DNA of 64,000 nt from an uncultured Coriobacteriaceae bacterium (GTDB lineage: Bacteria > Actinomycetota > Coriobacteriia > Coriobacteriales > Atopobiaceae), in contig CADAAU010000001.1 in NCBI GenBank assembly GCA_902786015.1, positions 62,001 through 126,000 on the forward strand, read 5' to 3'. Shown piece by piece: positions 1 to 64,000 of the stretch. Numbering within the stretch: position 1 is the first letter of the stretch; each line of letters starts with the position of its first letter. Both the position numbers and the translations under genes were made by a program. Under the pieces are notes generated by a model. The model did no database searches and was not told the DNA's origin. It worked only from the letters and a program-made list of their open reading frames with translations.

Positions 1-233
1 ACGCGGTGCTCATGGACATGCGTATGCCCGAAATGGGAGGTCTGGAGGCGACGACGGTAATACGTGCCATGGATCGTGAGGACGCTCGTAGCATGCCCAT
101 TATTGCGCTTACGGCTAACGCCTTTGACGAGGACGTTCAGCGAAGCCTGCAGGCGGGTTTGGATGCGCATCTGAGCAAGCCCGTCGAACCAGACATGTTG
201 TTCCAGACTCTTGAGGAACTCATCAAAGACTAG
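1..233 (+). CDS. Receiver domain, C-terminal end of a truncated signalling protein
   Basis: Only the last 77 or so residues are in the window; the start lies upstream. The sequence is the second half of a phospho-acceptor (REC) domain: the acceptor Asp sits in the context LMDMRMPEMGG, the signalling Thr in ALTANAF and the conserved Lys in LSKPVEP. In this family an aspartate accepts a phosphoryl group from a histidine kinase. The protein stops straight after the REC fold without a DNA-binding domain. It is therefore probably the tail of a hybrid sensor kinase, or a CheY-like single-domain protein. The domain call is sure; the full architecture cannot be seen. Confidence 0.85.
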   Translation, partial: AVLMDMRMPEMGGLEATTVIRAMDREDARSMPIIALTANAFDEDVQRSLQAGLDAHLSKPVEPDMLFQTLEELIKD

Positions 234-341
234 TGGAGCGTTTGTAACAATTTGTTGGCATCACCGACTCGAAGAACGCTGGAGTATAGTTTGGGGCAAA
301 AGACGCGCAGTATGCTAGTGTGCAGATAAGGGAGGAACCGC

Positions 342-1232
342 ATGAACCCCATACTCAAGTGGTTGGGAACAAAGGGCAAGGACAGGATGGCCGAGATCAT
401 CTCGACCGAGGCCGCCAATCATCCCGTGCCGGATGACATCGAGATTCTTGCTGACCTCACCTACGCGGGTGCGGATGGAACATCGCTTGCCGCCGATGTT
501 TACCGCCCGAAGGATGCGATGTCATTTCCCCTGCCGATTGCGGTGTTCGTACATGGGGGAGGGCTATTCGTGGGTGACCGAAAGTCGTACCGTGCCTACG
601 CTGAAGTTCTTGCCCAACGCGGGTACGTGGTGCTTGTCCCTGACTATCGCCTCATTAGCGAGGCCGATGGCCTTTGCGAAATTGGGGACGTATGTGCCAG
701 CCTCGCATACCTAAAGGCTCACGCCTCGGAGTTTGGCGGCGATGAATCTCGCGTGCTGATGATTGGGGAGAGTGCCGGTGCCTTCTTGGCGCTCTATGCC
801 ACCGCTCTCTGTGATTCGCCACAGTTGCGTACGGCGCTTGGTATTGAGGCGCCAGAACTGCGTGTGCGTGGCTTCGCATGCTTTGGGGGTATGTTCTACA
901 CGACGCGTAACGACGCCATCGGGCTCACGTATCGCCGCGACTTGTACGGCGAGCGCTTGCAGGACAAGGCTTTTATGGAACTCATGAACCCCGAAGACCC
1001 CAGAGTCGAGTCGTGTCTGCCGCCAGTGTTGAACGTAACAAGTGGAGCGGACTTCCTGAAGTCTTATACACTGCGCTACAACCAGGCCCTCACGATGGCG
1101 GGACACGACCATCGCCTCATCTACTATCCGAACGGCAAGAACCTCACGCACGCGTTTCCTTCCCTTCAGCCTGGGTTATCGCAGAGCAGGGAGGTGCTCG
1201 AAGAGCTGGATACCTGGTTCAAGCGGCTGTAG
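342..1232 (+). CDS. Alpha/beta hydrolase (esterase/lipase, HSL-like)
   Basis: A 296-residue cytoplasmic hydrolase of the hormone-sensitive-lipase/carboxylesterase type. The oxyanion-hole motif HGGG is at residues 71-74. The nucleophile elbow GESAG is at 142-146, with Ser144 as the likely nucleophile. A late Asp in SGADF and a His in NLTHAF complete a plausible triad. There is no signal peptide. The ATG at 342 follows AGGGAGGAACC at ribosome-binding distance. The family hydrolyses short-chain carboxylic esters; the substrate cannot be read from sequence. The gene stands alone, bounded downstream by a strong hairpin. Confidence 0.85.
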   Translation: MNPILKWLGTKGKDRMAEIISTEAANHPVPDDIEILADLTYAGADGTSLAADVYRPKDAMSFPLPIAVFVHGGGLFVGDRKSYRAYAEVLAQRGYVVLVPDYRLISEADGLCEIGDVCASLAYLKAHASEFGGDESRVLMIGESAGAFLALYATALCDSPQLRTALGIEAPELRVRGFACFGGMFYTTRNDAIGLTYRRDLYGERLQDKAFMELMNPEDPRVESCLPPVLNVTSGADFLKSYTLRYNQALTMAGHDHRLIYYPNGKNLTHAFPSLQPGLSQSREVLEELDTWFKRL

Positions 1233-1253
1233 CCATCGGTTGGGAAAACTGGC

Positions 1254-1308
1254 GCCAATGAAGAGCGGCCCGTCGCGATTTCGACGCGACGGGCCGCTCT
1301 TCATTGGC
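1254..1308. terminator. Bidirectional terminator hairpin, 24-bp perfect stem
   Basis: The arms 1254-1277 and 1285-1308 are perfectly complementary around a 7-nt loop. The hairpin sits between the convergent esterase and VOC genes and can end transcription in both directions. There is no long U-tract. Confidence 0.8.
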
Positions 1309-1329
1309 GATATGGCGCCCTGTGAGTTA

Positions 1330-1701
1330 TTACCGAATGTGCTCGATAAGGTTGATGCCAAAACCGGAGGGAGCAATCAAGAACGCGGACTTCGAGGACT
1401 TCGTCTTTACCGTATCGTCACCGTACACGTTCTTGAACCCGCGCGAAATCAATAGATCATAGGCTTCATCGAAGTCACGTACGTTGATGCGGATGCCTAC
1501 CGCGTCCGGATGGTCGTAGCCGGCAGGTTGCGAGATGTCGAGATAAAACCCGCCGTTGTCTTTCATGCGGATGTCGCGAACGCCAAATTCGCCGATACCC
1601 TTTTGGTCGTGGCGCTTCTCGAAACCGAGCTCCTCAAAGAGTGCGGCAACGGATTCGGCATCCTTGGTAATGATTTGCGGATTGAAAGTGGTGATTTCCA
1701 T
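1330..1701 (-). CDS. VOC (glyoxalase/bleomycin-resistance fold) family protein
   Basis: A 123-residue single-domain vicinal-oxygen-chelate protein. It begins with a typical FNPQIITKDAESVAALFEEL strand-helix unit, and a second beta-alpha-beta-beta-beta module (VGIRINVRDFDEAYDLLISR) ends with an IEH-type segment. Members of the fold bind a divalent metal and include glyoxalases, dioxygenases and drug-sequestering proteins; nothing here singles out a substrate. The start follows AAGGAGAAACAGT. It is monocistronic and convergent with the esterase. Confidence 0.8.
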   Translation of the reverse strand: MEITTFNPQIITKDAESVAALFEELGFEKRHDQKGIGEFGVRDIRMKDNGGFYLDISQPAGYDHPDAVGIRINVRDFDEAYDLLISRGFKNVYGDDTVKTKSSKSAFLIAPSGFGINLIEHIR

Positions 1702-1798
1702 ACTGTTTCTCCTTGTAGTTTCTTGCGTACCACCAACATTGCCTGCCTATGAATGCGCGGGGGACCCGCATATAGACCAAAATCTGTAACTCCGGCAC

Positions 1799-3274
1799 TT
1801 AGAACTCGAGTGTGTCCAGTTTTCTCGTAAGATTGTCGATCCTCTGGAGGCAGCGATCGATTATGCTTCGAGCCGATGAGGACGTTGCTCCGCTCCTGCG
1901 TACCTTGCGGATCATGCGCGTGCAGCACAGGAGCAATGCCTTGTCCTTCACCTCGTTGAGCCTGTCCTCGTCGTCGGTCTCCAGATAGCTCCGGAGGAAG
2001 GAGTCAAAGAATCGATGGGATGTCTCGATCGAGAAGCCCATGAACTTCTCGATGACGGACGGGTCGTCCTCGCCCAGAATTACGTAGAAGTAGTACAGAT
2101 CGGAAAGCTCGATGATGGGGTGGCCACGCGAGACGCGGTCCATGTCGATGAGCAGGGGTTCGCCTCTCATCATGAACACGTTGTTGGTGTGGAAGTCGCC
2201 ATGGATGAGGGTGTTGCAGGCAGGAAGCGCACCGACGAGCTTCATGCACTTCTTTGCCAGGCGCTCGTCTTCGTAGGCGACGCCGCCGCGGATGTACTCC
2301 TGAACACGTCCGTATGCCTCGGGGAAGACGTCGTTCTCGTCCACCTCGATGGAGTGGACCTCACGGGCAACACTCGCCATGAGTTTTCCGTACTCTTCCA
2401 CCCGCTCCGGCTCCTTGGCGATAAACGCCGAGAGTGTCTCGGCGTCCACCAGCTCGTACATGGCGCCGTACCGTTCGCCCACAGCCACGATGCCGAATGA
2501 GATGGCCGTCGGGACGCCCAGGATGAACGCCCTGCGAGAGAGTGAGGTCTCGCGCTCCACGTCCTGATAGAGGTTGTTCTGGTTGAATACCTTGATTACC
2601 AGCTCCTCGTCATAACGGTACACGTCGCCCTTGGCTCCGCGTCCGATGAGCTCGCAGCCGTCGATCGAGACTTCCTTGTACTTCTTGTAGCCGCCCTTTG
2701 CTGTGTCGAAGGTGTCGGGCCAGATGAAGTTGATATGCTTGATGAGTTCCTTGAACGCGCCTGTTCTGTTGAGCGAGAGTTCCAGTGCCTCGGCAACGTT
2801 TTTGTAGTACCAATGCTGCCTATCGGAGTTGCCGTGCAGTTCGGCCCACATGGCCTCGCCTTGTTCCGAATAGATCTGGGAGAGTGAGCGAAGGTTGGCG
2901 AGCTTGTCGGCGAGCCATAGCATCTTTACGCCGATATCACGGCTCTTCCTGAGGTTGAGCAGCGAGCCCTCCTTGCGCCGTTGCCATGTGGCGCTCTTGT
3001 CTTCGCCGGGGTACTCATCCTCCGACTCGGAATGGACCAGCTCTGCGACGCGTTCGCCGAAGCGCTTCTCGATCTCGCCCAGCGTACCGTCGGTGTCTTC
3101 CACGACATCGTGCAGGATACCCGCTGAGATGACCTCCATGTCGTCGGTCATGGTGGAGAGGATTTGGGCCACTTCCATGGGATGCAGGATGAACGGCCGA
3201 CCTCCAAACTTGCGAACTTTGCCCTGGTGCATGATGGTGGCATAAACGATGGCCTCTTCCAGCATGTTCATCAT
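1799..3274 (-). CDS. HD (p)ppGpp-hydrolase-like domain fused to an APH-type kinase domain
   Basis: A two-domain protein of 491 residues. Residues 1 to about 160 resemble the RelA/SpoT/MESH1 HD hydrolase: His31 (LHPMEVA), the HD pair at 55-56 followed by ED (HDVVEDT), and LADKLANLRS around 121-130. Residues about 205-480 resemble an aminoglycoside-phosphotransferase/choline-kinase-like fold: glycine loop GRGAKGDVY (211-219), a Lys in VIKVF, catalytic HGDFHTNN (358-365) and metal-binding LIDMD. The HD half predicts hydrolysis of a (p)ppGpp-like nucleotide; the kinase half predicts ATP-dependent phosphorylation of a small molecule. A joint function is unknown. The start is uncertain between three nearby Met codons; 3274 best fits AAGGA upstream. 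Confidence 0.8.
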   Translation of the reverse strand: MMNMLEEAIVYATIMHQGKVRKFGGRPFILHPMEVAQILSTMTDDMEVISAGILHDVVEDTDGTLGEIEKRFGERVAELVHSESEDEYPGEDKSATWQRRKEGSLLNLRKSRDIGVKMLWLADKLANLRSLSQIYSEQGEAMWAELHGNSDRQHWYYKNVAEALELSLNRTGAFKELIKHINFIWPDTFDTAKGGYKKYKEVSIDGCELIGRGAKGDVYRYDEELVIKVFNQNNLYQDVERETSLSRRAFILGVPTAISFGIVAVGERYGAMYELVDAETLSAFIAKEPERVEEYGKLMASVAREVHSIEVDENDVFPEAYGRVQEYIRGGVAYEDERLAKKCMKLVGALPACNTLIHGDFHTNNVFMMRGEPLLIDMDRVSRGHPIIELSDLYYFYVILGEDDPSVIEKFMGFSIETSHRFFDSFLRSYLETDDEDRLNEVKDKALLLCCTRMIRKVRRSGATSSSARSIIDRCLQRIDNLTRKLDTLEF

Positions 3275-3405
3275 GGGGAGTTGGTCCTTCCTTTTGAGGT
3301 TGTGCGGGATGCAGGCCTAATTATACGCATGGTCGATTGTTCATTTGAACAGAATACGCCCAACTATTTATCCCCCACAGAACAGTCTGAGCTCACACTC
3401 GTTGG

Positions 3406-3432
3406 TGGAACAGAACTCCCGGGGAGTTTTTT
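3406..3432 (+). terminator. Short hairpin with T-run in the leader of the HAD lipoprotein gene
   Basis: AACTCC and GGAGTT pair around CGG and are followed by six T. This resembles a minimal intrinsic terminator or attenuator, 70 bases upstream of the next start codon. The surrounding bases match one arm of the long palindrome at 8794-8855, so it may instead be a decayed copy of that repeat. Confidence 0.4.
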
Positions 3433-3501
3433 CCGGGTGCGGTATTATTCGATAACAAGAGTGGACGATACCTCGTCCTGCCGAACGAAAGGAGCTAGAA
3501 C

Positions 3502-4692
3502 ATGTCACATCAACAACGCAAGTCAGTCTTTGTAGTTTTGCTTGCGGCGCTCGTGCTCTGTGTGGGTCTGCTGAGCGCGTGTGGACAGCAGCAAGGGGGT
3601 TCGGCATCCGTTTCGGACGGTTCTGCAGCAGCGTCGGATAGCGCGGCTAGCAAAGAGACTTCCACCGCTTCGGCTTCCGGTGAGGTCGATTACGCCAAGA
3701 CCTTCCCCTCTTGGAACAAGGACAGCGAATCGCTCGCCAAGCTCGTTGCCTACGTGCAGGATGTTACCAACAAAAACGGCGCCAACTACGTCGACCCCGA
3801 GGAACGTATTGCGACCTTCGACATGGACGGTACGCTGCTGTGCGAGAAGGCCCCCATATACGTTGACTGGTGCTTGTTGATGCACCGCGTGCTCGATGAT
3901 CCCTCTTATAAAGCTCCGGAGGAGTATACAAAGACTGCTAAGTTGGTGCGTGCAACCGCCGACAAGGGCATCCCCGATCCAGAGCTCGACGCCGCAAAGA
4001 ACGAGGCTCTTGTTGGCTCGTTCAAAGACATGACGCCAGAAGACTTCCGTGCCTACGTAAACGACTTCATCGACACGACAGCCGCAGAGGGCTTCAAAGG
4101 CATGACCTACGGCGAGAGCGTCTACAAGCCCATGGCAGAGGTCGTTGACTACCTGCGAGCCAACGACTTTGATGTTTACGTTGTATCGGCCTGTGAGCGC
4201 GAGGTTGCGCGTGCCATCTCCGTCAGCAAGTTGGGCGTTGCCCCGAATCACGTCATTGGCACCGACTGGGGCGCGAAGGCTACTGGTCAGGGTAGCGATG
4301 CGGTCAATGAGTACAACTTCAGTGCGGACGACAAACTCGTTTTCGATGGTACCAAAGACCTCGAAGTCGCCAAGCTCAACAAGGTTGTATTTATCGAGCG
4401 CGAGATCGGTCGTCGCCCGTTGCTCGCATTTGGCAACAGTTCCGGTGACTATGCCATGCTCAATTACGCCCAAGCCAATCCCGAACACAAGGGCATGGGA
4501 CTGCTTGTGCTATGCGACGATGTGGAGCGCGAGTACGGCGATTTGGAGCGAGCCACCAAACAGGCTGGTGAGGCGAAGGACGCGGGTTGGACGACCTTCT
4601 CGATGGCAAACGACTGGGCTACGATCTATGGCGAGGGCGTGACAAAGACTGAACTGCCCGCAGATGCCAACAAGCTCGCAGAGGCGGCGTAA
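3502..4692 (+). CDS. Secreted HAD-superfamily phosphatase lipoprotein
   Basis: A 396-residue exported lipoprotein. It has a Lys/Arg-containing n-region, a hydrophobic core and the lipobox LLSAC, with the modified Cys at residue 27. A Ser/Ala-rich linker runs to about residue 60. The HAD core follows: motif I FDMDGT (Asp107, Asp109), a helical cap, motif II VVSACERE and motif IV-like FGNSSGDYAML. The family transfers phosphoryl groups through the first Asp. The layout resembles phosphoserine-phosphatase-like HADs moved to the cell surface, so an extracellular phosphate-scavenging role is inferred. AAAGGAG precedes the ATG. Confidence 0.85.
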   Translation: MSHQQRKSVFVVLLAALVLCVGLLSACGQQQGGSASVSDGSAAASDSAASKETSTASASGEVDYAKTFPSWNKDSESLAKLVAYVQDVTNKNGANYVDPEERIATFDMDGTLLCEKAPIYVDWCLLMHRVLDDPSYKAPEEYTKTAKLVRATADKGIPDPELDAAKNEALVGSFKDMTPEDFRAYVNDFIDTTAAEGFKGMTYGESVYKPMAEVVDYLRANDFDVYVVSACEREVARAISVSKLGVAPNHVIGTDWGAKATGQGSDAVNEYNFSADDKLVFDGTKDLEVAKLNKVVFIEREIGRRPLLAFGNSSGDYAMLNYAQANPEHKGMGLLVLCDDVEREYGDLERATKQAGEAKDAGWTTFSMANDWATIYGEGVTKTELPADANKLAEAA

Positions 4693-4724
4693 GCGCTCGG
4701 CTCGCAAAAAATCAAGTCCATAAT

Positions 4725-4767
4725 CGCGCCTGCTGAGGATTGCACATCCTCGGCGGGCGCGGTTTTT
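4725..4767 (+). terminator. Intrinsic terminator of the HAD lipoprotein gene
   Basis: A 16-base arm (4725-4740) pairs with 4746-4761 around TGCAC and is followed by TTTTT. It is a classical rho-independent terminator facing the + strand gene. Confidence 0.85.
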
Positions 4768-4779
4768 GTTTGGTGGTCG

Positions 4780-5199
4780 TTAATGGCTGGCGCCGCGTCG
4801 TCTCTCGCGCGGGTCTCGCTCATCCAAGAGCCGGTTCAAAAATCCGCATGCGATAAGGATGAGGGATACGATGTACATCCAAAAGAGAAGCAGGGCAACC
4901 GTTGCAATGCTTCCATAGAGTGTGGTGAATTTGCAAAAATGGTCCACGTACACGTGGAAGGCAAACGAGAGTACAGCGCATGCAACTGTCGCGACTACGG
5001 CGCCCGGCAGCTGAGAAATGAAGTGCCGCCTGCCCGAGGGCAAAAACGCATAGCACGCCGTAAGCGAGATGGTGCCAATTCCCATGGTGGCTAGCGAGTT
5101 GAGAACCGACTCGAATCCATCGGGCACGTGCAAGTTTGGAATGAGTCCGGCCAGTGCGCGAAGTGCGCTTCCTCTAAAGACCAGGTAGAGAACTGGTAC
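4780..5199 (-). pseudogene. 5'-truncated YihY/BrkB-family membrane protein remnant
   Basis: The open frame encodes only the last ~140 residues of a YihY/BrkB-type inner-membrane protein: two hydrophobic segments, a region rich in small and aromatic residues around YVDHFCKFTTLYGSIA, and a charged tail. Members of the family are usually 280-400 residues with about six membrane spans, so the N-terminal half is missing. Upstream, the frame closes with a TGA at 5200-5202, and no ATG with a ribosome-binding site is present; only TTG or GTG codons could start it. It is most likely a decayed gene. Confidence 0.65.
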
Positions 5200-5326
5200 T
5201 CAAACGTGCCGTCTGGTTGGACAAATGACCTTACGGGGCTGATTTTGGCGCCTACACCCGGACCGGTATAGGGGGAGGTTTTACAAAACGTTATACTTAT
5301 GCAAACTGTGCGGAAACGGAGATGCC

Positions 5327-8233
5327 ATGGAAAAAGACCTGGAGCAGCATATCAAAGCGACCTTTTCCACGGCGCTTGAACGGGGTTACATACAGCCATA
5401 CTTTCAGCCGGTCGTGCGATCCATATCACGCAAGCTCTGTAGCTTTGAGGCGCTGGCACGCTGGATTGATCCTGACTACGGCTTTATCCGACCCGATCAG
5501 TTCATTCCCGTTCTGGAACAGATGCACGCGATTCACTTACTCGACATCCATGTGGCACGTACTGCCTGCGCCACGATTCGCCAGACCGTGGAGCGTGGTG
5601 ACATTCCCGTACCCATATCCATCAATCTTTCGCGCTTGGACTTTGTGTTGTGCGACATCTTTGACGAGATCAACCAGGCGGTTATCGACTATCACATTCC
5701 GCACGACTTTTTGTATGTAGAGATAACTGAAAGCCTCATGGCCGAGCAGGGCAGCGGCATGCACGAAGTCATAGAGCGCTTTCGATCCGCCGGCTTCCAG
5801 ATTTGGATGGATGACTTTGGCAGCGGATATTCGTCGCTAAACGTGCTCAAGGACTTCTCGTTCGAGGAGATTAAGCTCGACATGAAGTTCCTCAGTTCAT
5901 TTGATCAGCGCTCGCGGCGTATCATGACCGCGGTCATACAGATGGCCAAGGAGATTGGCATTCACACGCTTGCCGAGGGTGTGGAGACCGAGGAACAGTT
6001 TATGTTCCTGCGCAATATCGGTTGCGAAAAGGTCCAGGGATATTTCTTTGGTCGTCCGCTGCCGTACAAAGAGTCCCTCGAGCACATGTCCTCCATTGGG
6101 GCTGAAATCGAGAGGCCAGCAGAGCGGGCCTACTACGATAGCATCGGCAAGGTGGACTTCCTCAGTGCCGTCCCGTTCATGACGCAGGAAGAGAAGGACT
6201 CGCTCGTCACCGCCAGACAGCTCAACAGCATTCCCTTGGCTGTCGCCGAGGCACGTGCGGACTCCTTTAGCGTGCTCTTCTACAACACTGCCTTCGAGAA
6301 AACCGCCCGCGGGACCGGTCTCGTTTCGAACATCTTCTCACAGGAGCTGCTCTGCAAGCCTCAGCCTTACACGCTATTGCCCAAGCGAGTCATAAACCTC
6401 ATGGACTCAACGCGCTCAGGTATCGAAGGACGCATGTTCTTTATCTCCAACGAGGAGTATTACGAGATTCAGGCCAAGTGCGTCGCGCAGTCGCGGGAGG
6501 CCTATTGCGTGTTGTTTAGGATGAGCAATCTATCGAAGGTATCCAAGTCGAGGGAGACGAACGAGCTGGACGAGGGACTGCGGCAGCTTTATGCCTTGTT
6601 CGAGCGAGTCACTCTGCTAGACGTAGCCACCGACTCCATCATGCCCCTGTACGTGGACACGCAGGAGAACTTGGTTTCGGGCAGGTCAGGGATCAAGAGG
6701 TTGCACGAGGAATATGCCGAACAGCTCATCTTTCCTTCGGACCAGAAAGCCTTCCTTGAGTTCGTGGACATGTCGAACATCGAGAGCCGACTGAAGGAGT
6801 CAGGAGACGAGAGCGTTTCTACGGTGCTGCGAACGTCCGTAAGGCACGGACGGTACGCCTGGAAGCGGTATACCATCCTGCGGTTGCGGCCTAGCGCCTA
6901 TTTGGTGCTTATTCGCAACGTGGACCGAGAAGTGATTGGTTTGTTTAAGCGTGGTGATGCCGCACCACGCCAATACGGTTTCGATTCACAGGAGAACGGC
7001 CGGACCGTCTCGGAGGAATTCGTGTGGAATACGCTTTTGAACTCGGGTATTGTTCGCTTCTTTTGGAAGGACAAAGACCGCAGGTTTTTGGGCGCAAGTA
7101 GGGGCTTCTTGGACTATTACGGGTTTTCTTCCGTGGATGACATATGCGGCAAGACCGACGAGGAACTTGGCTGGCACGTGCAGCCGGGACAATACATGAA
7201 CGACGAGATGCTCGTTATCCACGAGGGCGTCACCACACACAACGAACCCGGGCACTGCATCGCCATGGGCGAGAATCGCGACATACTCGCGAGCAAAACG
7301 CCGCTCTACGACGTTAACGGCCAGATTCGAGGTTTGTTGGGTTACTTCATCGATAAGGACCAGCTTGAGGCAAACGATTCGCGCGGAGGCGAGACGAAGC
7401 GACGCGACATCCTTACCGGGCTTCTGAACTCTCGCGGCATCCACGAGGAGGCTCAGCTGTTTCGTGATGAATACTACCTGCGCGGGGTGGATTTTATACG
7501 CGTGAGCATGGACATCGATGACATCGACTCCATAAATACTCAGTACGGCTACGACTTTGGCGACAAGGCAATCGCGAAGTTGGGGAGCGAACTCAAGTGC
7601 GAGTTTGGCGTAACCGCAGCGGTGGCTAGGATGTCGGGACACCAATTTACAATCATGTGTCAGGTGCGTGGCAACACCGATGATGGGCTACTTCGTGCGC
7701 GCGTAAGAAGCGTTGCAGACCGTGTTCGTCAGGTGGATGGCGTGCCTCTCACGCTGTACGTCTCGGTGGGGTCTTGCAGGTTCTCTGAGGTGGAGAGTTT
7801 GGAGGAGCAGGCAAAGAAGGCGGAGGTACGTCTGCTCGCCGATCATGACGAACACATCTCCGTTACTGAGCGCCAGTCACGCGCGGCAAAGATCTTCCAT
7901 ATGTACGACGATCTACCCATTTCGTACTCGGTGTATAAGGTGACGCTCGGCGATGACGGGCAAGTCGATGACGCGACCATGTTTTATGTCAACCACGCCT
8001 TCGAGAAGCGTGGAAACTTGACGGCGTCCGAAATCCTTGGCAAGAGCACGCGTGAGCTATTCCCCACGATGGGACCCGACTGGTATGACATCGTTCGCCG
8101 CGCAGCTTTTGAGGGCGAAATCATAACCGACAAGCTGTACTACGAGCCTACGGGTCATACCTACTTCATGACTGCGAGCCCGGTGATACATTCGGGGTAC
8201 TGCTGCTTTACCTACCAAGAGCTCGACGTCTAA
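5327..8233 (+). CDS. EAL phosphodiesterase with PAS domains and a degenerate GGDEF domain
   Basis: A 968-residue soluble protein with an unusual domain order. An N-terminal EAL domain (about 15-255) keeps the catalytic signatures FEALARW, ITES, DDFGSGYSS, KLD and AEGVET, so it should hydrolyse c-di-GMP. A PAS-like stretch follows (about 270-520). A second PAS (about 565-680) precedes a GGDEF-fold domain (about 690-845), in which the signature loop is MSGHQF and therefore not catalytic. The C-terminal PAS (about 860-968) resembles the C-terminus of the sensor at 30831-32831. No membrane segment is visible. GGAG precedes the ATG. Intracellular ligand- or GTP-modulated c-di-GMP breakdown is inferred. 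Confidence 0.85.
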   Translation: MEKDLEQHIKATFSTALERGYIQPYFQPVVRSISRKLCSFEALARWIDPDYGFIRPDQFIPVLEQMHAIHLLDIHVARTACATIRQTVERGDIPVPISINLSRLDFVLCDIFDEINQAVIDYHIPHDFLYVEITESLMAEQGSGMHEVIERFRSAGFQIWMDDFGSGYSSLNVLKDFSFEEIKLDMKFLSSFDQRSRRIMTAVIQMAKEIGIHTLAEGVETEEQFMFLRNIGCEKVQGYFFGRPLPYKESLEHMSSIGAEIERPAERAYYDSIGKVDFLSAVPFMTQEEKDSLVTARQLNSIPLAVAEARADSFSVLFYNTAFEKTARGTGLVSNIFSQELLCKPQPYTLLPKRVINLMDSTRSGIEGRMFFISNEEYYEIQAKCVAQSREAYCVLFRMSNLSKVSKSRETNELDEGLRQLYALFERVTLLDVATDSIMPLYVDTQENLVSGRSGIKRLHEEYAEQLIFPSDQKAFLEFVDMSNIESRLKESGDESVSTVLRTSVRHGRYAWKRYTILRLRPSAYLVLIRNVDREVIGLFKRGDAAPRQYGFDSQENGRTVSEEFVWNTLLNSGIVRFFWKDKDRRFLGASRGFLDYYGFSSVDDICGKTDEELGWHVQPGQYMNDEMLVIHEGVTTHNEPGHCIAMGENRDILASKTPLYDVNGQIRGLLGYFIDKDQLEANDSRGGETKRRDILTGLLNSRGIHEEAQLFRDEYYLRGVDFIRVSMDIDDIDSINTQYGYDFGDKAIAKLGSELKCEFGVTAAVARMSGHQFTIMCQVRGNTDDGLLRARVRSVADRVRQVDGVPLTLYVSVGSCRFSEVESLEEQAKKAEVRLLADHDEHISVTERQSRAAKIFHMYDDLPISYSVYKVTLGDDGQVDDATMFYVNHAFEKRGNLTASEILGKSTRELFPTMGPDWYDIVRRAAFEGEIITDKLYYEPTGHTYFMTASPVIHSGYCCFTYQELDV

Positions 8234-8344
8234 AGTCGTCAGCCATGCGCGTGCCGTATGGCAGACATTCCCGAATTTCATTTGTGATATAGACTTTTTT
8301 TCGGTACGGTTTTACTATGACATATCCTCGTGAAGGGAGTAGCT

Positions 8345-8779
8345 ATGGCAAAGACGACGGATCGGGCCGAGTTCGAACAGATGGATGCGTTTGGCATTGG
8401 TGACGACAATCCCGCGCAGGAGTATTTCGTGGGCAAGACGTACCTCAAGGTCCTTACCGACGAGGGATGTGCGTCGCCGTTGTATAACGTTACCTTTACG
8501 CCGGGATGCCGCAACAATTGGCATGTGCACCACGCGACCTCGGGTGGTGGACAGGTGCTTGTGTGCACGGCAGGTGAGGGCTGGTATCAGGAGTGGGGCA
8601 AGCCGGCGGTAAGTCTCGTACCCGGTTCTGTAATCACCATCCCCGCGAACGTCAAACACTGGCATGGGGCCAAGGCCGATAGCTGGTTTTCGCATGTTGC
8701 CGTGGAGGTGCCGGGCGAGGACGGCTGGAACGAATGGCTTGAGCCTGTAGATGCCAACGACTACGCAGCGCTTGCGTAA
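8345..8779 (+). CDS. Small cupin-domain protein
   Basis: A 144-residue single cupin. The metal-binding His pair lies in NWHVHHATSGGG, the following strands are regular, and the second motif contains IPANVKHWHGA. Such proteins can be dioxygenases, isomerases, carboxymuconolactone- or mandelonitrile-lyase-like enzymes, or plain metal-binding sensors. The substrate is not evident. The ATG at 8345 was chosen because GAAGGGAG lies just upstream; an in-frame GTG at 8330 has no such site. It is monocistronic and ends at the long palindrome. Confidence 0.8.
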   Translation: MAKTTDRAEFEQMDAFGIGDDNPAQEYFVGKTYLKVLTDEGCASPLYNVTFTPGCRNNWHVHHATSGGGQVLVCTAGEGWYQEWGKPAVSLVPGSVITIPANVKHWHGAKADSWFSHVAVEVPGEDGWNEWLEPVDANDYAALA

Positions 8780-8793
8780 GGCTTGTAAGAAAG

Positions 8794-8855
8794 TGGAACG
8801 GAGTTCCCGGGGAGTTTTGTTCCGCGGAACAAAACTCCCCGGGAACTCCGTTCCA
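8794..8855. repeat. 62-bp perfect palindrome (31-bp arms, no loop)
   Basis: The two halves 8794-8824 and 8825-8855 are exact reverse complements meeting at CCGCGG. It lies after the cupin gene and may end transcription. It shares the core TCCCGGGGAGTTTT with 3415-3430. There is no flanking T-run of note. Confidence 0.85.
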
Positions 8856-8983
8856 ACAGTTGATAACCGCCCTAGACGATTCACTCCTATTACTTTCGCG
8901 TCTTTTTCGCAGAAGCGTGCGCCATGTGATACCGTAGATTGGAATGACTATACTGCACGAGCGAATGGGGAGGAGGGAATCAC

Positions 8984-9862
8984 ATGGTTGGTATTGCCGA
9001 AGGCATCGCACTGCTCTTCTTGGGACTCGTATTTGGGATTCTCTCTGCGCTGTTCGACATTGTTGCGTTCGGATCTGCTTCCTTCGTGGCACACTTTGCG
9101 CTGTGGGTTCTTGTAAATACCTTCGTGGCCATACACGTGGATAGTCGCCTCAAGGCAATATGGTGGGCCATCCCCTTGAATTTTGGCTACATCGAGAGCT
9201 ATTACCTGTGTACGTCAGCGTCGTTTGAGGGTTTTCCGCGTTCGCTCATGGCCACGCTCGCCCTTATCGCCCTTATCTCGCCGCTGCTCGACTATGCGAT
9301 TTGGACGGCCAAACGCGATAGAGGACCTTACGGCAAGATTCTCTCGCTCCTCATTGCGGGCGGGCTCGTAGGCGCCAGTTATATGCTCTTTGGAACATAT
9401 GACGTCTTTTCCATTGTGGTTGCCGCTATTGTGCTGCTGATCCTATGGTTCTGGCCCGCACGGAGGCTCAAGTTTACTCCTTCTGTTCGTCCGGCCGACC
9501 CATTGGAAGAAGAGCTGGTTATGGAAGCCTCTACGCCCCGGGAGCGTCCGCGCTCGAGGGCTGTGACCTCTCTTCCCCGAATCGAAGAAGATCCAGCGGA
9601 AGAGAACACACGGTATGGCTCTCGCTCTGCGCGCAACCGTCCAACTCGCCGCAGGACGTTGTCCACGCGCCGGACCAGGGCTCGCCAGGACGAGAGGGAA
9701 CGCCAACGCGAGCGAGAGGCGCAGCGGCGAACGGCGGCACAGCGGCGTGCGAGGCGACAACGCGAGCGCGAGGACGAAGCGTGGGCCAACAGGTCGTATC
9801 CAACAAGTGTTTCGACGCTGGGGACGTCGAGGTCGCCACGCCCGTCACGGCGTTCCAGATAA
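8984..9862 (+). CDS. Multi-pass membrane protein with Arg-rich cytoplasmic tail
   Basis: No family was recognised. The first ~155 residues hold five to six hydrophobic segments. The remaining ~135 residues are hydrophilic and become extremely rich in Arg, Glu and Gln, with many RRR and RERE runs and a final Ser/Arg tail. The tail may be disordered and could bind nucleic acid or acidic phospholipid; this is inference. The ATG follows GGGGAGGAGG. Hairpins or the opposing gene bound it on both sides, so it is probably expressed alone. Confidence 0.7.
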   Translation: MVGIAEGIALLFLGLVFGILSALFDIVAFGSASFVAHFALWVLVNTFVAIHVDSRLKAIWWAIPLNFGYIESYYLCTSASFEGFPRSLMATLALIALISPLLDYAIWTAKRDRGPYGKILSLLIAGGLVGASYMLFGTYDVFSIVVAAIVLLILWFWPARRLKFTPSVRPADPLEEELVMEASTPRERPRSRAVTSLPRIEEDPAEENTRYGSRSARNRPTRRRTLSTRRTRARQDERERQREREAQRRTAAQRRARRQREREDEAWANRSYPTSVSTLGTSRSPRPSRRSR

Positions 9863-9908
9863 TGGCTTTGTGGAGCATTTAAACAGGAAGCGCCCGTTTG
9901 TTGCGAGC

Positions 9909-10838
9909 TTATACGGTGATTGGCTTGCCGTAGTAGTTTATGCCGTCCACCATTGCTGCAAGTCGAAGGTGGTCTCCCTCGATGAGCCGTTGACAAAACA
10001 CGGGCCACGCGCCTAGTGCGTCATGAAACAGGTCGGGGAAGCTTGCAACAGAGATTTCGCCGGTAAACGGATTGCGCCAGTGTCTATGATCCAAGTTTGC
10101 TGATGCGCACTCATCACTTGTGATCAGAGGATGGCGTTGTGCCATGATGCGTGAGAAGGGCCGACGGAGGCGTTCAATTTCTGTGAGGCCTTGTGTAAGA
10201 TTTCGAGACCGAGAATCGACAAGCCGATATACCAGCCTATAATCTCGTACCGATCTGGCAAAATCTGAGCGGCCGATCGCCATGTCAAAAACATCGTTGG
10301 CAACATAGGCCATCAATCCGGAGGCGATGCGATCTACGTGACCGGTACTTACCAGAGCGTCGCTTGCAGGTGCCTCGAGTATCGTCTTGTGCCGCTTTTG
10401 CCACAGAAGCCATGAGTCGATATCGGCTTCGATAAGGGCGTGTATTTCGCTCTGGGCATCGGTGAGAGCCGGATCCGCATCTGTAATCTGTTTGACGAGG
10501 GCAAGAATCAGCGGATGTGTGATGCTGTCGAGCAGATAGTGCGCCGCCATACCCAAGACGAATGCTCGCCCGACGGGAATGTCGCGGGCGCTCAGTTGCG
10601 TGGCGACGGTGCGAAGAGAGCACAGCGCACTGACCATGTTGCCTTCGTGCATGGCCCGTGCAAACGTATGGCAGGTGCGTGCCGAATGAGGCGAACAGCG
10701 GAATCGCGCGAACAGCGGATCGGTACCTTGGCTGCCCAGCAGGAACGCAATCCGTTCCTCTTGAGATGGCAACATGGCCTGAGGAAGGTGGGTTGAGGCA
10801 TCTTGACCGAAAAGGTGATGGGTGACGGTGGCTGGCAT
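9909..10838 (-). CDS. Zinc-dependent phospholipase C-like protein
   Basis: A 309-residue protein with the signature layout of the zinc-dependent phospholipase C / S1-P1 nuclease-like fold (PF00882-type). The N-terminus ATVTHHLFGQD is followed by GSQGTDPLF, a His in ARTCHTFARAMHEGN, and GMAAHYLLDSITHP, which supply His and Asp metal ligands. There is no signal peptide, unlike secreted toxins of the fold. Cytoplasmic relatives are common in Firmicutes and Actinobacteria and have no assigned substrate. GAGGAG precedes the ATG. It is monocistronic. Confidence 0.75.
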   Translation of the reverse strand: MPATVTHHLFGQDASTHLPQAMLPSQEERIAFLLGSQGTDPLFARFRCSPHSARTCHTFARAMHEGNMVSALCSLRTVATQLSARDIPVGRAFVLGMAAHYLLDSITHPLILALVKQITDADPALTDAQSEIHALIEADIDSWLLWQKRHKTILEAPASDALVSTGHVDRIASGLMAYVANDVFDMAIGRSDFARSVRDYRLVYRLVDSRSRNLTQGLTEIERLRRPFSRIMAQRHPLITSDECASANLDHRHWRNPFTGEISVASFPDLFHDALGAWPVFCQRLIEGDHLRLAAMVDGINYYGKPITV

Positions 10839-10965
10839 GCGACTCCTCGGGTACTATGAAGTGAAATCTGTTAACACTGCACGTTTGAACAGATTAACGC
10901 ATTTTGTGGGATGTGGTGGACACATATTGGCGAACGAGGCTCGATGGCAAAGGAGGGCGCTGGAT

Positions 10966-11490
10966 ATGGAAACGAGGTTTGCACGTTCGAAGGGTTCTAT
11001 CATCATTACCGGCTGCGTTATGGTCGCGATGGGCATCGCGGTGCTCATCAATCCCATCGGCGCGATGGAGACTATCGTTCGAATTCTGGGTTGGATCTTG
11101 GTGGCGTTTGGGGTAGTGACGATTGTTTCGTCTATGATGCGAAGCAATGTGCTGCAAGACAATCCGGGCGAGTTGGCGCTGGGAATCCTGTGCTTGGTTC
11201 CTGGTCTGATAATGGGAATAGCACCTGGCTTTGTGGTCAAGTTCGTCTGGACGATAATTGGCATTATCATCTTGATTACAGGCGTGCTCGACATCATGGA
11301 GGCCGGATCGTATAGGCGTACGAGAAGCCCCTTGGGCGTGCCCGCTACGGCTTCGGGCGTCATCTGTGCCATATTGGGCTTGCTGGTGATTCTTGTGCCT
11401 TTGGCATCGCCTACGCTTGGCATGCTCGTTGCGGCCGTTGCGCTACTCGTCAACGGCCTTACCGAAATCATTTTTGGATTGGGCATGTAG
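10966..11490 (+). CDS. HdeD/DUF308-family membrane protein
   Basis: A 174-residue integral membrane protein with about six hydrophobic segments in three similar hairpin pairs (GILCLVPGLIMGIAPG, ILGLLVILVPLASPTLG). This is typical of the HdeD/DUF308 family, whose E. coli member is linked to acid resistance at high cell density. A role here is unproven. The ATG at 10966 follows AAGGAGGG at good distance; longer in-frame starts have none. Confidence 0.8.
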   Translation: METRFARSKGSIIITGCVMVAMGIAVLINPIGAMETIVRILGWILVAFGVVTIVSSMMRSNVLQDNPGELALGILCLVPGLIMGIAPGFVVKFVWTIIGIIILITGVLDIMEAGSYRRTRSPLGVPATASGVICAILGLLVILVPLASPTLGMLVAAVALLVNGLTEIIFGLGM

Positions 11491-11499
11491 TAAGTTCAC

Positions 11500-11561
11500 G
11501 ACACAAAAGAACTGGGCCCAAATGTGCCATTTGGCATGTTTGGGCCCAGTTCTTTTGTGTC
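11500..11561. terminator. Bidirectional terminator, 23-bp perfect stem
   Basis: The arms 11500-11522 and 11539-11561 are exact complements. The 16-nt loop itself contains TGCC/GGCA. The arm starts with A/T-rich ends (ACAAAAGA and TCTTTTGT), so each strand offers a T-rich flank. It separates the convergent hdeD-like gene and glnN. Confidence 0.85.
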
Positions 11562-11571
11562 ACAGCCGTGA

Positions 11572-13662
11572 CTACACGTAGAACAACATGTCGTTGTAAC
11601 TCGGTACCGGCCAGCATTCCTTGGAGCAGATGACTTCCATCTTGTCGACGGCGTCCCGCAACAGTTCCATGGCTGGAATTACCACGTCGCGGTAGAAATC
11701 GTCCCGCTTTCCGGGGTCGGAAACAGACCGAGCCTCAGCGTTCTTGTCGTCGAGGGCCGTGGCGAGCGTATTGATGGCGCCAATGCCTTCGGTGAGCGTG
11801 CGGCACAGATCGCGCTCGGCCGTAGCGTCGATGCCAATCTCTGCCTTGGTTGCCACGCTGGTGGCCACGTCGCCCGAATACGAGATGATAGCCGGAATAA
11901 ATAGATGGCGAGCCATGTGGACCATGACATTTGCCTCGATGTTGAGCAGCTTGGCGTATTGCTCTGCCTTGGCTACATAGCGCGCGTGCAGTTCAGATTC
12001 GCTGAGCACGCCGTACTTCTCGAAGAGCGCCACGTTGCTTGCGTCAAGAAGCGAAGGAAGAACGTCGGGCGTGGTCTTGAGGTTGGGCAGACCGCGCTGT
12101 TCCGCCTCTTTCTCCCATTCGTGCGAGTACCCGTTGCCGTCAAAGATGACGCGATGGTGATCGCGGAAGGTGTGGCGCACGAAACGCATCGCAACGGACA
12201 CGAAGTCCTCGTCGGAACGTTCTGCCACATAGTCGCAGAATCGCTCGCATTGCTCGGCGACGGCGGTGTTTATGACGACGTTGGCATCCGATACGTTCTG
12301 CTGGCTGCCGCACATGCGGAACTCGAACTTATTGCCCGTAAAGGCAAACGGACTCGTGCGGTTTCGGTCGGTGTTGTCGCGGAATATGTCGGGGAGAGCG
12401 GGGACGCCCAAGTCCATGAGTTCTTCTTCGTGGGCCTCGGCATGCTCTTTCCTGATAAGTGCCTCGACGACGGGTGTGATGGCGTCGCCCAAAAAGATGG
12501 AGACGATGGCAGGAGGCGCCTCGTTTGCGCCAAGGCGATGGTCGTTACCGGCCGAGGCCACGCTCATGCGTATGAGGTCGGCATGCTCGTCTACGGCAGC
12601 CACTAGGCAGGCAAGAAACACGAGGAATTGCAAGTTGTCCTCGGGATGTGGGCCAGGCTCGAGCAGGTTGCGTCCATCGGCGGAAATCGACCAGTTGTCA
12701 TGCTTGCCAGATCCGTTGACGTATTCGAAGGGACGCTCGTGCTCGAGGCAGGCAAGGCCGTAATTGGTTGCGAGGAGCTTGAGCTTCTCCATGGTAAGCA
12801 GGTTGTTGTCTACGGCAAGCGAACCTTGCTCGAACACGGGAGCAAGCTCGTGCTGGCAGGGTGCCACCTCGTTGTGCTTGGTCTTTGCGGGAATCGCGAG
12901 CTTCCAAAGCTCGTCGTCGAGCTCCTTCATAAAGGCGTTGACGGAGGGGCGAATGGCGCCGAAGTAGTGCTCTTCGAGCTCTTGGCCCTTGCATGGCTCT
13001 GCGCCAAAGAGCGTTCTGCCCGTCAGCCGGAGGTCTGGGCGCGCCTCGAAGTCCTCCTCCTTGATGAGGAAGTACTCCTGCTCCAGTCCAACGGTGGTAA
13101 CGACACGCTTTGGTTTGTGACCAAAGAGCTCCAAAACACGCTTTGCCTGTCTTTCGAGGGCGACCTCACTGCGGAGGAGGGGCGTCTTTTTGTCGAGGGC
13201 CTCGCCGGTGTAGGAGATAAAAGCGGTGGGAATGCACAGGACCTCGTCTTTGATGAAGGCAGGGCTCATGGGGTCCCAGACCGTGTATCCACGAGCCTCG
13301 AACGTGGCCCGCAGTCCACCGTTGGGGAAGCTCGACGCGTCGGGCTCGCCCTGTACGAGCTCCTTGCCACTAAAGGCCATGAGGACGCTTCCGTCGTCCT
13401 GAGGCGTTATAAAGCTGTCGTGTTTCTCGCTTGTGATACCGTTGAGCGGCTGAAACCAGTGCGTAAAGTGCGTGGCGCCCTTCTCGAGCGCCCACTCTTT
13501 CATGGCGTGGGCAACCTCGTTGGCTATGTCGAGGTCTATGGGCTTGTTGTCTTTGATGACGCGGGAAAGCTCCTGATAGGTTGGCTTTGGTAGGCGTTTG
13601 CGCATGTCATGGTCCGAAAAGACCAAGCTGCCGTATTCTGCGGTTACCTTGTCGTGTGCCAT
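11572..13662 (-). CDS. glnN: Glutamine synthetase type III
   Basis: A 696-residue ATP-dependent glutamate-ammonia ligase of the large GSIII class (normally about 700-730 residues). Active-site signatures are intact: GLEQEYF (two metal-binding Glu), HNEVAPCQHEL (two more Glu), GSGKHDNWS (the ligand His) and the Arg/Glu-containing FRMCGSQQNVSDAN region. GSIII proteins form double hexamers in the cytoplasm and assimilate ammonium. The start at 13662 follows GAAGGGG; the longer frame adds 11 residues without a better site. Because the GS-like protein at 50156-51481 has lost metal ligands, this is probably the working enzyme seen in the window. Confidence 0.92.
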   Translation of the reverse strand: MAHDKVTAEYGSLVFSDHDMRKRLPKPTYQELSRVIKDNKPIDLDIANEVAHAMKEWALEKGATHFTHWFQPLNGITSEKHDSFITPQDDGSVLMAFSGKELVQGEPDASSFPNGGLRATFEARGYTVWDPMSPAFIKDEVLCIPTAFISYTGEALDKKTPLLRSEVALERQAKRVLELFGHKPKRVVTTVGLEQEYFLIKEEDFEARPDLRLTGRTLFGAEPCKGQELEEHYFGAIRPSVNAFMKELDDELWKLAIPAKTKHNEVAPCQHELAPVFEQGSLAVDNNLLTMEKLKLLATNYGLACLEHERPFEYVNGSGKHDNWSISADGRNLLEPGPHPEDNLQFLVFLACLVAAVDEHADLIRMSVASAGNDHRLGANEAPPAIVSIFLGDAITPVVEALIRKEHAEAHEEELMDLGVPALPDIFRDNTDRNRTSPFAFTGNKFEFRMCGSQQNVSDANVVINTAVAEQCERFCDYVAERSDEDFVSVAMRFVRHTFRDHHRVIFDGNGYSHEWEKEAEQRGLPNLKTTPDVLPSLLDASNVALFEKYGVLSESELHARYVAKAEQYAKLLNIEANVMVHMARHLFIPAIISYSGDVATSVATKAEIGIDATAERDLCRTLTEGIGAINTLATALDDKNAEARSVSDPGKRDDFYRDVVIPAMELLRDAVDKMEVICSKECWPVPSYNDMLFYV

Positions 13663-13768
13663 CGAGACCCCTTCTATGTGTCTTTTGATGCACACAAGCG
13701 TATAGGAAGGCGTGTTTCACATGGGTAAAGTCACGGTATCCCCATCATCGGTCATGCGGTGTCGGCCC

Positions 13769-13804
13769 AAAAAAGGGGCGCCCGGAGGACAAGCCTCCGG
13801 GCGC
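13769..13804 (-). terminator. Intrinsic terminator of the fru operon
   Basis: The stem 13778-13788 / 13794-13804 has 11 bp and an ACAAG loop. On the minus strand it is followed by CCCCTTTTTT, ending transcription of fruA. Confidence 0.85.
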
Positions 13805-13838
13805 TGGGAAAGGGATATGCCCTTACGTGCGCGTTGGT

Positions 13839-15800
13839 CTACTCCTCAACCGGCTTCTTGAGGTAGGAGAGAAGAAGGGCGCCCACGACGGAGCCAGCGA
13901 TAAGGGCGACGAGCCACATGATGGGGTTGCCGATAACGGCGATAACCCATGCGCCACCGTGAGGCGCGGGGCTCGTGCAGCCAAAGAATGCGGAGAGGCC
14001 ACCGGCAATGGCGGAACCAATAACGCAGGTGGGGATTACGTGACCGGGGTCAGCGGCTGCGAACGGGATGGCGCCCTCAGAGATGAAGGACAGACCCATG
14101 ATGTAGTTCACCAGACCGGCGTCGCGGTCGGCCTTGCTCCACTTGTTCTTGAAGAACGTGGTGGAGAGGGCGATGACGATCGGGGGTACCATGCCGCCGA
14201 CCATGCAGGCGGCCATGACGATCTGAGCGTTCTGGGTAGTGGCGGCGTCAGCACCAGCGGCGCTGGCGAGAAGGCCGGTGGAGAAGACGTAAGCTGCCTT
14301 GTTGAAGGGGCCGCCGAAGTCGATGGACATCATGCCGCCGACGATGGCGCCGAGCAGAACGATGTTGGCACCCTGCATGCCGCCCAGGAAGTCGTTGATG
14401 GCGGTGTTGATCATGCCAAAGATCGGGTTGAGCACGAACATCACGGCGCCGATGGCGAGGATGCCCAGCAGCGGGTACAGGAGGATGGGTTTGATGCCCT
14501 CGAGGGACTCGGGCAGGTTGTCGCATGCCTTCTCGATGAAGAGGGTCATGTAGCCAGCGAGGAAGCCAGCGGCCAGAGCGGCGAGGAAGCCGCCGGAAAC
14601 GCAGACGCTGTCGTCAAATGCAGGAGCGGTGGCAAGGTAAGCAAGGCTGATGCCCGACTTTGCCATGAGGCCGCCCACGACGCCAGGAGCAAGACCAGGA
14701 CGGTCTGCGATGGACATGGCGATGTAGCCGGCGAGGATCGGGAGCATCATGTCGAATGCGACGCCACCGATTTGCTTAAAGAATGCAGCGATAGGGGTGG
14801 AGGAGCCATAGTCGCCCGTGCCTGCGGCGCCCATGTCCACCAGGAATGCGATGGCGATGAGGATGCCGCCGCCGATGACGAACGGGAGCATGTGAGAAAC
14901 GCCGTTCATGAGGTGCTTGTAGATCTGGGAGCCGACACCCTCGGTCTCGGCAGCGCCGCCACCGGATACGACCGTGCCCTCTTGTACGGGAGCCTCGTTG
15001 TTGAGGATGATGTTGATGAGCTTCTCGGGCTCATTGATGCCAGCGGATACGTTGGTGACGTATACTTGCTTGCCGGCGAAGCGTGCACGGTCGACGTTCT
15101 TGTCGGCGGCGATGATGATGCCCTTGCAGTTGGCGATCTCTTCGGCGGTAAGGACGTTCTTGGCGCCTGCGGAGCCTTGCGTCTCGGCCTTGAGAACGAG
15201 GCCCATCTCGGAGGCCTTCTTCTCGAGGTTCTCGGCTGCCATGTAGGTGTGGGCGATGCCGGTGGGGCAGGCGGTGATGGCCAGGATGTCGGGGCCGTTG
15301 CTGCCGGCTGCGGGAGCTGCCTTGGCGGCCTGCTCGGCGTTGCGCGCGGCCTCGGCGTCATCGATGACCTTGAGGAACTCCTGCGGCGTCTTTGCGGCGC
15401 GCAGGGCGTTGGCGAACTCCTCATGCATGAGCATGGCGGAGAGGTTGGCCAGAATCTCCAGGTGGGTGTTGGCTTCGCCCTCGGGGGCGGCGATCATGAA
15501 CATGAGGTCGGAGTTTTCTCCGTCGGGCGCCTTCCAGTCGACGCCGCCGGGAACCGTCATGGCGGCCAGGCCGGGCTTCTTTACAGCCGCGGTCTTTGCG
15601 TGGGGGATGGCGATGCCGTCGCCCACTGCAGTGGAGAACTCGGATTCGCGTTTAAGGATGGCCTCCTTGTACTTTGCCTTGTCGGCAATGTTGCCGCTTG
15701 CCACCTGAAGGGCGACAAGCTGGTCGATGGCGTCCATCTGGTCGGCCGCAGAAGCGCCCACCTTAATGCCATCAGCCTTGAGCAAGTCAGTGATCTTCAC
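13839..15800 (-). CDS. fruA: PTS fructose-specific EIIABC component
   Basis: A 653-residue fused permease that imports fructose and phosphorylates it to fructose-1-phosphate. The order is EIIA (1 to about 150; phospho-His67 in IPHAKT), an Ala-rich linker, EIIB (about 170-270; phospho-Cys178 in ACPTGIAHTYMAAE) and EIIC (about 305-650, eight or more membrane segments, GGGILIAIAF, FGGPFNKAA). Length and order match Gram-positive FruA. It is the last gene of fruR-fruK-fruA. It is preceded by a 33-base purine tract with several Shine-Dalgarno-like cores. Confidence 0.95.
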   Translation of the reverse strand: MKITDLLKADGIKVGASAADQMDAIDQLVALQVASGNIADKAKYKEAILKRESEFSTAVGDGIAIPHAKTAAVKKPGLAAMTVPGGVDWKAPDGENSDLMFMIAAPEGEANTHLEILANLSAMLMHEEFANALRAAKTPQEFLKVIDDAEAARNAEQAAKAAPAAGSNGPDILAITACPTGIAHTYMAAENLEKKASEMGLVLKAETQGSAGAKNVLTAEEIANCKGIIIAADKNVDRARFAGKQVYVTNVSAGINEPEKLINIILNNEAPVQEGTVVSGGGAAETEGVGSQIYKHLMNGVSHMLPFVIGGGILIAIAFLVDMGAAGTGDYGSSTPIAAFFKQIGGVAFDMMLPILAGYIAMSIADRPGLAPGVVGGLMAKSGISLAYLATAPAFDDSVCVSGGFLAALAAGFLAGYMTLFIEKACDNLPESLEGIKPILLYPLLGILAIGAVMFVLNPIFGMINTAINDFLGGMQGANIVLLGAIVGGMMSIDFGGPFNKAAYVFSTGLLASAAGADAATTQNAQIVMAACMVGGMVPPIVIALSTTFFKNKWSKADRDAGLVNYIMGLSFISEGAIPFAAADPGHVIPTCVIGSAIAGGLSAFFGCTSPAPHGGAWVIAVIGNPIMWLVALIAGSVVGALLLSYLKKPVEE

Positions 15801-15806
15801 GTGCTG

Positions 15807-15839
15807 CTCCTTTCCTTTCCTTCCTTTTCCTTACCTTCC
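15807..15839 (-). promoter_or_regulatory. Repeated Shine-Dalgarno-like purine tract before fruA
   Basis: On the mRNA strand this stretch reads as successive GGAAGG, AAGGAAAAGGA, AGGAAAGGAAAGGAG units, ending 6 bases or so before the fruA ATG. Only the last unit is needed for initiation. The others could act as a ribosome standby site. Confidence 0.6.
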
Positions 15840-15876
15840 TATGATCAGATCGGCAAGCCGATCATAGATCCCTTGC

Positions 15877-15905
15877 GAAGCAAAAGGGCGGCACCCTTTT
15901 GCTTC
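15877..15905 (-). promoter_or_regulatory. Intercistronic hairpin between fruK and fruA
   Basis: A 12-bp stem (15877-15888 with 15894-15905) and a 5-nt loop lie just after the fruK stop codon. An adjacent inverted repeat, CTATGATC/GATCATAG at 15839-15867, could form an alternative fold. They may set relative mRNA levels of the kinase and the permease. Confidence 0.55.
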
Positions 15906-15912
15906 CATGCTA

Positions 15913-16815
15913 CTACAGCGCGGCGAGCAGGGCCTCGACCTCGGGACGCGTGGCAAGGTCAGGCGAGAAAGCGCTTGCCGAACCAGTGCACAGTCCCATG
16001 CGGAATGCCTGAGCATAGTCGCCGGTCTCGATGATGCCGGCAACGAAGCCTGCGACCATGGAGTCGCCAGCGCCCACGGAGTTGACGAGCTTACCCTTGG
16101 GGGCTTCGCTCTTTACGACCTCGCCCTTCTCGCTCACAAAGACGGCGCCTTCGCCGGCCATGGAGATGAGCACGTTGCGCGCGCCCTGCTCTTGGAGCTT
16201 CTTGGCGTAGGGGACGACCTCGTCCTTGGTGGTGAGCTTGACACCAAAGATGTCGCCGAGCTCATGGTTGTTGGGCTTGATGACGAACGGGTGATACTTG
16301 AGTACGCGGGTGAGCAGGTCGCGCTCGGCGTCGACGGCGATGTTGATGCCGCGGCCGTCGAGACGGCTCATGATGCGCTCGTACATGTCGCCTGGCAGGA
16401 TGGAGGGCACGCTGCCGGCGATTACCAGATAGTCGCCTTCCTTGAGCTCGTCGAGCTTGGCATAGAGTGCGTCGATGTCTGCCTCGGTGATGTTGGGTCC
16501 GAGGCCGTTGATCTCGGACTCTTCGTTGGACTTAACCTTGACGTTGATGCGGCTCATGCCCTCGGCAACGTCAATGAAGTCGCAAGTCACGCCGTACTTC
16601 TGCATGCTGGCCTCGATCTCGCGGCCGGTGAAGCCGGCGGTGAAGCCCAGCGCGGTGTTGTCGTGACCCAAGTTCTTGAGGACGATGGACACGTTGATGC
16701 CCTTGCCTCCGGGGAGGATGTTTTCGTAGTTTACGCGGTTGACCTGCCCCAGCTTGAGGTTTTCGACCCTGATGATGTAATCCAGGGACGGGTTGAACGT
16801 TACGGTGTAGATCAT
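15913..16815 (-). CDS. fruK: 1-phosphofructokinase
   Basis: A 300-residue PfkB-family sugar kinase that converts fructose-1-phosphate to fructose-1,6-bisphosphate. The N-terminal signature GGKGINVSIVLKNLG and the C-terminal VNSVGAGDSMVAGF (catalytic Asp and anion hole) are intact. Its start overlaps the fruR stop by four bases (ATGA), so translation is probably coupled. The placement between a DeoR-type regulator and the fructose EII fixes the substrate as fructose-1-phosphate rather than tagatose-6-phosphate. Confidence 0.95.
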   Translation of the reverse strand: MIYTVTFNPSLDYIIRVENLKLGQVNRVNYENILPGGKGINVSIVLKNLGHDNTALGFTAGFTGREIEASMQKYGVTCDFIDVAEGMSRINVKVKSNEESEINGLGPNITEADIDALYAKLDELKEGDYLVIAGSVPSILPGDMYERIMSRLDGRGINIAVDAERDLLTRVLKYHPFVIKPNNHELGDIFGVKLTTKDEVVPYAKKLQEQGARNVLISMAGEGAVFVSEKGEVVKSEAPKGKLVNSVGAGDSMVAGFVAGIIETGDYAQAFRMGLCTGSASAFSPDLATRPEVEALLAAL

Positions 16816-17570
16816 TGCTCCTCCACTTCCTTGATGTTGCCCATGCTCCTATACGCACCCTCGCCGGCTGGAATGCGGTCGGTTATGACTGTTGCGCTAT
16901 TAAAGTCGGCGAAGGTTATAAGAGATATTTTAGAGAACTTACTCGAATCACACAAAACGTATGGGTGAACGGTATGTTCAAGCGAAATTTGTTTGACAGC
17001 AGCCTCGCTAAACTCCGGTGTGGTGAAGCCAGTCTCGAGGTTTGCCCCGTTCGTGCCCCAAAAACCAAGGGTAAAGTGGTATCGACGTATGGCGTTGACC
17101 GTCTCGGCACCTACGAGGACCTCGGTGACGGGTTTTATTTCGCCGCCAGGAAGTAGCGTTCTGCAGCCTTTGGCCAGCAGGTGCTGTGCGTGGGGTAGCG
17201 AATTGGTAAGATATGTGGCACGAGTCTCTGTGATGGCATTGACCAAGCATTCCGTGGTGGTGCCACCATCGATGAACACGAAGTCGTCGGGCGAGATGAG
17301 CGTAGCGGCATAAGCCGCGATTGCCTGTTTCTGCTCGTGATAGATTGACTGTCGTCCCGCAAATGGGAGGTCGGCAAGAACGTAGTCTTCGTTGACTCGC
17401 GTTGCGCCGCCATGTACCTTGTTGAGCATGCCGAGCTTGTCGAGCTTGTGCAGGTCGCGACGAATCGTGGACTCCGAGGCATCGAGTTCGTTCATAAGCT
17501 GAGGTACCGAGGCGACACCGCGCTCGTTCACGATATGTCTGATGCGTTCAAGTCGCTCTTCTGCAAGCAT
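16812..17570 (-). CDS. fruR: DeoR-family repressor of the fructose operon
   Basis: A 252-residue regulator. The N-terminal winged helix-turn-helix (RLERIRHIVNERGVASVPQL and ESTIRRDLHKLDKLG) is followed by a DeoR/GlpR-type sugar-phosphate-sensing domain (FIDGGTTTECL, FWGTNGANLETG). Such proteins repress their operon until a sugar phosphate, here presumably fructose-1-phosphate, binds. The start at 17570 was chosen because AGGAGGGGGC lies immediately upstream. The longer frame would translate the operator region. Three tandem 10-bp repeats overlap its own promoter, pointing to autoregulation. Confidence 0.9.
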   Translation of the reverse strand: MLAEERLERIRHIVNERGVASVPQLMNELDASESTIRRDLHKLDKLGMLNKVHGGATRVNEDYVLADLPFAGRQSIYHEQKQAIAAYAATLISPDDFVFIDGGTTTECLVNAITETRATYLTNSLPHAQHLLAKGCRTLLPGGEIKPVTEVLVGAETVNAIRRYHFTLGFWGTNGANLETGFTTPEFSEAAVKQISLEHTVHPYVLCDSSKFSKISLITFADFNSATVITDRIPAGEGAYRSMGNIKEVEEQ

Positions 17571-17584
17571 GCCCCCTCCTTCTT

Positions 17585-17612
17585 TTAATACTATAGCAAG
17601 AATGAGTGTCAA
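17585..17612 (-). promoter_or_regulatory. fruRKA promoter
   Basis: On the minus strand TTGACA (plus-strand 17607-17612) and TATTAA (17585-17590) are separated by 16 bases. The -35 box overlaps the first operator repeat. Confidence 0.65.
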
Positions 17613-17637
17613 AAACAACCAAAAACAGTCAAAAACA
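17608..17637 (-). promoter_or_regulatory. Three tandem 10-bp operator repeats for FruR
   Basis: The plus strand reads GTCAAAAACA, ACCAAAAACA, GTCAAAAACA without spacing. On the minus strand this is a T-rich TGTTTTTGRY unit repeated three times. The near-helical period and the overlap with the -35 box fit a DeoR-type operator. Confidence 0.7.
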
Positions 17638-17642
17638 TTCAC

Positions 17643-18035
17643 GAACGTCCGATGGCGCTAACGAAGCGGATTTGAATGCGCCCTTTGACGAAGAGACCCA
17701 CGGTATACGGTATTTCGATCAATTTGATCCGGGTCCCTGAGCTGGGATTGACTTTCGTGTGGCAGAGGGACCCTCACAAAAGTCAATCTCAACAAATCGC
17801 GCCACACGAAAGGCAATCTTGGCTCAAAGAGGCCCTCCTTGAGCAGGAATCGGCATTTGTGTGGCCGAGGCGCCCACACGAAAGTCATTCCTCGCAAATC
17901 GTATCGCACGAAACGAAATCTCAGCTCGGAACAGAGGCCTTTCGCATAAGAATCGTGCCTTGTGGGTGATTTTCCACAAGGCACGATTCTAGATCATGCC
18001 GATGCGCGGATGAAGTCTTTCCTTCGCTGGCTATG
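17643..18035. repeat. Gene-free region with a cluster of degenerate CACACGAAAG elements
   Basis: No gene is seen between the fru promoter and the surface-protein gene. From 17731 to 17940 there are about six degenerate copies of an element with core CACACGAAAGTCAATCT followed by AGCTC. Copies on the plus strand are near 17776, 17801, 17873 and 17904. Copies on the minus strand lie at 17731-17765 and 17841-17872. The region ends with the hairpin at 17949-17990. Confidence 0.65.
17949..17990 (-). terminator. Hairpin downstream of the surface-protein gene, 17-bp perfect stem
   Basis: The arms 17949-17965 and 17974-17990 are exact complements with an 8-nt loop. The hairpin follows the stop of the minus-strand gene at 18036 and lacks a strong T-run. 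Confidence 0.7.
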
Positions 18036-19304
18036 CTACTTGCGGCGGATGGCCTTTCCGAGGCCGAGCGCGCCAATTGCGGAGACGGCCGCCGCCACAA
18101 CGCCCGCGATCGAGGTGGCATCCGAGGTCGCCGGGGTCGCCTCGGCGGCCGTGGGCGACACGTAGTCGGTTCCGGTGGCCGGCGTCATGGTCGCCGTGGC
18201 CGACTCGTAGCCATCGACGGCGGCCACAAAAGACGGGCCAGTCTTGCTCTCGACGCGAGCGCTCGTGCCGGAGAAGGGAGAGCCGCCTTCGGTGTCGAAG
18301 TGCCAGTACATGCCGGCATATCGGGCGTCCGCATTTCGAGTCCAGCAATTCTCGCTTGAAACTTTGTAGTAATAGCCCGCAGGCCCATACTCGCCACCGG
18401 GATAGTAGTAGGCAGTTTCCCCATACTTGTCCACGTAAGACTTCGTGAACGCGTCTTGGGGCACGTCAGCATCCATGTAGGTTCCGACGAAGGGCCACTT
18501 ATCATATCTTTCTGCTGTAGGAAGCTGACCGGTGGTATGGTCAGTTGCTAAGAAAAAGCTGGCATGCTTAGTGCCTGCACTCGTAGCCGGAGCAAGGAAC
18601 TCGCCGTTCTCTGCAATTTTGACCCTTGCTACGGCACGTTCGTATTTTACGGCTTCCTCTGTTCCCTCGAGTTTCCACGCGTTCGATATTTTATAGTAGG
18701 TGCGGTAGCCGTCCTCATCCACGTACCGGTACTTGTCGGATGAGAACTCGCTTACGTCAACGGTTGCCCATTCTATCGATGACTCGTCGATTAGCTCGAC
18801 ATTCGAGCTTCTCGTATTCCTGTTATAAGTCGACTTGTAGAACTCCGCTACCTGGGGCTCGAGGGCTACGTCGTCGGTCGCTGTTGTCGCCTCGGCGGAA
18901 TTCGTCGCGTCCTTGGCATCGGCCGTGCCCGCCGCCTCTTGGGCCCCAGCCTCGGTAGTCTTCTGCGCGTCCGTTTCGCCAGCTTTGCTTTCGTCGGACT
19001 TGGTCTCGTCGGATGTCTGCCCGGCCTCGGTCCCATCCTTGGTTTGGTCGGTCGAGGGGTCGGCAGTTGATCCGCCGCTCGTTGCGGTCTGCCCAACTGC
19101 GTCCTGTGCGTTGGTCGCCTCGCCGTCGGTTGCAGTCTGCTCCTGCGCGGGCTGCTCACCTGTTGTGACCTGTTCCTGTGTGGTCTGTTGGGTCGTGCCC
19201 TGCTGCACGTTTGCCGCTTCGTCGGCAAATGCCACCCCACCCGAAAGAGCGAATACGAGAGACGCCGTGACTGCTGCTACCCTTGTCCTGCTACTGTACA
19301 TCAT
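18036..19304 (-). CDS. Secreted cell-surface protein with low-complexity stalk and C-terminal anchor
   Basis: A 422-residue exported protein. The signal peptide (RTRVAAVTASLVFALSGG, cut after AFA) is followed by a Thr/Gln/Glu/Ala/Asp/Ser-rich stalk to about residue 155. A tyrosine- and tryptophan-rich unrecognised domain spans about 165-390. The C-terminus has a TPATSD segment, a hydrophobic stretch and an AIRRK tail, which looks like a divergent sortase sorting signal. An adhesin or substrate-binding role is only inferred from layout. The start at 19304 follows GGGAGGAAAA; the longer frame has no signal peptide at its N-terminus. Confidence 0.75.
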   Translation of the reverse strand: MMYSSRTRVAAVTASLVFALSGGVAFADEAANVQQGTTQQTTQEQVTTGEQPAQEQTATDGEATNAQDAVGQTATSGGSTADPSTDQTKDGTEAGQTSDETKSDESKAGETDAQKTTEAGAQEAAGTADAKDATNSAEATTATDDVALEPQVAEFYKSTYNRNTRSSNVELIDESSIEWATVDVSEFSSDKYRYVDEDGYRTYYKISNAWKLEGTEEAVKYERAVARVKIAENGEFLAPATSAGTKHASFFLATDHTTGQLPTAERYDKWPFVGTYMDADVPQDAFTKSYVDKYGETAYYYPGGEYGPAGYYYKVSSENCWTRNADARYAGMYWHFDTEGGSPFSGTSARVESKTGPSFVAAVDGYESATATMTPATGTDYVSPTAAEATPATSDATSIAGVVAAAVSAIGALGLGKAIRRK

Positions 19305-19562
19305 GTGCTTTTCCTCCCGATGACCTTCCCTGACGCTGATATCACGTCGATTGCAGATGATACCCCTCATGGTCTCGTTTAAGCAATCAGAAAATTGCGT
19401 TACCGTCAGCCGTGTGGGTCTCTCGTTACCGCTCACGCCCGTCCTACGCAAACCCTGCATGCCGCCTGGCCGAACTTAGCCGTTGGTTCAATCAACGCCC
19501 CGCATCATTGGGCCAATGTGATACCATCGGTTTTTTCCGCTCTAGTTATGAAGGACGCCTCC

Positions 19563-20984
19563 ATGGTCTTCTCTAGCTTTGTGTTCTTGCTTGTGTTCTT
19601 GACCTTGCACCTCATCATTTACGCGTTGGTGCCGCAGCGTGCAAAGAACCCCGTGCTCCTTGCCTCGTCGCTCATCTTTTACGCGTGGGGTGGTCCGCGG
19701 TTCTTGGTATTGCTCATGGGTGAGACCGCGGCGAGTTGGTTCTTTGCGCTCGTTATAGAGCATGCAGACAGCCAGGGGAAGCGTCGGGCGGCGCTTGTGG
19801 GAGAGTGCGTGGTACTGCTCGGCCTCTTGGGTGTCTTTAAGTATGCCGGATTCGTGCTGGGGATGGTCCAAGGCGCGTTTGGCGTTCCCGCCGAGATTCC
19901 CAACATCGTGCTCCCCATAGGTATCTCGTTCTACACGTTCCAGCTTATAAGCTATGTATGTGACGTCTATAGGGGAGAAGTGCACGCGCAGCCTACGTAC
20001 TGGAAGCTCCTGCTGTACTCCTCGCTCTTTCATCAGTGCATTGCCGGTCCCATCGTGCGCTACAAAACCGTGGCGAACGAGATCGAGCATCGCAAACCCA
20101 CACGCAACGAGGTCTACTTGGGCGTGCGGCGGTTTTGCGTTGGCCTTGCAAAGAAAACCCTGCTCGCGAACGCCTGCGCGGCGGCGGCAGACAAGCTCGT
20201 GCCCATCGGCTCGGATGCCCTTGCCAACCAGGCCTTGACTGGCTACTGGCTGGGAATGCTGTTCTATATGCTCCAGATTTACCTCGACTTCTCGGCCTAC
20301 TCCGACATGGCTATCGGTTTGGGACGCATGATTGGATTCCATTACCTAGAGAACTTTGATCATCCGTACGAGGCGTCTTCCGTACAGGACTTCTGGCGCC
20401 GCTGGCACATTTCGCTTTCGAGCTTCTTTAGGGATTACGTGTACATTCCGCTTGGAGGAAGCCGCTGCTCGACGCCTTGCTACATTCGCAACATGGCCAT
20501 CGTATGGTTCCTCACCGGTCTTTGGCACGGTGCAAGCTGGAACTACATTCTTTGGGGTCTTTATTTCCTCGTATTCCTCCTGCTTGAGCGCTTTGTAATA
20601 CGAGGCCACTTGCCCCGCGTGCTTGGCCATGTGGGAGCCCTCATCGTCGTATACTTTGGGTGGGTGCTCTTTAGGTTCGAGAACTTCGGGGAGCTTGCCA
20701 CTGTCATCAAGGGCATGTTTGGAGCCGGTGCCGGGGGAGTGGGAAGCCTTTCGGTGCTTACGGTATTCACGCAAAACATCTTCCTCATCGCGCTGAGTGT
20801 GGTGGCATGCACGAGCTTGGGCTCTTTCCTGCGCAAGCGCCTGTATGCCATGACGCGCGGCAACGACCTCGCGCTCAACGCGTTTGGCGTGCTTGAGGCG
20901 GTAACTCCGGTGGTACTTCTCGCGTTGTCGCTCATCGCCTTGGCGGGCGCAAGCTACAACCCGTTCATATACTTCCAGTTCTAA
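19563..20984 (+). CDS. MBOAT-family O-acyltransferase (AlgI/DltB-like)
   Basis: A 473-residue polytopic membrane protein with about ten hydrophobic segments. Family hallmarks are LPIGISFYTFQLISYVCDVYRG, the motif FWRRWHISLSSFFRDYVYIP, and the conserved catalytic His in TGLWHGASWNYILWG. MBOAT proteins of this type pass acetyl groups from the cytoplasm across the membrane to surface polysaccharide. The neighbour 39 bases downstream is a DHHW protein, the usual extracellular partner (AlgJ/AlgX-like), so the pair probably O-acetylates a cell-wall or capsular glycan. The ATG at 19563 follows AAGGAC. Confidence 0.9.
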   Translation: MVFSSFVFLLVFLTLHLIIYALVPQRAKNPVLLASSLIFYAWGGPRFLVLLMGETAASWFFALVIEHADSQGKRRAALVGECVVLLGLLGVFKYAGFVLGMVQGAFGVPAEIPNIVLPIGISFYTFQLISYVCDVYRGEVHAQPTYWKLLLYSSLFHQCIAGPIVRYKTVANEIEHRKPTRNEVYLGVRRFCVGLAKKTLLANACAAAADKLVPIGSDALANQALTGYWLGMLFYMLQIYLDFSAYSDMAIGLGRMIGFHYLENFDHPYEASSVQDFWRRWHISLSSFFRDYVYIPLGGSRCSTPCYIRNMAIVWFLTGLWHGASWNYILWGLYFLVFLLLERFVIRGHLPRVLGHVGALIVVYFGWVLFRFENFGELATVIKGMFGAGAGGVGSLSVLTVFTQNIFLIALSVVACTSLGSFLRKRLYAMTRGNDLALNAFGVLEAVTPVVLLALSLIALAGASYNPFIYFQF

Positions 20985-21023
20985 CGTCTGTTGGCGTTTG
21001 TGTTTGCGAGAGAGGCACGTGTC

Positions 21024-22895
21024 ATGGCAAACAGTCAGCAAAAGTCTGAGCGCTCTTCGAAGGGACGCCGTGCGGGAAGCCGTCCTCGGCGTTCGCAGGA
21101 GGAGCCTTCACGCAATATCAAGGGCTCTGGCGAGAAACGTCGCGCGGCAAGTCAAAAAGGACCCCGTACACAAACGACTCGAGAAGAGGAGGGTCGTACG
21201 AAGGAGTCCTCACGCGAAGTTGAGCGTCGAGCGGGAGGTCGTGACGGCAAGTCTGTACGCGAGAGCAGGCGACGCGACGAGCGTGCTCGCGGAAAGAGAC
21301 ATCCGTCCTCTTCGGTAACTTCGGCACACAATGACCAGAACAGGGACAAGACCACGCCAAAGCGAACTCAAGGCAAGCGAATCGGCGGTGGGGAGTCCCG
21401 TCAGAAGGACGCTCGACGCTCCAGCTCTTCGACGCGCTCAAAAGTTACTGTAGCCGAGCGTCGTGGCAAAGGTACGAATAAGCCAGCAAGACAGCGGAAC
21501 AAGCCGGCCAGGCAGTCCGACCGCAACCTCAACAAGGTCGATCAGCGAAACAGGGCAAGCAAGCTCAGTTCGTACCGTCGGGTGGGCGTCATTACTACGG
21601 GAGTCGTTCTTGTTGCGGCCTCCGTTGTAGGCCTGCTGTTCTTTGCCCGTCCCACGACATCGGAAGTCGAGAAGCGTACGCTCACTCCCATGCCGGCCTT
21701 TTCTTGGAACAGTTTTTGGAGTGGTTCATACTTCTCGGACTTGGCCTTGTGGTACAGCGATACCTATCCCCTGCGCGAGCAGCTTGTATCAGCCGATCAG
21801 GCGATCTCTGCCCTCCATGGTATAAAAAGCGAAACCCAAATGATCGGTGGGACCAAGCAGGCCGACGAGCTGCCGCCTGCGGAATCCTCCTCTGATGCAA
21901 AGGACGGTGCTTCCGATTCGGAGGACAATGCCAGTTCGTCTACCAAACGTGAGCGAGAAAAGGTCGAGGTTCCGGCACAAGAAGTAATGGCAGAGGCCAT
22001 TCAAAACCAGGTTCTTGATGGCCTGTATGTAAAAGGTGACTCTGCGTACAGCATTTACTACTTCTCTCAGGAGGCAGTACAGGAGTATGCGGACGCCATG
22101 AACGAGGCTGCCAAAAAGCTCAAGGGCGTGGCAGAAGTTTACTCGGTGATTGCCCCGAACTCATCGGGCATCTTGCTGTCGGAGAAGGAGGTCAAGGACC
22201 TGGGCGGCACGAATCAGGTTGACGCCATCAAGTACTTCTACAGCCTCTACAGCGATGACGTGCATCCCGTCGATTCCGTACCCAAGTTGCAGGAGCACGA
22301 CGACGAGTACATCTTCTATCGGACCGACCACCACTGGACGTCGCTTGGCGCGTATTATGCCTACCAAGCGTTTTGCGAGGAGAAGGGCGTCGAGGCCGAA
22401 GACCGCGACGACATGAAACACGTCAACATGGGGGACTTCCTCGGGTCGTACTATGCGCAGCTCAAGAGTGCCGAGATGCAGGCGAACCCAGACTACGTGG
22501 AGGCCTGGATTCCCAACGGCACCAACAAGATGCGCCTGTGGGATCAGGATGGAACGGTCAGCGACGACTATAACGTAATAACCGATACCTCCAAGTGGGA
22601 TATAACGGGAAAGACCATGGGCTTCATGATGGGAGACCAACCGCTGCAGAAGGTTGAGAATCCCAAGGTGACTGACGGTTCAACGTGCTTGGTCATAAAG
22701 GACTCGTTTGGCGACTTCTTTGCACCTTGGCTGGTTGACCACTACCAAACGCTGTACGTAGGAGACTTCCGCTACTTCGAGAGCAACATCGTTGACTTCG
22801 TGAAGGAGAACAAGGTCACCGACGTCGTCTTCTGCAACAACGTAACCCTTGCGGGTGGTGGCGTAGTGGGACCGGCTATCCTCGGAAGGCTGTAG
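21024..22895 (+). CDS. DHHW-family surface O-acetylation protein with long basic cytoplasmic tail
   Basis: A 623-residue type II membrane protein. Residues 1-185 are extraordinarily rich in Arg, Lys, Ser and Gln and are probably disordered. A single membrane span lies at about 188-207. The extracellular part contains the SGNH/AlgX-type signature DHHW at 435-438, the RTDHHW context, and VIKDSFGDFFAPWL near the end, which resembles the catalytic Ser block. Family members accept acetyl from the MBOAT partner and transfer it to glycan. The basic tail is not a normal part of the family. GAGAGG precedes the chosen ATG. Confidence 0.85.
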   Translation: MANSQQKSERSSKGRRAGSRPRRSQEEPSRNIKGSGEKRRAASQKGPRTQTTREEEGRTKESSREVERRAGGRDGKSVRESRRRDERARGKRHPSSSVTSAHNDQNRDKTTPKRTQGKRIGGGESRQKDARRSSSSTRSKVTVAERRGKGTNKPARQRNKPARQSDRNLNKVDQRNRASKLSSYRRVGVITTGVVLVAASVVGLLFFARPTTSEVEKRTLTPMPAFSWNSFWSGSYFSDLALWYSDTYPLREQLVSADQAISALHGIKSETQMIGGTKQADELPPAESSSDAKDGASDSEDNASSSTKREREKVEVPAQEVMAEAIQNQVLDGLYVKGDSAYSIYYFSQEAVQEYADAMNEAAKKLKGVAEVYSVIAPNSSGILLSEKEVKDLGGTNQVDAIKYFYSLYSDDVHPVDSVPKLQEHDDEYIFYRTDHHWTSLGAYYAYQAFCEEKGVEAEDRDDMKHVNMGDFLGSYYAQLKSAEMQANPDYVEAWIPNGTNKMRLWDQDGTVSDDYNVITDTSKWDITGKTMGFMMGDQPLQKVENPKVTDGSTCLVIKDSFGDFFAPWLVDHYQTLYVGDFRYFESNIVDFVKENKVTDVVFCNNVTLAGGGVVGPAILGRL

Positions 22896-22904
22896 TCGAG
22901 TAGT

Positions 22905-22939
22905 GTGCCCGCCCGCCGGGGAGTGTCGCCGGCGGGCAC
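22905..22939. terminator. Bidirectional terminator hairpin
   Basis: GTGCCCGCC (22905-22913) pairs with GGCGGGCAC (22931-22939); an inner CCCGCCGG/CCGGCGGG pairing is an alternative. It lies between two convergent genes and abuts the stop codon of the minus-strand one. Confidence 0.7.
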
Positions 22940-24268
22940 TTAAATCATGTCGAAGTGGGCACGGGCCAGTGCGTTGAAGACCGGCTGCAGAGACGATATA
23001 TCGGCTGGGGCTGTCGTCATTACGGCAACAACATAGGTTCCTTCCTTAGAGAACACGACGCCGCCCTCGACCGTGGCGGGTTCTGACTCAAAGTCCCCAA
23101 CGACGTCGAACCAGCCCATCTTACTCCATGTGCGAATGTCGGTTCCGAGTTCGTTGCGCATGGCGGACACCTCGCGACGTTCCAGCAAGTCGGCGAGTTG
23201 ATTTGACGGCTCGGTTTTTGCTTGCAGATAATCGTACATGTGAAGCCACATGAGCAACAGCTGGTTGGTATTTATGTGCGGATAATGCCAGCGCAGCATG
23301 TCTTCGTATGACTCGTAACCCAAAGGCTCTACGCCTGCGCTTTCGAGCCATGTCCTAAATGGCTCGCTCCCGTATTTGTCGGTCAGATCACTATAGGCGT
23401 CGTCGCTTGACTCAATGATGGTCTCGGTGGCAAGGGGTGTGACTTCCTCGAGACTTGTCTCGCCGTTCTCGATGAGCTCCTCGTAAACGGAACAGACGTA
23501 AGGCGCCTTGATGCTGCTGGCCGGATACTGAATACGATCCGCATCATAGCTCAGGCTGTTCCCGGTGGTGAGGTCTCGCATGGCAAAAGAGATTGCCTGA
23601 TCGTTATCCTCAAACTCGTCAATTGCCTGTGTGATCTTTCCGTACGCGTTCGAGGCTTTGACCGCCTCGGCAGAAGTCCCCTCGAGCTCGTGGTCTACCT
23701 CGTATGGTTCGACGTACTCATCGTTTTCGGGGTGCGGCTTTACGTCAGACACCTCGTTGCCTGCGGCGTCGAGTGCCGGGTCGTGGGTGTCTATGGGAAC
23801 GGTGAGCGCAAAGAGGAAGATGGTGAGCAGGGCTGCGGCGCTTGCATACGCAAACATGGGAGAGCGAACGATGTAGCGGAGCTCTGCAAATCGGTCGCCT
23901 TTGCGCGGATGGGGGCGCAAGCGGATGGGTCTGTCCTCTCGTTTCCCCTCGAGCCGAGCCTCCTCCTGGCGACGGGCCTCCCCTTGACGCTGGGCCTCCT
24001 CCCGACACAATGCCTCAGCCTGTCGCTTGGCTTCCGATCGAGCGCGTGCCTCCGCCTGGCGCCGAGCTTCCTCTTGACGTAATGCCTCCTCCTGGCGGCG
24101 AGCCTCCGCTCGAGCCCTAGATTCAGCTTGGCGCCGTACCTCCGCCTCTTGCTCTGCCTCGCGAATGTCGTCTAGGCTTTGCGGAGCCATGTGCCGTGGC
24201 TTTGGCGCCGACCCTTCCGAATTGGGCCAGCTCTCGGTCCGAGCATGCCTTGGTTTGCGTCGCGTCAT
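22940..24268 (-). CDS. Membrane-anchored beta-lactamase-fold serine hydrolase
   Basis: A 442-residue type II membrane protein. Residues about 35-112 form a charged Arg/Glu/Ala/Gln repeat likely to be a long cytoplasmic helix. One membrane span lies at about 137-157. The extracellular domain resembles class A beta-lactamase/PBP folds: the SxxK motif is S251-S-I-K254 in YPASSIKAPY, and an SDDAYSDL segment may replace SDN. It may act on peptidoglycan or be a penicillin-binding sensor; resistance activity cannot be claimed. The start at 24268 follows AAGGGGGTGA. It diverges from ettA. Confidence 0.75.
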   Translation of the reverse strand: MTRRKPRHARTESWPNSEGSAPKPRHMAPQSLDDIREAEQEAEVRRQAESRARAEARRQEEALRQEEARRQAEARARSEAKRQAEALCREEAQRQGEARRQEEARLEGKREDRPIRLRPHPRKGDRFAELRYIVRSPMFAYASAAALLTIFLFALTVPIDTHDPALDAAGNEVSDVKPHPENDEYVEPYEVDHELEGTSAEAVKASNAYGKITQAIDEFEDNDQAISFAMRDLTTGNSLSYDADRIQYPASSIKAPYVCSVYEELIENGETSLEEVTPLATETIIESSDDAYSDLTDKYGSEPFRTWLESAGVEPLGYESYEDMLRWHYPHINTNQLLLMWLHMYDYLQAKTEPSNQLADLLERREVSAMRNELGTDIRTWSKMGWFDVVGDFESEPATVEGGVVFSKEGTYVVAVMTTAPADISSLQPVFNALARAHFDMI

Positions 24269-24369
24269 GTTCACCCCCTTTTGTGTTTGCAATTGTACGC
24301 TTGATGGACTGCAAAAGCTCTGCCAAAATGGATGCTCCAAAGGCATTCGATTCGACCGACGGGAGCAGT

Positions 24370-26049
24370 ATGGCCGAGTTTATTTACCAGATGTACAAAG
24401 TACGCAAGGCGCATGGTGATAAGGTGATCCTGGACGACGTTACCATGGGCTTCTTTCCGGGCGCAAAGATCGGCGTGGTGGGACCTAATGGCATGGGAAA
24501 GTCCACGCTCCTCAAGATCATGGCAGGAATGGAGGATATCTCAAATGGCGATGCGATGCTGAGTCCCGGATACACCGTGGGACTGTTGCAGCAGGAGCCG
24601 CCGCTCGAGGAAGACAAGACCGTCCGCGAGAACATCGAGCTTGCGTTTGGAGACATCCTCGCAAAGATCGCTCGTTTCAACGCCATTAGCGAGGAGATGG
24701 GCGACCCAGATGCCGACTTCGATGCACTTATGGCCGAGATGGGCGAGCTGCAGGATGCGATTGACGCGGCGAATGGATGGGATTTGGACTCGCAGCTGAG
24801 CCAGGCGATGGATGCGCTCCAGTGCCCGGATCCGGACGCGCCGGTAAACGTGCTCAGCGGTGGCGAGCGTCGTCGTGTGGCGTTGTGCCGACTTTTGCTC
24901 GAGGCTCCCGATCTGCTGCTTCTGGACGAGCCAACCAACCATCTGGATGCCGAGTCCGTCTTGTGGCTCGAACAGTTCCTGCATCGTTATCCGGGGGCGG
25001 TGCTTGCCGTCACGCATGACCGTTACTTCTTGGATAACGTCGCCGAGTGGATTTGCGAAGTCGACCGCGGGACGCTCTATCCCTACAAGGGAAACTACTC
25101 CACGTATTTGGAGACAAAAGCGGCGCGTATGGAGGCCGAAAGCCAACAGAATGCGAAGCGTGCAAAGAAGCTCAAAGCCGAGCTTGCGTGGGTACGCAGT
25201 GGCGCGAAGGCACGACAGGCAAAAGGCAAGGCTCGCCTCGCGCGCTACGAGGAGATGGCGGCAGAGGCTGCGCAAAACAAGAAGCTGGACTTCTCGGAAA
25301 TCCAGATTCCAGCTGGACCGCGACTGGGCAACAAGGTTCTAGAGGCAGAGCACCTGAGCAAGTCCTTTGGGGACCGCGTGCTTATTGGCGACCTGACCTT
25401 CAGCCTGCCGCGCAATGGCATCGTTGGCGTCATCGGCCCCAACGGCGTGGGAAAGACGACGCTCTTTAAGTGCATCGTGGGACAGGAGCAGCCGACGGAC
25501 GGTTCGCTCGAGCTGGGCGAGTCGGTAAAGCTGAGCTATGTGGACCAGACGCGCGAGGGCCTGGATGCCAACAAGAGCATCTGGGAGGTCGTAAGCGGCG
25601 GTAATGACTACATTATGGTGGGCGAGACCGAGGTGCCAAGTCGTGCCTATGTGGCGAGCTTTGGATTTAAAGGGTCCGACCAGCAAAAGAAGTGCGGTGT
25701 TCTGTCGGGTGGCGAGCGCAACCGCCTAAATCTGGCACTCACGCTCAGGCAGGGTGGCAATCTGTTGCTGCTCGACGAGCCTACCAACGACTTGGATACC
25801 GAGACGCTGGAGTCGTTGGAGGAGGCGCTCGAGCGCTTCCCGGGATGCTCGGTTGTGGTGAGCCATGACCGTTGGTTCCTTGATCGCGTGGCGACACACA
25901 TCCTCGCATGGGAGGGCACGGACGAGGAGCCCTGCCGCTGGCATTGGTTCGAGGGCAACTTCGAGGCTTATCAGGAGGATCGCGAGCGTAGGCTGGGACC
26001 GGAGGCGAGCAAGCCGCATCGCTTGCATCGTAAACTCACGCGCGACTAG
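24370..26049 (+). CDS. ettA: ABC-F translational throttle protein EttA
   Basis: A 559-residue soluble protein with two ABC ATPase domains and no membrane part. Walker A motifs are GPNGMGKST and GPNGVGKTT; the signatures are LSGGERRR and LSGGERNR. The two Walker B regions end in LLLDEPTNHLD and LLLDEPTNDLD. The interdomain linker is rich in Lys and Arg. Length and the opening EFIYQMYKVRKAHGDKVIL match EttA, which binds the ribosomal E site and gates the first elongation steps by ATP/ADP ratio. The start at 24370 follows GGGAG; longer in-frame starts run into the divergent promoter. Confidence 0.92.
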   Translation: MAEFIYQMYKVRKAHGDKVILDDVTMGFFPGAKIGVVGPNGMGKSTLLKIMAGMEDISNGDAMLSPGYTVGLLQQEPPLEEDKTVRENIELAFGDILAKIARFNAISEEMGDPDADFDALMAEMGELQDAIDAANGWDLDSQLSQAMDALQCPDPDAPVNVLSGGERRRVALCRLLLEAPDLLLLDEPTNHLDAESVLWLEQFLHRYPGAVLAVTHDRYFLDNVAEWICEVDRGTLYPYKGNYSTYLETKAARMEAESQQNAKRAKKLKAELAWVRSGAKARQAKGKARLARYEEMAAEAAQNKKLDFSEIQIPAGPRLGNKVLEAEHLSKSFGDRVLIGDLTFSLPRNGIVGVIGPNGVGKTTLFKCIVGQEQPTDGSLELGESVKLSYVDQTREGLDANKSIWEVVSGGNDYIMVGETEVPSRAYVASFGFKGSDQQKKCGVLSGGERNRLNLALTLRQGGNLLLLDEPTNDLDTETLESLEEALERFPGCSVVVSHDRWFLDRVATHILAWEGTDEEPCRWHWFEGNFEAYQEDRERRLGPEASKPHRLHRKLTRD

Positions 26050-26085
26050 CACGAATTTACTTTATCTGGACTAAGAGTCTGCCTT

Positions 26086-26128
26086 CTGCCGGACGAGTCG
26101 CCTCACAAAGAGGCGATTCGTCCGGCAG
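26086..26128 (+). terminator. ettA terminator, 19-bp stem
   Basis: The arms 26086-26104 and 26110-26128 pair with one G/T wobble around ACAAA. The flanks carry a short direct repeat, TTTATCTGGA (about 26061 and 26134). Confidence 0.8.
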
Positions 26129-26283
26129 TTCGATTTATCTGGAATTGTTGTTGTTGCTATTATCAATAATTGGCATATGCTTATAGAGGGGGGCTTGCTT
26201 CTGCGCATGCGACATCAATCACGGTGATCAGCGGTGGTGCGTGTGGCCCTTTGACGTCTGGCGCAAATACGGGGAGGCTTTTG

Positions 26284-29190
26284 ATGGCTAAAGAATATGG
26301 AATCCTCAAGCGATTGATTCCTGCGGCCTTGTCACTTGCCTTTATGATGGCCTTCATGACACCTCTGACGGCTTATGCGCAAAACGAGGCCAACAAAGTC
26401 GTGCGCGTGGGCTGGTACGACTCTTCCTACAACACCATAGACCAGTTTGGGCGAAGGTCCGGATACGCCTACGAATACCAGCTAAAGATCGCGGCCTATT
26501 CTGGCTGGAGCTACGAGTACGTCAATGGCAGCTGGTCGGAGCTCTTGCAGATGCTGATCGATGGCAAGATTGACCTCATGAGCGACGTCTCGTACACCGA
26601 GGAACGTGCCAAGAGCATGCTGTTCCCGGACCTTCCGATGGGGTCGGAGGATTACTATGTGTTTGTTGATCCCGACAATAAGGAGGTTTCGTCCTCGGAT
26701 GCCACCACGCTCAACGGAAAGCGGGTTGGCGTCAACAAGGATAGCATTCAGGCGGACTATTATCGCGACTGGGCACGGCGCAACAAGGTGAATGCGGAGG
26801 TCGTTGAACTGACCACCTCGGAAGACGAGTCGCTGCAGATGCTCGAAGATCGCAAGATCGACGCCTATGTGACGGTCGACTCGTTCGTGAATCCAGAGCG
26901 TGCCATGCCGATGTTTATTGTCGGGTCTTCCGACTTCTTTTTCGCCGTCAACAAGAATCGTTCCGATCTTTTGGCCGATCTCAATAGCGCGTTGAGCGCA
27001 ATACAGAAGGAAAACCGCCATTTCAACCATCAGATGTTCGAGCGCTACATCAGATCCGCGGGGGCGAATGCGTTCCTTTCGACCGAGGAAACGGAGTGGC
27101 TTTCGGCGCATGGACCCATACGGGTTGGATATCAGGACAATTACCTGGCATTTTGTTCCACGGACGAGGACAGCGGAAAGCTGACGGGCGCACTCAAGGA
27201 TTATTTGGACTATGCGTCCGACTGCTTGCAGAACGCGCAACTCGCCTTCGATCCCAAGGCATATCCGACTGCAGAGGCTGCCTTGGACGCCCTGAAGTCG
27301 GGCGAGGTGGATTGCGTGTTCCCTGCCAGCTTTGGCGGCTACGACAGCGAGAAGCAAGGCATCGTCGTGACGCCGCCTCTGATGAGCACCGACATCTATG
27401 CAGTCGTGCGGCAAGCGGACATGAACAACTTCACCAACAGAGAACATGTGGTTGTGGCCGTCAATGAGGGCAACCCAAACTACGACGCCTTTCTCGTTGA
27501 CCATTTTCCGACGTGGCAGACCGTCTACTACGAGACGACGGCCGATTGCCTCAAGGCTGTCTCGGAAAACATGGCGGATTGCGTGCTCATAAGCAGCTAC
27601 CGCTACAATAACATCTCGAGACTCTGCGAACGATACCATCTGACGACCTTCCCAACAGCCGTGGGATTGGATTCGTGCTTTGCGGTGGAAAAGGGAAGCA
27701 CGGAGCTGTACGCCATATTGGCAAAAGTCGTCAACCAAGTTCCGGCCACTACCGTTAACTCAGCGCTTTCGTACTACATTTCGGAAGACGCTAAGCGAAC
27801 CTTGGGTGACTTTCTTTCCGATAACATGCTTGTTGTATTGGCAGCTGTGGCTGGCGTGATGCTCGTCATCGTTTTGGCTATGCTTCGCAGCATGCGTGCA
27901 GAGAAGCTGGCAAAGGGACTCATCTCGGCGACAGAAATCGATGCGCTGACGGGCCTTTACAACAGAGATTACTTCTTTGAGTATGCCAATCGAATACGAC
28001 GCGAGCGACCGAATGTGCCCATGGATGCCATCGTGTTGAACATCGAGCGTTTTCATTCCATAAACGCGCTCAATGGATGGGAATTCGGCGATCAAGTCCT
28101 GCGCGTTCTGGGAAACGACATCCGCATCTTTGCCACGGAGGCCGCAGGTATTGCAGGTCGCTTTGGTGCGGATCGGTTTGACATCTTTTGCCAGCACGTA
28201 GATGACTATCAGTCCGTCTATGATCGGCTGCAGGGCAAGCTTGAAGCCGTCGCGCCCAACGCAAGCATACGCCTTCGCATGGGCGTTCTGCCCGAGCAGA
28301 CGGAATTGGAACCCATCCAGATGTTCGACATGGCGCGAACTGCTTGCAGCATGGCGCGTGGGCACTTTAAGGAGCACGTAATAGTGTTCGACGAGCAAGT
28401 ACGTGAGCGGGAGTTGTTTGAGCAGCGTCTTCTTAACGACCTGCGCCGGGCTCTCGATAGCTACGAATTTGAAGTTTATTATCAGCCAAAATTCGACATT
28501 CGCGTCGATCCGCCCGTACTCGTAAGTACGGAGGCCCTCATTCGATGGAGGCATCCAGAGCTTGGCATGATCGCGCCAGACGACTTCATACCCCTGTTCG
28601 AACGAAATGGCAAGATTGAGGAAGTGGACAAATACGCTTGGGATAAGGCGGCCAGACAAGTTGCCCGTTGGCGAGCGCAGTTTGGGGTCACGATTCCGGT
28701 TTCTGTGAACCTGTCGCGGGTTGATGTGTTTGATCCGATGCTAGAAGATACTCTAGATGGTATCCTTTTGGAGAATGGCTTGGACCACGCTGCGATGAGG
28801 CTGGAGGTGACGGAGTCTGCCTACATGGAGAATGCAGATCAGTTGATTCGCGTCGTAAAGAGCCTACGCAAGAAAGGTTATACGGTAGAGATGGACGATT
28901 TTGGAAGTGGGTATTCCTCGCTGAACATGTTGTCCAGCATACCGATTGACGTTCTAAAGATGGATAGGGCGTTTATACAGAATGTTGACAACGACGAAAA
29001 GGCGGTGCAGCTGGTCGATCTGATTCTGGAAATCGCAAAGAGCTTAGATGTGCTCGTTGTCGCAGAGGGCGTGGAAACGGAGTCACAGCTGCAATTGCTC
29101 AAACGGATGGGCTGTGCAATTGTGCAAGGCTATTACTTCTCGCGTCCGCTCCATCCGTCCGACTTCGAGGCAAAGTACCTCCAAAGCTAG
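26284..29190 (+). CDS. Tandem SBP-sensor, degenerate GGDEF, EAL c-di-GMP phosphodiesterase
   Basis: A 968-residue membrane signalling protein. It has a signal peptide or first span (about 10-30) and two consecutive solute-binding-protein family 3 domains outside the cell (about 40-265 and 275-505). A membrane span lies at about 518-540. The GGDEF fold (about 555-695) carries GADRFD in its signature loop and is probably inactive. The EAL domain (about 715-965) keeps STEALIRW, VTES, DDFGSGYSS and AEGVET. The SBP domains usually bind amino acids, so extracellular nutrient sensing probably tunes c-di-GMP hydrolysis. Seventeen bases separate it from the next gene. GGGGAGG precedes the ATG. Confidence 0.85.
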   Translation: MAKEYGILKRLIPAALSLAFMMAFMTPLTAYAQNEANKVVRVGWYDSSYNTIDQFGRRSGYAYEYQLKIAAYSGWSYEYVNGSWSELLQMLIDGKIDLMSDVSYTEERAKSMLFPDLPMGSEDYYVFVDPDNKEVSSSDATTLNGKRVGVNKDSIQADYYRDWARRNKVNAEVVELTTSEDESLQMLEDRKIDAYVTVDSFVNPERAMPMFIVGSSDFFFAVNKNRSDLLADLNSALSAIQKENRHFNHQMFERYIRSAGANAFLSTEETEWLSAHGPIRVGYQDNYLAFCSTDEDSGKLTGALKDYLDYASDCLQNAQLAFDPKAYPTAEAALDALKSGEVDCVFPASFGGYDSEKQGIVVTPPLMSTDIYAVVRQADMNNFTNREHVVVAVNEGNPNYDAFLVDHFPTWQTVYYETTADCLKAVSENMADCVLISSYRYNNISRLCERYHLTTFPTAVGLDSCFAVEKGSTELYAILAKVVNQVPATTVNSALSYYISEDAKRTLGDFLSDNMLVVLAAVAGVMLVIVLAMLRSMRAEKLAKGLISATEIDALTGLYNRDYFFEYANRIRRERPNVPMDAIVLNIERFHSINALNGWEFGDQVLRVLGNDIRIFATEAAGIAGRFGADRFDIFCQHVDDYQSVYDRLQGKLEAVAPNASIRLRMGVLPEQTELEPIQMFDMARTACSMARGHFKEHVIVFDEQVRERELFEQRLLNDLRRALDSYEFEVYYQPKFDIRVDPPVLVSTEALIRWRHPELGMIAPDDFIPLFERNGKIEEVDKYAWDKAARQVARWRAQFGVTIPVSVNLSRVDVFDPMLEDTLDGILLENGLDHAAMRLEVTESAYMENADQLIRVVKSLRKKGYTVEMDDFGSGYSSLNMLSSIPIDVLKMDRAFIQNVDNDEKAVQLVDLILEIAKSLDVLVVAEGVETESQLQLLKRMGCAIVQGYYFSRPLHPSDFEAKYLQS

Positions 29191-29206
29191 GGATGGTGAC
29201 GTACGG

Positions 29207-30826
29207 ATGCGCTCGATTCGCACAAGGATGACCCTGCTCACGGTATGCATGATTGTGATCACCGTGACAAGTATGGCACTGCTCAGCGTGTTCTTTATTC
29301 GCAATACCGAGAAACAGAAGTCCAACCAGCTGCTTTTGTTGCTATGTGAGACCGGCGAAAGAAACCTCGATTACTACTTCAATAGCGTTCAAAAGTCGGT
29401 GAGCAAGGTCGCGTCTTTCGTTGAGTCCGATATGGATGGCTTGGAGGACGAGCAGCTTGCACGTCATATGGAGCGCGTAAGAAAGCAGTTCGACGTCATG
29501 GCCTCAAAGACGAACGGAGTTCTTACCTATTACTACCGTATCGACCCAGATGTCTCCAAAAGCGTCAAAGGATTTTGGTACACCAATCTCGATGGTGAGG
29601 GTTTCGTCGAGCATGAGGTGACCGATATTTCGCGTTACGATACAAAAGACACATCCAAACTGGTGTGGTTTACTGTTCCCAAGTACGAAGGGGAGCCGGT
29701 TTGGCTGTCGCCCTACATGACGGATAACCTCGATAAACGCGTAATTTCCTATAACGTTCCCATCTATTGGCGCGGTGAGTTCGTTGGTGTGGTGGGAATC
29801 GAGATTGACTACTCCACCATGGCGGAACAAGTGGAAAGCATCCGTCTGTACAACAACGGATATGCGTTCTTGAGCGATGCGGAGGGCTGTCTTTTCTTTC
29901 ATCCGAGGATTGACGTTAGCCAGTATCCCGAGGGCGAGGCCCCCGTGCTTCCCATTGAGGCGACAAACAAAAGTACGTTTGTCCAATACACCTATGATGG
30001 AGTCGAGAAGATTGCGGCGTGGTTGCCGCTCAGCAATGGGATGCGCCTCAACGTCACAGTGCCGGTATCAGAGACGGAAGGTGACTGGCAGAAGCTTGTT
30101 TGGAATACTCTGATTTACGCCACAATCGTTCTGTTGGCATCGAGTGCGTTTACCATGCTCTATGCCAAGCGTATAACAGGACCTCTTGAGGAGTTGACCG
30201 AGGCTGCTGACCAAATTGATAGGGGTAATTACGACATTGAGCTGAACTACGAGCGAGACGATGAGGTCGGTCGACTTACCAGTACCTTTAAACGCCTTGC
30301 GGGCCATATGAGGGATCATATTACGGAGTTGAATAAGCGCGCGTATGTGGACTCGCTTACCCACGTTCGCAACAAGGGTGCCTATTCCAGATATATAGAA
30401 GGCATTCAAGAGAGAATAGATAGAAAGAACGATGAGGTAGTCTTTGCTGTTGGTATGTTTGACTGCGATAACCTCAAGTATATAAATGACAGATATGGTC
30501 ACGAGAAGGGTGACGTGTATCTGATGACGGCCTGCCGCTTGATTTGCCGCGTGTTTCAGCACAGCCCCGTCTTTAGGTTGGGTGGCGATGAATTCTGCGT
30601 CATTCTTCAAAACGAGGACTTTCAGAACAAGGATGCTCTATCCCAGCAGTTCTTTGATGCGATGGTTGAGATTAGCTCTTCCGCAGAAACAGAATGGGAA
30701 GAAGTTCATGTCGCCATGGGAATCTCGTCGTATGACAAACAGACTGATCACAACGTGAATGATGTAGTGCGCCGTGCGGATGAACTCATGTACGAGAACA
30801 AACGAATGAGGAAGCGGGGGAGATAG
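29207..30826 (+). CDS. dCache-HAMP diguanylate cyclase
   Basis: A 539-residue transmembrane sensor enzyme. It has an N-terminal span (about 8-30), an extracellular dCache-like domain (about 35-300, with WYTNLDGEGF-like and VGIEIDYSTM segments), a second span (about 305-325), a HAMP linker (ITGPLEELTEAADQI) and a GGDEF domain (about 385-539). The catalytic signature RLGGDEFCV is intact, so it should make c-di-GMP from GTP. It sits between two SBP-sensor paralogs, 17 bases after the phosphodiesterase and 4 before the sensor gene, strongly suggesting one operon. Confidence 0.88.
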   Translation: MRSIRTRMTLLTVCMIVITVTSMALLSVFFIRNTEKQKSNQLLLLLCETGERNLDYYFNSVQKSVSKVASFVESDMDGLEDEQLARHMERVRKQFDVMASKTNGVLTYYYRIDPDVSKSVKGFWYTNLDGEGFVEHEVTDISRYDTKDTSKLVWFTVPKYEGEPVWLSPYMTDNLDKRVISYNVPIYWRGEFVGVVGIEIDYSTMAEQVESIRLYNNGYAFLSDAEGCLFFHPRIDVSQYPEGEAPVLPIEATNKSTFVQYTYDGVEKIAAWLPLSNGMRLNVTVPVSETEGDWQKLVWNTLIYATIVLLASSAFTMLYAKRITGPLEELTEAADQIDRGNYDIELNYERDDEVGRLTSTFKRLAGHMRDHITELNKRAYVDSLTHVRNKGAYSRYIEGIQERIDRKNDEVVFAVGMFDCDNLKYINDRYGHEKGDVYLMTACRLICRVFQHSPVFRLGGDEFCVILQNEDFQNKDALSQQFFDAMVEISSSAETEWEEVHVAMGISSYDKQTDHNVNDVVRRADELMYENKRMRKRGR

Positions 30827-30830
30827 AAAG

Positions 30831-32831
30831 ATGTGTCTGCCCATACGGATTCGAGGCGTCCGGGACAGGGTGCTTCTGCTTTTTCTGAGTTTGCTAGTTA
30901 CTCTTGTTCTGCCGTCTGTCGCGAACGCGCAGGAATCGGGAGAAATCGTTCGTGTGGGTTGGTTTGATTCGCCATTCAACATGAGAGATGATCTTGAGCG
31001 GCGGTCTGGCTACGCCTATGACTATCAGCAAAAGATTGCGGCGTATACCGGTTGGAAGTATGAGTACGTGGAGGGCAGTTGGCCGGAGTTGCTCCAGATG
31101 CTGGAGGATGGCAAGATTGACCTCCTGAGTGACGTCTCTTATACAGACGAGCGCGCGGAACGCATACTATACTCCTCGATTCCCATGGGTGCAGAGGAGT
31201 ATTATCTTTTTGCCGCACCAGGACACCAACAATTCGCTCCCGATGACTATGCCATGTTCAACGGCAAGAAGATTGGGGCAAACAAGGGAAGCGTTCAGAT
31301 TGGTTACTTTAACGATTGGGCCAATGACAATGGCGTCAAGGCGGAAATCGTGGAGCTGACGGGCTCGGAGGAAGACAATCTAAACCAGCTCGTTCGAGGT
31401 GATATCGACCTGTATTTGGCAGTGGATGGCTTCTTTGACAAAGGTGCATGCGTTCCGATTTGCAGGGTCGGTATCTCCGACTTCTACTTTGCCGTAAGCA
31501 AGTCTCGTCCAGAGCTTCTGAAAGGGCTCAATACCGCGATGAACAGAATTCAGGACGAGAACCAATACTACGACGAGCAGCTCTATGCCAAATACCTGCA
31601 GACTTCCAGCGTAAACAACTATCTGAGCGCTTCCGAAACAGAATGGCTTGATGAGCACGGTGCAATTCGAGTGGGATATCAGGACAATTACCTTGCGTTT
31701 TGTGCCAAGGATCCGGAAACGGGAGAACTGATAGGAGCTCTGCGGGAATGCTTGGATGTAGCATCCAGCAACATCGTAAATGACGATTTAGAGTTTGAAC
31801 CCATCAGTTACCCCAGCTCTGCTGCCGCGATAGAGGCGATGAAAAAAGGTGAGGTGGACTGTGTCTTCCCCGCCAACTTCACTCCTTACGATGGTGAGGT
31901 TCTTAATGTCTTTATGACACCTGCTCTCATGCGTACCGACATGTCTGCAGTGATTCGAAAGGCAGACCAAAAGAGCTTCGCCGAGAAGGATTGGGTGGCG
32001 GTTGCGGTCAATGCGGGTAACCCCAACTACGACATGTTCTTGTTGGACCATTTTCCCGATTGGCAGGTGATCTACTTTGACGATACACAAGCGTGCCTGA
32101 AGGCCGTTGCAGAAGGACAGGCAGACTGCCTGCTCATCAGTAACTATCGGTACAGCAATATCGCAAGCCAATGCGAGAAGTTGGGGCTGACGACTAGGTC
32201 GACGGGCGTGGAGATGGACTACTGTTTTGCGGTCAACAGGGAAGACACGATTCTATACTCGATTTTGTCTAAGGTCACGTCCATTGTGCCGACATCAACC
32301 ATTAACGCTTCTTTAGCGCAATACTACACGGAGGATGCCAGAGTCGGCATATTTGATTCTTTGAGCCAGATCCTTTTGGGCATTGTGGTCTGCGCACTCG
32401 CTATTGCGGCAATCGTGGTTTTGGTCGTGCTGCTTCGCGGTGTTCGGTCCGAGAGAAAAGGCGGTAAGGGTCGACGGCCAGAGCCGTCGAAGAAGGACTT
32501 TGTCCTTTTTGATGATGTTCCGTTTTCCTATAGTGTCTACCGTGTGATACATGTGGAGCACAGCAAGCTGTATGACGCAGAGATCGTCTATGCAAATCAC
32601 AAGTTCGCTCAGATCGGCGGCCTTCAGCTGGAAGCGACGGTCGGTCATCGTGTGCGGGAGCTGTTTCCCTACATCGAAGAGGAGTGGTTTTCGGCTGCCA
32701 GACGTGCTGCTTTGGATGGTGAACCGCAGGAATTCGATTACCGTGATCCGCTTAGCGGGAAGACATTCAGCTATACGGCCCAGCAGGTCGTCTGCCCTGG
32801 ATACTGTGCAGTCACGTATCAGGAAAAGTAA
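30831..32831 (+). CDS. Tandem SBP-sensor membrane protein with C-terminal PAS, no enzymatic output
   Basis: A 666-residue paralog of the phosphodiesterase two genes upstream over its first ~540 residues: signal peptide, two SBP family 3 domains and one membrane span at about 520-545. Instead of GGDEF-EAL it ends with a PAS-like domain (about 560-666) akin to the last domain of the 5327-8233 protein (PFSYSVYRV and GYCAVTYQE). No kinase, cyclase or phosphodiesterase motif is visible. It may report ligand to a partner through PAS contacts. AGGAAGCGGGGGAGAT precedes the ATG. Confidence 0.8.
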   Translation: MCLPIRIRGVRDRVLLLFLSLLVTLVLPSVANAQESGEIVRVGWFDSPFNMRDDLERRSGYAYDYQQKIAAYTGWKYEYVEGSWPELLQMLEDGKIDLLSDVSYTDERAERILYSSIPMGAEEYYLFAAPGHQQFAPDDYAMFNGKKIGANKGSVQIGYFNDWANDNGVKAEIVELTGSEEDNLNQLVRGDIDLYLAVDGFFDKGACVPICRVGISDFYFAVSKSRPELLKGLNTAMNRIQDENQYYDEQLYAKYLQTSSVNNYLSASETEWLDEHGAIRVGYQDNYLAFCAKDPETGELIGALRECLDVASSNIVNDDLEFEPISYPSSAAAIEAMKKGEVDCVFPANFTPYDGEVLNVFMTPALMRTDMSAVIRKADQKSFAEKDWVAVAVNAGNPNYDMFLLDHFPDWQVIYFDDTQACLKAVAEGQADCLLISNYRYSNIASQCEKLGLTTRSTGVEMDYCFAVNREDTILYSILSKVTSIVPTSTINASLAQYYTEDARVGIFDSLSQILLGIVVCALAIAAIVVLVVLLRGVRSERKGGKGRRPEPSKKDFVLFDDVPFSYSVYRVIHVEHSKLYDAEIVYANHKFAQIGGLQLEATVGHRVRELFPYIEEEWFSAARRAALDGEPQEFDYRDPLSGKTFSYTAQQVVCPGYCAVTYQEK

Positions 32832-32869
32832 CCGGCCGGCGCGTATCGCGAAAAAAGTCAAAAAACCTC

Positions 32870-32897
32870 TTGACACAATTCTGTGGTTTGGTATTAT
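32870..32897 (+). promoter_or_regulatory. tRNA-Phe promoter
   Basis: TTGACA (32870-32875) and TATTAT (32892-32897) are separated by 16 bases. This places a sigma-70-type promoter just upstream of the tRNA. Confidence 0.8.
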
Positions 32898-32919
32898 AAA
32901 CGAGCTTGAAAGAGCACAG

Positions 32920-32995
32920 GGCTGGGTAGCTCAGTTGGTAGAGCAGGGGACTGAAAATCCCTGTGTCAGGGGTTCGACTCCCTTCCCAGCCACCA
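32920..32995 (+). tRNA. tRNA-Phe (GAA)
   Basis: A 76-nt cloverleaf including the encoded CCA. The acceptor stem is GGCTGGG with CCCAGCC, the D arm contains AGCTCAGTTGG, the anticodon GAA lies within CTGAAAATC, and the T loop contains GGTTCGA. The last 21 bases plus 5 more recur at 33139-33164. Confidence 0.97.
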
Positions 32996-33006
32996 GGTAA
33001 TTAATC

Positions 33007-33030
33007 GCGTCCCTTAAGGGACGCTTTTTT
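33007..33030 (+). terminator. tRNA-Phe terminator
   Basis: GCGTCCCTT pairs with AAGGGACGC and is followed by six T. Confidence 0.85.
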
Positions 33031-33047
33031 GTTCGGGGACATCCCAT

Positions 33048-33164
33048 GGAGTCGAACCCGCGAGGGCGCGACGCGTGAGCGTCGCGGGTCGAGGGGCGCG
33101 AGCCCCGAGGCCAAGGAGCCTTGCCGAAGGCAAGGCGGCGACTCCCTTCCCAGCCACCAGGTAA
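33048..33164 (+). repeat. Structured element with GNRA-loop hairpins ending in a copy of the tRNA-Phe 3' end
   Basis: GGAGTCG (33048-33054) can pair with CGACTCC (33139-33145). Inside lie four consecutive hairpins: CCC-GCGA-GGG (33057-33066), an 8-bp stem with GTGA loop (33067-33086), a 5-bp stem with GCGA loop (33093-33106) and an 8-bp stem with GAA loop (33118-33136). The last 26 bases (33139-33164) are identical to 32975-33000, the tRNA-Phe 3' end and flank. It could be a tRNA-linked repeat, a relic of integration or an RNA element. Confidence 0.7.
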
Positions 33165-33267
33165 AATACGAGGTCAACCGCTAAAATGGTTGACCTAACG
33201 ATCGGCACACATCCACTTTGTTGCCCATGTGCAGACAACCTCTCGTGATGCCTGCAAAGCTGCGTCT

Positions 33268-33591
33268 TTACGAGTCGTGTACCTTCTTGGCTGCGGACGC
33301 GGCACCCATCAGAGTTCCCATGACCCTTGTGCGCTTGATGATGCCTGCAGAACTCATTTGAGTGTTGAACTCTTCGATTATGTCCTTCTCAAAGAACTTG
33401 TGACCCATAAGACGGGCTCCCGCATTAAGCCACTTGGGTATTGCGTCAGGATTTCCTCTCTCGGGCTCGAATCCATAGCAATAGACAAGAACCTGCCGCC
33501 TAAACTCCTTGTCGTCAATGATATTTGCGACGAATTCGTGGGCCGTCATCTTTGCCTTTTGTGTATTGTTCGACTTCTTTCGTTTTGCCAT
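33268..33591 (-). CDS. Small conserved-looking protein of unknown function
   Basis: A 107-residue soluble protein that matched no family I know. It starts with a basic segment (MAKRKKSNN), then a region with an IIDDKEFRRQVLVYCYGFEP stretch and a Gly/Ala/Ser-containing tail. The start at 33591 was chosen because a GGAGAC site lies upstream and the longer frame runs antiparallel inside the diguanylate cyclase coding region. The two genes are on the same strand, 52 bases apart, so this one may be co-transcribed after the cyclase. Confidence 0.6.
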   Translation of the reverse strand: MAKRKKSNNTQKAKMTAHEFVANIIDDKEFRRQVLVYCYGFEPERGNPDAIPKWLNAGARLMGHKFFEKDIIEEFNTQMSSAGIIKRTRVMGTLMGAASAAKKVHDS

Positions 33592-33643
33592 CAGTTGGGT
33601 CTCCGTAATCGTATTGTCCGCAAGTGGCGCCAAATTGGAAATA

Positions 33644-35041
33644 CTACGCCTTTGTTTGCTCCGCAAACGCGAAACCGTCGCGGCCATTGCGCTTGACTTG
33701 GTACAACGCTCCGTCTGCCAACTGGAAGAGCTTGTCGTCGGCGCATCCTTCGTAGCCAAAAGCTATGCCCACAGAAATGGTGGCAGCCGGAAGGCCGTTG
33801 GACGTGTCCTTAAGGAACGCGGCGACCTTCTGGATCCTTTGGGCCACGACATCCTCGAGTCCGAGATATGCGTTCGTCATGATGACGGCAAACTCGTCAC
33901 CACCGATGCGGCAGATGTAGTCAGTTGACTTGAACGACCCATAGAGTGTCGCGGCGACCTCAATGAGGATGGCATCACCCATATCGTGTCCGTGCTCGTC
34001 GTTGAACTGCTTGAAGTTGTCGATGTCAACGAGGATGAGCGCGGAGTTCTCTTTATGACGCGTGAGAAGCTCGTCAAAGGACCCGCGATTCAACACGCCC
34101 GTCAGCGCGTCATTGTGTGCCTCGAACGTCAAGGACTCCTCGCGCTCGTGGTTTTCTGCAAACATTTCGTTGTATGCGATAGTTAGATGGTGCAGCTCTC
34201 GGGCACCGCCAAGCTGAAGCGGTTCGTCTTCGCGGATGCTCTTCTCGTAGAGCGCGATGGGCCAGAGCAGCAGGAGCGAGGTCGAGGTAACGACGAACAA
34301 GAGCACCAATAGCAGGAGCAAGATGCTCATTCGCAAGAAAACAAGGAGCCTGGAAAGGCGCGCGTTTTCGAAAGACAGGTTACTTTGGAGTGTGTCGACA
34401 AGAAGGAGCGAACTATTTTGCATGTGTTCGCGAATCTCGAACTTGATTTGAGCATATTCCGAGTTAGAAAGCAGCTCGCTGGCGAGTTTCTCCTTCTCCT
34501 TGGCGGGGAGTCCCTTTTCGGATTCCTTCAGAGGTGCATTCGCCACCGAATCTGGAATGTTGTCCATGCCGAGGGCATCGGCCTTGAGGCGCAACGCGCG
34601 CAACTCGGTTTGGGACAGGTCGTCGGACCGTGACCGTGCTTTCTCGAGCGCTGCGATGGCCTCAGTGTTTGCAGCGAGGTCATGGAGCGTTTGGAGAGCT
34701 TTGCCCCGATGATCGCTTGACTGGACCTCGTTGAGGTAGTTCTCCATGTGGGCTCGCTTGCCCGTTGCGACGAACTGACGTGATTCCGAGGTCAAAAGAT
34801 CGGAGGTCAGCTGCAGCTCGTCTACGGCATTCTGACAGCTTTGATATGCCTTGTTCATTTGGTTGATGCATTCTTGAGTGTCGAGCGCCATTCTAAGTAT
34901 GACCATGGTCACAACGGTGAGGATTATTGCGAGAACAAGCGAACAAGTATTGATGGTCCGCATTCGAGGAGGCGCATGGCGCGTGGCAGCAAAAAGCTTC
35001 CGCGCTATGCGGTCATGTAGATTGGAGTTATGTTCCCGCAT
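33644..35041 (-). CDS. Membrane-bound diguanylate cyclase
   Basis: A 465-residue enzyme. It has an N-terminal span (about 30-50), a mostly helical extracellular region (about 52-225), a second span (about 235-262) with a short HAMP-like linker, and a GGDEF domain (about 305-460). The signature CRIGGDEFAVIM is intact, and LVDIDNFKQFNDEHGHDMGD matches the metal/GTP region. It should make c-di-GMP in response to an unknown external or membrane signal; the helical ectodomain resembles four-helix-bundle sensors. GAGGAGAGG precedes the ATG. Confidence 0.88.
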   Translation of the reverse strand: MREHNSNLHDRIARKLFAATRHAPPRMRTINTCSLVLAIILTVVTMVILRMALDTQECINQMNKAYQSCQNAVDELQLTSDLLTSESRQFVATGKRAHMENYLNEVQSSDHRGKALQTLHDLAANTEAIAALEKARSRSDDLSQTELRALRLKADALGMDNIPDSVANAPLKESEKGLPAKEKEKLASELLSNSEYAQIKFEIREHMQNSSLLLVDTLQSNLSFENARLSRLLVFLRMSILLLLLVLLFVVTSTSLLLLWPIALYEKSIREDEPLQLGGARELHHLTIAYNEMFAENHEREESLTFEAHNDALTGVLNRGSFDELLTRHKENSALILVDIDNFKQFNDEHGHDMGDAILIEVAATLYGSFKSTDYICRIGGDEFAVIMTNAYLGLEDVVAQRIQKVAAFLKDTSNGLPAATISVGIAFGYEGCADDKLFQLADGALYQVKRNGRDGFAFAEQTKA

Positions 35042-35210
35042 GGCCTCTCCTCATGCGATAGGTACATGAACACTACTAACATAATCGTCTTTTTTGAGTG
35101 GGCTTAAGGGCGAACGCATCGGCCGCCGTTCATATCCGTTCGCTAAAAGTCAGTTGTGTTAGCAACGATGGTGACGAACGAATGCTGGTGCGTGGTGTCC
35201 AAACTCAACT

Positions 35211-35239
35211 TTAGACAGTTGGCATTCGTCGGATACAAT
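35211..35239 (+). promoter_or_regulatory. Promoter of the Ldh-family dehydrogenase gene
   Basis: TTAGAC (35211-35216) and TACAAT (35234-35239) are 17 bases apart, 31 bases before the start codon. Confidence 0.55.
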
Positions 35240-35269
35240 ATACCTTCACGGCATTGAAGGAGGTTTATC

Positions 35270-36385
35270 ATGCAAATCGAAACCAGGCCTTACGTATCGT
35301 GGGAGCTGATGAACGACTTTTTGGTCGACGCGTTCGTGGGTTATGGGGTGCCCCGCGAGGATGCAATTATCTGCGCCGACGTTCTGCTCGAAAGTGACCG
35401 GCGCGGAATCGAGAGCCATGGATGCAATCGGTTTAAACCCATCTATATCGACAGGATAAAGAAAGGCACGTTATTGCCAATCACCGAGCTCGAGATCGTG
35501 CGTGAGACTCCCACTACGCTTGTTGCGGATGCTCATGATGGCATGGGAATGGTTGCATCGCATCATGTGATGGAACGGTTGCTCGATATGGCTCGCTCAT
35601 ATGGTATGGCGGGAGGTGCCATACGTAATTCCACGCACTTTGGCATTGCCGGTTATTGGGCGACTATGGCTAGCAAGGAGGGCATGATTGGATTGGTGGG
35701 AACCAACGCGCGACCTTCCATTGCGCCAACGTTTGGCGTCGAGAACATGCTTGGCACAAACCCGCTAACCTTTGCCTTGCCCACTGACGAGGAGTTCCCG
35801 TTCTGCATAGACTGCGCGACGTCCATCGTACAGAGAGGCAAGATCGAGTACTATGCGCGTGAGGGAATGCCCACGCCAGCCGGTATGGTGGTTGCCGAGA
35901 GTGGCGATGAGCTATGCGACTCGGAACAAATTCTTGCGATGCTGGTCGACGGTACGGCTGCGCTCGCGCCTCTGGGCGGTGGTCCAGGGGACGAGACATG
36001 CGGCTACAAGGGCTATGGATACGCGACAGTGGTAGAGATACTCTCTGCGGCCTTGGCGGGCGGAAAGTTCATGAAGTCGCTCACTGGCATAGCGAACGAC
36101 GGTTCACCACGCATGTATGGCCTTGGCCACTTCTTCTTCGTGGTTGATCCCGAGGCGTTCGTTGGCCGTGATGAGTTCCGCCGAATTGCGGGCGACATAT
36201 GCCGTGAGCTTCGCGCCTCAAAGCGCGCGCCAGGATACGACCGCATCTACACTGCGGGCGAAAAGGAGTGGCTCGTATGGCAGGAGCGTAAGGACAAGGG
36301 AGTCCCGGTGGGGGAGGCTGTGCAGCACGAGCTTATGGAAGTGCGTGATGAGCTGGGGCTTTCGTATCGTTTTCCCTTTGAGTAG
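35270..36385 (+). CDS. Malate/L-lactate dehydrogenase (Ldh2) family oxidoreductase
   Basis: A 371-residue cytoplasmic NAD(P)-dependent dehydrogenase of the family that includes malate, sulfolactate, ureidoglycolate and 2,3-diketogulonate dehydrogenases, unrelated to classical lactate dehydrogenase. Visible marks are the early ESHGCNR (active-site His), the block GGAIRNSTHFGIAGYWATMA, and GTNPLTFALPTDEEFPFCIDCATSIVQRGKIE around residue 165-195. The exact 2-hydroxyacid is not predictable. GAAGGAGG lies six bases before the ATG. No pathway partner is adjacent. Confidence 0.85.
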   Translation: MQIETRPYVSWELMNDFLVDAFVGYGVPREDAIICADVLLESDRRGIESHGCNRFKPIYIDRIKKGTLLPITELEIVRETPTTLVADAHDGMGMVASHHVMERLLDMARSYGMAGGAIRNSTHFGIAGYWATMASKEGMIGLVGTNARPSIAPTFGVENMLGTNPLTFALPTDEEFPFCIDCATSIVQRGKIEYYAREGMPTPAGMVVAESGDELCDSEQILAMLVDGTAALAPLGGGPGDETCGYKGYGYATVVEILSAALAGGKFMKSLTGIANDGSPRMYGLGHFFFVVDPEAFVGRDEFRRIAGDICRELRASKRAPGYDRIYTAGEKEWLVWQERKDKGVPVGEAVQHELMEVRDELGLSYRFPFE

Positions 36386-36486
36386 CGGTCGCGACTGCTG
36401 CCTCGCAGAATTGTATTGCGTTTCTGTGGAGAATAACTACAATGCAGTGATGCAAGTCTTACTGGCTCCGGGAGAAAGGACCCTAT

Positions 36487-37179
36487 ATGAAGAAGTATCT
36501 TGCAGAAGGAATCGGTACGTTTGTGCTAACCGCCTTGGGATGCGGAACAGCTATGCTTGTGGGATGCGACGCGGCGAGCGGCAGCGGCTATTTGCTGACC
36601 GCACTCGCGTTTGGCCTCTCCATCGTCGCAATGGCCTACAGCATTGGCAACATTTCGGGTTGCCATATTAACCCGGCCGTCTCGCTTGGCGTCTACCTGC
36701 GTGGTGGCATGGAGGCCAAGGACCTGATTGGCTACATCATTGCTCAGTGTGTTGGTGCCTTGTGTGCGGCACTGCTGCTTGTGGGAATCTTTGCGATGGG
36801 TGGCGTGGTCGACCTCACGGGTGGCCTTGGCACCAACGGCCTTGCGGGCGTCAACGGCAACGCAATTGCAGGTCTGCTTGTCGAGATCGTGCTGACCTTC
36901 ATCTTTGTGCTCACGATTCTGGGCGTGACGTCTCCCAAGTTCCAACATGGTTCGTTTGCGGGCCTGGTCATCGGTCTCACGCTGACCTTCGTGCACATCT
37001 TTGGCATCGGACTCACCGGCACCTCCGTAAACCCCGCCCGTAGCTTTGGTCCTGCGGTCGTCGCAGCAATCACCGGAAATGCTGCTCCGTTGGCGAGCCT
37101 CTGGGTCTTCATCGTCGGGCCGCTGGCCGGCGCGGCACTCGCAGCACTTGTTTACGGCGTGCTGGAGGCCGACGAGTAA
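36487..37179 (+). CDS. aqpZ: Aquaporin (MIP family)
   Basis: A 230-residue channel with six spans and the two half-helix signatures HINPAVSLGVY and SVNPARSFGPA. The short AqpZ-like length, Arg after the second NPA and an AqpZ-like N-terminus (MKKYLAEGIGTFVLTALGCG) favour a water channel over a glycerol facilitator; loop selectivity was not modelled. GAAAGGA precedes the ATG. It is followed by a terminator and then by a conserved-loop hairpin. Confidence 0.9.
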   Translation: MKKYLAEGIGTFVLTALGCGTAMLVGCDAASGSGYLLTALAFGLSIVAMAYSIGNISGCHINPAVSLGVYLRGGMEAKDLIGYIIAQCVGALCAALLLVGIFAMGGVVDLTGGLGTNGLAGVNGNAIAGLLVEIVLTFIFVLTILGVTSPKFQHGSFAGLVIGLTLTFVHIFGIGLTGTSVNPARSFGPAVVAAITGNAAPLASLWVFIVGPLAGAALAALVYGVLEADE

Positions 37180-37224
37180 GCCATGGCACTTTTTGCACTA
37201 CGAATTACATATCTCTAGTCCTTG

Positions 37225-37258
37225 GAACTGCGGGGGAGAAAAACATCCCTCGCAGTTC
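37225..37258 (+). terminator. aqpZ terminator
   Basis: A 12-bp arm (37225-37236) pairs with 37247-37258 with one mismatch; the loop is A-rich. Confidence 0.7.
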
Positions 37259-37305
37259 TGTGCTGAAGGCATGGCGCAGAGCTGCCCTTACTTGTACACG
37301 CCTCA

Positions 37306-37391
37306 CGCAAGGGCTGAGGTTATGTCCGCGGGCGAGTTCCGCAGCGCAGCGAGGACTGTCCGAGCACGGGGGCATAACCTCAGCCCTTGCG
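37306..37391 (+). repeat. Conserved-loop hairpin element, copy 1
   Basis: Arms of 28 bases (37306-37333 and 37364-37391, three mismatches) flank a 30-nt loop made of GAGTTCCGCAG, CGCA and GCGAGGACTGTCCGA. The arm carries GGTTATG exactly nine bases before the loop. It lies 127 bases after aqpZ in the same orientation. The rest of 37392-37644 shows nothing else recognisable. Confidence 0.8.
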
Positions 37392-37644
37392 GGAAGGGTG
37401 TGCAGGTCTTGCCAGTGCTCAGGTTCTACTCTTGGTATCTAACCGTACGAAACAGGCTTTTAGAAACCGAAAGCAGCTTTAAGATATACGGCACAGTGTG
37501 CAAAACCGTTATAGCATCGTGCAGATTTTGTCTGGGCTTCATGAAGAAGGCCGGCATCTCGGTGTCCATACACTCCGGTTTGGTTTAGGATGCTCCGTCC
37601 ATGGGTACCAATAGCCAAGTTTGCACTTCAACGAGAGAGGCGTC

Positions 37645-38808
37645 GTGGACACTCTGGGACAATATATAATCACATACCTGCTGGCGGACTTGTTCTGCAT
37701 CGTGGCGGGAATCAGCGTCATCCGCAAGGTGGGCAGCAGCTTTGGTTCTGAGCTGGAGACTAGGTACTTTAAGCACTTCTTGGGCTTCTACCTTCTTTTC
37801 TGCCTTACCGATGCTTTGGTGCTTCCCTTTAGCTGCGGTGTGTTTCCTCCAGACTCCATACTCAGCACTGTTTTGAAGACAGCCAACACCCTTTCGGTGG
37901 GCTTAGTTGCGCTCTGGTGGTATTTGTACGCGATGGTCAAGATGGACGAGTACCGCGTTTTCGATAAGCAATGGCATGTCATCCACCTTATCCCCTTCGG
38001 GATTCTTGTGGCCTTGTGTATTGCAAATCTCTTTGTGCCTGTCCTGTTTGGCGTTGGCGAAGATGGCTTGTATGCGCCCGGTGCACTTTACGTCGTTGCC
38101 CAGATTATTTCGCTTGGCTACGTGCTCGAAGTAACGGTTCGTGGGCTGCAGCGAATGTCAAATGCCCAGACAAAAGTCCAAAAGCTGGAGTATCGTGCGT
38201 TTGTATCTTTTTCGGTACTGCCCATAGTCGCATGTGTTTTCAACGCCTTCGTGCCGCACACGCCTGCCATTGCCATGGGTGTTTTGGGTTCGGCATTGCA
38301 AGTGTTCTCGACCCTGCAGGAGGCGCGCATATTTAACGATTCGCTGACGGGGCTCAATAATCGCCGTCGTGCAGATCAGTACCTTGCCAGCAAGATTTCT
38401 GACGCGAGCAAGGAGCATGCGGTTTATTTGTACGTGCTCGACATCGACTTGTTTAAGCAGATTAACGACAGCCGTGGCCACATTGAGGGCGACCGTGCGC
38501 TGCGTGTCGTGGCCGATGGCCTGCGCAGGGCTGCCGGCGAGAGCAACGGATTTGCTGCTCGGTGGGGTGGTGACGAGTTCCTGCTCGTGGTCGACGGTGG
38601 TGGCGACTATGCTCCCGACGAGATTGTGGACGTCATCGATCGCAATCTTTCCACCGCATGCGATCGAGCCGACCTTGGCTACGATATTTCGGTGAGCACC
38701 GGTTACGCAGTCTGCACCTCGCCAAAAGACGAGCCCGACCAACTCATGATGAAGGCCGACCAGATGTTGTACGACCACAAGAGGAGTTCGCACGGCAGGG
38801 CGGCATAG
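37645..38808 (+). CDS. Seven-span membrane diguanylate cyclase
   Basis: A 387-residue protein. Residues about 1-210 contain six to seven hydrophobic segments, as in integral-membrane sensor modules. The GGDEF domain (about 225-380) has the intact signature RWGGDEFLLV and LDIDLFKQINDSRGHIEGD, so it should synthesise c-di-GMP. The GTG at 37645 was preferred because GAGAGG lies seven bases upstream; an in-frame TTG at 37621 has no site. It stands alone before carB, and the signal sensed is unknown. Confidence 0.85.
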   Translation: MDTLGQYIITYLLADLFCIVAGISVIRKVGSSFGSELETRYFKHFLGFYLLFCLTDALVLPFSCGVFPPDSILSTVLKTANTLSVGLVALWWYLYAMVKMDEYRVFDKQWHVIHLIPFGILVALCIANLFVPVLFGVGEDGLYAPGALYVVAQIISLGYVLEVTVRGLQRMSNAQTKVQKLEYRAFVSFSVLPIVACVFNAFVPHTPAIAMGVLGSALQVFSTLQEARIFNDSLTGLNNRRRADQYLASKISDASKEHAVYLYVLDIDLFKQINDSRGHIEGDRALRVVADGLRRAAGESNGFAARWGGDEFLLVVDGGGDYAPDEIVDVIDRNLSTACDRADLGYDISVSTGYAVCTSPKDEPDQLMMKADQMLYDHKRSSHGRAA

Positions 38809-38928
38809 GAAGAGAATGCCAGTGCGCTACGATTGTTTCGTTAACATCTGCTGACATACGCGCTGCTTCATGCTCCAGTCGCTAAACTAGTAAAGATTGT
38901 GACCGTACAGCGAAGGGAGCATGATCGC

Positions 38929-41900
38929 ATGGCACAACGTAACGACGTACACAAGGTAATGATCATCGGCTCTGGTCCCATCATCATTGGCCAGGCTTGC
39001 GAGTTCGACTACTCGGGAACGCAGGCGTGCAAGGCGCTGCGAAGCTTGGGTTACGAAATCGTTCTCGTTAACTCCAACCCCGCTACCATTATGACGGATC
39101 CCGGTACGGCTGATCGTACCTATATTGAGCCGCTGAACGTCGAACGGCTCGAGGCGATTATCGCCAAGGAACGCCCCGACGCGATTCTTCCCAACTTGGG
39201 AGGACAATCGGCACTTAACCTTTCGAGCGAGCTTTCGAAGTCGGGTATTCTCGACAAATATGGCGTCAAGGTAATTGGCGTTCAGGTTGATGCCATCGAA
39301 CGCGGCGAGGATCGCGAGGCGTTCAAGGAGCTCATGGACGAGCTTGGTATCGAGATGGCTCGCTCCAAGGTTGCCTACTCGGTGGAAGAAGCCGTCTCTA
39401 TCGCTGCGGATCTGGGCTATCCCTGCGTTTTGCGTCCCGCCTACACGATGGGCGGAACAGGCGGAGGCATGGTGTACAACGTCAACGAGCTTCGCACCGT
39501 CGTGGCGCGTGGCCTGGCGGCAAGTCCCGTGCATGAGGTCTTGGTCGAGGAGAGTGTCCTTGGCTGGGAGGAGCTCGAGTTCGAGGTAGTGCGCGACAGT
39601 ACCGGCCACATGATTACCGTCTGCACCATCGAGAACATCGATCCTATGGGCGTGCATACCGGCGACTCGTTCTGCGCTGCGCCCATGCAGACCATCGATC
39701 AAGCTGTTATTGACCGTCTGCAAGAGAAGAGCTATCGCATCGTGGATGCCGTCAAGGTCATTGGTGGCACCAATGTGCAGTGGGCTCACGACCCCGAGAC
39801 CGATCGCGACATCATCATCGAGATTAATCCGCGCACGAGCCGTTCCTCTGCGCTGGCATCGAAGGCCACGGGATTCCCCATCGCGCTTATTTCGGCCATG
39901 CTGGCAAGCGGACTCACTCTGGCCGAGATTCCCTGCGGCAAGTGGGGCTCGCTCGACAAATATCATCCAACGGGAGACTACGTGGTCATCAAGTTTGCTC
40001 GTTGGGCGTTCGAGAAGTTCAAGGGTGTGGAAGACAAACTCGGAACCCAGATGCGCGCCGTCGGCGAGGTCATGGCCATTGGAAAGACATACAAAGAGGC
40101 CTTCCAAAAGGCGATTCGCTCGTTGGAGCAGGGACGCTACGGCCTTGGTTTTGCCAAGGACTTCAACGAGAAGTCGGCTGACGAGCTCGAGATGCTGCTT
40201 AGGACGCCTACGAGCGAGCGCCAGTTCCAGATGTACGAGGCCCTGCGTAAGGGGATCTCGGTCGACCGACTGTATGAGCTCACGCGCATCAAGCGCGAGT
40301 TCATCCAAGAGATGGCCGAGCTCGTGCAGGAAGAAGAGGTCATCCTCTCGTATGCTGCCGCCAACCCAGGCTCCGAGCTGCCTAGCTACATGCTGACGCA
40401 GGCAAAGAAGCATGGGTTTGCCGATAAGTATCTCTCGCAGATTACGGGTCTTTCGGAGTCGAGCATTCGAGAGCAGCGCCTTAAGCTTGGAGTAACCGAA
40501 GCGTGGGAGGGCGTCCACGTAAGCTCGACGCAGGATTCCGCCTACTATTACTCTACCTACAATGCGCCCGATGCGAGCACACCGCTCGAGGGCAACAAGG
40601 TTATGATTTTGGGTGGTGGCCCAAACCGCATTGGACAAGGCATCGAGTTCGATTACTGCTCCGTCCATGCAGCCATCGCGTTGCGCAAGCTTGGGTTCCA
40701 AACCATCATCGTCAACTGCAATCCCGAGACGGTTTCAACCGACTACGATACCTCCGACAAGCTGTATTTCGAGCCGCTTACAACCGAGGACGTGCTATCG
40801 ATTTACAACAAGGAGAAGCCGCTTGGCGTTATTGCCCAGTTTGGTGGCCAGACTCCACTCAACATTGCGAGTGAGCTGCAAGCTGCGGGCGTAAAGATTT
40901 TGGGCACGACGCCAGAGGTCATCGATCTGGCCGAGGATCGCGATGAGTTCCGCGCCATGATGGACAAGCTCGGCATTCCCATGCCCGAGGCTGCGATGGC
41001 GGTAACGGTGGAGGAAGCCCTTGAGGCGGCACACGAGATTGGCTATCCCGTTATGGTTCGCCCCAGCTACGTGCTTGGTGGGCGCGGTATGGAAGTCGTC
41101 TTTGAGGATAATGCTCTGCGCGGCTATATGGCCGCGGCCATCGGTGTCACCCCCGATCGACCCATCCTTATCGATCGATTCCTGCGCCACGCATTGGAAT
41201 GCGAGGCAGATGCCATTTGCGATGGGACGCATGCCTACGTGCCTGCTGTCATGGAGCACATCGAGCTTGCGGGCGTGCATTCCGGCGACTCTGCCTGCGT
41301 GCTTCCATCCATCTCGATTAGCGACGAACACCTGGCTCTTATCAAGGAATACACGCGTCGCATTGCCGAGGAAATGCACGTCGTAGGTCTCATGAACATT
41401 CAGTATGCCATTGAGGGCAATAAGGTTTTTGTCATTGAGGCGAACCCGCGCGCGAGCCGGACCGTTCCGTTGGTCTCGAAGGTTTGTGGCATACAGATGG
41501 TCCAGATTGCCACCGATGCCATCATGGGGGAGTTGACGGGCCGCCCGTCGCCCGTCGCGGACCTTGCTGAGGCCAAGTACAAGTTCTATGGCGTAAAGGA
41601 GGCTGTGCTTCCGTTCTCGATGTTCCCAGAGGTAGACCCCATCCTTGGGCCAGAGATGCGCTCGACGGGTGAGGTTCTGGGCTTGGCGCCCACCTTTGGA
41701 GAGGCGTTCTTTAAGTCGCAGGAGGCCATTGGGTCGACGTTGCCCACCTCAGGTACAGTGTTCATGTCGGTCTCGGATGCAAATAAGGACGAGCTCAAGA
41801 GCATCGCCCGGGAGTTCGTGGAAGCAGGACTCTCCATTACGGCAACACGTGGTACCGCAGCGTTTTTGGCAGAGAACGGCATTCCCTGTACTGTGATCTT

Positions 41901-42159
41901 TAAGCAGCGGGAAGGCAGGCCAAACATCACCGACGCCATTGCCAACGGCCAGATTCAACTCGTCGTGAACACGCCCAAGGGTGAGGTGCACTCCGAGACC
42001 GATGGCTCGCAGATTCGCAAAGCTGCTATCAGCGCGCACATCCCCTACGTCACTACGATGGCGGCCGCGCATGCAAGTGCCGTGGGTATTCGTGCCAAGC
42101 TAGCAGGTACCGATTCCGGCGTTAATGCACTGCAGGACATCCATTCCGCCATCAAGTAG
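38929..42159 (+). CDS. carB: Carbamoyl-phosphate synthase large subunit
   Basis: A 1076-residue enzyme with two homologous ATP-grasp halves. The first half makes carboxyphosphate and carbamate, the second phosphorylates carbamate. Typical marks are GSGPIIIGQACEFDYSG, PAYTMGGTGGGM, EINPRTSRSSALASKATG, the second-half GGGPNRIGQGIEFDYC and PSYVLGGRGMEVV, plus the C-terminal MGS-like allosteric domain (TRGTAAFLAENG). It feeds arginine and pyrimidine synthesis. The glutaminase subunit gene carA, often adjacent, is not in this window. The ATG at 38929 follows GAAGGGAG. Confidence 0.95.
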   Translation: MAQRNDVHKVMIIGSGPIIIGQACEFDYSGTQACKALRSLGYEIVLVNSNPATIMTDPGTADRTYIEPLNVERLEAIIAKERPDAILPNLGGQSALNLSSELSKSGILDKYGVKVIGVQVDAIERGEDREAFKELMDELGIEMARSKVAYSVEEAVSIAADLGYPCVLRPAYTMGGTGGGMVYNVNELRTVVARGLAASPVHEVLVEESVLGWEELEFEVVRDSTGHMITVCTIENIDPMGVHTGDSFCAAPMQTIDQAVIDRLQEKSYRIVDAVKVIGGTNVQWAHDPETDRDIIIEINPRTSRSSALASKATGFPIALISAMLASGLTLAEIPCGKWGSLDKYHPTGDYVVIKFARWAFEKFKGVEDKLGTQMRAVGEVMAIGKTYKEAFQKAIRSLEQGRYGLGFAKDFNEKSADELEMLLRTPTSERQFQMYEALRKGISVDRLYELTRIKREFIQEMAELVQEEEVILSYAAANPGSELPSYMLTQAKKHGFADKYLSQITGLSESSIREQRLKLGVTEAWEGVHVSSTQDSAYYYSTYNAPDASTPLEGNKVMILGGGPNRIGQGIEFDYCSVHAAIALRKLGFQTIIVNCNPETVSTDYDTSDKLYFEPLTTEDVLSIYNKEKPLGVIAQFGGQTPLNIASELQAAGVKILGTTPEVIDLAEDRDEFRAMMDKLGIPMPEAAMAVTVEEALEAAHEIGYPVMVRPSYVLGGRGMEVVFEDNALRGYMAAAIGVTPDRPILIDRFLRHALECEADAICDGTHAYVPAVMEHIELAGVHSGDSACVLPSISISDEHLALIKEYTRRIAEEMHVVGLMNIQYAIEGNKVFVIEANPRASRTVPLVSKVCGIQMVQIATDAIMGELTGRPSPVADLAEAKYKFYGVKEAVLPFSMFPEVDPILGPEMRSTGEVLGLAPTFGEAFFKSQEAIGSTLPTSGTVFMSVSDANKDELKSIAREFVEAGLSITATRGTAAFLAENGIPCTVIFKQREGRPNITDAIANGQIQLVVNTPKGEVHSETDGSQIRKAAISAHIPYVTTMAAAHASAVGIRAKLAGTDSGVNALQDIHSAIK

Positions 42160-42466
42160 AAGCGGACGCCTACGGTCTCGAAACTGACCCCCCGGCACCT
42201 CCCTCTAAGTAGAGGGTGCCGGGGGTCTTTGCGTCTTTCTTGACGATGACCAACTGCCATGTGTCCGTGGAAGTGAACGAATGGGACGAATTACAGCAGC
42301 TAGTCGATGCGACCTGCCTAGTTTACGCGCCGCGCACGGTGAGTTGGGTTTATGGCAAATGGTCCTTGTCTCCCTTGAAATGACGTGCATATGCTGTGGT
42401 CTTGGGTTCGCTTCGCTCAAATTTGCGATAATGACCTATGCAACGATTGCAAAGAGAGGATTGAAC
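42160..42466 (+). other. Intergenic region between carB and the PIG-L gene
   Basis: It holds the carB terminator near its start. A GATAAT hexamer at 42427-42432 is a possible -10 box about 35 bases before the chosen GTG; no convincing -35 box was seen. Nothing else stands out. Confidence 0.4.
42186..42227 (+). terminator. carB terminator
   Basis: A G/C-rich stem, GACCCC..GGCACC with GGTGCCGG..GGTC, contains one bulged C and an inner CCTCT/AGAGG extension. It is followed by CTTTGCGTCTTTC. Confidence 0.75.
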
Positions 42467-43882
42467 GTGAGACGACGGTTTATACGTGTGGTGCTGCTTG
42501 CCTCTGTGTTGGCACTTGCCCTTGTGCCCAAGAAGACTTTGGCCATAGAGGCGACCTCCATAGTAGCGACGGTTTCAACGAGTGACGGAACAGACCCCTC
42601 GACGATGCTCGACGGCGATTACGACACGTATGTGCAGCTTGGTGCGGGTTCGAATCTCTCGGTGACGGCGAGTGCCGGACAACCCATAGGAAGCCTATAC
42701 ATTCGCTGGTACAGTATTCCGGGGGAGTGGACGCTCAGCTACGTAGACACCACCGGTGTCCAAAAAACGATGCAGTGCGGCCAGTACGGTTTTCTTCATG
42801 AGTACGTCGCGCTCGAGACACCCGCAACGAGCTGTGTGCTGAGCTTCCCTGTGGGTGGGGCAATATGCACGTTTGACGTGTATTCGCAAGGAGATGTGCC
42901 AGCTGGCGTGCAGGCGTGGGCTCCGCCATGCGAGAAGGCAGACGTTATGGTGTGCGCCACGCATGCAGACGATGAGATCCTATGGCTAGGTGGCGTACTC
43001 GCAACCTATGCGGCAGGACGTCAGGTGCCAACGCAGGTCGTATACATGTGTAATTTTTGGAACAGCACTCCTAAGCGCGAGCACGAGAAGCTTGACGGTC
43101 TGTGGGCGATTGGCGTACGCAACTACCCGGTGAACGGGCCATTTGATGACCTTTACTCCGAATCGCTTGATGCCGCTCAGGAGCAATACGATCAAGATGC
43201 CGTCACGTCTTTCTTTACCGAGCAAATAAGGCGATTTAAGCCTCAAGTGGTCGTGAGCCAGGATTTAAATGGCGAATACGGACACGGTGGGCATCAACTG
43301 ATGGCGCATTCCGTGCAGACGGCGTTAGACCATGCCTCCGATCCAACATTCGCTGCCCAGTCTGCGCAGGCCTATGGCGTATGGGATGTTCTCAAGGCCT
43401 ATTTCCACCTAATGCCCGAGAACTCCATCATGCTGGACTTGCATCAGCCCATAGAAAACCTTGGTGGGATGACTGCTATTGAGGCACAACAGGCGGCATA
43501 CAAGCAACATGTGACACAGCAATACACATGGTTCTACGTGACGGATGACCCTAGCGACCAGAACTACGACAAGTTCGACTGCTCGCACTTTGGACTGTAT
43601 CGCTCAACGGTTGGTCCCGACACAACAAATGACATGCTCGAGCACATCGTTACGTACTCCGAACAAGCCGAGCAGCAAGCAGCGCAGGAAGCCGCGGCAA
43701 AAGCGGCCGCCGAGCAGGAGCGTCAGGCAGAGCAAGCCCAACAGGATGCGCAACAGAGCGCGACAGACGAGACAATAGAGATGCACGAGTCAGGCCTTCC
43801 CGTAACCCTCCTCATAGTCATAGGCGTAGGAGTAGTCCTAGCAATAGGAATCGGAGCCCTAATAATCTTGGCCCGCCATTAA
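42467..43882 (+). CDS. Secreted, membrane-tethered PIG-L-type deacetylase
   Basis: A 471-residue exported protein. The signal peptide is RRRFIRVVLLASVLALALVP. A discoidin-like beta domain (about 25-145) comes before the PIG-L/LmbE deacetylase fold (about 155-390). The metal motif THADDE corresponds to the family's HPDDE, and GEYGHGGHQ supplies the later His. A Gln/Ala/Glu-rich coiled segment (about 400-440) leads to a C-terminal span. The family removes N-acetyl groups from GlcNAc-type sugars; a cell-surface glycan substrate is inferred. GTG 42467 was chosen for AGAGAGGA and the clean signal peptide. Confidence 0.8.
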   Translation: MRRRFIRVVLLASVLALALVPKKTLAIEATSIVATVSTSDGTDPSTMLDGDYDTYVQLGAGSNLSVTASAGQPIGSLYIRWYSIPGEWTLSYVDTTGVQKTMQCGQYGFLHEYVALETPATSCVLSFPVGGAICTFDVYSQGDVPAGVQAWAPPCEKADVMVCATHADDEILWLGGVLATYAAGRQVPTQVVYMCNFWNSTPKREHEKLDGLWAIGVRNYPVNGPFDDLYSESLDAAQEQYDQDAVTSFFTEQIRRFKPQVVVSQDLNGEYGHGGHQLMAHSVQTALDHASDPTFAAQSAQAYGVWDVLKAYFHLMPENSIMLDLHQPIENLGGMTAIEAQQAAYKQHVTQQYTWFYVTDDPSDQNYDKFDCSHFGLYRSTVGPDTTNDMLEHIVTYSEQAEQQAAQEAAAKAAAEQERQAEQAQQDAQQSATDETIEMHESGLPVTLLIVIGVGVVLAIGIGALIILARH

Positions 43883-43940
43883 AGCTAAATGCCCGCGCAA
43901 AGCGCAGGCACACACATCTCCCACGTCCCGATCAACAGCG

Positions 43941-44028
43941 CATTGGGGCCGGCGGTTATGGTCTGTGGCGAGTTTCGCAGCGAAGCGAGGACTGTCTGAG
44001 CCACAGACCATAACCGCCGGCCCCAATG
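43941..44028 (+). repeat. Conserved-loop hairpin element, copy 2
   Basis: The 29-base arms (43941-43969 and 44000-44028) are perfectly complementary. The 30-nt loop consists of GAGTTTCGCAG, CGAA and GCGAGGACTGTCTGA. GGTTATG lies nine bases before the loop. It follows the PIG-L gene by 58 bases in the same orientation and precedes the end of the convergent sacA. Confidence 0.85.
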
Positions 44029-44039
44029 TCGTGAGCCAG

Positions 44040-45593
44040 TTAAGCGATATTCTCGAAGGTCCAGCCGTGCTGGTTCCAAGCGTGGTGCTCGCCCGTGAGC
44101 GTGGAGGTCACGGCAAGGTTCTTGATGTCGAGCGGGAACCAACGGGTGGTCATCGTGGCCTCGCCGCCGTTGACGAAGATCTCGACGCAGGAGGTGTCTA
44201 CCATCACGCGAATTGACTCGACCTTGCCAGCCGTAAGCGCGCTCAACGGCAGGCGACGGATGGAGCGGAAGCGCCCGGCGTGGCTGTGGAACACGAGCTC
44301 AGCGTCGTGGTCGTTAATGACAAACTCGAGGTCGCCGTTGAGCATAAGGTGTCCGGTACCCTCGATGTTGTCGACGGTGATGTCGCCGATGCCGTTCAGG
44401 CGAACGCCCTTGGCGCCGACCATGCTGAACTTGTCGTAGGTGGAAGAGCCCATGTAGCCCGTAGCGCCATCGGCGGCCTCGGCGGTCCACTCTACCTCGT
44501 CCTCGCGCAGCGTGTCCATCTCGGCTACCGGCCACTGGCAAATGCGGCCTGCGTCGTTGAGCGTGAGCTCGCGCGGCATGGTGAGGGAGTGTGCCCACTC
44601 GGGCGTGGTGGGAACGTCGTACTCGAATTCCATGTCGGCGACGCCGGCCCAAGCCATGAGGATCTTGCGGCCGTTCTCGTCTTCGAATACTTGGCAGGCA
44701 TAGAAGTCGAAACCGTAGTCAAGCTCGATGAAGGTGTCGCGGTCTACGCAGGCAAAGGGCTTGTCGCCATCCTGCTTGCCCGGATCCTGCGACAGGAGGT
44801 CGATGACCTTGCCGTCGATGGGGAAGTAGCCGGAGTTGTGGATGGTCTGGAACTTGTACTGCTGCTTGGGGATGCCCTGCGGGCACACAAATAGGAATTC
44901 CTTATCGCCGAACTTCGCGACGCTCGGGCACTCCCACATGTAGCCAAACGGATTCTCGTCGTCCTTGTTGGTGGCGGAGCCAGCCATCTCCCACTTGATG
45001 CCGTCGTCAGAACTGTACAGCAGCGCGCAGCCATGGGAGTCCATGGTACGGCAGCCGAGCAGCATCCACCACTTGTCATCCTGCTTCCACACCTTGGGAT
45101 CGCGCACGTGGTTGGAGGCGTAGGCAGGATACTGGTCGTTACACAGCACGGGACGCTTCTCACCCATGCTTATGTGGCACTTGTCGCCCTCATCCTTGCA
45201 GACCACCAGCGTCTCGTTGGCCTTGCGACCCTTGAAGTCGTAGTCAAAGCCGGCCGCCCTGCCGCCAGGCTCAAGCTCGTTGCCCGTGTAGTACAGCCAC
45301 AGCTCGTCACCATTCACGATGCCGGAACCAGAGTATGAGCCGTTCTTATCGGTTTGGACGCTGGGCATGATGGCGCCGCCGTGCCAGTACCAGGTCAAAA
45401 GGTCGGGACTCGACCAGTGACCCCATCCGTGGCCGTTCTCGCGCGGCCAACGGGGTTCGTACTGGTGGAAAATGTGATAGACGCCCTTAAAGTGGCTCAG
45501 GCCGTTGGGGTCGGTGATGTTGCCGGACGGGCACTGCAGGTGATAACGCATACGCCAGTTGTGGTGCTGGTCGAGCTTGACGAGCATAGTCAT
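44040..45593 (-). CDS. sacA: Sucrose-6-phosphate hydrolase / beta-fructofuranosidase (GH32)
   Basis: A 517-residue cytoplasmic glycoside hydrolase. The GH32 nucleophile motif appears as TDPNG (about residues 27-31), followed by GSYSGSG, the transition-state RDP in HVRDPKVW, and the acid/base Glu in WECPSV. A C-terminal beta-sandwich follows, with a GH32-type VDTSCVEIFVNGGEATMT segment. It splits sucrose-6-phosphate or fructosides; the fructose released would feed the fru operon elsewhere in the window. No sucrose PTS gene is adjacent, so the sugar source is uncertain. AAAGG precedes the ATG. Confidence 0.9.
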   Translation of the reverse strand: MTMLVKLDQHHNWRMRYHLQCPSGNITDPNGLSHFKGVYHIFHQYEPRWPRENGHGWGHWSSPDLLTWYWHGGAIMPSVQTDKNGSYSGSGIVNGDELWLYYTGNELEPGGRAAGFDYDFKGRKANETLVVCKDEGDKCHISMGEKRPVLCNDQYPAYASNHVRDPKVWKQDDKWWMLLGCRTMDSHGCALLYSSDDGIKWEMAGSATNKDDENPFGYMWECPSVAKFGDKEFLFVCPQGIPKQQYKFQTIHNSGYFPIDGKVIDLLSQDPGKQDGDKPFACVDRDTFIELDYGFDFYACQVFEDENGRKILMAWAGVADMEFEYDVPTTPEWAHSLTMPRELTLNDAGRICQWPVAEMDTLREDEVEWTAEAADGATGYMGSSTYDKFSMVGAKGVRLNGIGDITVDNIEGTGHLMLNGDLEFVINDHDAELVFHSHAGRFRSIRRLPLSALTAGKVESIRVMVDTSCVEIFVNGGEATMTTRWFPLDIKNLAVTSTLTGEHHAWNQHGWTFENIA

Positions 45594-45710
45594 AAGCGGG
45601 CCTTTCTAGTGGAATGTGCGGGAACGATTCCACACTACACCAATGGCCGACTCGTAACCTCACAAATTCCGCAGACGTTATATCGTGGCTTCTCTTGGGC
45701 TGCTGTAGCC

Positions 45711-46469
45711 CTAAAGCTCGTAGAGACATTCGGAGTCGTGCAGCTGGACCATGAGCATCTGGCCAAGGTCGGCGACGAGAGTTCCTGCTGCGCATACGTG
45801 CTTGCCGTCATATTCCGTCCACGGCTCATAGGGAGATAACTGAGAAAGATGGTCTCCGCCCAAAACGAGGACGTCTATGTCGTAGGTGGTAGATGCGGTT
45901 CCGCCGATTGAGCTTGGTACGGCGCGCGAAAAGGGCTCGTCTAGTACGAGGACGGCTTCCGTACCTGCAACTTCTCCCATGAGCTGGTTTTCGGGGATGC
46001 CCCTAGAGATAAGCAGATCACGAAGGCTCATGATCTTTACCGTGCCCTCGAACACCTCAAGGCCCTTTGCCTGCGCCTCGGCACGAAGCTGTTGATGCTT
46101 GTCGTCCTCGAGCTTTTGTGCTGCTGTGTCGTCAGCTTTCTTTTGCTGCGAGTCTTGGCCTTCTGTAGTTTGCGATGGCTTCTCTTGTGTGACCGTTTCC
46201 TCATTGCCTGGTTGGTCGCTCTTGGCGGTCGTGGAGGGAGCGCTTGGAGCACGCAGGAGGTATATGATGAGGCCGATGACGGCCACGACAAGGACGACGG
46301 CCACGATTACGAGTACGCGGGTCGAGCTAGAAGACGCCGAAGCGCCGCGCGGTGAGTTACTGCTTCGCTCGTCCTCGTCTTGTGTTGGGTTTTCGGGTAT
46401 GGGCTTGCCACACTTTGGACAGAAGGATGCATTATCGCTGGTTGAGGCGCCGCAGTGTGGACAAAACAT
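45711..46469 (-). CDS. Zinc-ribbon membrane protein with extracytoplasmic domain
   Basis: A 252-residue protein. The N-terminal zinc ribbon has two CxxC knuckles (FCPHCG and FCPKCG). A Ser/Arg-rich linker precedes one membrane span at about 51-68. A Ser/Thr/Gln/Lys-rich stalk runs to about 135, and the last ~115 residues form a small unrecognised domain (FEGTVKIMSLRDLL and GKHVCAAGTLV). This plan is common in Gram-positive membrane proteins of unknown role. AAAGGGATT precedes the ATG. Confidence 0.7.
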   Translation of the reverse strand: MFCPHCGASTSDNASFCPKCGKPIPENPTQDEDERSSNSPRGASASSSSTRVLVIVAVVLVVAVIGLIIYLLRAPSAPSTTAKSDQPGNEETVTQEKPSQTTEGQDSQQKKADDTAAQKLEDDKHQQLRAEAQAKGLEVFEGTVKIMSLRDLLISRGIPENQLMGEVAGTEAVLVLDEPFSRAVPSSIGGTASTTYDIDVLVLGGDHLSQLSPYEPWTEYDGKHVCAAGTLVADLGQMLMVQLHDSECLYEL

Positions 46470-46520
46470 CGTTGGAATCCCTTTCTCGATTCGGTTTCAC
46501 AATTAGTATAACTCACGTCT

Positions 46521-46587
46521 GGCAAACGATGGGGATACTCCCCTTTGCCTTAGGCTCAGGCAAAGGGGAGTATCCCCATCGTTTGCC
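46521..46587. terminator. 30-bp perfect hairpin
   Basis: The arms 46521-46550 and 46558-46587 are exact complements around a 7-nt loop. The hairpin lies between gpmA and the zinc-ribbon gene, both on the minus strand, downstream of gpmA's own U-tract terminator. It may block read-through. Confidence 0.8.
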
Positions 46588-46623
46588 TCCGGGAGTGAAT
46601 AGTAACTAGTGCTCCTTTGGGTT

Positions 46624-46656
46624 AAAAAAACGGCGCACCGCCAAAGCGATGCGCCG
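46624..46656 (-). terminator. Terminator with T7 run
   Basis: CGGCGCA-C-CGC pairs with GCG-A-TGCGCCG. On the minus strand it is followed by seven T. It ends the gpmA transcript after the duplicated segment. Confidence 0.75.
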
Positions 46657-46661
46657 CACAA

Positions 46662-46846
46662 GGTGCTGTGACCTGTTGCTACTTCTTGGCCTTGCCCTGG
46701 TTGGCGACGGCGTCGATCTTGTGAAAGGAACACTCCCGCCCCTTACGGTGCGGGAGTGCGCCGCCAAGATCGGCTCCCGGCGGAAAGGGTGCTGTGACCT
46801 GTTGCTACTTCTTGGCCTTGCCCTGGTTGGCGACGGCGTCGATCTT
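46662..46846 (-). repeat. 59-bp direct repeat duplicating the 3' end of gpmA
   Basis: 46662-46720 and 46788-46846 are identical. The second copy contains the last codons and stop of gpmA; the first is an orphan copy in the 3' region. The 67 bases between hold a hairpin with 9-bp stem (46731-46758) and a second short one. Together with 46521-46656 this fills the 336-base gap between the two genes. Confidence 0.85.
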
Positions 46847-47569
46847 TGCGGCGATGACGTCGGGGTCGCCAATGTACTTCTTCTCGACGACGTTCCAGTC
46901 CTGGTCGAAGGTGTAGGCCAGAGGCACTGCGGTGGGGATGTTGACCTCGAGGATCTCTTCGGGGGTGAGCTTGTCGAACATCATCACGAGGGAGCGCAGG
47001 CTGTTGCCGTGAGCGGCGATGAGGACGCGCTTGCCAGCCTTGAGCTGCGGGGCGATCTCGTCCTGGAAGTACGGCCATGCGCGGGCGATGCAGTCCTTCA
47101 GGCACTCGGTGTAGGGGAGACGCTCGGGCATGGGCTCTTCGCGGTAGTTCTCTGCCTTCTGGGCGCAGCGGTCGTCATCGGGGTCGAGGGCCTTGGCGGG
47201 GATGTCGAACGAACGACGCCAGATCTTTACCTGCTCGTCACCATACTTGGCGGCGGTCTCGGCCTTGTTCATGCCCTGCAGCGCGCCATAGTGACGCTCG
47301 TTGAGCTTCCAGCTCTTGTACACGGGCAGCCACTCGCGGTCCATGGCAAAGAGGACGTTGTTGAGGGTGTGGATGGCGCGCTTGAGGAGGGAGGTGTAGC
47401 ACACGTCAAAGTCGAAGCCGGCGTCCTTAAGAGCCTTACCGCCGTCGAGAGCCTCCTGGACTCCTGCCTCAGAAAGGTCTACGTCGGTCCAACCGGTGAA
47501 CAGGTTGGCCTTGTTCCACTCGGACTCGCCGTGGCGGATAAGAACGAGATGCATGAGGTTGTCGGCCAT
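46805..47569 (-). CDS. gpmA: 2,3-bisphosphoglycerate-dependent phosphoglycerate mutase
   Basis: A 254-residue glycolytic enzyme interconverting 3- and 2-phosphoglycerate. The catalytic His is in [24 protein letters not shown], the acid/base region and [11 protein letters not shown] complete the dPGM signature. The C-terminal Lys-rich tail (NQGKAKK) is encoded within the duplicated segment. The start at 47569 follows AAAGGA; the longer frame enters the upstream spacer. It is monocistronic. Confidence 0.95.
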
Positions 47570-47703
47570 GAGTATGGTCCTTTCTCTTTGAGACGACAGC
47601 AAATCTGCCCGAATGCCGTAAGTATGCAACAACATAGGGCCAAACGCACGCGCTTTTCCGCGGGCGGTGCAATGCCGTAGGGGTGCGTGGTAAACAGGCG
47701 TCC

Positions 47704-49917
47704 TTACCACTTACGATGGGGGCGTGGGTTCGTGAGCTTTTCTATGCAGAGTGCCAGTTCGCCCAGACAGATGAACTCTCGCGGGTCTTCAACCCACTTA
47801 AGGTCGGGGACGTAGGCCATGGGGATGGTGCGCCAGAGCCATTCACGTAACTCGTCCATGTTGCGTACGAGTGGCGTCGACACATACACCACGTCGGGGG
47901 AGACCGTGCAGATGCTCGCGGTAAGGTAGTTTGCCACGATCTCGGTCATGCCCTCGTACGTCCAAGGCATCTCCATGGGGTCGCCCGAAAGGCCCGTGAG
48001 CCAAAGCACCGGCTCCATCTCGCCCGCATAGTTCAGCCGCCCCTTTACCAGGTGCCCGTCAGCCACGATGCCTTCGCTGCACGGCAGCATGCCCGTGCGC
48101 TGGATGTGGAACACGACGGAGTCGTATGTGTCCTGGCTCATGTAGCAGCCCATGGCAGCGGCATTGGCGTCGTTGTCCACATAGACCTCGACCCCATAGC
48201 GCTTTTTTAGCTTACGCCCCAAGTCGTAGTCGCGGAGGTCGGTGGCGGGCATCGACACGGATTCGCGATTGATGATGCCGGGCATGGCGATGCCTACGGC
48301 GTCGAGCTCGCGCACGTTGATGCCGTCGACCTTGACGGTTGCGAGCACGTCCTCGATGTCGCGGAAGTTCACGTGCTTCTTGTATACCATTCCGTCGAGT
48401 GCGACACCCTTGCTTGCAAACACGCGATATGCGATGGCCGAGGTATCCTCGCGGTGTGTGACAGAGACCACCATAACGTCTTTGCTGTCGTCGATGGGCC
48501 GTACCACCTTAGCGTCGCGTCCGCACGTGTTGTGCTCCACGCCCTCGCCCATGGCGTCCAGAAGCAGGTGCAGCGTTGCATCGACGTCGAAGCGGGCAAA
48601 GATCTCACCGGGAATCTCGATGACCATGGCGTTAGGGTAGGCGGCCTGGGCATCCGCACGCCTGTATCCAAGCTGGGGGGTGACCATTACAACGTCGTAG
48701 CTATTTTTGAGCGAGATCGCAACGTCGAGCGGCATGGCCGAAAACTCGTAATGCAAAGATAGGCTCTCGGCAAGGGCGTTGAGCTTTTGCTCGTACAGGG
48801 TGGTGGTAACGCCGGCATTGCAGCAGAGCAGGATTCGGGTGACGCCGCGCGTGTCGGTACGTTCGAGTGCCTCGGTCATCTCGAGGAATAGCTCTTGGGC
48901 TCGGAGCTCGTCATTGAGCTCGAAGCGCACCCTAAACATGGGCTGTCCGTCGTTTTTGCGAACGATCTTCATCTCCACAATCTCGGGGCCATCGGATCTT
49001 GGGAAGAACGTGATCTTGCCAAACATCGACGCGGTTGCGAGACTAATGTTCTCGTTGTCCGTCCAGCTGATGGCGCATCCCAGGATGCGTCGTGAGAGTA
49101 CCCATTCGCGATATCTCTTGCCGGCTCCTTTGACGCCTATCCAGGACTCTTGGCAGTATGGCATGTGGCGGTGTACCCGTCCGTCGGGCAGGCCACCCAG
49201 CTCGACGATTTGGCCATACAAAACACAGTGTCTCTTGTCGCGCAGCATGATGTCGTCGTGGTAATGGCCGGCATACCACATCTTTAGGCGATTGCGGTCC
49301 AGCCGATCCTCCACGGTCTGCAGGTACGCCGAGAGCTCGTCGTCTTGCTCGCGGCTCTTGTCGAAATGGCGTGCCATGGCAAATCGGCGAAGGCTGCGGG
49401 GTACCTCGTGCGTAAAGACATAGTCAACTTCGTAGTTCACGCGTTCGAGGTTCTTGCGACCTTCGTCGTATTCTTGCTGGCTCGGCATCTCGCGCGGCCA
49501 CCACGACTTGCCGGCCACGCGGCTGGCCGTGTCGTGCGATGGGGCGCCGCCCATGCAGAACCAACGTCCGTACCTGCCCATCTCGTAAATCTGACCACGC
49601 AGGAGGTGAATGACGTTTCTTGTGCCGGGAAGTACCGCCACCTTGCCGCCACGCCAGTCGGAGGTCTCGAACGTGTCCAGAAGGTCGTAGTTCTCGTGGT
49701 TGCCGTCAATAAAGAGCGTTGTCCACGGACGGCTGTCGAGCCAGTCGATGAAGAACTTCTCCTCGAGCGTGATGGGGTTGTTCCACACCAATCCAAAGTC
49801 GCCGCAAATCACGAGGAAGTCGCTTCGCCGAAGCTTGGTGCCGGCCGGCCAGCGGTTTGGTGTGAGTTTTCCGATGTCGAGCCAACCGTGGATATCGCCG
49901 GTGACGAAGACCGCCAT
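47704..49917 (-). CDS. Fusion of metallophosphoesterase, PTS EIIB-like and ROK-like domains
   Basis: A 737-residue cytoplasmic protein with three joined domains. Residues 1 to about 225 form a calcineurin-like metallophosphoesterase: GDIHG (7-11), GDFG (39-42), GNHE (72-75), His170 and GHYH (217-220). A linker leads to an EIIB lactose/cellobiose-type domain (about 357-455) with [12 protein letters not shown], Cys366 being the likely phospho-site. A ROK/sugar-kinase-fold domain follows (about 480-720): AMPG (544-547), [10 protein letters not shown] (581-590) and [14 protein letters not shown]. The usual ROK zinc cysteines and N-terminal DxGGT loop are not evident, so it may sense rather than phosphorylate sugar. 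PTS-linked control of a phosphoesterase is a hypothesis. The ATG at 49917 follows GGGGAGGA. Confidence 0.8.
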
Positions 49918-49952
49918 GGGTACCAATCCTCCCCGAGTCTATGAAAAAGCAT

Positions 49953-49976
49953 AAAGATAGTATCTACGTTATCTTT
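49953..49976. promoter_or_regulatory. Inverted repeat in a divergent promoter region
   Basis: AAAGATA and TATCTTT are separated by ten bases, between the start of the fusion gene and the GS-like gene. The size suits an operator; the protein that binds is unknown. Confidence 0.45.
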
Positions 49977-50155
49977 TGTGAACGTGATTCGTCAATATGG
50001 TTCGTGTTCGTCAAGTTCAAAAGGTTCGTATCTTTTGCTCAATGGCGGAGCAGCCTCACTCCTTGGTGACATGCAAGAAACCATGCCGAAACAACGATGT
50101 GTCATGGTCTTGCTGTTCAGCATGGGGAAGGGTAGTCATCTGTTGGGAGAGCACC

Positions 50156-51481
50156 ATGATAAATGACAAGAACGTAGACTTTGTTCTACGCACGGTCGAG
50201 CGCCGTGATATCCGTTTTGTGCGCTTGTGGTTTACGGACGTCCTTGGCAATCTTAAGTCGTTCTCGATTTCGCCCGCCGAGCTCGAGGAGTCGTTTGAGG
50301 AGGGCATCGGATTCGATGGCTCTGCTGTTGCCGGCTTCGTTTCGCTTGAGGAATCCGACATGCTCGCGTTCCCCGATGCCGCGACATTCCAAATACTGCC
50401 CTGGCGCCCGAGCAGCAGCGGTGTAGCACGCATCTTTTGTAGCATCTGCACGCCGGACGGACAGTCCTTTGCAGGCGACTCTCGCTCGTGCCTTCAGCGT
50501 GTGATTGCCGATGCGGACGAAAAGGGATTCGTGCCCCATGTCGGACCGAAGTTCGAATATTTTTACTTTGGCGACGACAAGGAGCCCGTGCCGGTGGACC
50601 ACGCGAGCTACTTTGACCTCACGCCCTATGACTCCGCGCGTGACATCCGACGCTCGACGACGCTCATGCTCGAAAAGATGTCAATCCCCGTGCAGTATTC
50701 GTATCATTCCAACGCACCGTCGCAAAACGGAATCGACCTGCGTTACTGTGACGCCTTGAGCTGCGCCGACAACATCATGACCGCACGCCTCATCATCAAG
50801 CAGGAGGCTAACGAGCAGGGCCTGTTTGCGTCGTTCATGCCCAAGCCGCTCGCGGGTTGCTCCGGATCGGGCATGTTCATTAGCGAATCGCTGTTTAGCC
50901 GAGACGGGGAGAACCTCTTTTGGGGTACGGAAGACTGCCATCTTTCCAAGCTCGCACATCACTATATTGCGGGCATCCTACGCTATGCGCCGGAGTTCTG
51001 CCTCGTCACCAACCCCACCGTCAATTCGTACAAGCGCCTGGTGCCCAACGGCGAGGTTCCGGTCTATACCACGTGGGGCCGCAAGAATCGCTCGGCGCTC
51101 GTCCGCATTCCCGCCCATAAGCCTGGCAAGCACCTGAGCGCTCGTATCGAGCTGCGCAATCCCGACCCCACCACGAATCCGTATCTCGCCTTGGCGGCGA
51201 CGATTGCTGCGGGACTCAAGGGCATCGAGGACGAGCTGCCCCTGCCGGTAGAGTATACGGGCAAGGATGTGACTGATGCCCACATGGTGAGCATGGGCCG
51301 AACGCACCTGCCGCGCACGCTTGGCGAGGCAATCGAAGCGTTCGAGGAGAGCGAGCTCATGCGTCAGACCCTCGGCGACCACATCTGCGACTTCCTCTTG
51401 GCCGAGAAGCGGCTGGAATGGAACGACTATTGCACGAGCATAACGGACTGGGAGAAGCGTCATTACTATGCGGGCTTCTAG
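50156..51481 (+). CDS. Glutamine-synthetase-I-like protein lacking most metal ligands
   Basis: A 441-residue GSI-fold protein, full length for class I-alpha. Fold motifs are kept: GFDGSAVAGF, NPTVNSYKRLVP, NRSALVRIP and NPYLALA. Of the six metal-binding positions of GS only two remain (Glu134 and Glu332). The others read Lys132 (GPKFEYF), Ser185 and Gly192 (YHSNAPSQNGID), and Phe241 (GSGMFISES in place of GSGMH). Normal glutamine synthesis is therefore unlikely. A regulatory or altered catalytic role in nitrogen metabolism is suggested by the amino-acid ABC transporter just downstream. The start at 50156 follows GGGAGAG. Confidence 0.85.
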   Translation: MINDKNVDFVLRTVERRDIRFVRLWFTDVLGNLKSFSISPAELEESFEEGIGFDGSAVAGFVSLEESDMLAFPDAATFQILPWRPSSSGVARIFCSICTPDGQSFAGDSRSCLQRVIADADEKGFVPHVGPKFEYFYFGDDKEPVPVDHASYFDLTPYDSARDIRRSTTLMLEKMSIPVQYSYHSNAPSQNGIDLRYCDALSCADNIMTARLIIKQEANEQGLFASFMPKPLAGCSGSGMFISESLFSRDGENLFWGTEDCHLSKLAHHYIAGILRYAPEFCLVTNPTVNSYKRLVPNGEVPVYTTWGRKNRSALVRIPAHKPGKHLSARIELRNPDPTTNPYLALAATIAAGLKGIEDELPLPVEYTGKDVTDAHMVSMGRTHLPRTLGEAIEAFEESELMRQTLGDHICDFLLAEKRLEWNDYCTSITDWEKRHYYAGF

Positions 51482-51598
51482 CGCGAGAGCGTGGCGTTTT
51501 ATAGCCAGTTGGTAAATAGATACGCCCGATTCTGCGAATGGGTCGGTTTGTCACACATACTTGTCCACTGTCTCTATATGTCGGAAAAGGAGAGTACC

Positions 51599-52525
51599 AT
51601 GAAGCAATTCAAGAAGTCGTGGCTGTTCGGAGGGCTTGCCTGTCTGTGTGCACTCTGCTTGGTCCTCGTGGGTTGCGGCGGCCAGAACAACCAGAGCCAG
51701 AGCGAAGCCAACGCCGGCTCCGCCGATTCGGGAGCGACTACCGAAGAGGCCAGCACCAAAGCCGCTGGTTGGTATGCCAGCGCAAAGGAGACCGCCGAGG
51801 GATACAAGCTCGTTGAGGATGGCACGCTCATCGGTGCTTCCGACATGGCGTATCCTCCTCTGGAATCCGTCGTCGAGGGCAAGGCTGGCGAATACGAGGG
51901 CTTCGAGATCGACCTGGTCACCGAGGTCGCAAAGCGTCTGGGCCTGCAGATGAAGTGGCTCAACCCCATGAAGTTCGATACCATCATCCCCCTCATCAAG
52001 CAGGGCGGCAAGGCAGATATCGGCGTATCCTCCTTCACCATCAATGACGAGCGCAAGAAGGAGATCGACTTCTCGGATGCCTACATCGACTCCAACCAGG
52101 CCATCGTCATGAAGAAGGGCTCCGACAAGAAGGGCACCAAGGAAGACGAGACCATCAAGAACCTCAATGCCAGTGGCATCATCGTTGCCGTTCAGCAGGG
52201 AACCACCGGTGAGGAGTGGGTGAACGAGAACCTTCCCAATGCCGAGTGCCTGCCGCTCGACAATGCCATCGACTGCCTGCAGAATCTTGAGTCCGGCAAG
52301 TGCGACGCCGTCGTCGCGGACCTGCCGTGCATGGCGAACTACTGCAAGGAGTCCTTCACGAACGACGAGGTGGCCGTCGAGATTCCCACGGGCGAGCAGT
52401 ACGGCATCGTTGTCTCCAAGGACAACGCCAAGCTCACCGAGGGCATCAACAAGGCGCTTGCCGAGATGAAATCCGATGGCACTATCGATCAGATCATGAA
52501 AAAGTGGTTTAACGAAGTGCTCTAA
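51599..52525 (+). CDS. Amino-acid ABC transporter substrate-binding lipoprotein
   Basis: A 308-residue exported lipoprotein with lipobox LVGC (Cys26), followed by an SBP family 3 domain (about 70-305): IGASDMAYPPLE near the start, GFEIDLVTEVAKRLG, and the ligand-loop ISVSSFT-like IGVSSFTINDERKKEIDFSDAY. Such proteins deliver polar amino acids such as glutamine or glutamate to the permease. AAAAGGAGAG precedes the ATG. A hairpin separates it from the second binding protein, so the two may be made in different amounts. Confidence 0.88.
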   Translation: MKQFKKSWLFGGLACLCALCLVLVGCGGQNNQSQSEANAGSADSGATTEEASTKAAGWYASAKETAEGYKLVEDGTLIGASDMAYPPLESVVEGKAGEYEGFEIDLVTEVAKRLGLQMKWLNPMKFDTIIPLIKQGGKADIGVSSFTINDERKKEIDFSDAYIDSNQAIVMKKGSDKKGTKEDETIKNLNASGIIVAVQQGTTGEEWVNENLPNAECLPLDNAIDCLQNLESGKCDAVVADLPCMANYCKESFTNDEVAVEIPTGEQYGIVVSKDNAKLTEGINKALAEMKSDGTIDQIMKKWFNEVL

Positions 52526-52542
52526 ACCATATGCGTACCAAC

Positions 52543-52576
52543 GAGGTGGGACGAGACGGAATGCTCGTCCCACCTC
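52543..52576 (+). terminator. Hairpin between the two binding-protein genes
   Basis: A 13-bp perfect stem (52543-52555 with 52564-52576) has an 8-nt loop. There is no T-run, so it may be an mRNA stabiliser or a partial terminator. Confidence 0.6.
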
Positions 52577-52632
52577 TGCTATGCTTGTACAGACCTGTCA
52601 TGTCCTTGGGGCAAAAAATGAAAGGATATCCA

Positions 52633-53496
52633 ATGAGTACTATGTCGCGTCGTGGTTTCCTGCAAAACAGTGCGCTCGTTCTTGGCGGCCTGAGCCTCAC
52701 GAGCCTTGTGGGCTGCGGTGGGCAGGCAAGTGGCGGCTCTGAGGGGTCGGCACCTGCGGCAGCTGCGGGAGCGGGTGCCAAGTTGGTGGAGGAAGGCAAG
52801 CTCACGTGCATCTCCAACATGTACTTCCCGCCCTTCGAGTTTATGGACGAGAAAACTGGCGAGGCCAAGGGATTCGACATCGAGCTCTCTAACGCAATCG
52901 CCGAGCACATGGGGCTTACGGCCAATTGGACCTCCGAGAGCAACCAGTCGTTCGACTCTCTTGTTCCCACCATCAAGGCCGGCGGCAAGGCCGACATCGC
53001 CATAGCCGGAATGACCATTACCGAGGATCGCAAACAAGAGGTCAATCTGTCGAATCCCTATTTGGATTCGAACCAGTCCCTCGTCATCAAGAAGGGTTCG
53101 GGAGAGACCCTAAAGACCCTCGATTCCGACGAGAAGACCATTGCGGTGCAGGCGGGCACGACGGGAGCCGACTGGGCAAAGGAGAACTTCCCCAAGGCCG
53201 CTTCTGCTGGCAACATCAAGGGCCTCGACGACATCATCACGGCAATGGAGGGCGTATCCACGGGCAACTTTAATGCGCTCGTCACCGACCTGCCGGTCGC
53301 CTCGTACCAAATCAACGAGAACGGATTCGATGGCTTGGAAATCGAGGAAGAGATTCCGACGGGCGAGCAGTATGGCATCGCGGTGTCCAAGGACAATCCA
53401 CAGCTCCTCGATGACATCAATGCCGCGCTTGAGGCCATCAAGCAGGATGGCACCATGGCAAAGCTCCAAAAGAAGTGGTTCGGCCAAGAACTGTAA
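52633..53496 (+). CDS. Second amino-acid ABC substrate-binding lipoprotein, twin-arginine type signal
   Basis: A 287-residue paralog of the preceding protein. The leader MSTMSRRGFL resembles a twin-arginine signal and ends in lipobox LVGC (Cys28). The SBP family 3 domain (about 50-285) includes GFDIELSNAIAEHMGL and IAGMTITEDRKQEVNLSNPYL. A Tat-exported lipoprotein would fold before export, unlike its Sec-type neighbour. AAAGGA precedes the ATG. It shares an operon-like arrangement with the permease 59 bases downstream. Confidence 0.88.
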   Translation: MSTMSRRGFLQNSALVLGGLSLTSLVGCGGQASGGSEGSAPAAAAGAGAKLVEEGKLTCISNMYFPPFEFMDEKTGEAKGFDIELSNAIAEHMGLTANWTSESNQSFDSLVPTIKAGGKADIAIAGMTITEDRKQEVNLSNPYLDSNQSLVIKKGSGETLKTLDSDEKTIAVQAGTTGADWAKENFPKAASAGNIKGLDDIITAMEGVSTGNFNALVTDLPVASYQINENGFDGLEIEEEIPTGEQYGIAVSKDNPQLLDDINAALEAIKQDGTMAKLQKKWFGQEL

Positions 53497-53555
53497 AGAG
53501 GCGCAGGGCGTGCGTCCGCACGCCGGTTTGTTGCCATGCAAGAAAGAGAGTCGCA

Positions 53556-54953
53556 ATGAGTAGAACATGCATGGATGCGAGGTCGCGCAGCGTGGCGTGC
53601 ACCATCGTCCTTGCACTTGCCTTTGTGTGTGCCCTGCCTGTCCAAGCGTGGGGGCTTACCACCAACAAGGCAACGGCAAAGCCAAATGAGGACGGCGGCT
53701 CGGAAGTTATCGGAGGATTGCCGACGCGCCTCACATGGGAAGGTACGGTAGAGGAGGGCGAGAAGGTCAGCTCCATTCACCTCGAGATTCCCGCAGACGG
53801 ATCGTTCGCCGAAAGCACTACCAAGGTGACCGCGCTTGAGGGATTGTCGAGGGCTCCCGTGGAGAGCGAGGTGTCTGCGGACAAAAACACTCTTACCGTG
53901 AGCTTTGGTGAACCCATAGGCGAAGGACTTCTTATCCGCCTAGAGATTTACAACATGACCCTGCCTTCGACAGGTGGAGACGTGGTGGTGAGCGGCACCT
54001 ACCAAAACCAGGATGGCGAGCAAAAGCTCAAGGACTCGGATCCTCCCATAAAGACTATTGCCAACACGCCGTTGCAATCTATGGTCAATTGGCTCGACAA
54101 TCAGGAGTGGGTCAAGCAATGGAACGCCAACCAGTTCTTGGGCATGTTCCTCAAACCTCAGCTCATACTCACATCGCTTTCTTCGCTGTTCCCGGGCTGG
54201 CTCTTGTGTCTGGGTATCGTGATTGCGTCATATCCGTTTGCCATTCTGCTCGGCCTCGTCTTTGCTCTGATGAAGATCAGCCGTCATAGGTTGGTGCGTG
54301 CAATCGCCATCATCTACATCAACACCTTGCGCGGCACGCCATTATTCCTACAGATTTACATCATGTTCTTTGGCCTGCCCATGATGAACATCAACATAGA
54401 CAACAACGTGCTGGGCATCATCGTGATGGCTATCAACTCGTCTGCCTATTTGGCCGAGATTTTCCGTGCGGGCATTGAGTCGATTCCCCAGGGTCAATAT
54501 GAGGCCGCGGCGAGCTTGGGCATGGGACATTTGCAGACGATGGTAAACATCATTCTTCCCCAGACGATCCGTCGCGTCATCCCCACCGTTACAAGCGACT
54601 TCATCATGGCATTCAAAGACACCTCGCTGCTTTCGTCGGTGGGCGTCATGGAGCTCATGATGTTCTCGAAGAACCTCACGTCCGTAACGGGCAACATGAC
54701 CCCGTACGTGACGGCAGCCATCTTCTATCTCATCGTTACGTTGCCGCTCATCAAGGTGGTAAGTACCATCGAGAAGCGCATCGCGAAGTCCGAGCGTGGC
54801 GGTGGTCCCAGGCCCAAGGCCAAGGCAAAGAAAGCCGAGGTTGCCGTAGTCGATGGTCAGGCTGTTGGTGCGGAGCCTTCGCTCGTCGAAGCGCTCAGCG
54901 CCCCATTCAAGGCGGGGACCAGCGTGATGGGAGGTACCGCAAGTGTTCGATAA
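53556..54953 (+). CDS. Amino-acid ABC permease with an extra N-terminal extracytoplasmic domain
   Basis: A 465-residue protein. It starts with a signal-like hydrophobic stretch and then has ~150 residues of beta-rich sequence outside the membrane (about 30-180) matching no family I recognise. The HisM/GlnP-type permease follows (about 195-415, five to six spans) with the coupling motif [21 protein letters not shown]. Standard permeases are 220-250 residues. Known fusions of this class carry SBP domains, which this one does not resemble. AGAGAG precedes the ATG. It overlaps the ATPase gene by 11 bases. Confidence 0.85.
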
Positions 54954-55824
54954 GGCAAAGGCGCGGGTCGAGGCTCGCCAAGAGGCAAGGCGCGTTCCGC
55001 CCGCACTCGATGCGGAGGTCGCAGCCGCACAGGCTCACGAGCGGGACAAGGGACTCACCAAGCACAGCTTTGAGCCGCATGAACATCCATGCGTGCGCAT
55101 CGAGCACCTCATGAAGACCTTTGACGGCGAGACGCAGGTACTCACAGACGTCAACCTCACGGTATGGCCCGGAGAGGTTGTGTGCGTGCTGGGGCCATCG
55201 GGTTCCGGAAAATCCACGATGCTTCGCTGCATCAACCTTCTAGAGACTCCCACAGCGGGGCACATCCTCATCGAGGACAACGAGATTACGGGTCACTTGG
55301 GAACGAGGGAAGTCAACAAGCTGCGGCAAAACTTGGGCATGGTGTTCCAGAGCTTCAACCTCTTTCCGCACCTAAGCGCCAAGGGCAACGTTATGATCGG
55401 CCAAACCAAGGTGCTCAAAAAGAGCAAGGCCGAGGCCGAGGCGGAGGCGCTCAAGCAGCTTGAGGCCGTTGGACTCCTGGATCGTGCGGACTTCAAGCCG
55501 GCACAGCTTTCGGGCGGCCAGCAGCAGCGTGTGGCCATCGCTCGTGCTGTTGCCATGCATCCCGACGTCCTGCTGTTCGACGAGCCGACCTCGGCTCTGG
55601 ACCCAGAACTCGTACGCGGAGTTCTGGACGTAATGCGCGACCTTGCCGAGAATGGCGGCATGACCATGATTGTGGTCACGCACGAGATGGGCTTCGCGCG
55701 TGAGGTCGCCGATCGCGTAGTGTTCATGGAAGGTGGCGTCGTCGTGGAGCAGGGGAAGCCCGAGGACGTGTTTGACCATCCGCAGCATGCACGCACGGCA
55801 GAGTTCCTGGGTAGCATTAAGTAA
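54943..55824 (+). CDS. Amino-acid ABC transporter ATPase (GlnQ-type)
   Basis: A 293-residue ATPase. Walker A is GPSGSGKST, the Q-loop lies in [13 protein letters not shown], the signature is LSGGQQQR and Walker B is [13 protein letters not shown], with the H-loop in [22 protein letters not shown]. The pattern is that of polar amino-acid importers. An N-terminal extension of ~50 charged residues is unusual for the family. The GTG start follows GGGAGG and overlaps the end of the permease gene, so translation is coupled. Confidence 0.9.
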
Positions 55825-55862
55825 CGCTTTGCCAGCTGACGGGGTTGTCCCCGAGCGCATTG

Positions 55863-55908
55863 AACGGGACCAAGTGAGGGGGTTACCCCTTTGTTTGGGT
55901 CCCGTTTT
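55863..55908 (+). terminator. ABC operon terminator
   Basis: AACGGGACC pairs with GGTCCCGTT, enclosing AGGGG/CCCCT, followed by TTTT. Confidence 0.75.
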
Positions 55909-55997
55909 GTGCTGTGCTTTACTCTTTTTGTTTGTCGAATGCGATTCTGTGGTACTATGCGTTACGTGTTTTTAACCCAATGGAATCGAGTTCGTCT

Positions 55998-56672
55998 ATG
56001 CATCACAAGAACATCCTGCTTATTGCCCGATCAACTCGCCATCACCAGCGCATGCGAGAGCTGTCGCACGTGCTTGACGTGTCGATTGCCCTTGCGTTTC
56101 CCGACACCTTCTCGCAGGCCATCTCTTCGGGGCACGAGTTTGATTTGGTCATTTTGGATGCCATGGGGCTCGATGAGGACACGCTCAACAGTGTGGACGC
56201 ATACGTCGCTGAGAATGGCTTTATTCCCACGTTGGTGGTTCAGGATCAAGATAAGCTCGGTAGCCTCCGAATGCCCGTGCAGGGTCGCAACGACTTTATC
56301 GTGTCGACGGCAAGCGCCGCGGAGTTCGAGATGCGCTGCAAGTTGCTCTTGTGGCCGGGGGAGGAGAGCGCTCCGGCCGACATCGTGAACGTCGACAACA
56401 TGACCATCAATCTGGCGACGTATCAGGTCTACATAGACGATCAGCCGGTGGACCTTACCCTCATGGAGTACTCGTTGCTTTCGTTTTTGGCCACTCATCC
56501 TTCGCGGGCGTATTCGCGCGAGACGTTGCTCCATCGCGTATGGGGATTCGAGTATTGCGGTGGTACCCGCACCGTGGACGTGCACATCCGGCGCGTGCGC
56601 TCGAAGGTAGGACCGCAGGTCGCGGCACATATCGTGACGGTTCGCGGCGTGGGGTACCTTTTTAAGATGTAG
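55998..56672 (+). CDS. Orphan OmpR/PhoB-type regulator with atypical receiver
   Basis: A 224-residue protein. Residues 1-120 keep the receiver outline with Asp54 in VILDAMG, but the acidic pocket is replaced (NILLIARST) and the conserved Lys is absent, so phosphorylation is doubtful. Residues about 130-223 form a winged-helix domain (LTLMEYSLLSFLATHP, SRETLLHRVWGFEY, RTVDVHIRRVRSKVG, IVTVRGVGYLF). No histidine kinase is adjacent. The start is uncertain: 55998 has a weak GGAATCGAG site, and 55980 would add six residues. Confidence 0.8.
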   Translation: MHHKNILLIARSTRHHQRMRELSHVLDVSIALAFPDTFSQAISSGHEFDLVILDAMGLDEDTLNSVDAYVAENGFIPTLVVQDQDKLGSLRMPVQGRNDFIVSTASAAEFEMRCKLLLWPGEESAPADIVNVDNMTINLATYQVYIDDQPVDLTLMEYSLLSFLATHPSRAYSRETLLHRVWGFEYCGGTRTVDVHIRRVRSKVGPQVAAHIVTVRGVGYLFKM

Positions 56673-56723
56673 GTGCTACCTCGGCAGTTTTTCAACTGCC
56701 GTACAGGGAGTTTCAGAGAACTA

Positions 56724-56757
56724 AAAGGCTTGTTTCACAGGTGTGAACCAAGCCTTT
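56724..56757 (+). terminator. Terminator after the regulator gene
   Basis: AAAGGCTTG pairs with CAAGCCTTT with an inner TTCAC/GTGAA extension. A smaller hairpin, CGGCAGTT/AACTGCCG, lies upstream at 56682-56701. Confidence 0.7.
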
Positions 56758-56840
56758 CTGTTGATTGGAAGCCTTTATCGAGGGTACATTTTCCTACGTA
56801 ACGAGAACATCAGACGGATGTCAGACGAAAGGTGAGAACG

Positions 56841-58289
56841 ATGGTACAGAACAACAGCGGAATGCCTCCCGTTCCTGGCCGCGATTACGACGACCATAAC
56901 TACGAAGGTCAGCCGACCCGGCGCAGACGGAACTCCGCGCAGGCAGACCACATCGCGCGTGACTCGCATGCTCCCATGGCAAGACCACAGCAGCAATACT
57001 CCTATACGGCACCAGCACCCGAGGTGTCGACCAAGGGATCGGGCTGGAAGGGCGTTCTGGGCGGCGCGATTGCAGGAGCAGCTGTTTCGGCAGCGCTCAT
57101 TGGCGCGCTCATCGGTACGGGCGTACTCGGTGTGCGTACCAGCTCTGGAACGACGTCCAGCTCGGGAACGGCTCAGACGATCAACCTTACCAAGGCGTCG
57201 GATGAGACGACCGTCTCCCAGGCGGTTGCTGCCAAGTGCCTGCCATCCGTCGTGGCGGTGAATGTGACCACGGCCGAGGGTGAGGGCATTGGCTCGGGTG
57301 TCGTGCTCGACACCGACGGAAACATCATCACCAACTGGCACGTGGCCGGCGATGCCACGGCCATCAAGGTGACGATTGAGGGCAAGACCTACGATGCCAC
57401 GCTCGTGGGCGGAGATGCGTCGAGTGACGTGGCGGTCATCAAGGCCGAGCTCAACGGTGCCGTGGTGACGCCCATGGAGATCGGCGACTCTTCGGAGCTC
57501 GTGGTGGGCGACTGGGTCATGACGCTCGGCAGCCCGCTGGGACTCGACCAGTCCGCATCCTCGGGAATCGTCAGCGCCTTGTACCGCAATACGCTCATGC
57601 AGGGCTCGACGGGCTCCACAAACACGCTCTACACCAACCTCATTCAGGTTGACGCCGCCATCAACGGCGGAAATTCTGGCGGTGCGTTGGTGAACGACGA
57701 AGGCAAGCTCGTGGGCATCAACACCCTCTATGTCAACGCCTCGGGCGTGGAGTCCTTCTCGGGCATCGGCTTCGCCATTCCCGGTAACTATGCCGTGGAC
57801 ATTGCCAACAAGGTGATTGCCGGCGAGCAGGTTACCCATGCCTTCATTGGACTCTCGTGCAGCACCATCAACTCCCAGACGGCGCAGGCGAACCATCTAT
57901 CGATTGACCATGGCGCCTACGTGGCAGAAGTCTCGGAAGACGGCCCTGGCGCGGCTGCCGGCATCCAGGTGGGCGACATCCTCACGCGCATCGGTGACCA
58001 CGACGTCTCGTCGGCAGACGACTACATTCTGGCGATTCGCTCGTACTCCGTGGGTGACGAGGTCGACGTTACATTCGTGCGCAACGGCAAGGAGCAGACG
58101 GTCAAGGTAAAGCTTGGCTCTGACGAGAAGCTGCAGGCGCAGCAGGAAGAGCAGGCGCGTCAGCAGGAGCAGCAACAACAGCAGATGATGCAGCAGTACG
58201 AAGAGTATCTGAACCAGCAACAGAACGATCCTCGCCAGCAGCAACAAACATGGCCGTGGGACAGCTACTCCCTCCCGTGGGGCATCTAA
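56841..58289 (+). CDS. htrA: HtrA/DegP-like S1C serine protease
   Basis: A 482-residue type II membrane protease. The cytoplasmic N-terminus (1 to about 68) is rich in Arg and Pro, and one Gly/Ala-rich span lies at about 70-95. The trypsin-like domain has His167 (TNWHVAG), Asp196 (SSDVAVI) and Ser279 (GGNSGGAL). One PDZ domain (about 355-440) follows, then a Gln-rich tail of ~45 residues. HtrA proteins degrade or refold misfolded exported proteins. AAAGGTGAG precedes the ATG. A poly-Gln tail is uncommon in the family and may be a variable spacer. Confidence 0.92.
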   Translation: MVQNNSGMPPVPGRDYDDHNYEGQPTRRRRNSAQADHIARDSHAPMARPQQQYSYTAPAPEVSTKGSGWKGVLGGAIAGAAVSAALIGALIGTGVLGVRTSSGTTSSSGTAQTINLTKASDETTVSQAVAAKCLPSVVAVNVTTAEGEGIGSGVVLDTDGNIITNWHVAGDATAIKVTIEGKTYDATLVGGDASSDVAVIKAELNGAVVTPMEIGDSSELVVGDWVMTLGSPLGLDQSASSGIVSALYRNTLMQGSTGSTNTLYTNLIQVDAAINGGNSGGALVNDEGKLVGINTLYVNASGVESFSGIGFAIPGNYAVDIANKVIAGEQVTHAFIGLSCSTINSQTAQANHLSIDHGAYVAEVSEDGPGAAAGIQVGDILTRIGDHDVSSADDYILAIRSYSVGDEVDVTFVRNGKEQTVKVKLGSDEKLQAQQEEQARQQEQQQQQMMQQYEEYLNQQQNDPRQQQQTWPWDSYSLPWGI

Positions 58290-58351
58290 GCTCTATCCTG
58301 ACATGGGCTGAGCCAGGCGACGATTCCTGGACATATCACGAGCGATTCAAG

Positions 58352-58386
58352 GGGAACGGCTTCCGGAGCGATTCGGGGCCGTTCCC
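58352..58386 (+). terminator. Hairpin downstream of htrA
   Basis: GGGAACGGC (58352-58360) pairs with GCCGTTCCC (58378-58386). There is no strong T-run. Confidence 0.5.
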
Positions 58387-58508
58387 ATTGCTAAGGGCGT
58401 GCCAAGTTTCTCGGCAAAGAATGGGGAAGGCGGTGGACGAAGGATAAGAAGGTCTTCATACGGGGTATACTAGGACGTATTCGTCGGAAGAAGAAAGATT
58501 GGAACAAC

Positions 58509-59690
58509 ATGCGGTTTGTTCACACTGCCGACCTGCACTTAGGTCGCAAGCTTTCCCAGATGTCGCTCGAGAAGGACTGCAGGCATGTGTTGCGCCAGCT
58601 CAAAGGCCTCGTGGAGCGCTCTGGGGCGCAGGCGCTCGTCGTGGCGGGTGACGTGTACGACAGTACCAATCCCGCAGAGGTCGCGGTGCGCCTGTGGGAC
58701 AGCTTTATAACTCAGATGGCCGACCTTGGCATCTCGGTTTTGGCGGTAAGCGGCAATCATGACTCTGGCGCGCGGCTCGCGGTGGGGTCGAACCTCATTG
58801 CGCGAGCTGGCATCCATATTGCTGGAGAACTCAGGGGCAAGATGAAACCGGTGGTGGTTGATGGCGTGAACTTCTGGCTCGTGCCGTTCGTGCGCCCTGC
58901 CGACGTGCGTGCATGGGCAAAGGAACAGGAGCTCGACGCAGGCAGCGTCATCAATTACGAGACGGGAGTCCTTTTGGTGTGCGATTACATTCGGTCGCTT
59001 GACGAGTTCCAGAAGCGACCAAACGTGTGCGTGGCGCACCAGTTCGTTACAAACTCGGGAGTCTCTCCCGAGCGCAGCGATTCCGAGCACCTTTCGCTCG
59101 GCACCCTCGACAATGTGGATCGGAGCGTATTCGACGGATTTGACTACGTGGCCCTTGGGCACGTTCACGGACCTCAGCGCGTCGGTGCCGATACGATTCG
59201 CTATGCAGGCAGCCCGCTTAAACTTTCCTCGTCCGAAGTCAGCCAGCACAAGTCCTTTGTTGTCGTCGGCATCAAGCGTGAGGACGGAGCCACGCGCGTA
59301 AAGTATCGGCTGGTTCCGGTGGAGCCTCTGCGCGACTTAAGGGAAGAGCGTGGAAGTGTGGACGAACTCGTTAGAGCTGCTCAGCAGGAGAACGAGTCAA
59401 AGCGCGAAGACTTTATCCATGCCGTGGTTACCGACGACGATCCCGTCGATGTAGTGGCACGACTTCGGCGTGTGTGGCCCAATTTGGAACAGGTAAGCTT
59501 CGACAATGCCATCACGCGTGCCGCGGGAGCTGAGCAGCTTCAGGACGAGGTGGACCTCGACACCGATATGGGCGACCTCTTTCGCAAGTTCTTCTTGGCG
59601 CAGACGGGCAAGGAACTCGCCGCGGACGAGGCGAAGCTGGTGGATGACGCCTTGGAGAAGGTGCTCACGAAGGGAGGCGATGACGCATGA
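58509..59690 (+). CDS. sbcD: Exonuclease subunit SbcD
   Basis: A 393-residue Mre11-type nuclease subunit. Metallophosphoesterase motifs are HTADLHLG, VVAGDVYDSTNP, SGNHDS, VAHQFV and ALGHVHGPQ. A C-terminal capping part follows the catalytic domain. With SbcC it forms an ATP-dependent complex that opens DNA hairpins and trims ends. This is notable in a region full of long perfect inverted repeats, which are its substrates. The gene overlaps sbcC by four bases (ATGA). Confidence 0.93.
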   Translation: MRFVHTADLHLGRKLSQMSLEKDCRHVLRQLKGLVERSGAQALVVAGDVYDSTNPAEVAVRLWDSFITQMADLGISVLAVSGNHDSGARLAVGSNLIARAGIHIAGELRGKMKPVVVDGVNFWLVPFVRPADVRAWAKEQELDAGSVINYETGVLLVCDYIRSLDEFQKRPNVCVAHQFVTNSGVSPERSDSEHLSLGTLDNVDRSVFDGFDYVALGHVHGPQRVGADTIRYAGSPLKLSSSEVSQHKSFVVVGIKREDGATRVKYRLVPVEPLRDLREERGSVDELVRAAQQENESKREDFIHAVVTDDDPVDVVARLRRVWPNLEQVSFDNAITRAAGAEQLQDEVDLDTDMGDLFRKFFLAQTGKELAADEAKLVDDALEKVLTKGGDDA

Positions 59691-62518
59691 GGCCACTTGA
59701 ACTCAAGCTCCAAGCCTTCGGACCCTATGCGGGAAATGTGGACATCGACTTTTCGAGGTTCGGTGACCATGGCCTGTATCTTATTTACGGGGACACGGGA
59801 TCGGGCAAGACGATGCTCTTTGACGCCATTGCCTACGCGTTGTTTGGGGAGTCGTCGGGCGATCGTGACGTGCAGACCCTGCGGTCGGACTTCGCGGACT
59901 CCGAAACGCCGACCGAGGTATCTTTGACCTTTGAGCATGCTGGTCAGGAATATACGGTTAGGCGTTGTCCTCAGCAACAGCTTGCGCGCAAGCGCTCGGG
60001 AGGCGACGGCTCATCAGCGCTCGTAAAGCGGGCGGCCGTTGCCGAGCTTACGAGTGGGGACGTGACGCTGGGAAGCAACACGCGACAAGTCAACGAATGC
60101 ATTACAGACCTGCTGGGACTAAGCTATGGCCAGTTCAGGCAGGTGACGATGATTGCGCAGGGCGCTTTTAGGGACCTATTGTGTACCGATCCTGCGGAGC
60201 GCGAGGTCGTGCTGCGAAAGATTTTTGGCACCGAGGAACTCGACAACTTTGCGGCCGAGCTTGCAAAGAACGCACGTGAGGCGCAAGAGGCCCTTGATGT
60301 GACGCGTTCCGAGTTCGAGGCGTGCGTCAACCGTCTTGATAGAGGCATCATCGAGGTTCACGACCCTCTTCAGCGGACGCTGAGCAAGCCACATCCGGCC
60401 TTGGCGGCGAAGGACTGCATCGACGCTGCACGAGGAATCGTGAATCGTCAGCGGGATGAGGTGAGCTTGGCCGAGAAGGACCGCGATGACGCTCGCGAGG
60501 CGACGGTGCAAGCGCGTCTCGCGCTGCGCAAAGCCGAGGAGGCTGGAGCGGCGATCGTGGCCGCCGAAGAAGCGCAGCGCAAGCTCGTGCGCGCAAATGC
60601 GCACGTAAAGGTATATGGCAAGGCACTCGAGGACGCGAGCGCGGACTACGATGAGCGTCATCGGGCACTTGTCGCACGCGAGGATGAGCTGACTCGTGCG
60701 TTGCCCCGCTATGACGAACTCGAGCGCAGGCACACCGCGCTCAAGGAAGCAAAGAATCGTAGCGAGGGGCTTTTGGATCAACGCAAGAAACGCGAGGATG
60801 AGCGTGCCCGTCTGGAGGAATCCATTGCGCAAGCCCGCGTGGAGCTTTCGGTCGCTCAAGACGTCTCGGGCAAGCTCGAGCACGCCAAGGCGTTGCGTGA
60901 CGAGACGGCAAGACAGGTGGAACGTGCCAAAGAGATTGCCGACTCGCTTTCGAGGCTCGCAAAGGACAGGGCGGCGCTCGTTACAAAGGCCGGCGAGGTC
61001 GATCGTGCGCGCGGGGAGGCAACAAGGCTCCGCGCTGAGGCGGACGAACTGTTTAGTGCTCTGATTGCCGACGATGCGGCCTTTGTGGCATCGTCTTTGG
61101 AGGCTGGCAAGCCGTGTCCCGTGTGTGGGTCGATGGAGCACCCGTCACCGGCAAAACCCACTAACGTGGCGCCCGACCGAAGTTCGCTTACCGCCGCCCG
61201 CGAGCGGCAACGGAAGGCCGACGAACGCCTGAGCGACCTACAGGACACATATCTGCAGCTTCGTGCCGCAGTCGACGAACGCTCACGCTCGACGCTTTCC
61301 GAGGTGACAGACTTGCTGGCACCGTCGACCAACAGTGCTGAGCAGTTGCAAGGCGAGGCGGCAGAGCGCCAGGCGACCATCGAGGTTGCCAAGCTTCGTC
61401 AGACGCTCCGCGATCGCGCTGCCGAACAGGAACAGGCGTCTCGTGCCCTGGAGGCGAAGCTCAAGGAACTCGAGCTGCTGCGCACACAATTGTCGGCTGA
61501 CGAAAAGACACTTGTCTCGGTACGTGAGGCCCTTGTTGAGCTTGCCGGCTCTTGTGAAGTCGCCTTGGCGGATGTCGCCTCCGAGCAGGCGCGTGTGGAT
61601 GAGGTTTCTGCAAGCTTGCCCTGCCCTTCGCGCGATGAGGCACAACGCTCGCTCAAACAGGTTATAAAGGAGCGCAAGGAGGCGGAATTCGAGCTGAACG
61701 AAGCCCGCAATTCCCTCGAGAAAGCCCAGCGCGAGCAGGCGTCGGCGACGTCGGTGCTGGCCGAACGACGGGCTCGCCTCAAGGAGCTCGGGGTGAGCGA
61801 GGGCGACGAGAAGCCCGGGACCGGAAAACAGCGCAAGGCCCTTTTGGTCGCTCAGGCTGCAGAGCAGGCTGCCGACAAGGCCGTGCGTGGGGCAGAGGCG
61901 CGCGTCGCGCTCAACGAGCGCACGATCGAAGAGATGGATGCAATCGCGCAGCGCCTTCCCGGACTCGAGCGAGCCATGGCTGCCGCCGACAGGGTGTCTC
62001 GTATCGCACGTGGACAGGCCAGCGGGACCAACCGCATCTCGTTTGAACGCTACGTGCTCGGCTTCTACTTCGACCAGATCGTCATCTGCGCAAACAAGCG
62101 CCTCTCGGTCATGTCGAGCGGTCATTACCAGCTGGTACGCAATGCCGAAGGCGAGAGTCGTGGCAAAGGCGGGCTTTCGCTCGACGTTGTTGACTATGCG
62201 ACTGGCAAACGCCGTCCCGTGTCGTCGCTTTCGGGTGGCGAGAGCTTTGAGGCGTCACTTTCGTTGGCTTTGGGACTCTCTGACTATGCCCAGCAGCGTG
62301 CAGGAGGCATGCATTTGGACACGGTGTTCATCGACGAGGGGTTTGGATCGTTGGATCCCGATTCGCTCGAGCAGGTCATGCGCGTGCTCTCCGACCTTGC
62401 CTCTGGCGACTGTCTGGTGGCCATCATCAGCCATGTGGAAGAGCTCGAGAAGCGCATTGAGCAGCGCGTCGAGGTAAAGGCGAGCGCAAAGGGCAGCCGC
62501 GTGCAAGTGGTGACGTAA
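59687..62518 (+). CDS. sbcC: Exonuclease subunit SbcC
   Basis: A 943-residue Rad50-type ATPase. Walker A is GDTGSGKTMLFDAIAY, two long coiled-coil arms follow, and the zinc hook CPVCG is at 477-481 for dimerisation. The C-terminal half has the ABC signature LSGGESFEASLSLALG and Walker B FIDEGFGSLD. It works with SbcD in double-strand break and hairpin processing. Length is in the usual range (about 900-1050). Confidence 0.95.
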   Translation: MRPLELKLQAFGPYAGNVDIDFSRFGDHGLYLIYGDTGSGKTMLFDAIAYALFGESSGDRDVQTLRSDFADSETPTEVSLTFEHAGQEYTVRRCPQQQLARKRSGGDGSSALVKRAAVAELTSGDVTLGSNTRQVNECITDLLGLSYGQFRQVTMIAQGAFRDLLCTDPAEREVVLRKIFGTEELDNFAAELAKNAREAQEALDVTRSEFEACVNRLDRGIIEVHDPLQRTLSKPHPALAAKDCIDAARGIVNRQRDEVSLAEKDRDDAREATVQARLALRKAEEAGAAIVAAEEAQRKLVRANAHVKVYGKALEDASADYDERHRALVAREDELTRALPRYDELERRHTALKEAKNRSEGLLDQRKKREDERARLEESIAQARVELSVAQDVSGKLEHAKALRDETARQVERAKEIADSLSRLAKDRAALVTKAGEVDRARGEATRLRAEADELFSALIADDAAFVASSLEAGKPCPVCGSMEHPSPAKPTNVAPDRSSLTAARERQRKADERLSDLQDTYLQLRAAVDERSRSTLSEVTDLLAPSTNSAEQLQGEAAERQATIEVAKLRQTLRDRAAEQEQASRALEAKLKELELLRTQLSADEKTLVSVREALVELAGSCEVALADVASEQARVDEVSASLPCPSRDEAQRSLKQVIKERKEAEFELNEARNSLEKAQREQASATSVLAERRARLKELGVSEGDEKPGTGKQRKALLVAQAAEQAADKAVRGAEARVALNERTIEEMDAIAQRLPGLERAMAAADRVSRIARGQASGTNRISFERYVLGFYFDQIVICANKRLSVMSSGHYQLVRNAEGESRGKGGLSLDVVDYATGKRRPVSSLSGGESFEASLSLALGLSDYAQQRAGGMHLDTVFIDEGFGSLDPDSLEQVMRVLSDLASGDCLVAIISHVEELEKRIEQRVEVKASAKGSRVQVVT

Positions 62519-62520
62519 CA

Positions 62521-62617
62521 GGGCGGGGGAGGTTATGTGCCTGGGCTCAGACAGTCCTCGCTCCCGAGCCCCTGCTCACTGCGGAACTCGCGCAGGCACA
62601 TAACCTCCGCCCCCCGC
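62521..62617 (-). repeat. Conserved-loop hairpin element, copy 3
   Basis: A 16-bp perfect core stem (62528-62543 with 62593-62608) sits within longer imperfect G/C-rich arms. Read on the minus strand, the loop of 43 nt begins GAGTTCCGCAG and ends GCGAGGACTGTCTGA, with a 17-nt variable centre that can form GAGC/GCTC. GGTTATG lies nine bases before the loop. It follows the macro-domain gene by about 50 bases in the same orientation. Confidence 0.8.
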
Positions 62618-62668
62618 CTTTTCCATTGTCCGGGTGCTTTGTACACTACCAGGAGGACTCTTTCATCC

Positions 62669-63715
62669 TTATCCGAGGAGGGGTTGGTCGTAGGCGTAGA
62701 GCGCGAGGTTGATCTCGTAGATGTCGTATTGTCCGTGGTCGATGAAGTACTCTACGATGACGTCACGCGCGTCGGCGCGGGTGAGGGCGAATCCAGCTCG
62801 CTCCAGCAAAAGGCGTGTGTCGTCGGCCGTGAGCTCAAGCGCGATGGCAAGCGCGAGTACCGTGGCCTTTTTTGGCTGGTAGGCGGGATTGTTGCGAATC
62901 TTTGAGAAGTGCTGGCGACTTATGTTGGCGCGCTTGTACACTTCGCTGTCCTTGAGGTGGCGCTCGTCGATCATAGCAAGCAACGTCTGCGAAAAACCGG
63001 CGTCCACTCGCTCCAGTAACCGGTTGAGGGCTGGGAATCGCCGTCCCCTTGGTCGGGCGGCACCTTGTGGCGCAGATGCCGCCGCGGGCGCTTGCGGAGC
63101 CATCCTCTCTTCTTCACGGAAACTTGGGGTCGGTGCCGCGAAAGGCCGTTCCCACTGGAGTCGCCTCTGTACGTGCTGCTCGGCATAGAGGTCGTTGATG
63201 AGGGCGGTGATGGGGCCAAAGCGTCCGTCTGCCGCCCTCATTGCCTCGATGTCAAAGAGGGTAAGATACACGTCCAGTTCGTGATCCTCGGCTGCCAAGA
63301 ACGTGCGAATCTCGTCGAGCGCCACGTCGATGGCCTGTTCCTTGGGATAGCCATAGATGCCCGATGAAATGAGCGGAAAGGCTATGGACGTGTCACCGAG
63401 TTCGAAGGCGAGCTCGAGCGATGATCTATAGCAACTGCGCAGGGCTTGTTCCTCGCCGGAATTGCCGCCACGCCAGATGGGTCCGGGGGTATGGATGACG
63501 TGACGCGCGGAAAGCGCGAATGCTGGAGTCGCAACGGCCGTTCCCGTGTCACAATGACCGATTTTGTCGCAGGCTGCTTGTAGCTCGCGTGCGCCGGCGG
63601 CGGAAAAGATTGCTCCGCACACGCCACCGCCACGACGAAGCTGCTCGTTCGCGGCGTTGACGATGGCGTCCACGTTCATGCGGGTGATGTCGTTGCGCAA
63701 GATGGTAAAGGGCAT
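62669..63715 (-). CDS. Macro domain fused to a C-terminal helix-turn-helix-like domain
   Basis: A 348-residue protein. Residues 1 to about 175 form an ADP-ribose-binding macro domain: DAIVNAANEQLRRGGGVCGAIF, GHCDTGTAVATPAF, VIHTPGP and FPLISSGIYGYPKEQA. Such domains bind or hydrolyse ADP-ribose adducts. A Pro/Ala/Arg linker (about 200-228) leads to a ~115-residue helical C-terminus containing SEVYKRANISRQHFSKIRNN, an XRE-type helix-turn-helix. Regulation or defence linked to ADP-ribosylation is possible but unproven. The start follows GGAGGAGAG. Confidence 0.82.
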   Translation of the reverse strand: MPFTILRNDITRMNVDAIVNAANEQLRRGGGVCGAIFSAAGARELQAACDKIGHCDTGTAVATPAFALSARHVIHTPGPIWRGGNSGEEQALRSCYRSSLELAFELGDTSIAFPLISSGIYGYPKEQAIDVALDEIRTFLAAEDHELDVYLTLFDIEAMRAADGRFGPITALINDLYAEQHVQRRLQWERPFAAPTPSFREEERMAPQAPAAASAPQGAARPRGRRFPALNRLLERVDAGFSQTLLAMIDERHLKDSEVYKRANISRQHFSKIRNNPAYQPKKATVLALAIALELTADDTRLLLERAGFALTRADARDVIVEYFIDHGQYDIYEINLALYAYDQPLLG

Positions 63716-63733
63716 CTCTCCTCCTCAAGCATA

Positions 63734-63788
63734 AGACGCTTTGCCGGGCGGCTCGTCTGGGTGAGACAAGCTGCCCGGCAAAGCGTCT
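63734..63788 (-). terminator. Long hairpin, 25-bp stem
   Basis: The arms 63734-63758 and 63764-63788 pair with one mismatch and one wobble around GGGTG. It follows the stop codon of the minus-strand zinc-ribbon gene and precedes the macro-domain gene. Confidence 0.75.
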
Positions 63789-63813
63789 CACGACATCCGC
63801 CTGTTGTGGACGG

Positions 63814-64000
63814 CTATTCGGACTTGGACTTGCTGCCCGTGTTGCGTTGGTCTGTGTTATAAAAGCCCGATCCCTTGAACACGATTCCCGAAGTCCCAAA
63901 GACCTGTTGTGCGACGGAGCCGCATGTCGGGCAGATGATTTCGGGGTGCTCTGCCATCGGGTGCTCGACCTCAAACTGCGTGCCACACGAGGGGCACTGG
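63814..64000 (-). CDS. FmdB-type zinc-ribbon protein, partial
   Basis: Only the last 61 residues are inside the window; the N-terminus lies beyond base 64000. Two cysteine pairs are visible, CPSCGTQFEVEHPM and CPTCGSVAQQVF, followed by FKGSGFYNTD and a Ser/Lys-rich tail ending in KSKSE. This is the hallmark of FmdB-family regulatory zinc ribbons, small proteins of unclear function. The stop codon is at 63814-63816. Confidence 0.85.
   Translation of the reverse strand, partial: QCPSCGTQFEVEHPMAEHPEIICPTCGSVAQQVFGTSGIVFKGSGFYNTDQRNTGSKSKSE

Follow-up and report, generated by a model that had tools for sequence, protein, structure and literature searches.

A conserved fusion of a metallophosphoesterase with PTS EIIB and ROK pseudokinase domains in rumen and gut Atopobiaceae

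We describe a protein of 737 amino acids in which a calcineurin-type metallophosphoesterase (MPE), a PTS EIIB domain and a ROK domain are joined in one chain. Its gene lies on the minus strand of the window (the whole stretch of 64,000 nucleotides that was analysed) at 47704..49917, with the ATG at 49917 and the stop at 47704. The fusion is real and conserved, and so far it is known from a few rumen and gut Atopobiaceae alone. What could such a protein do? The reading that we favour, and to which we give slightly less than an even chance, is that a sugar-sensing pseudokinase phosphorylated by the PTS gates a phosphoesterase; the phosphorylation, the sugar binding and the coupling between domains are what we infer here. 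The original prediction knew of no described protein with this combination, and a literature search among open-licence papers found none. The combination and the EIIB-ROK family discussed below are new to us; the component domains are already known.

Conservation of the fusion gene

Three domains in a single uninterrupted frame had been read from the sequence of the window. This reading stands: the frame is open over 737 amino acids, Metallophos, PTS_IIB and ROK all score above the curated Pfam cut-offs, and the homologues are built alike. Might two or three genes instead have been fused by a frameshift or a misassembly? We give this explanation practically no chance. The same domain order was looked for in other genomes and was found in 24 further distinct homologues, full-length and at 65-83% identity, each with an uninterrupted frame; independently assembled rumen and gut MAGs yield further fusion loci. 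An artefact is refuted by this recurrence of one frame in independent assemblies, and the objection of a missed frameshift fails with it. No evidence in favour of a frameshift or misassembly was found. Purifying selection along the entire fusion protein also argues against an artefact. All four domains are under such selection, with a median dN/dS of 0.125 in the MPE, 0.229 in a domain of residues 262-355 described below, 0.201 in EIIB and 0.174 in ROK. With the window protein counted in, the set of fusions for comparison holds 25 distinct sequences.

The phosphoesterase domain

The MPE occupies residues 1 to about 245 (49183..49917, minus strand). It matches Pfam PF00149 (Metallophos) at residues 1-221 (E 2.7e-5, 25.1 bits against a cut-off of 21.5) and PHROG 1649 (E 7e-33). 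The metal ligands D8, H10, D40, N73, H74, H170, H218 and H220 are present in 25/25 fusion proteins, all of which pass the ligand pattern D-x-H / GD / GNH / H / GHxH. Judged by Pfam, PHROG and ligand conservation, the domain is a predicted two-metal phosphoesterase. The calcineurin-like phosphoesterases of PHROG 1649, which occur in gut phages and bacteria, are 33-51% identical to it and conserve the metal ligands. Most of them stand alone, with a length of about 230-250 amino acids, whereas here the MPE heads a fusion. A sequence search gave no solved structure related to the MPE, and the domain was absent among the best 50 fold matches of the model in Foldseek. Note that the full-length AlphaFold2 (AF2) model has a mean pLDDT of 77 and a pTM of 0.51, so that the placement of domains in it is unreliable. 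Argonaute matches in the full-length fold search were discarded, with an rmsd of 12-26 A.

Among the phage neighbours of the stand-alone MPEs, no common neighbour pointing to a substrate was found. Same-family stand-alone phosphoesterases also occur in the plasmid-like records H11-H13 of Collinsella aerofaciens, two per record. Residues 28-76 of the MPE (49690-49836, minus strand) gave a weak PADLOC match to the candidate defence family PDC-S10 (E 7e-5), over this short part only.

The EIIB domain and Cys366

The central domain (residues 359-455; 48553..48843, minus strand) is a PTS EIIB domain of the Lac/cellobiose/chitobiose type. It is matched by Pfam PF02302 (PTS_IIB) at 361-428 (E 4e-6, 27.8 bits against a cut-off of 23.6), by NCBIfam pts-lac (2.6e-9) and, by sequence, by the PDB entries 1h9c and 2wy2. 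Does the middle region also look like EIIB in a structure model? In Foldseek the modelled domain matches the chitobiose IIB 2wy2_D with a TM (target) of 0.81 and an rmsd of 2.2 A over 99 columns, which counters the objection that it is something else. The fold and the phospho-cysteine loop are common to ChbB/CelA, the Lac/chitobiose EIIB proteins. ChbB/CelA are stand-alone transport components, while the present EIIB is the central domain of a larger protein without EIIC; comparison of the loci gave no conserved EIIC neighbour either.

Cys366 (codon 48820..48822, minus strand) aligns with the IIB cysteine of 1h9c and is the predicted phosphoacceptor. Its naming as the likely phospho-cysteine is now backed by sequence, structure models and conservation. 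Cys366 and Thr371 are invariant in 75/75 sequences, comprising the 25 fusions and 50 paralogues. One might ask whether Cys365-Cys366 is a redox switch instead of a phosphorylation site, and the vicinal cysteines, kept in 25/25 members of the fusion clade, would suit such a role. Of the two, however, only Cys366, which aligns with the phospho-cysteine of EIIB, is kept throughout the family, and in 9/50 paralogues S, V or T stands in place of Cys365. We consider the redox switch improbable.

Ahead of the EIIB domain lies a fourth domain, overlooked in the original prediction. It is an alpha/beta domain of about 95 amino acids (residues 262-355; 48853..49134, minus strand), recognised from paralogue alignments and from the AF2 model, in which it forms a helix, five strands and a helix. 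According to the alignments, every EIIB-ROK paralogue has it. It has no counterpart in Pfam; the strongest match, under the curated cut-off, linked one paralogue with the TriTu immunity family (E 0.0035).

The ROK domain

The C-terminal ROK pseudokinase domain spans residues about 475-737 (47707..48495, minus strand). Pfam PF00480 matches at 535-634 (E 3e-13, 50.4 bits against a cut-off of 22.9), covering profile positions 54-155 of 294, and NCBIfam and a PDB sequence search give the same assignment. The fold matches of the ROK model in Foldseek include NagK, ManNAc kinases, Mlc and the Mlc/EIIB complex 3bp8. A model of the EIIB-ROK part has a pLDDT of 81 and a pTM of 0.79, with low-confidence loops around the ROK pocket.

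Is this domain still a kinase? The lack of the ATP loop and zinc cysteines, first remarked in the window protein, turned out to be family-wide: the N-terminal ATP/phosphate loop DxGxT and the CxCGxxGC part of the zinc motif CxCGxxGCxE are each found in 0/75 sequences. The catalytic Asp (Asp583) is present in the window protein and is kept in 23/75 sequences overall, in 16/25 fusions and 7/50 paralogues. The sugar-site residues are Asn582, kept in 73/75, and Glu633 of the AGE motif, kept in 68/75. Since these two are conserved although the catalytic Asp is not, a retained ligand site is suggested, and the residue pattern is that of a pseudokinase in which sugar binding may persist. The N-terminal helix-turn-helix DNA-binding domain of ROK repressors (Mlc/NagC type) was sought in the window protein and in the scanned paralogues, where no HTH family scored above its cut-off.

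Another explanation is a soluble PEP-dependent sugar kinase, in which phospho-Cys366 would take the place of ATP as the direct phosphate donor for a sugar bound in the ROK fold, while the MPE would take the phosphate off sugar phosphates, making a two-way enzyme. The ATP loop is gone, yet the phospho-cysteine and parts of the sugar site are retained, as this explanation would have it. But 52/75 sequences, 9/25 fusions among them, have lost the catalytic Asp, and EIIB normally passes phosphate to sugar only via membrane EIIC. We hold the sugar kinase to be very improbable. The tail PRPHRK[WH] (47707-47730, minus strand) is conserved at the C-terminus of the fusions and of most of the nearest paralogue group.

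The EIIB-ROK family and the origin of the fusion

Where did the fusion come from? Residues 262-737 match two further proteins of the same genome, both without MPE, and this part of the protein represents a family, EIIB-ROK, that is itself undescribed and of which a genome has several copies. A profile of the family was built from 16 proteins; as only four candidates were scored in each genome, the figure of two to four copies for each genome is a lower bound. Of 400 sampled genomes of the class, 29 have near-full-length members, and these genomes all belong to four genera of a single family. Among 397 genomes drawn across the phylum there was no full-length EIIB-ROK beyond these four genera, and outside the source genome this draw gave single EIIB or ROK domains only. 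The fusion is present in 19 of the 400 genomes of the class, the source genome counted; it was found in 12/12 sampled genomes of one genus and in 7/11 of the window's genus. On a tree of 72 EIIB-ROK sequences, the MPE fusions form one clade with support 100/100. Thus the fusion most simply arose once, by the joining of an MPE to EIIB-ROK in one clade.

The long N-terminal extensions of some paralogues (L179, L180, L181) were considered as other fused domains and rejected, as they are mutually unlike and were taken, on visual inspection, for upstream read-through. At one locus (L035:4977-8884) an EIIB-ROK paralogue without MPE follows directly after the fusion gene on the same strand, 41% identical over residues 262-737. 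In several close relatives (L176, L177, L033, L038 and L051) there is also an EIIB-ROK paralogue at most about 4-8 kb from the fusion gene.

A possible PTS-gated phosphoesterase

How might the domains work together? The fusion protein would be a cytoplasmic, PTS-gated phosphoesterase. Phosphate would pass from PEP to EI, HPr, a Lac-type EIIA and then Cys366 of the EIIB domain, which would report PTS flux, being phosphorylated if PTS sugars are scarce and unphosphorylated during flow. The ROK domain, having lost its ATP machinery, would act as a sugar-binding or conformational sensor, like ROK repressors, and together with the 262-355 domain it would form a switch by which the two-metal phosphoesterase at the N-terminus changes its activity. 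As to the relay, the source genome has HPr, two PEP-utiliser C-terminal domains, one of whose proteins is probably EI, and a cluster of Lac-type EIIB, EIIC and EIIA at C3:81990-84159. The EIIB of this cluster and that of the fusion are 30% identical over 63 amino acids. Going by their gene content, the EI, HPr and Lac-type EIIA/EIIB/EIIC of the genome could phosphorylate Cys366. That PTS phosphorylation and sugar binding could control the phosphoesterase, as first proposed, is consistent with all findings, the complete Lac-type chain included. Counter to gating, paralogues occur without MPE, and MPEs of the same family mostly occur outside fusions. A broader scenario, which we hold tentatively and doubt somewhat more than we believe, is that EIIB and a sugar-sensing ROK pseudokinase make up lineage-specific soluble PTS receivers, which in the MPE clade directly switch a phosphoesterase.

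One rival to gating is a PTS-driven adaptor. Here EIIB-ROK would be phosphorylated or compete for EIIA, and would oligomerise or bind partners; the MPE would be carried to its substrate ungated, with no sugar in ROK. EIIB-like domains are known in regulators, where they have roles in dimerisation and interaction (PMC8560693), and the adaptor is further favoured by the analogy with MtlR/Mga-type EIIB-like domains and the Mlc-EIIB pair, by the fold match to 3bp8 and by the many EIIB-ROK paralogues without any enzyme. Against it, Glu633 and Asn582 are kept despite the loss of the catalytic Asp, suggesting a ligand site. We regard the adaptor as unlikely, if less so than the other rivals.

The gated phosphoesterase has partial likenesses among known systems. 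In E. coli, Mlc is a kinase-less ROK protein that depends on the PTS state through contact with the EIIB of PtsG (3bp8), and the glucose PTS IICB controls Mlc (PMC10305011). Mlc has a DNA-binding domain and a separate, membrane Glc-type EIIB, whereas the fusion has a Lac-type EIIB in the same chain, no DNA-binding domain and an enzyme as the attached output. The PRD regulators (MtlR, Mga/AtxA) are likewise soluble and carry an EIIB-like domain with a cysteine; unlike the fusion, they contain DNA-binding and PRD domains, and their output is transcription. We know of no PRD regulator with a ROK or phosphoesterase domain. To our knowledge, PTS signalling acts for the most part on transporters, transcription regulators and adenylate cyclase, and on a few enzymes that are bound in trans. 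If the gating scenario is true, the PTS would control a hydrolytic enzyme by phosphorylation of a domain in the same chain, with no need of transcription or of a cyclase, and a receiver made of EIIB and a ROK pseudokinase, duplicated within genomes and once fused, would be a new readout of sugar flux. The fusion would also open a direct route to the substrate of the PHROG 1649 phosphoesterases, a widespread and uncharacterised family.

Genomic context

Across the fusion loci no operon is conserved that would link the gene with a particular PTS or sugar, which speaks against the gated reading. In its favour, sugar or PTS genes precede the fusion gene, though at a minority of loci only. The gene directly upstream is a GH1 glycosidase in L047 and L052 and MupG in L048; a MupG that clusters with the L048 gene precedes the fusion in L049, and, by sequence, a GH1 in L035 and the end of a PTS EIIC in L034. 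Note that L047 and L052 are closely related, so the independent cases are few. In the window, the downstream neighbour is a phosphoglycerate mutase-like gene (46805..47569, minus strand), named from its sequence and about 135 bp from the fusion gene; no terminator-like site was found on the minus strand between the two. We treat it as a neighbour rather than as a component of the system.

On one MAG contig (CADBRX010000087.1) the fusion gene occurs twice, in inverted orientation (L039 and L042), with equal identity to the window in both copies, and this pair may be a palindromic assembly error. Elsewhere in the window, a fructose-type PTS EIIABC (13839-15800, minus strand), named from sequence, lies beside a 1-phosphofructokinase-like gene, the two spanning 13839-16815 on the same strand.
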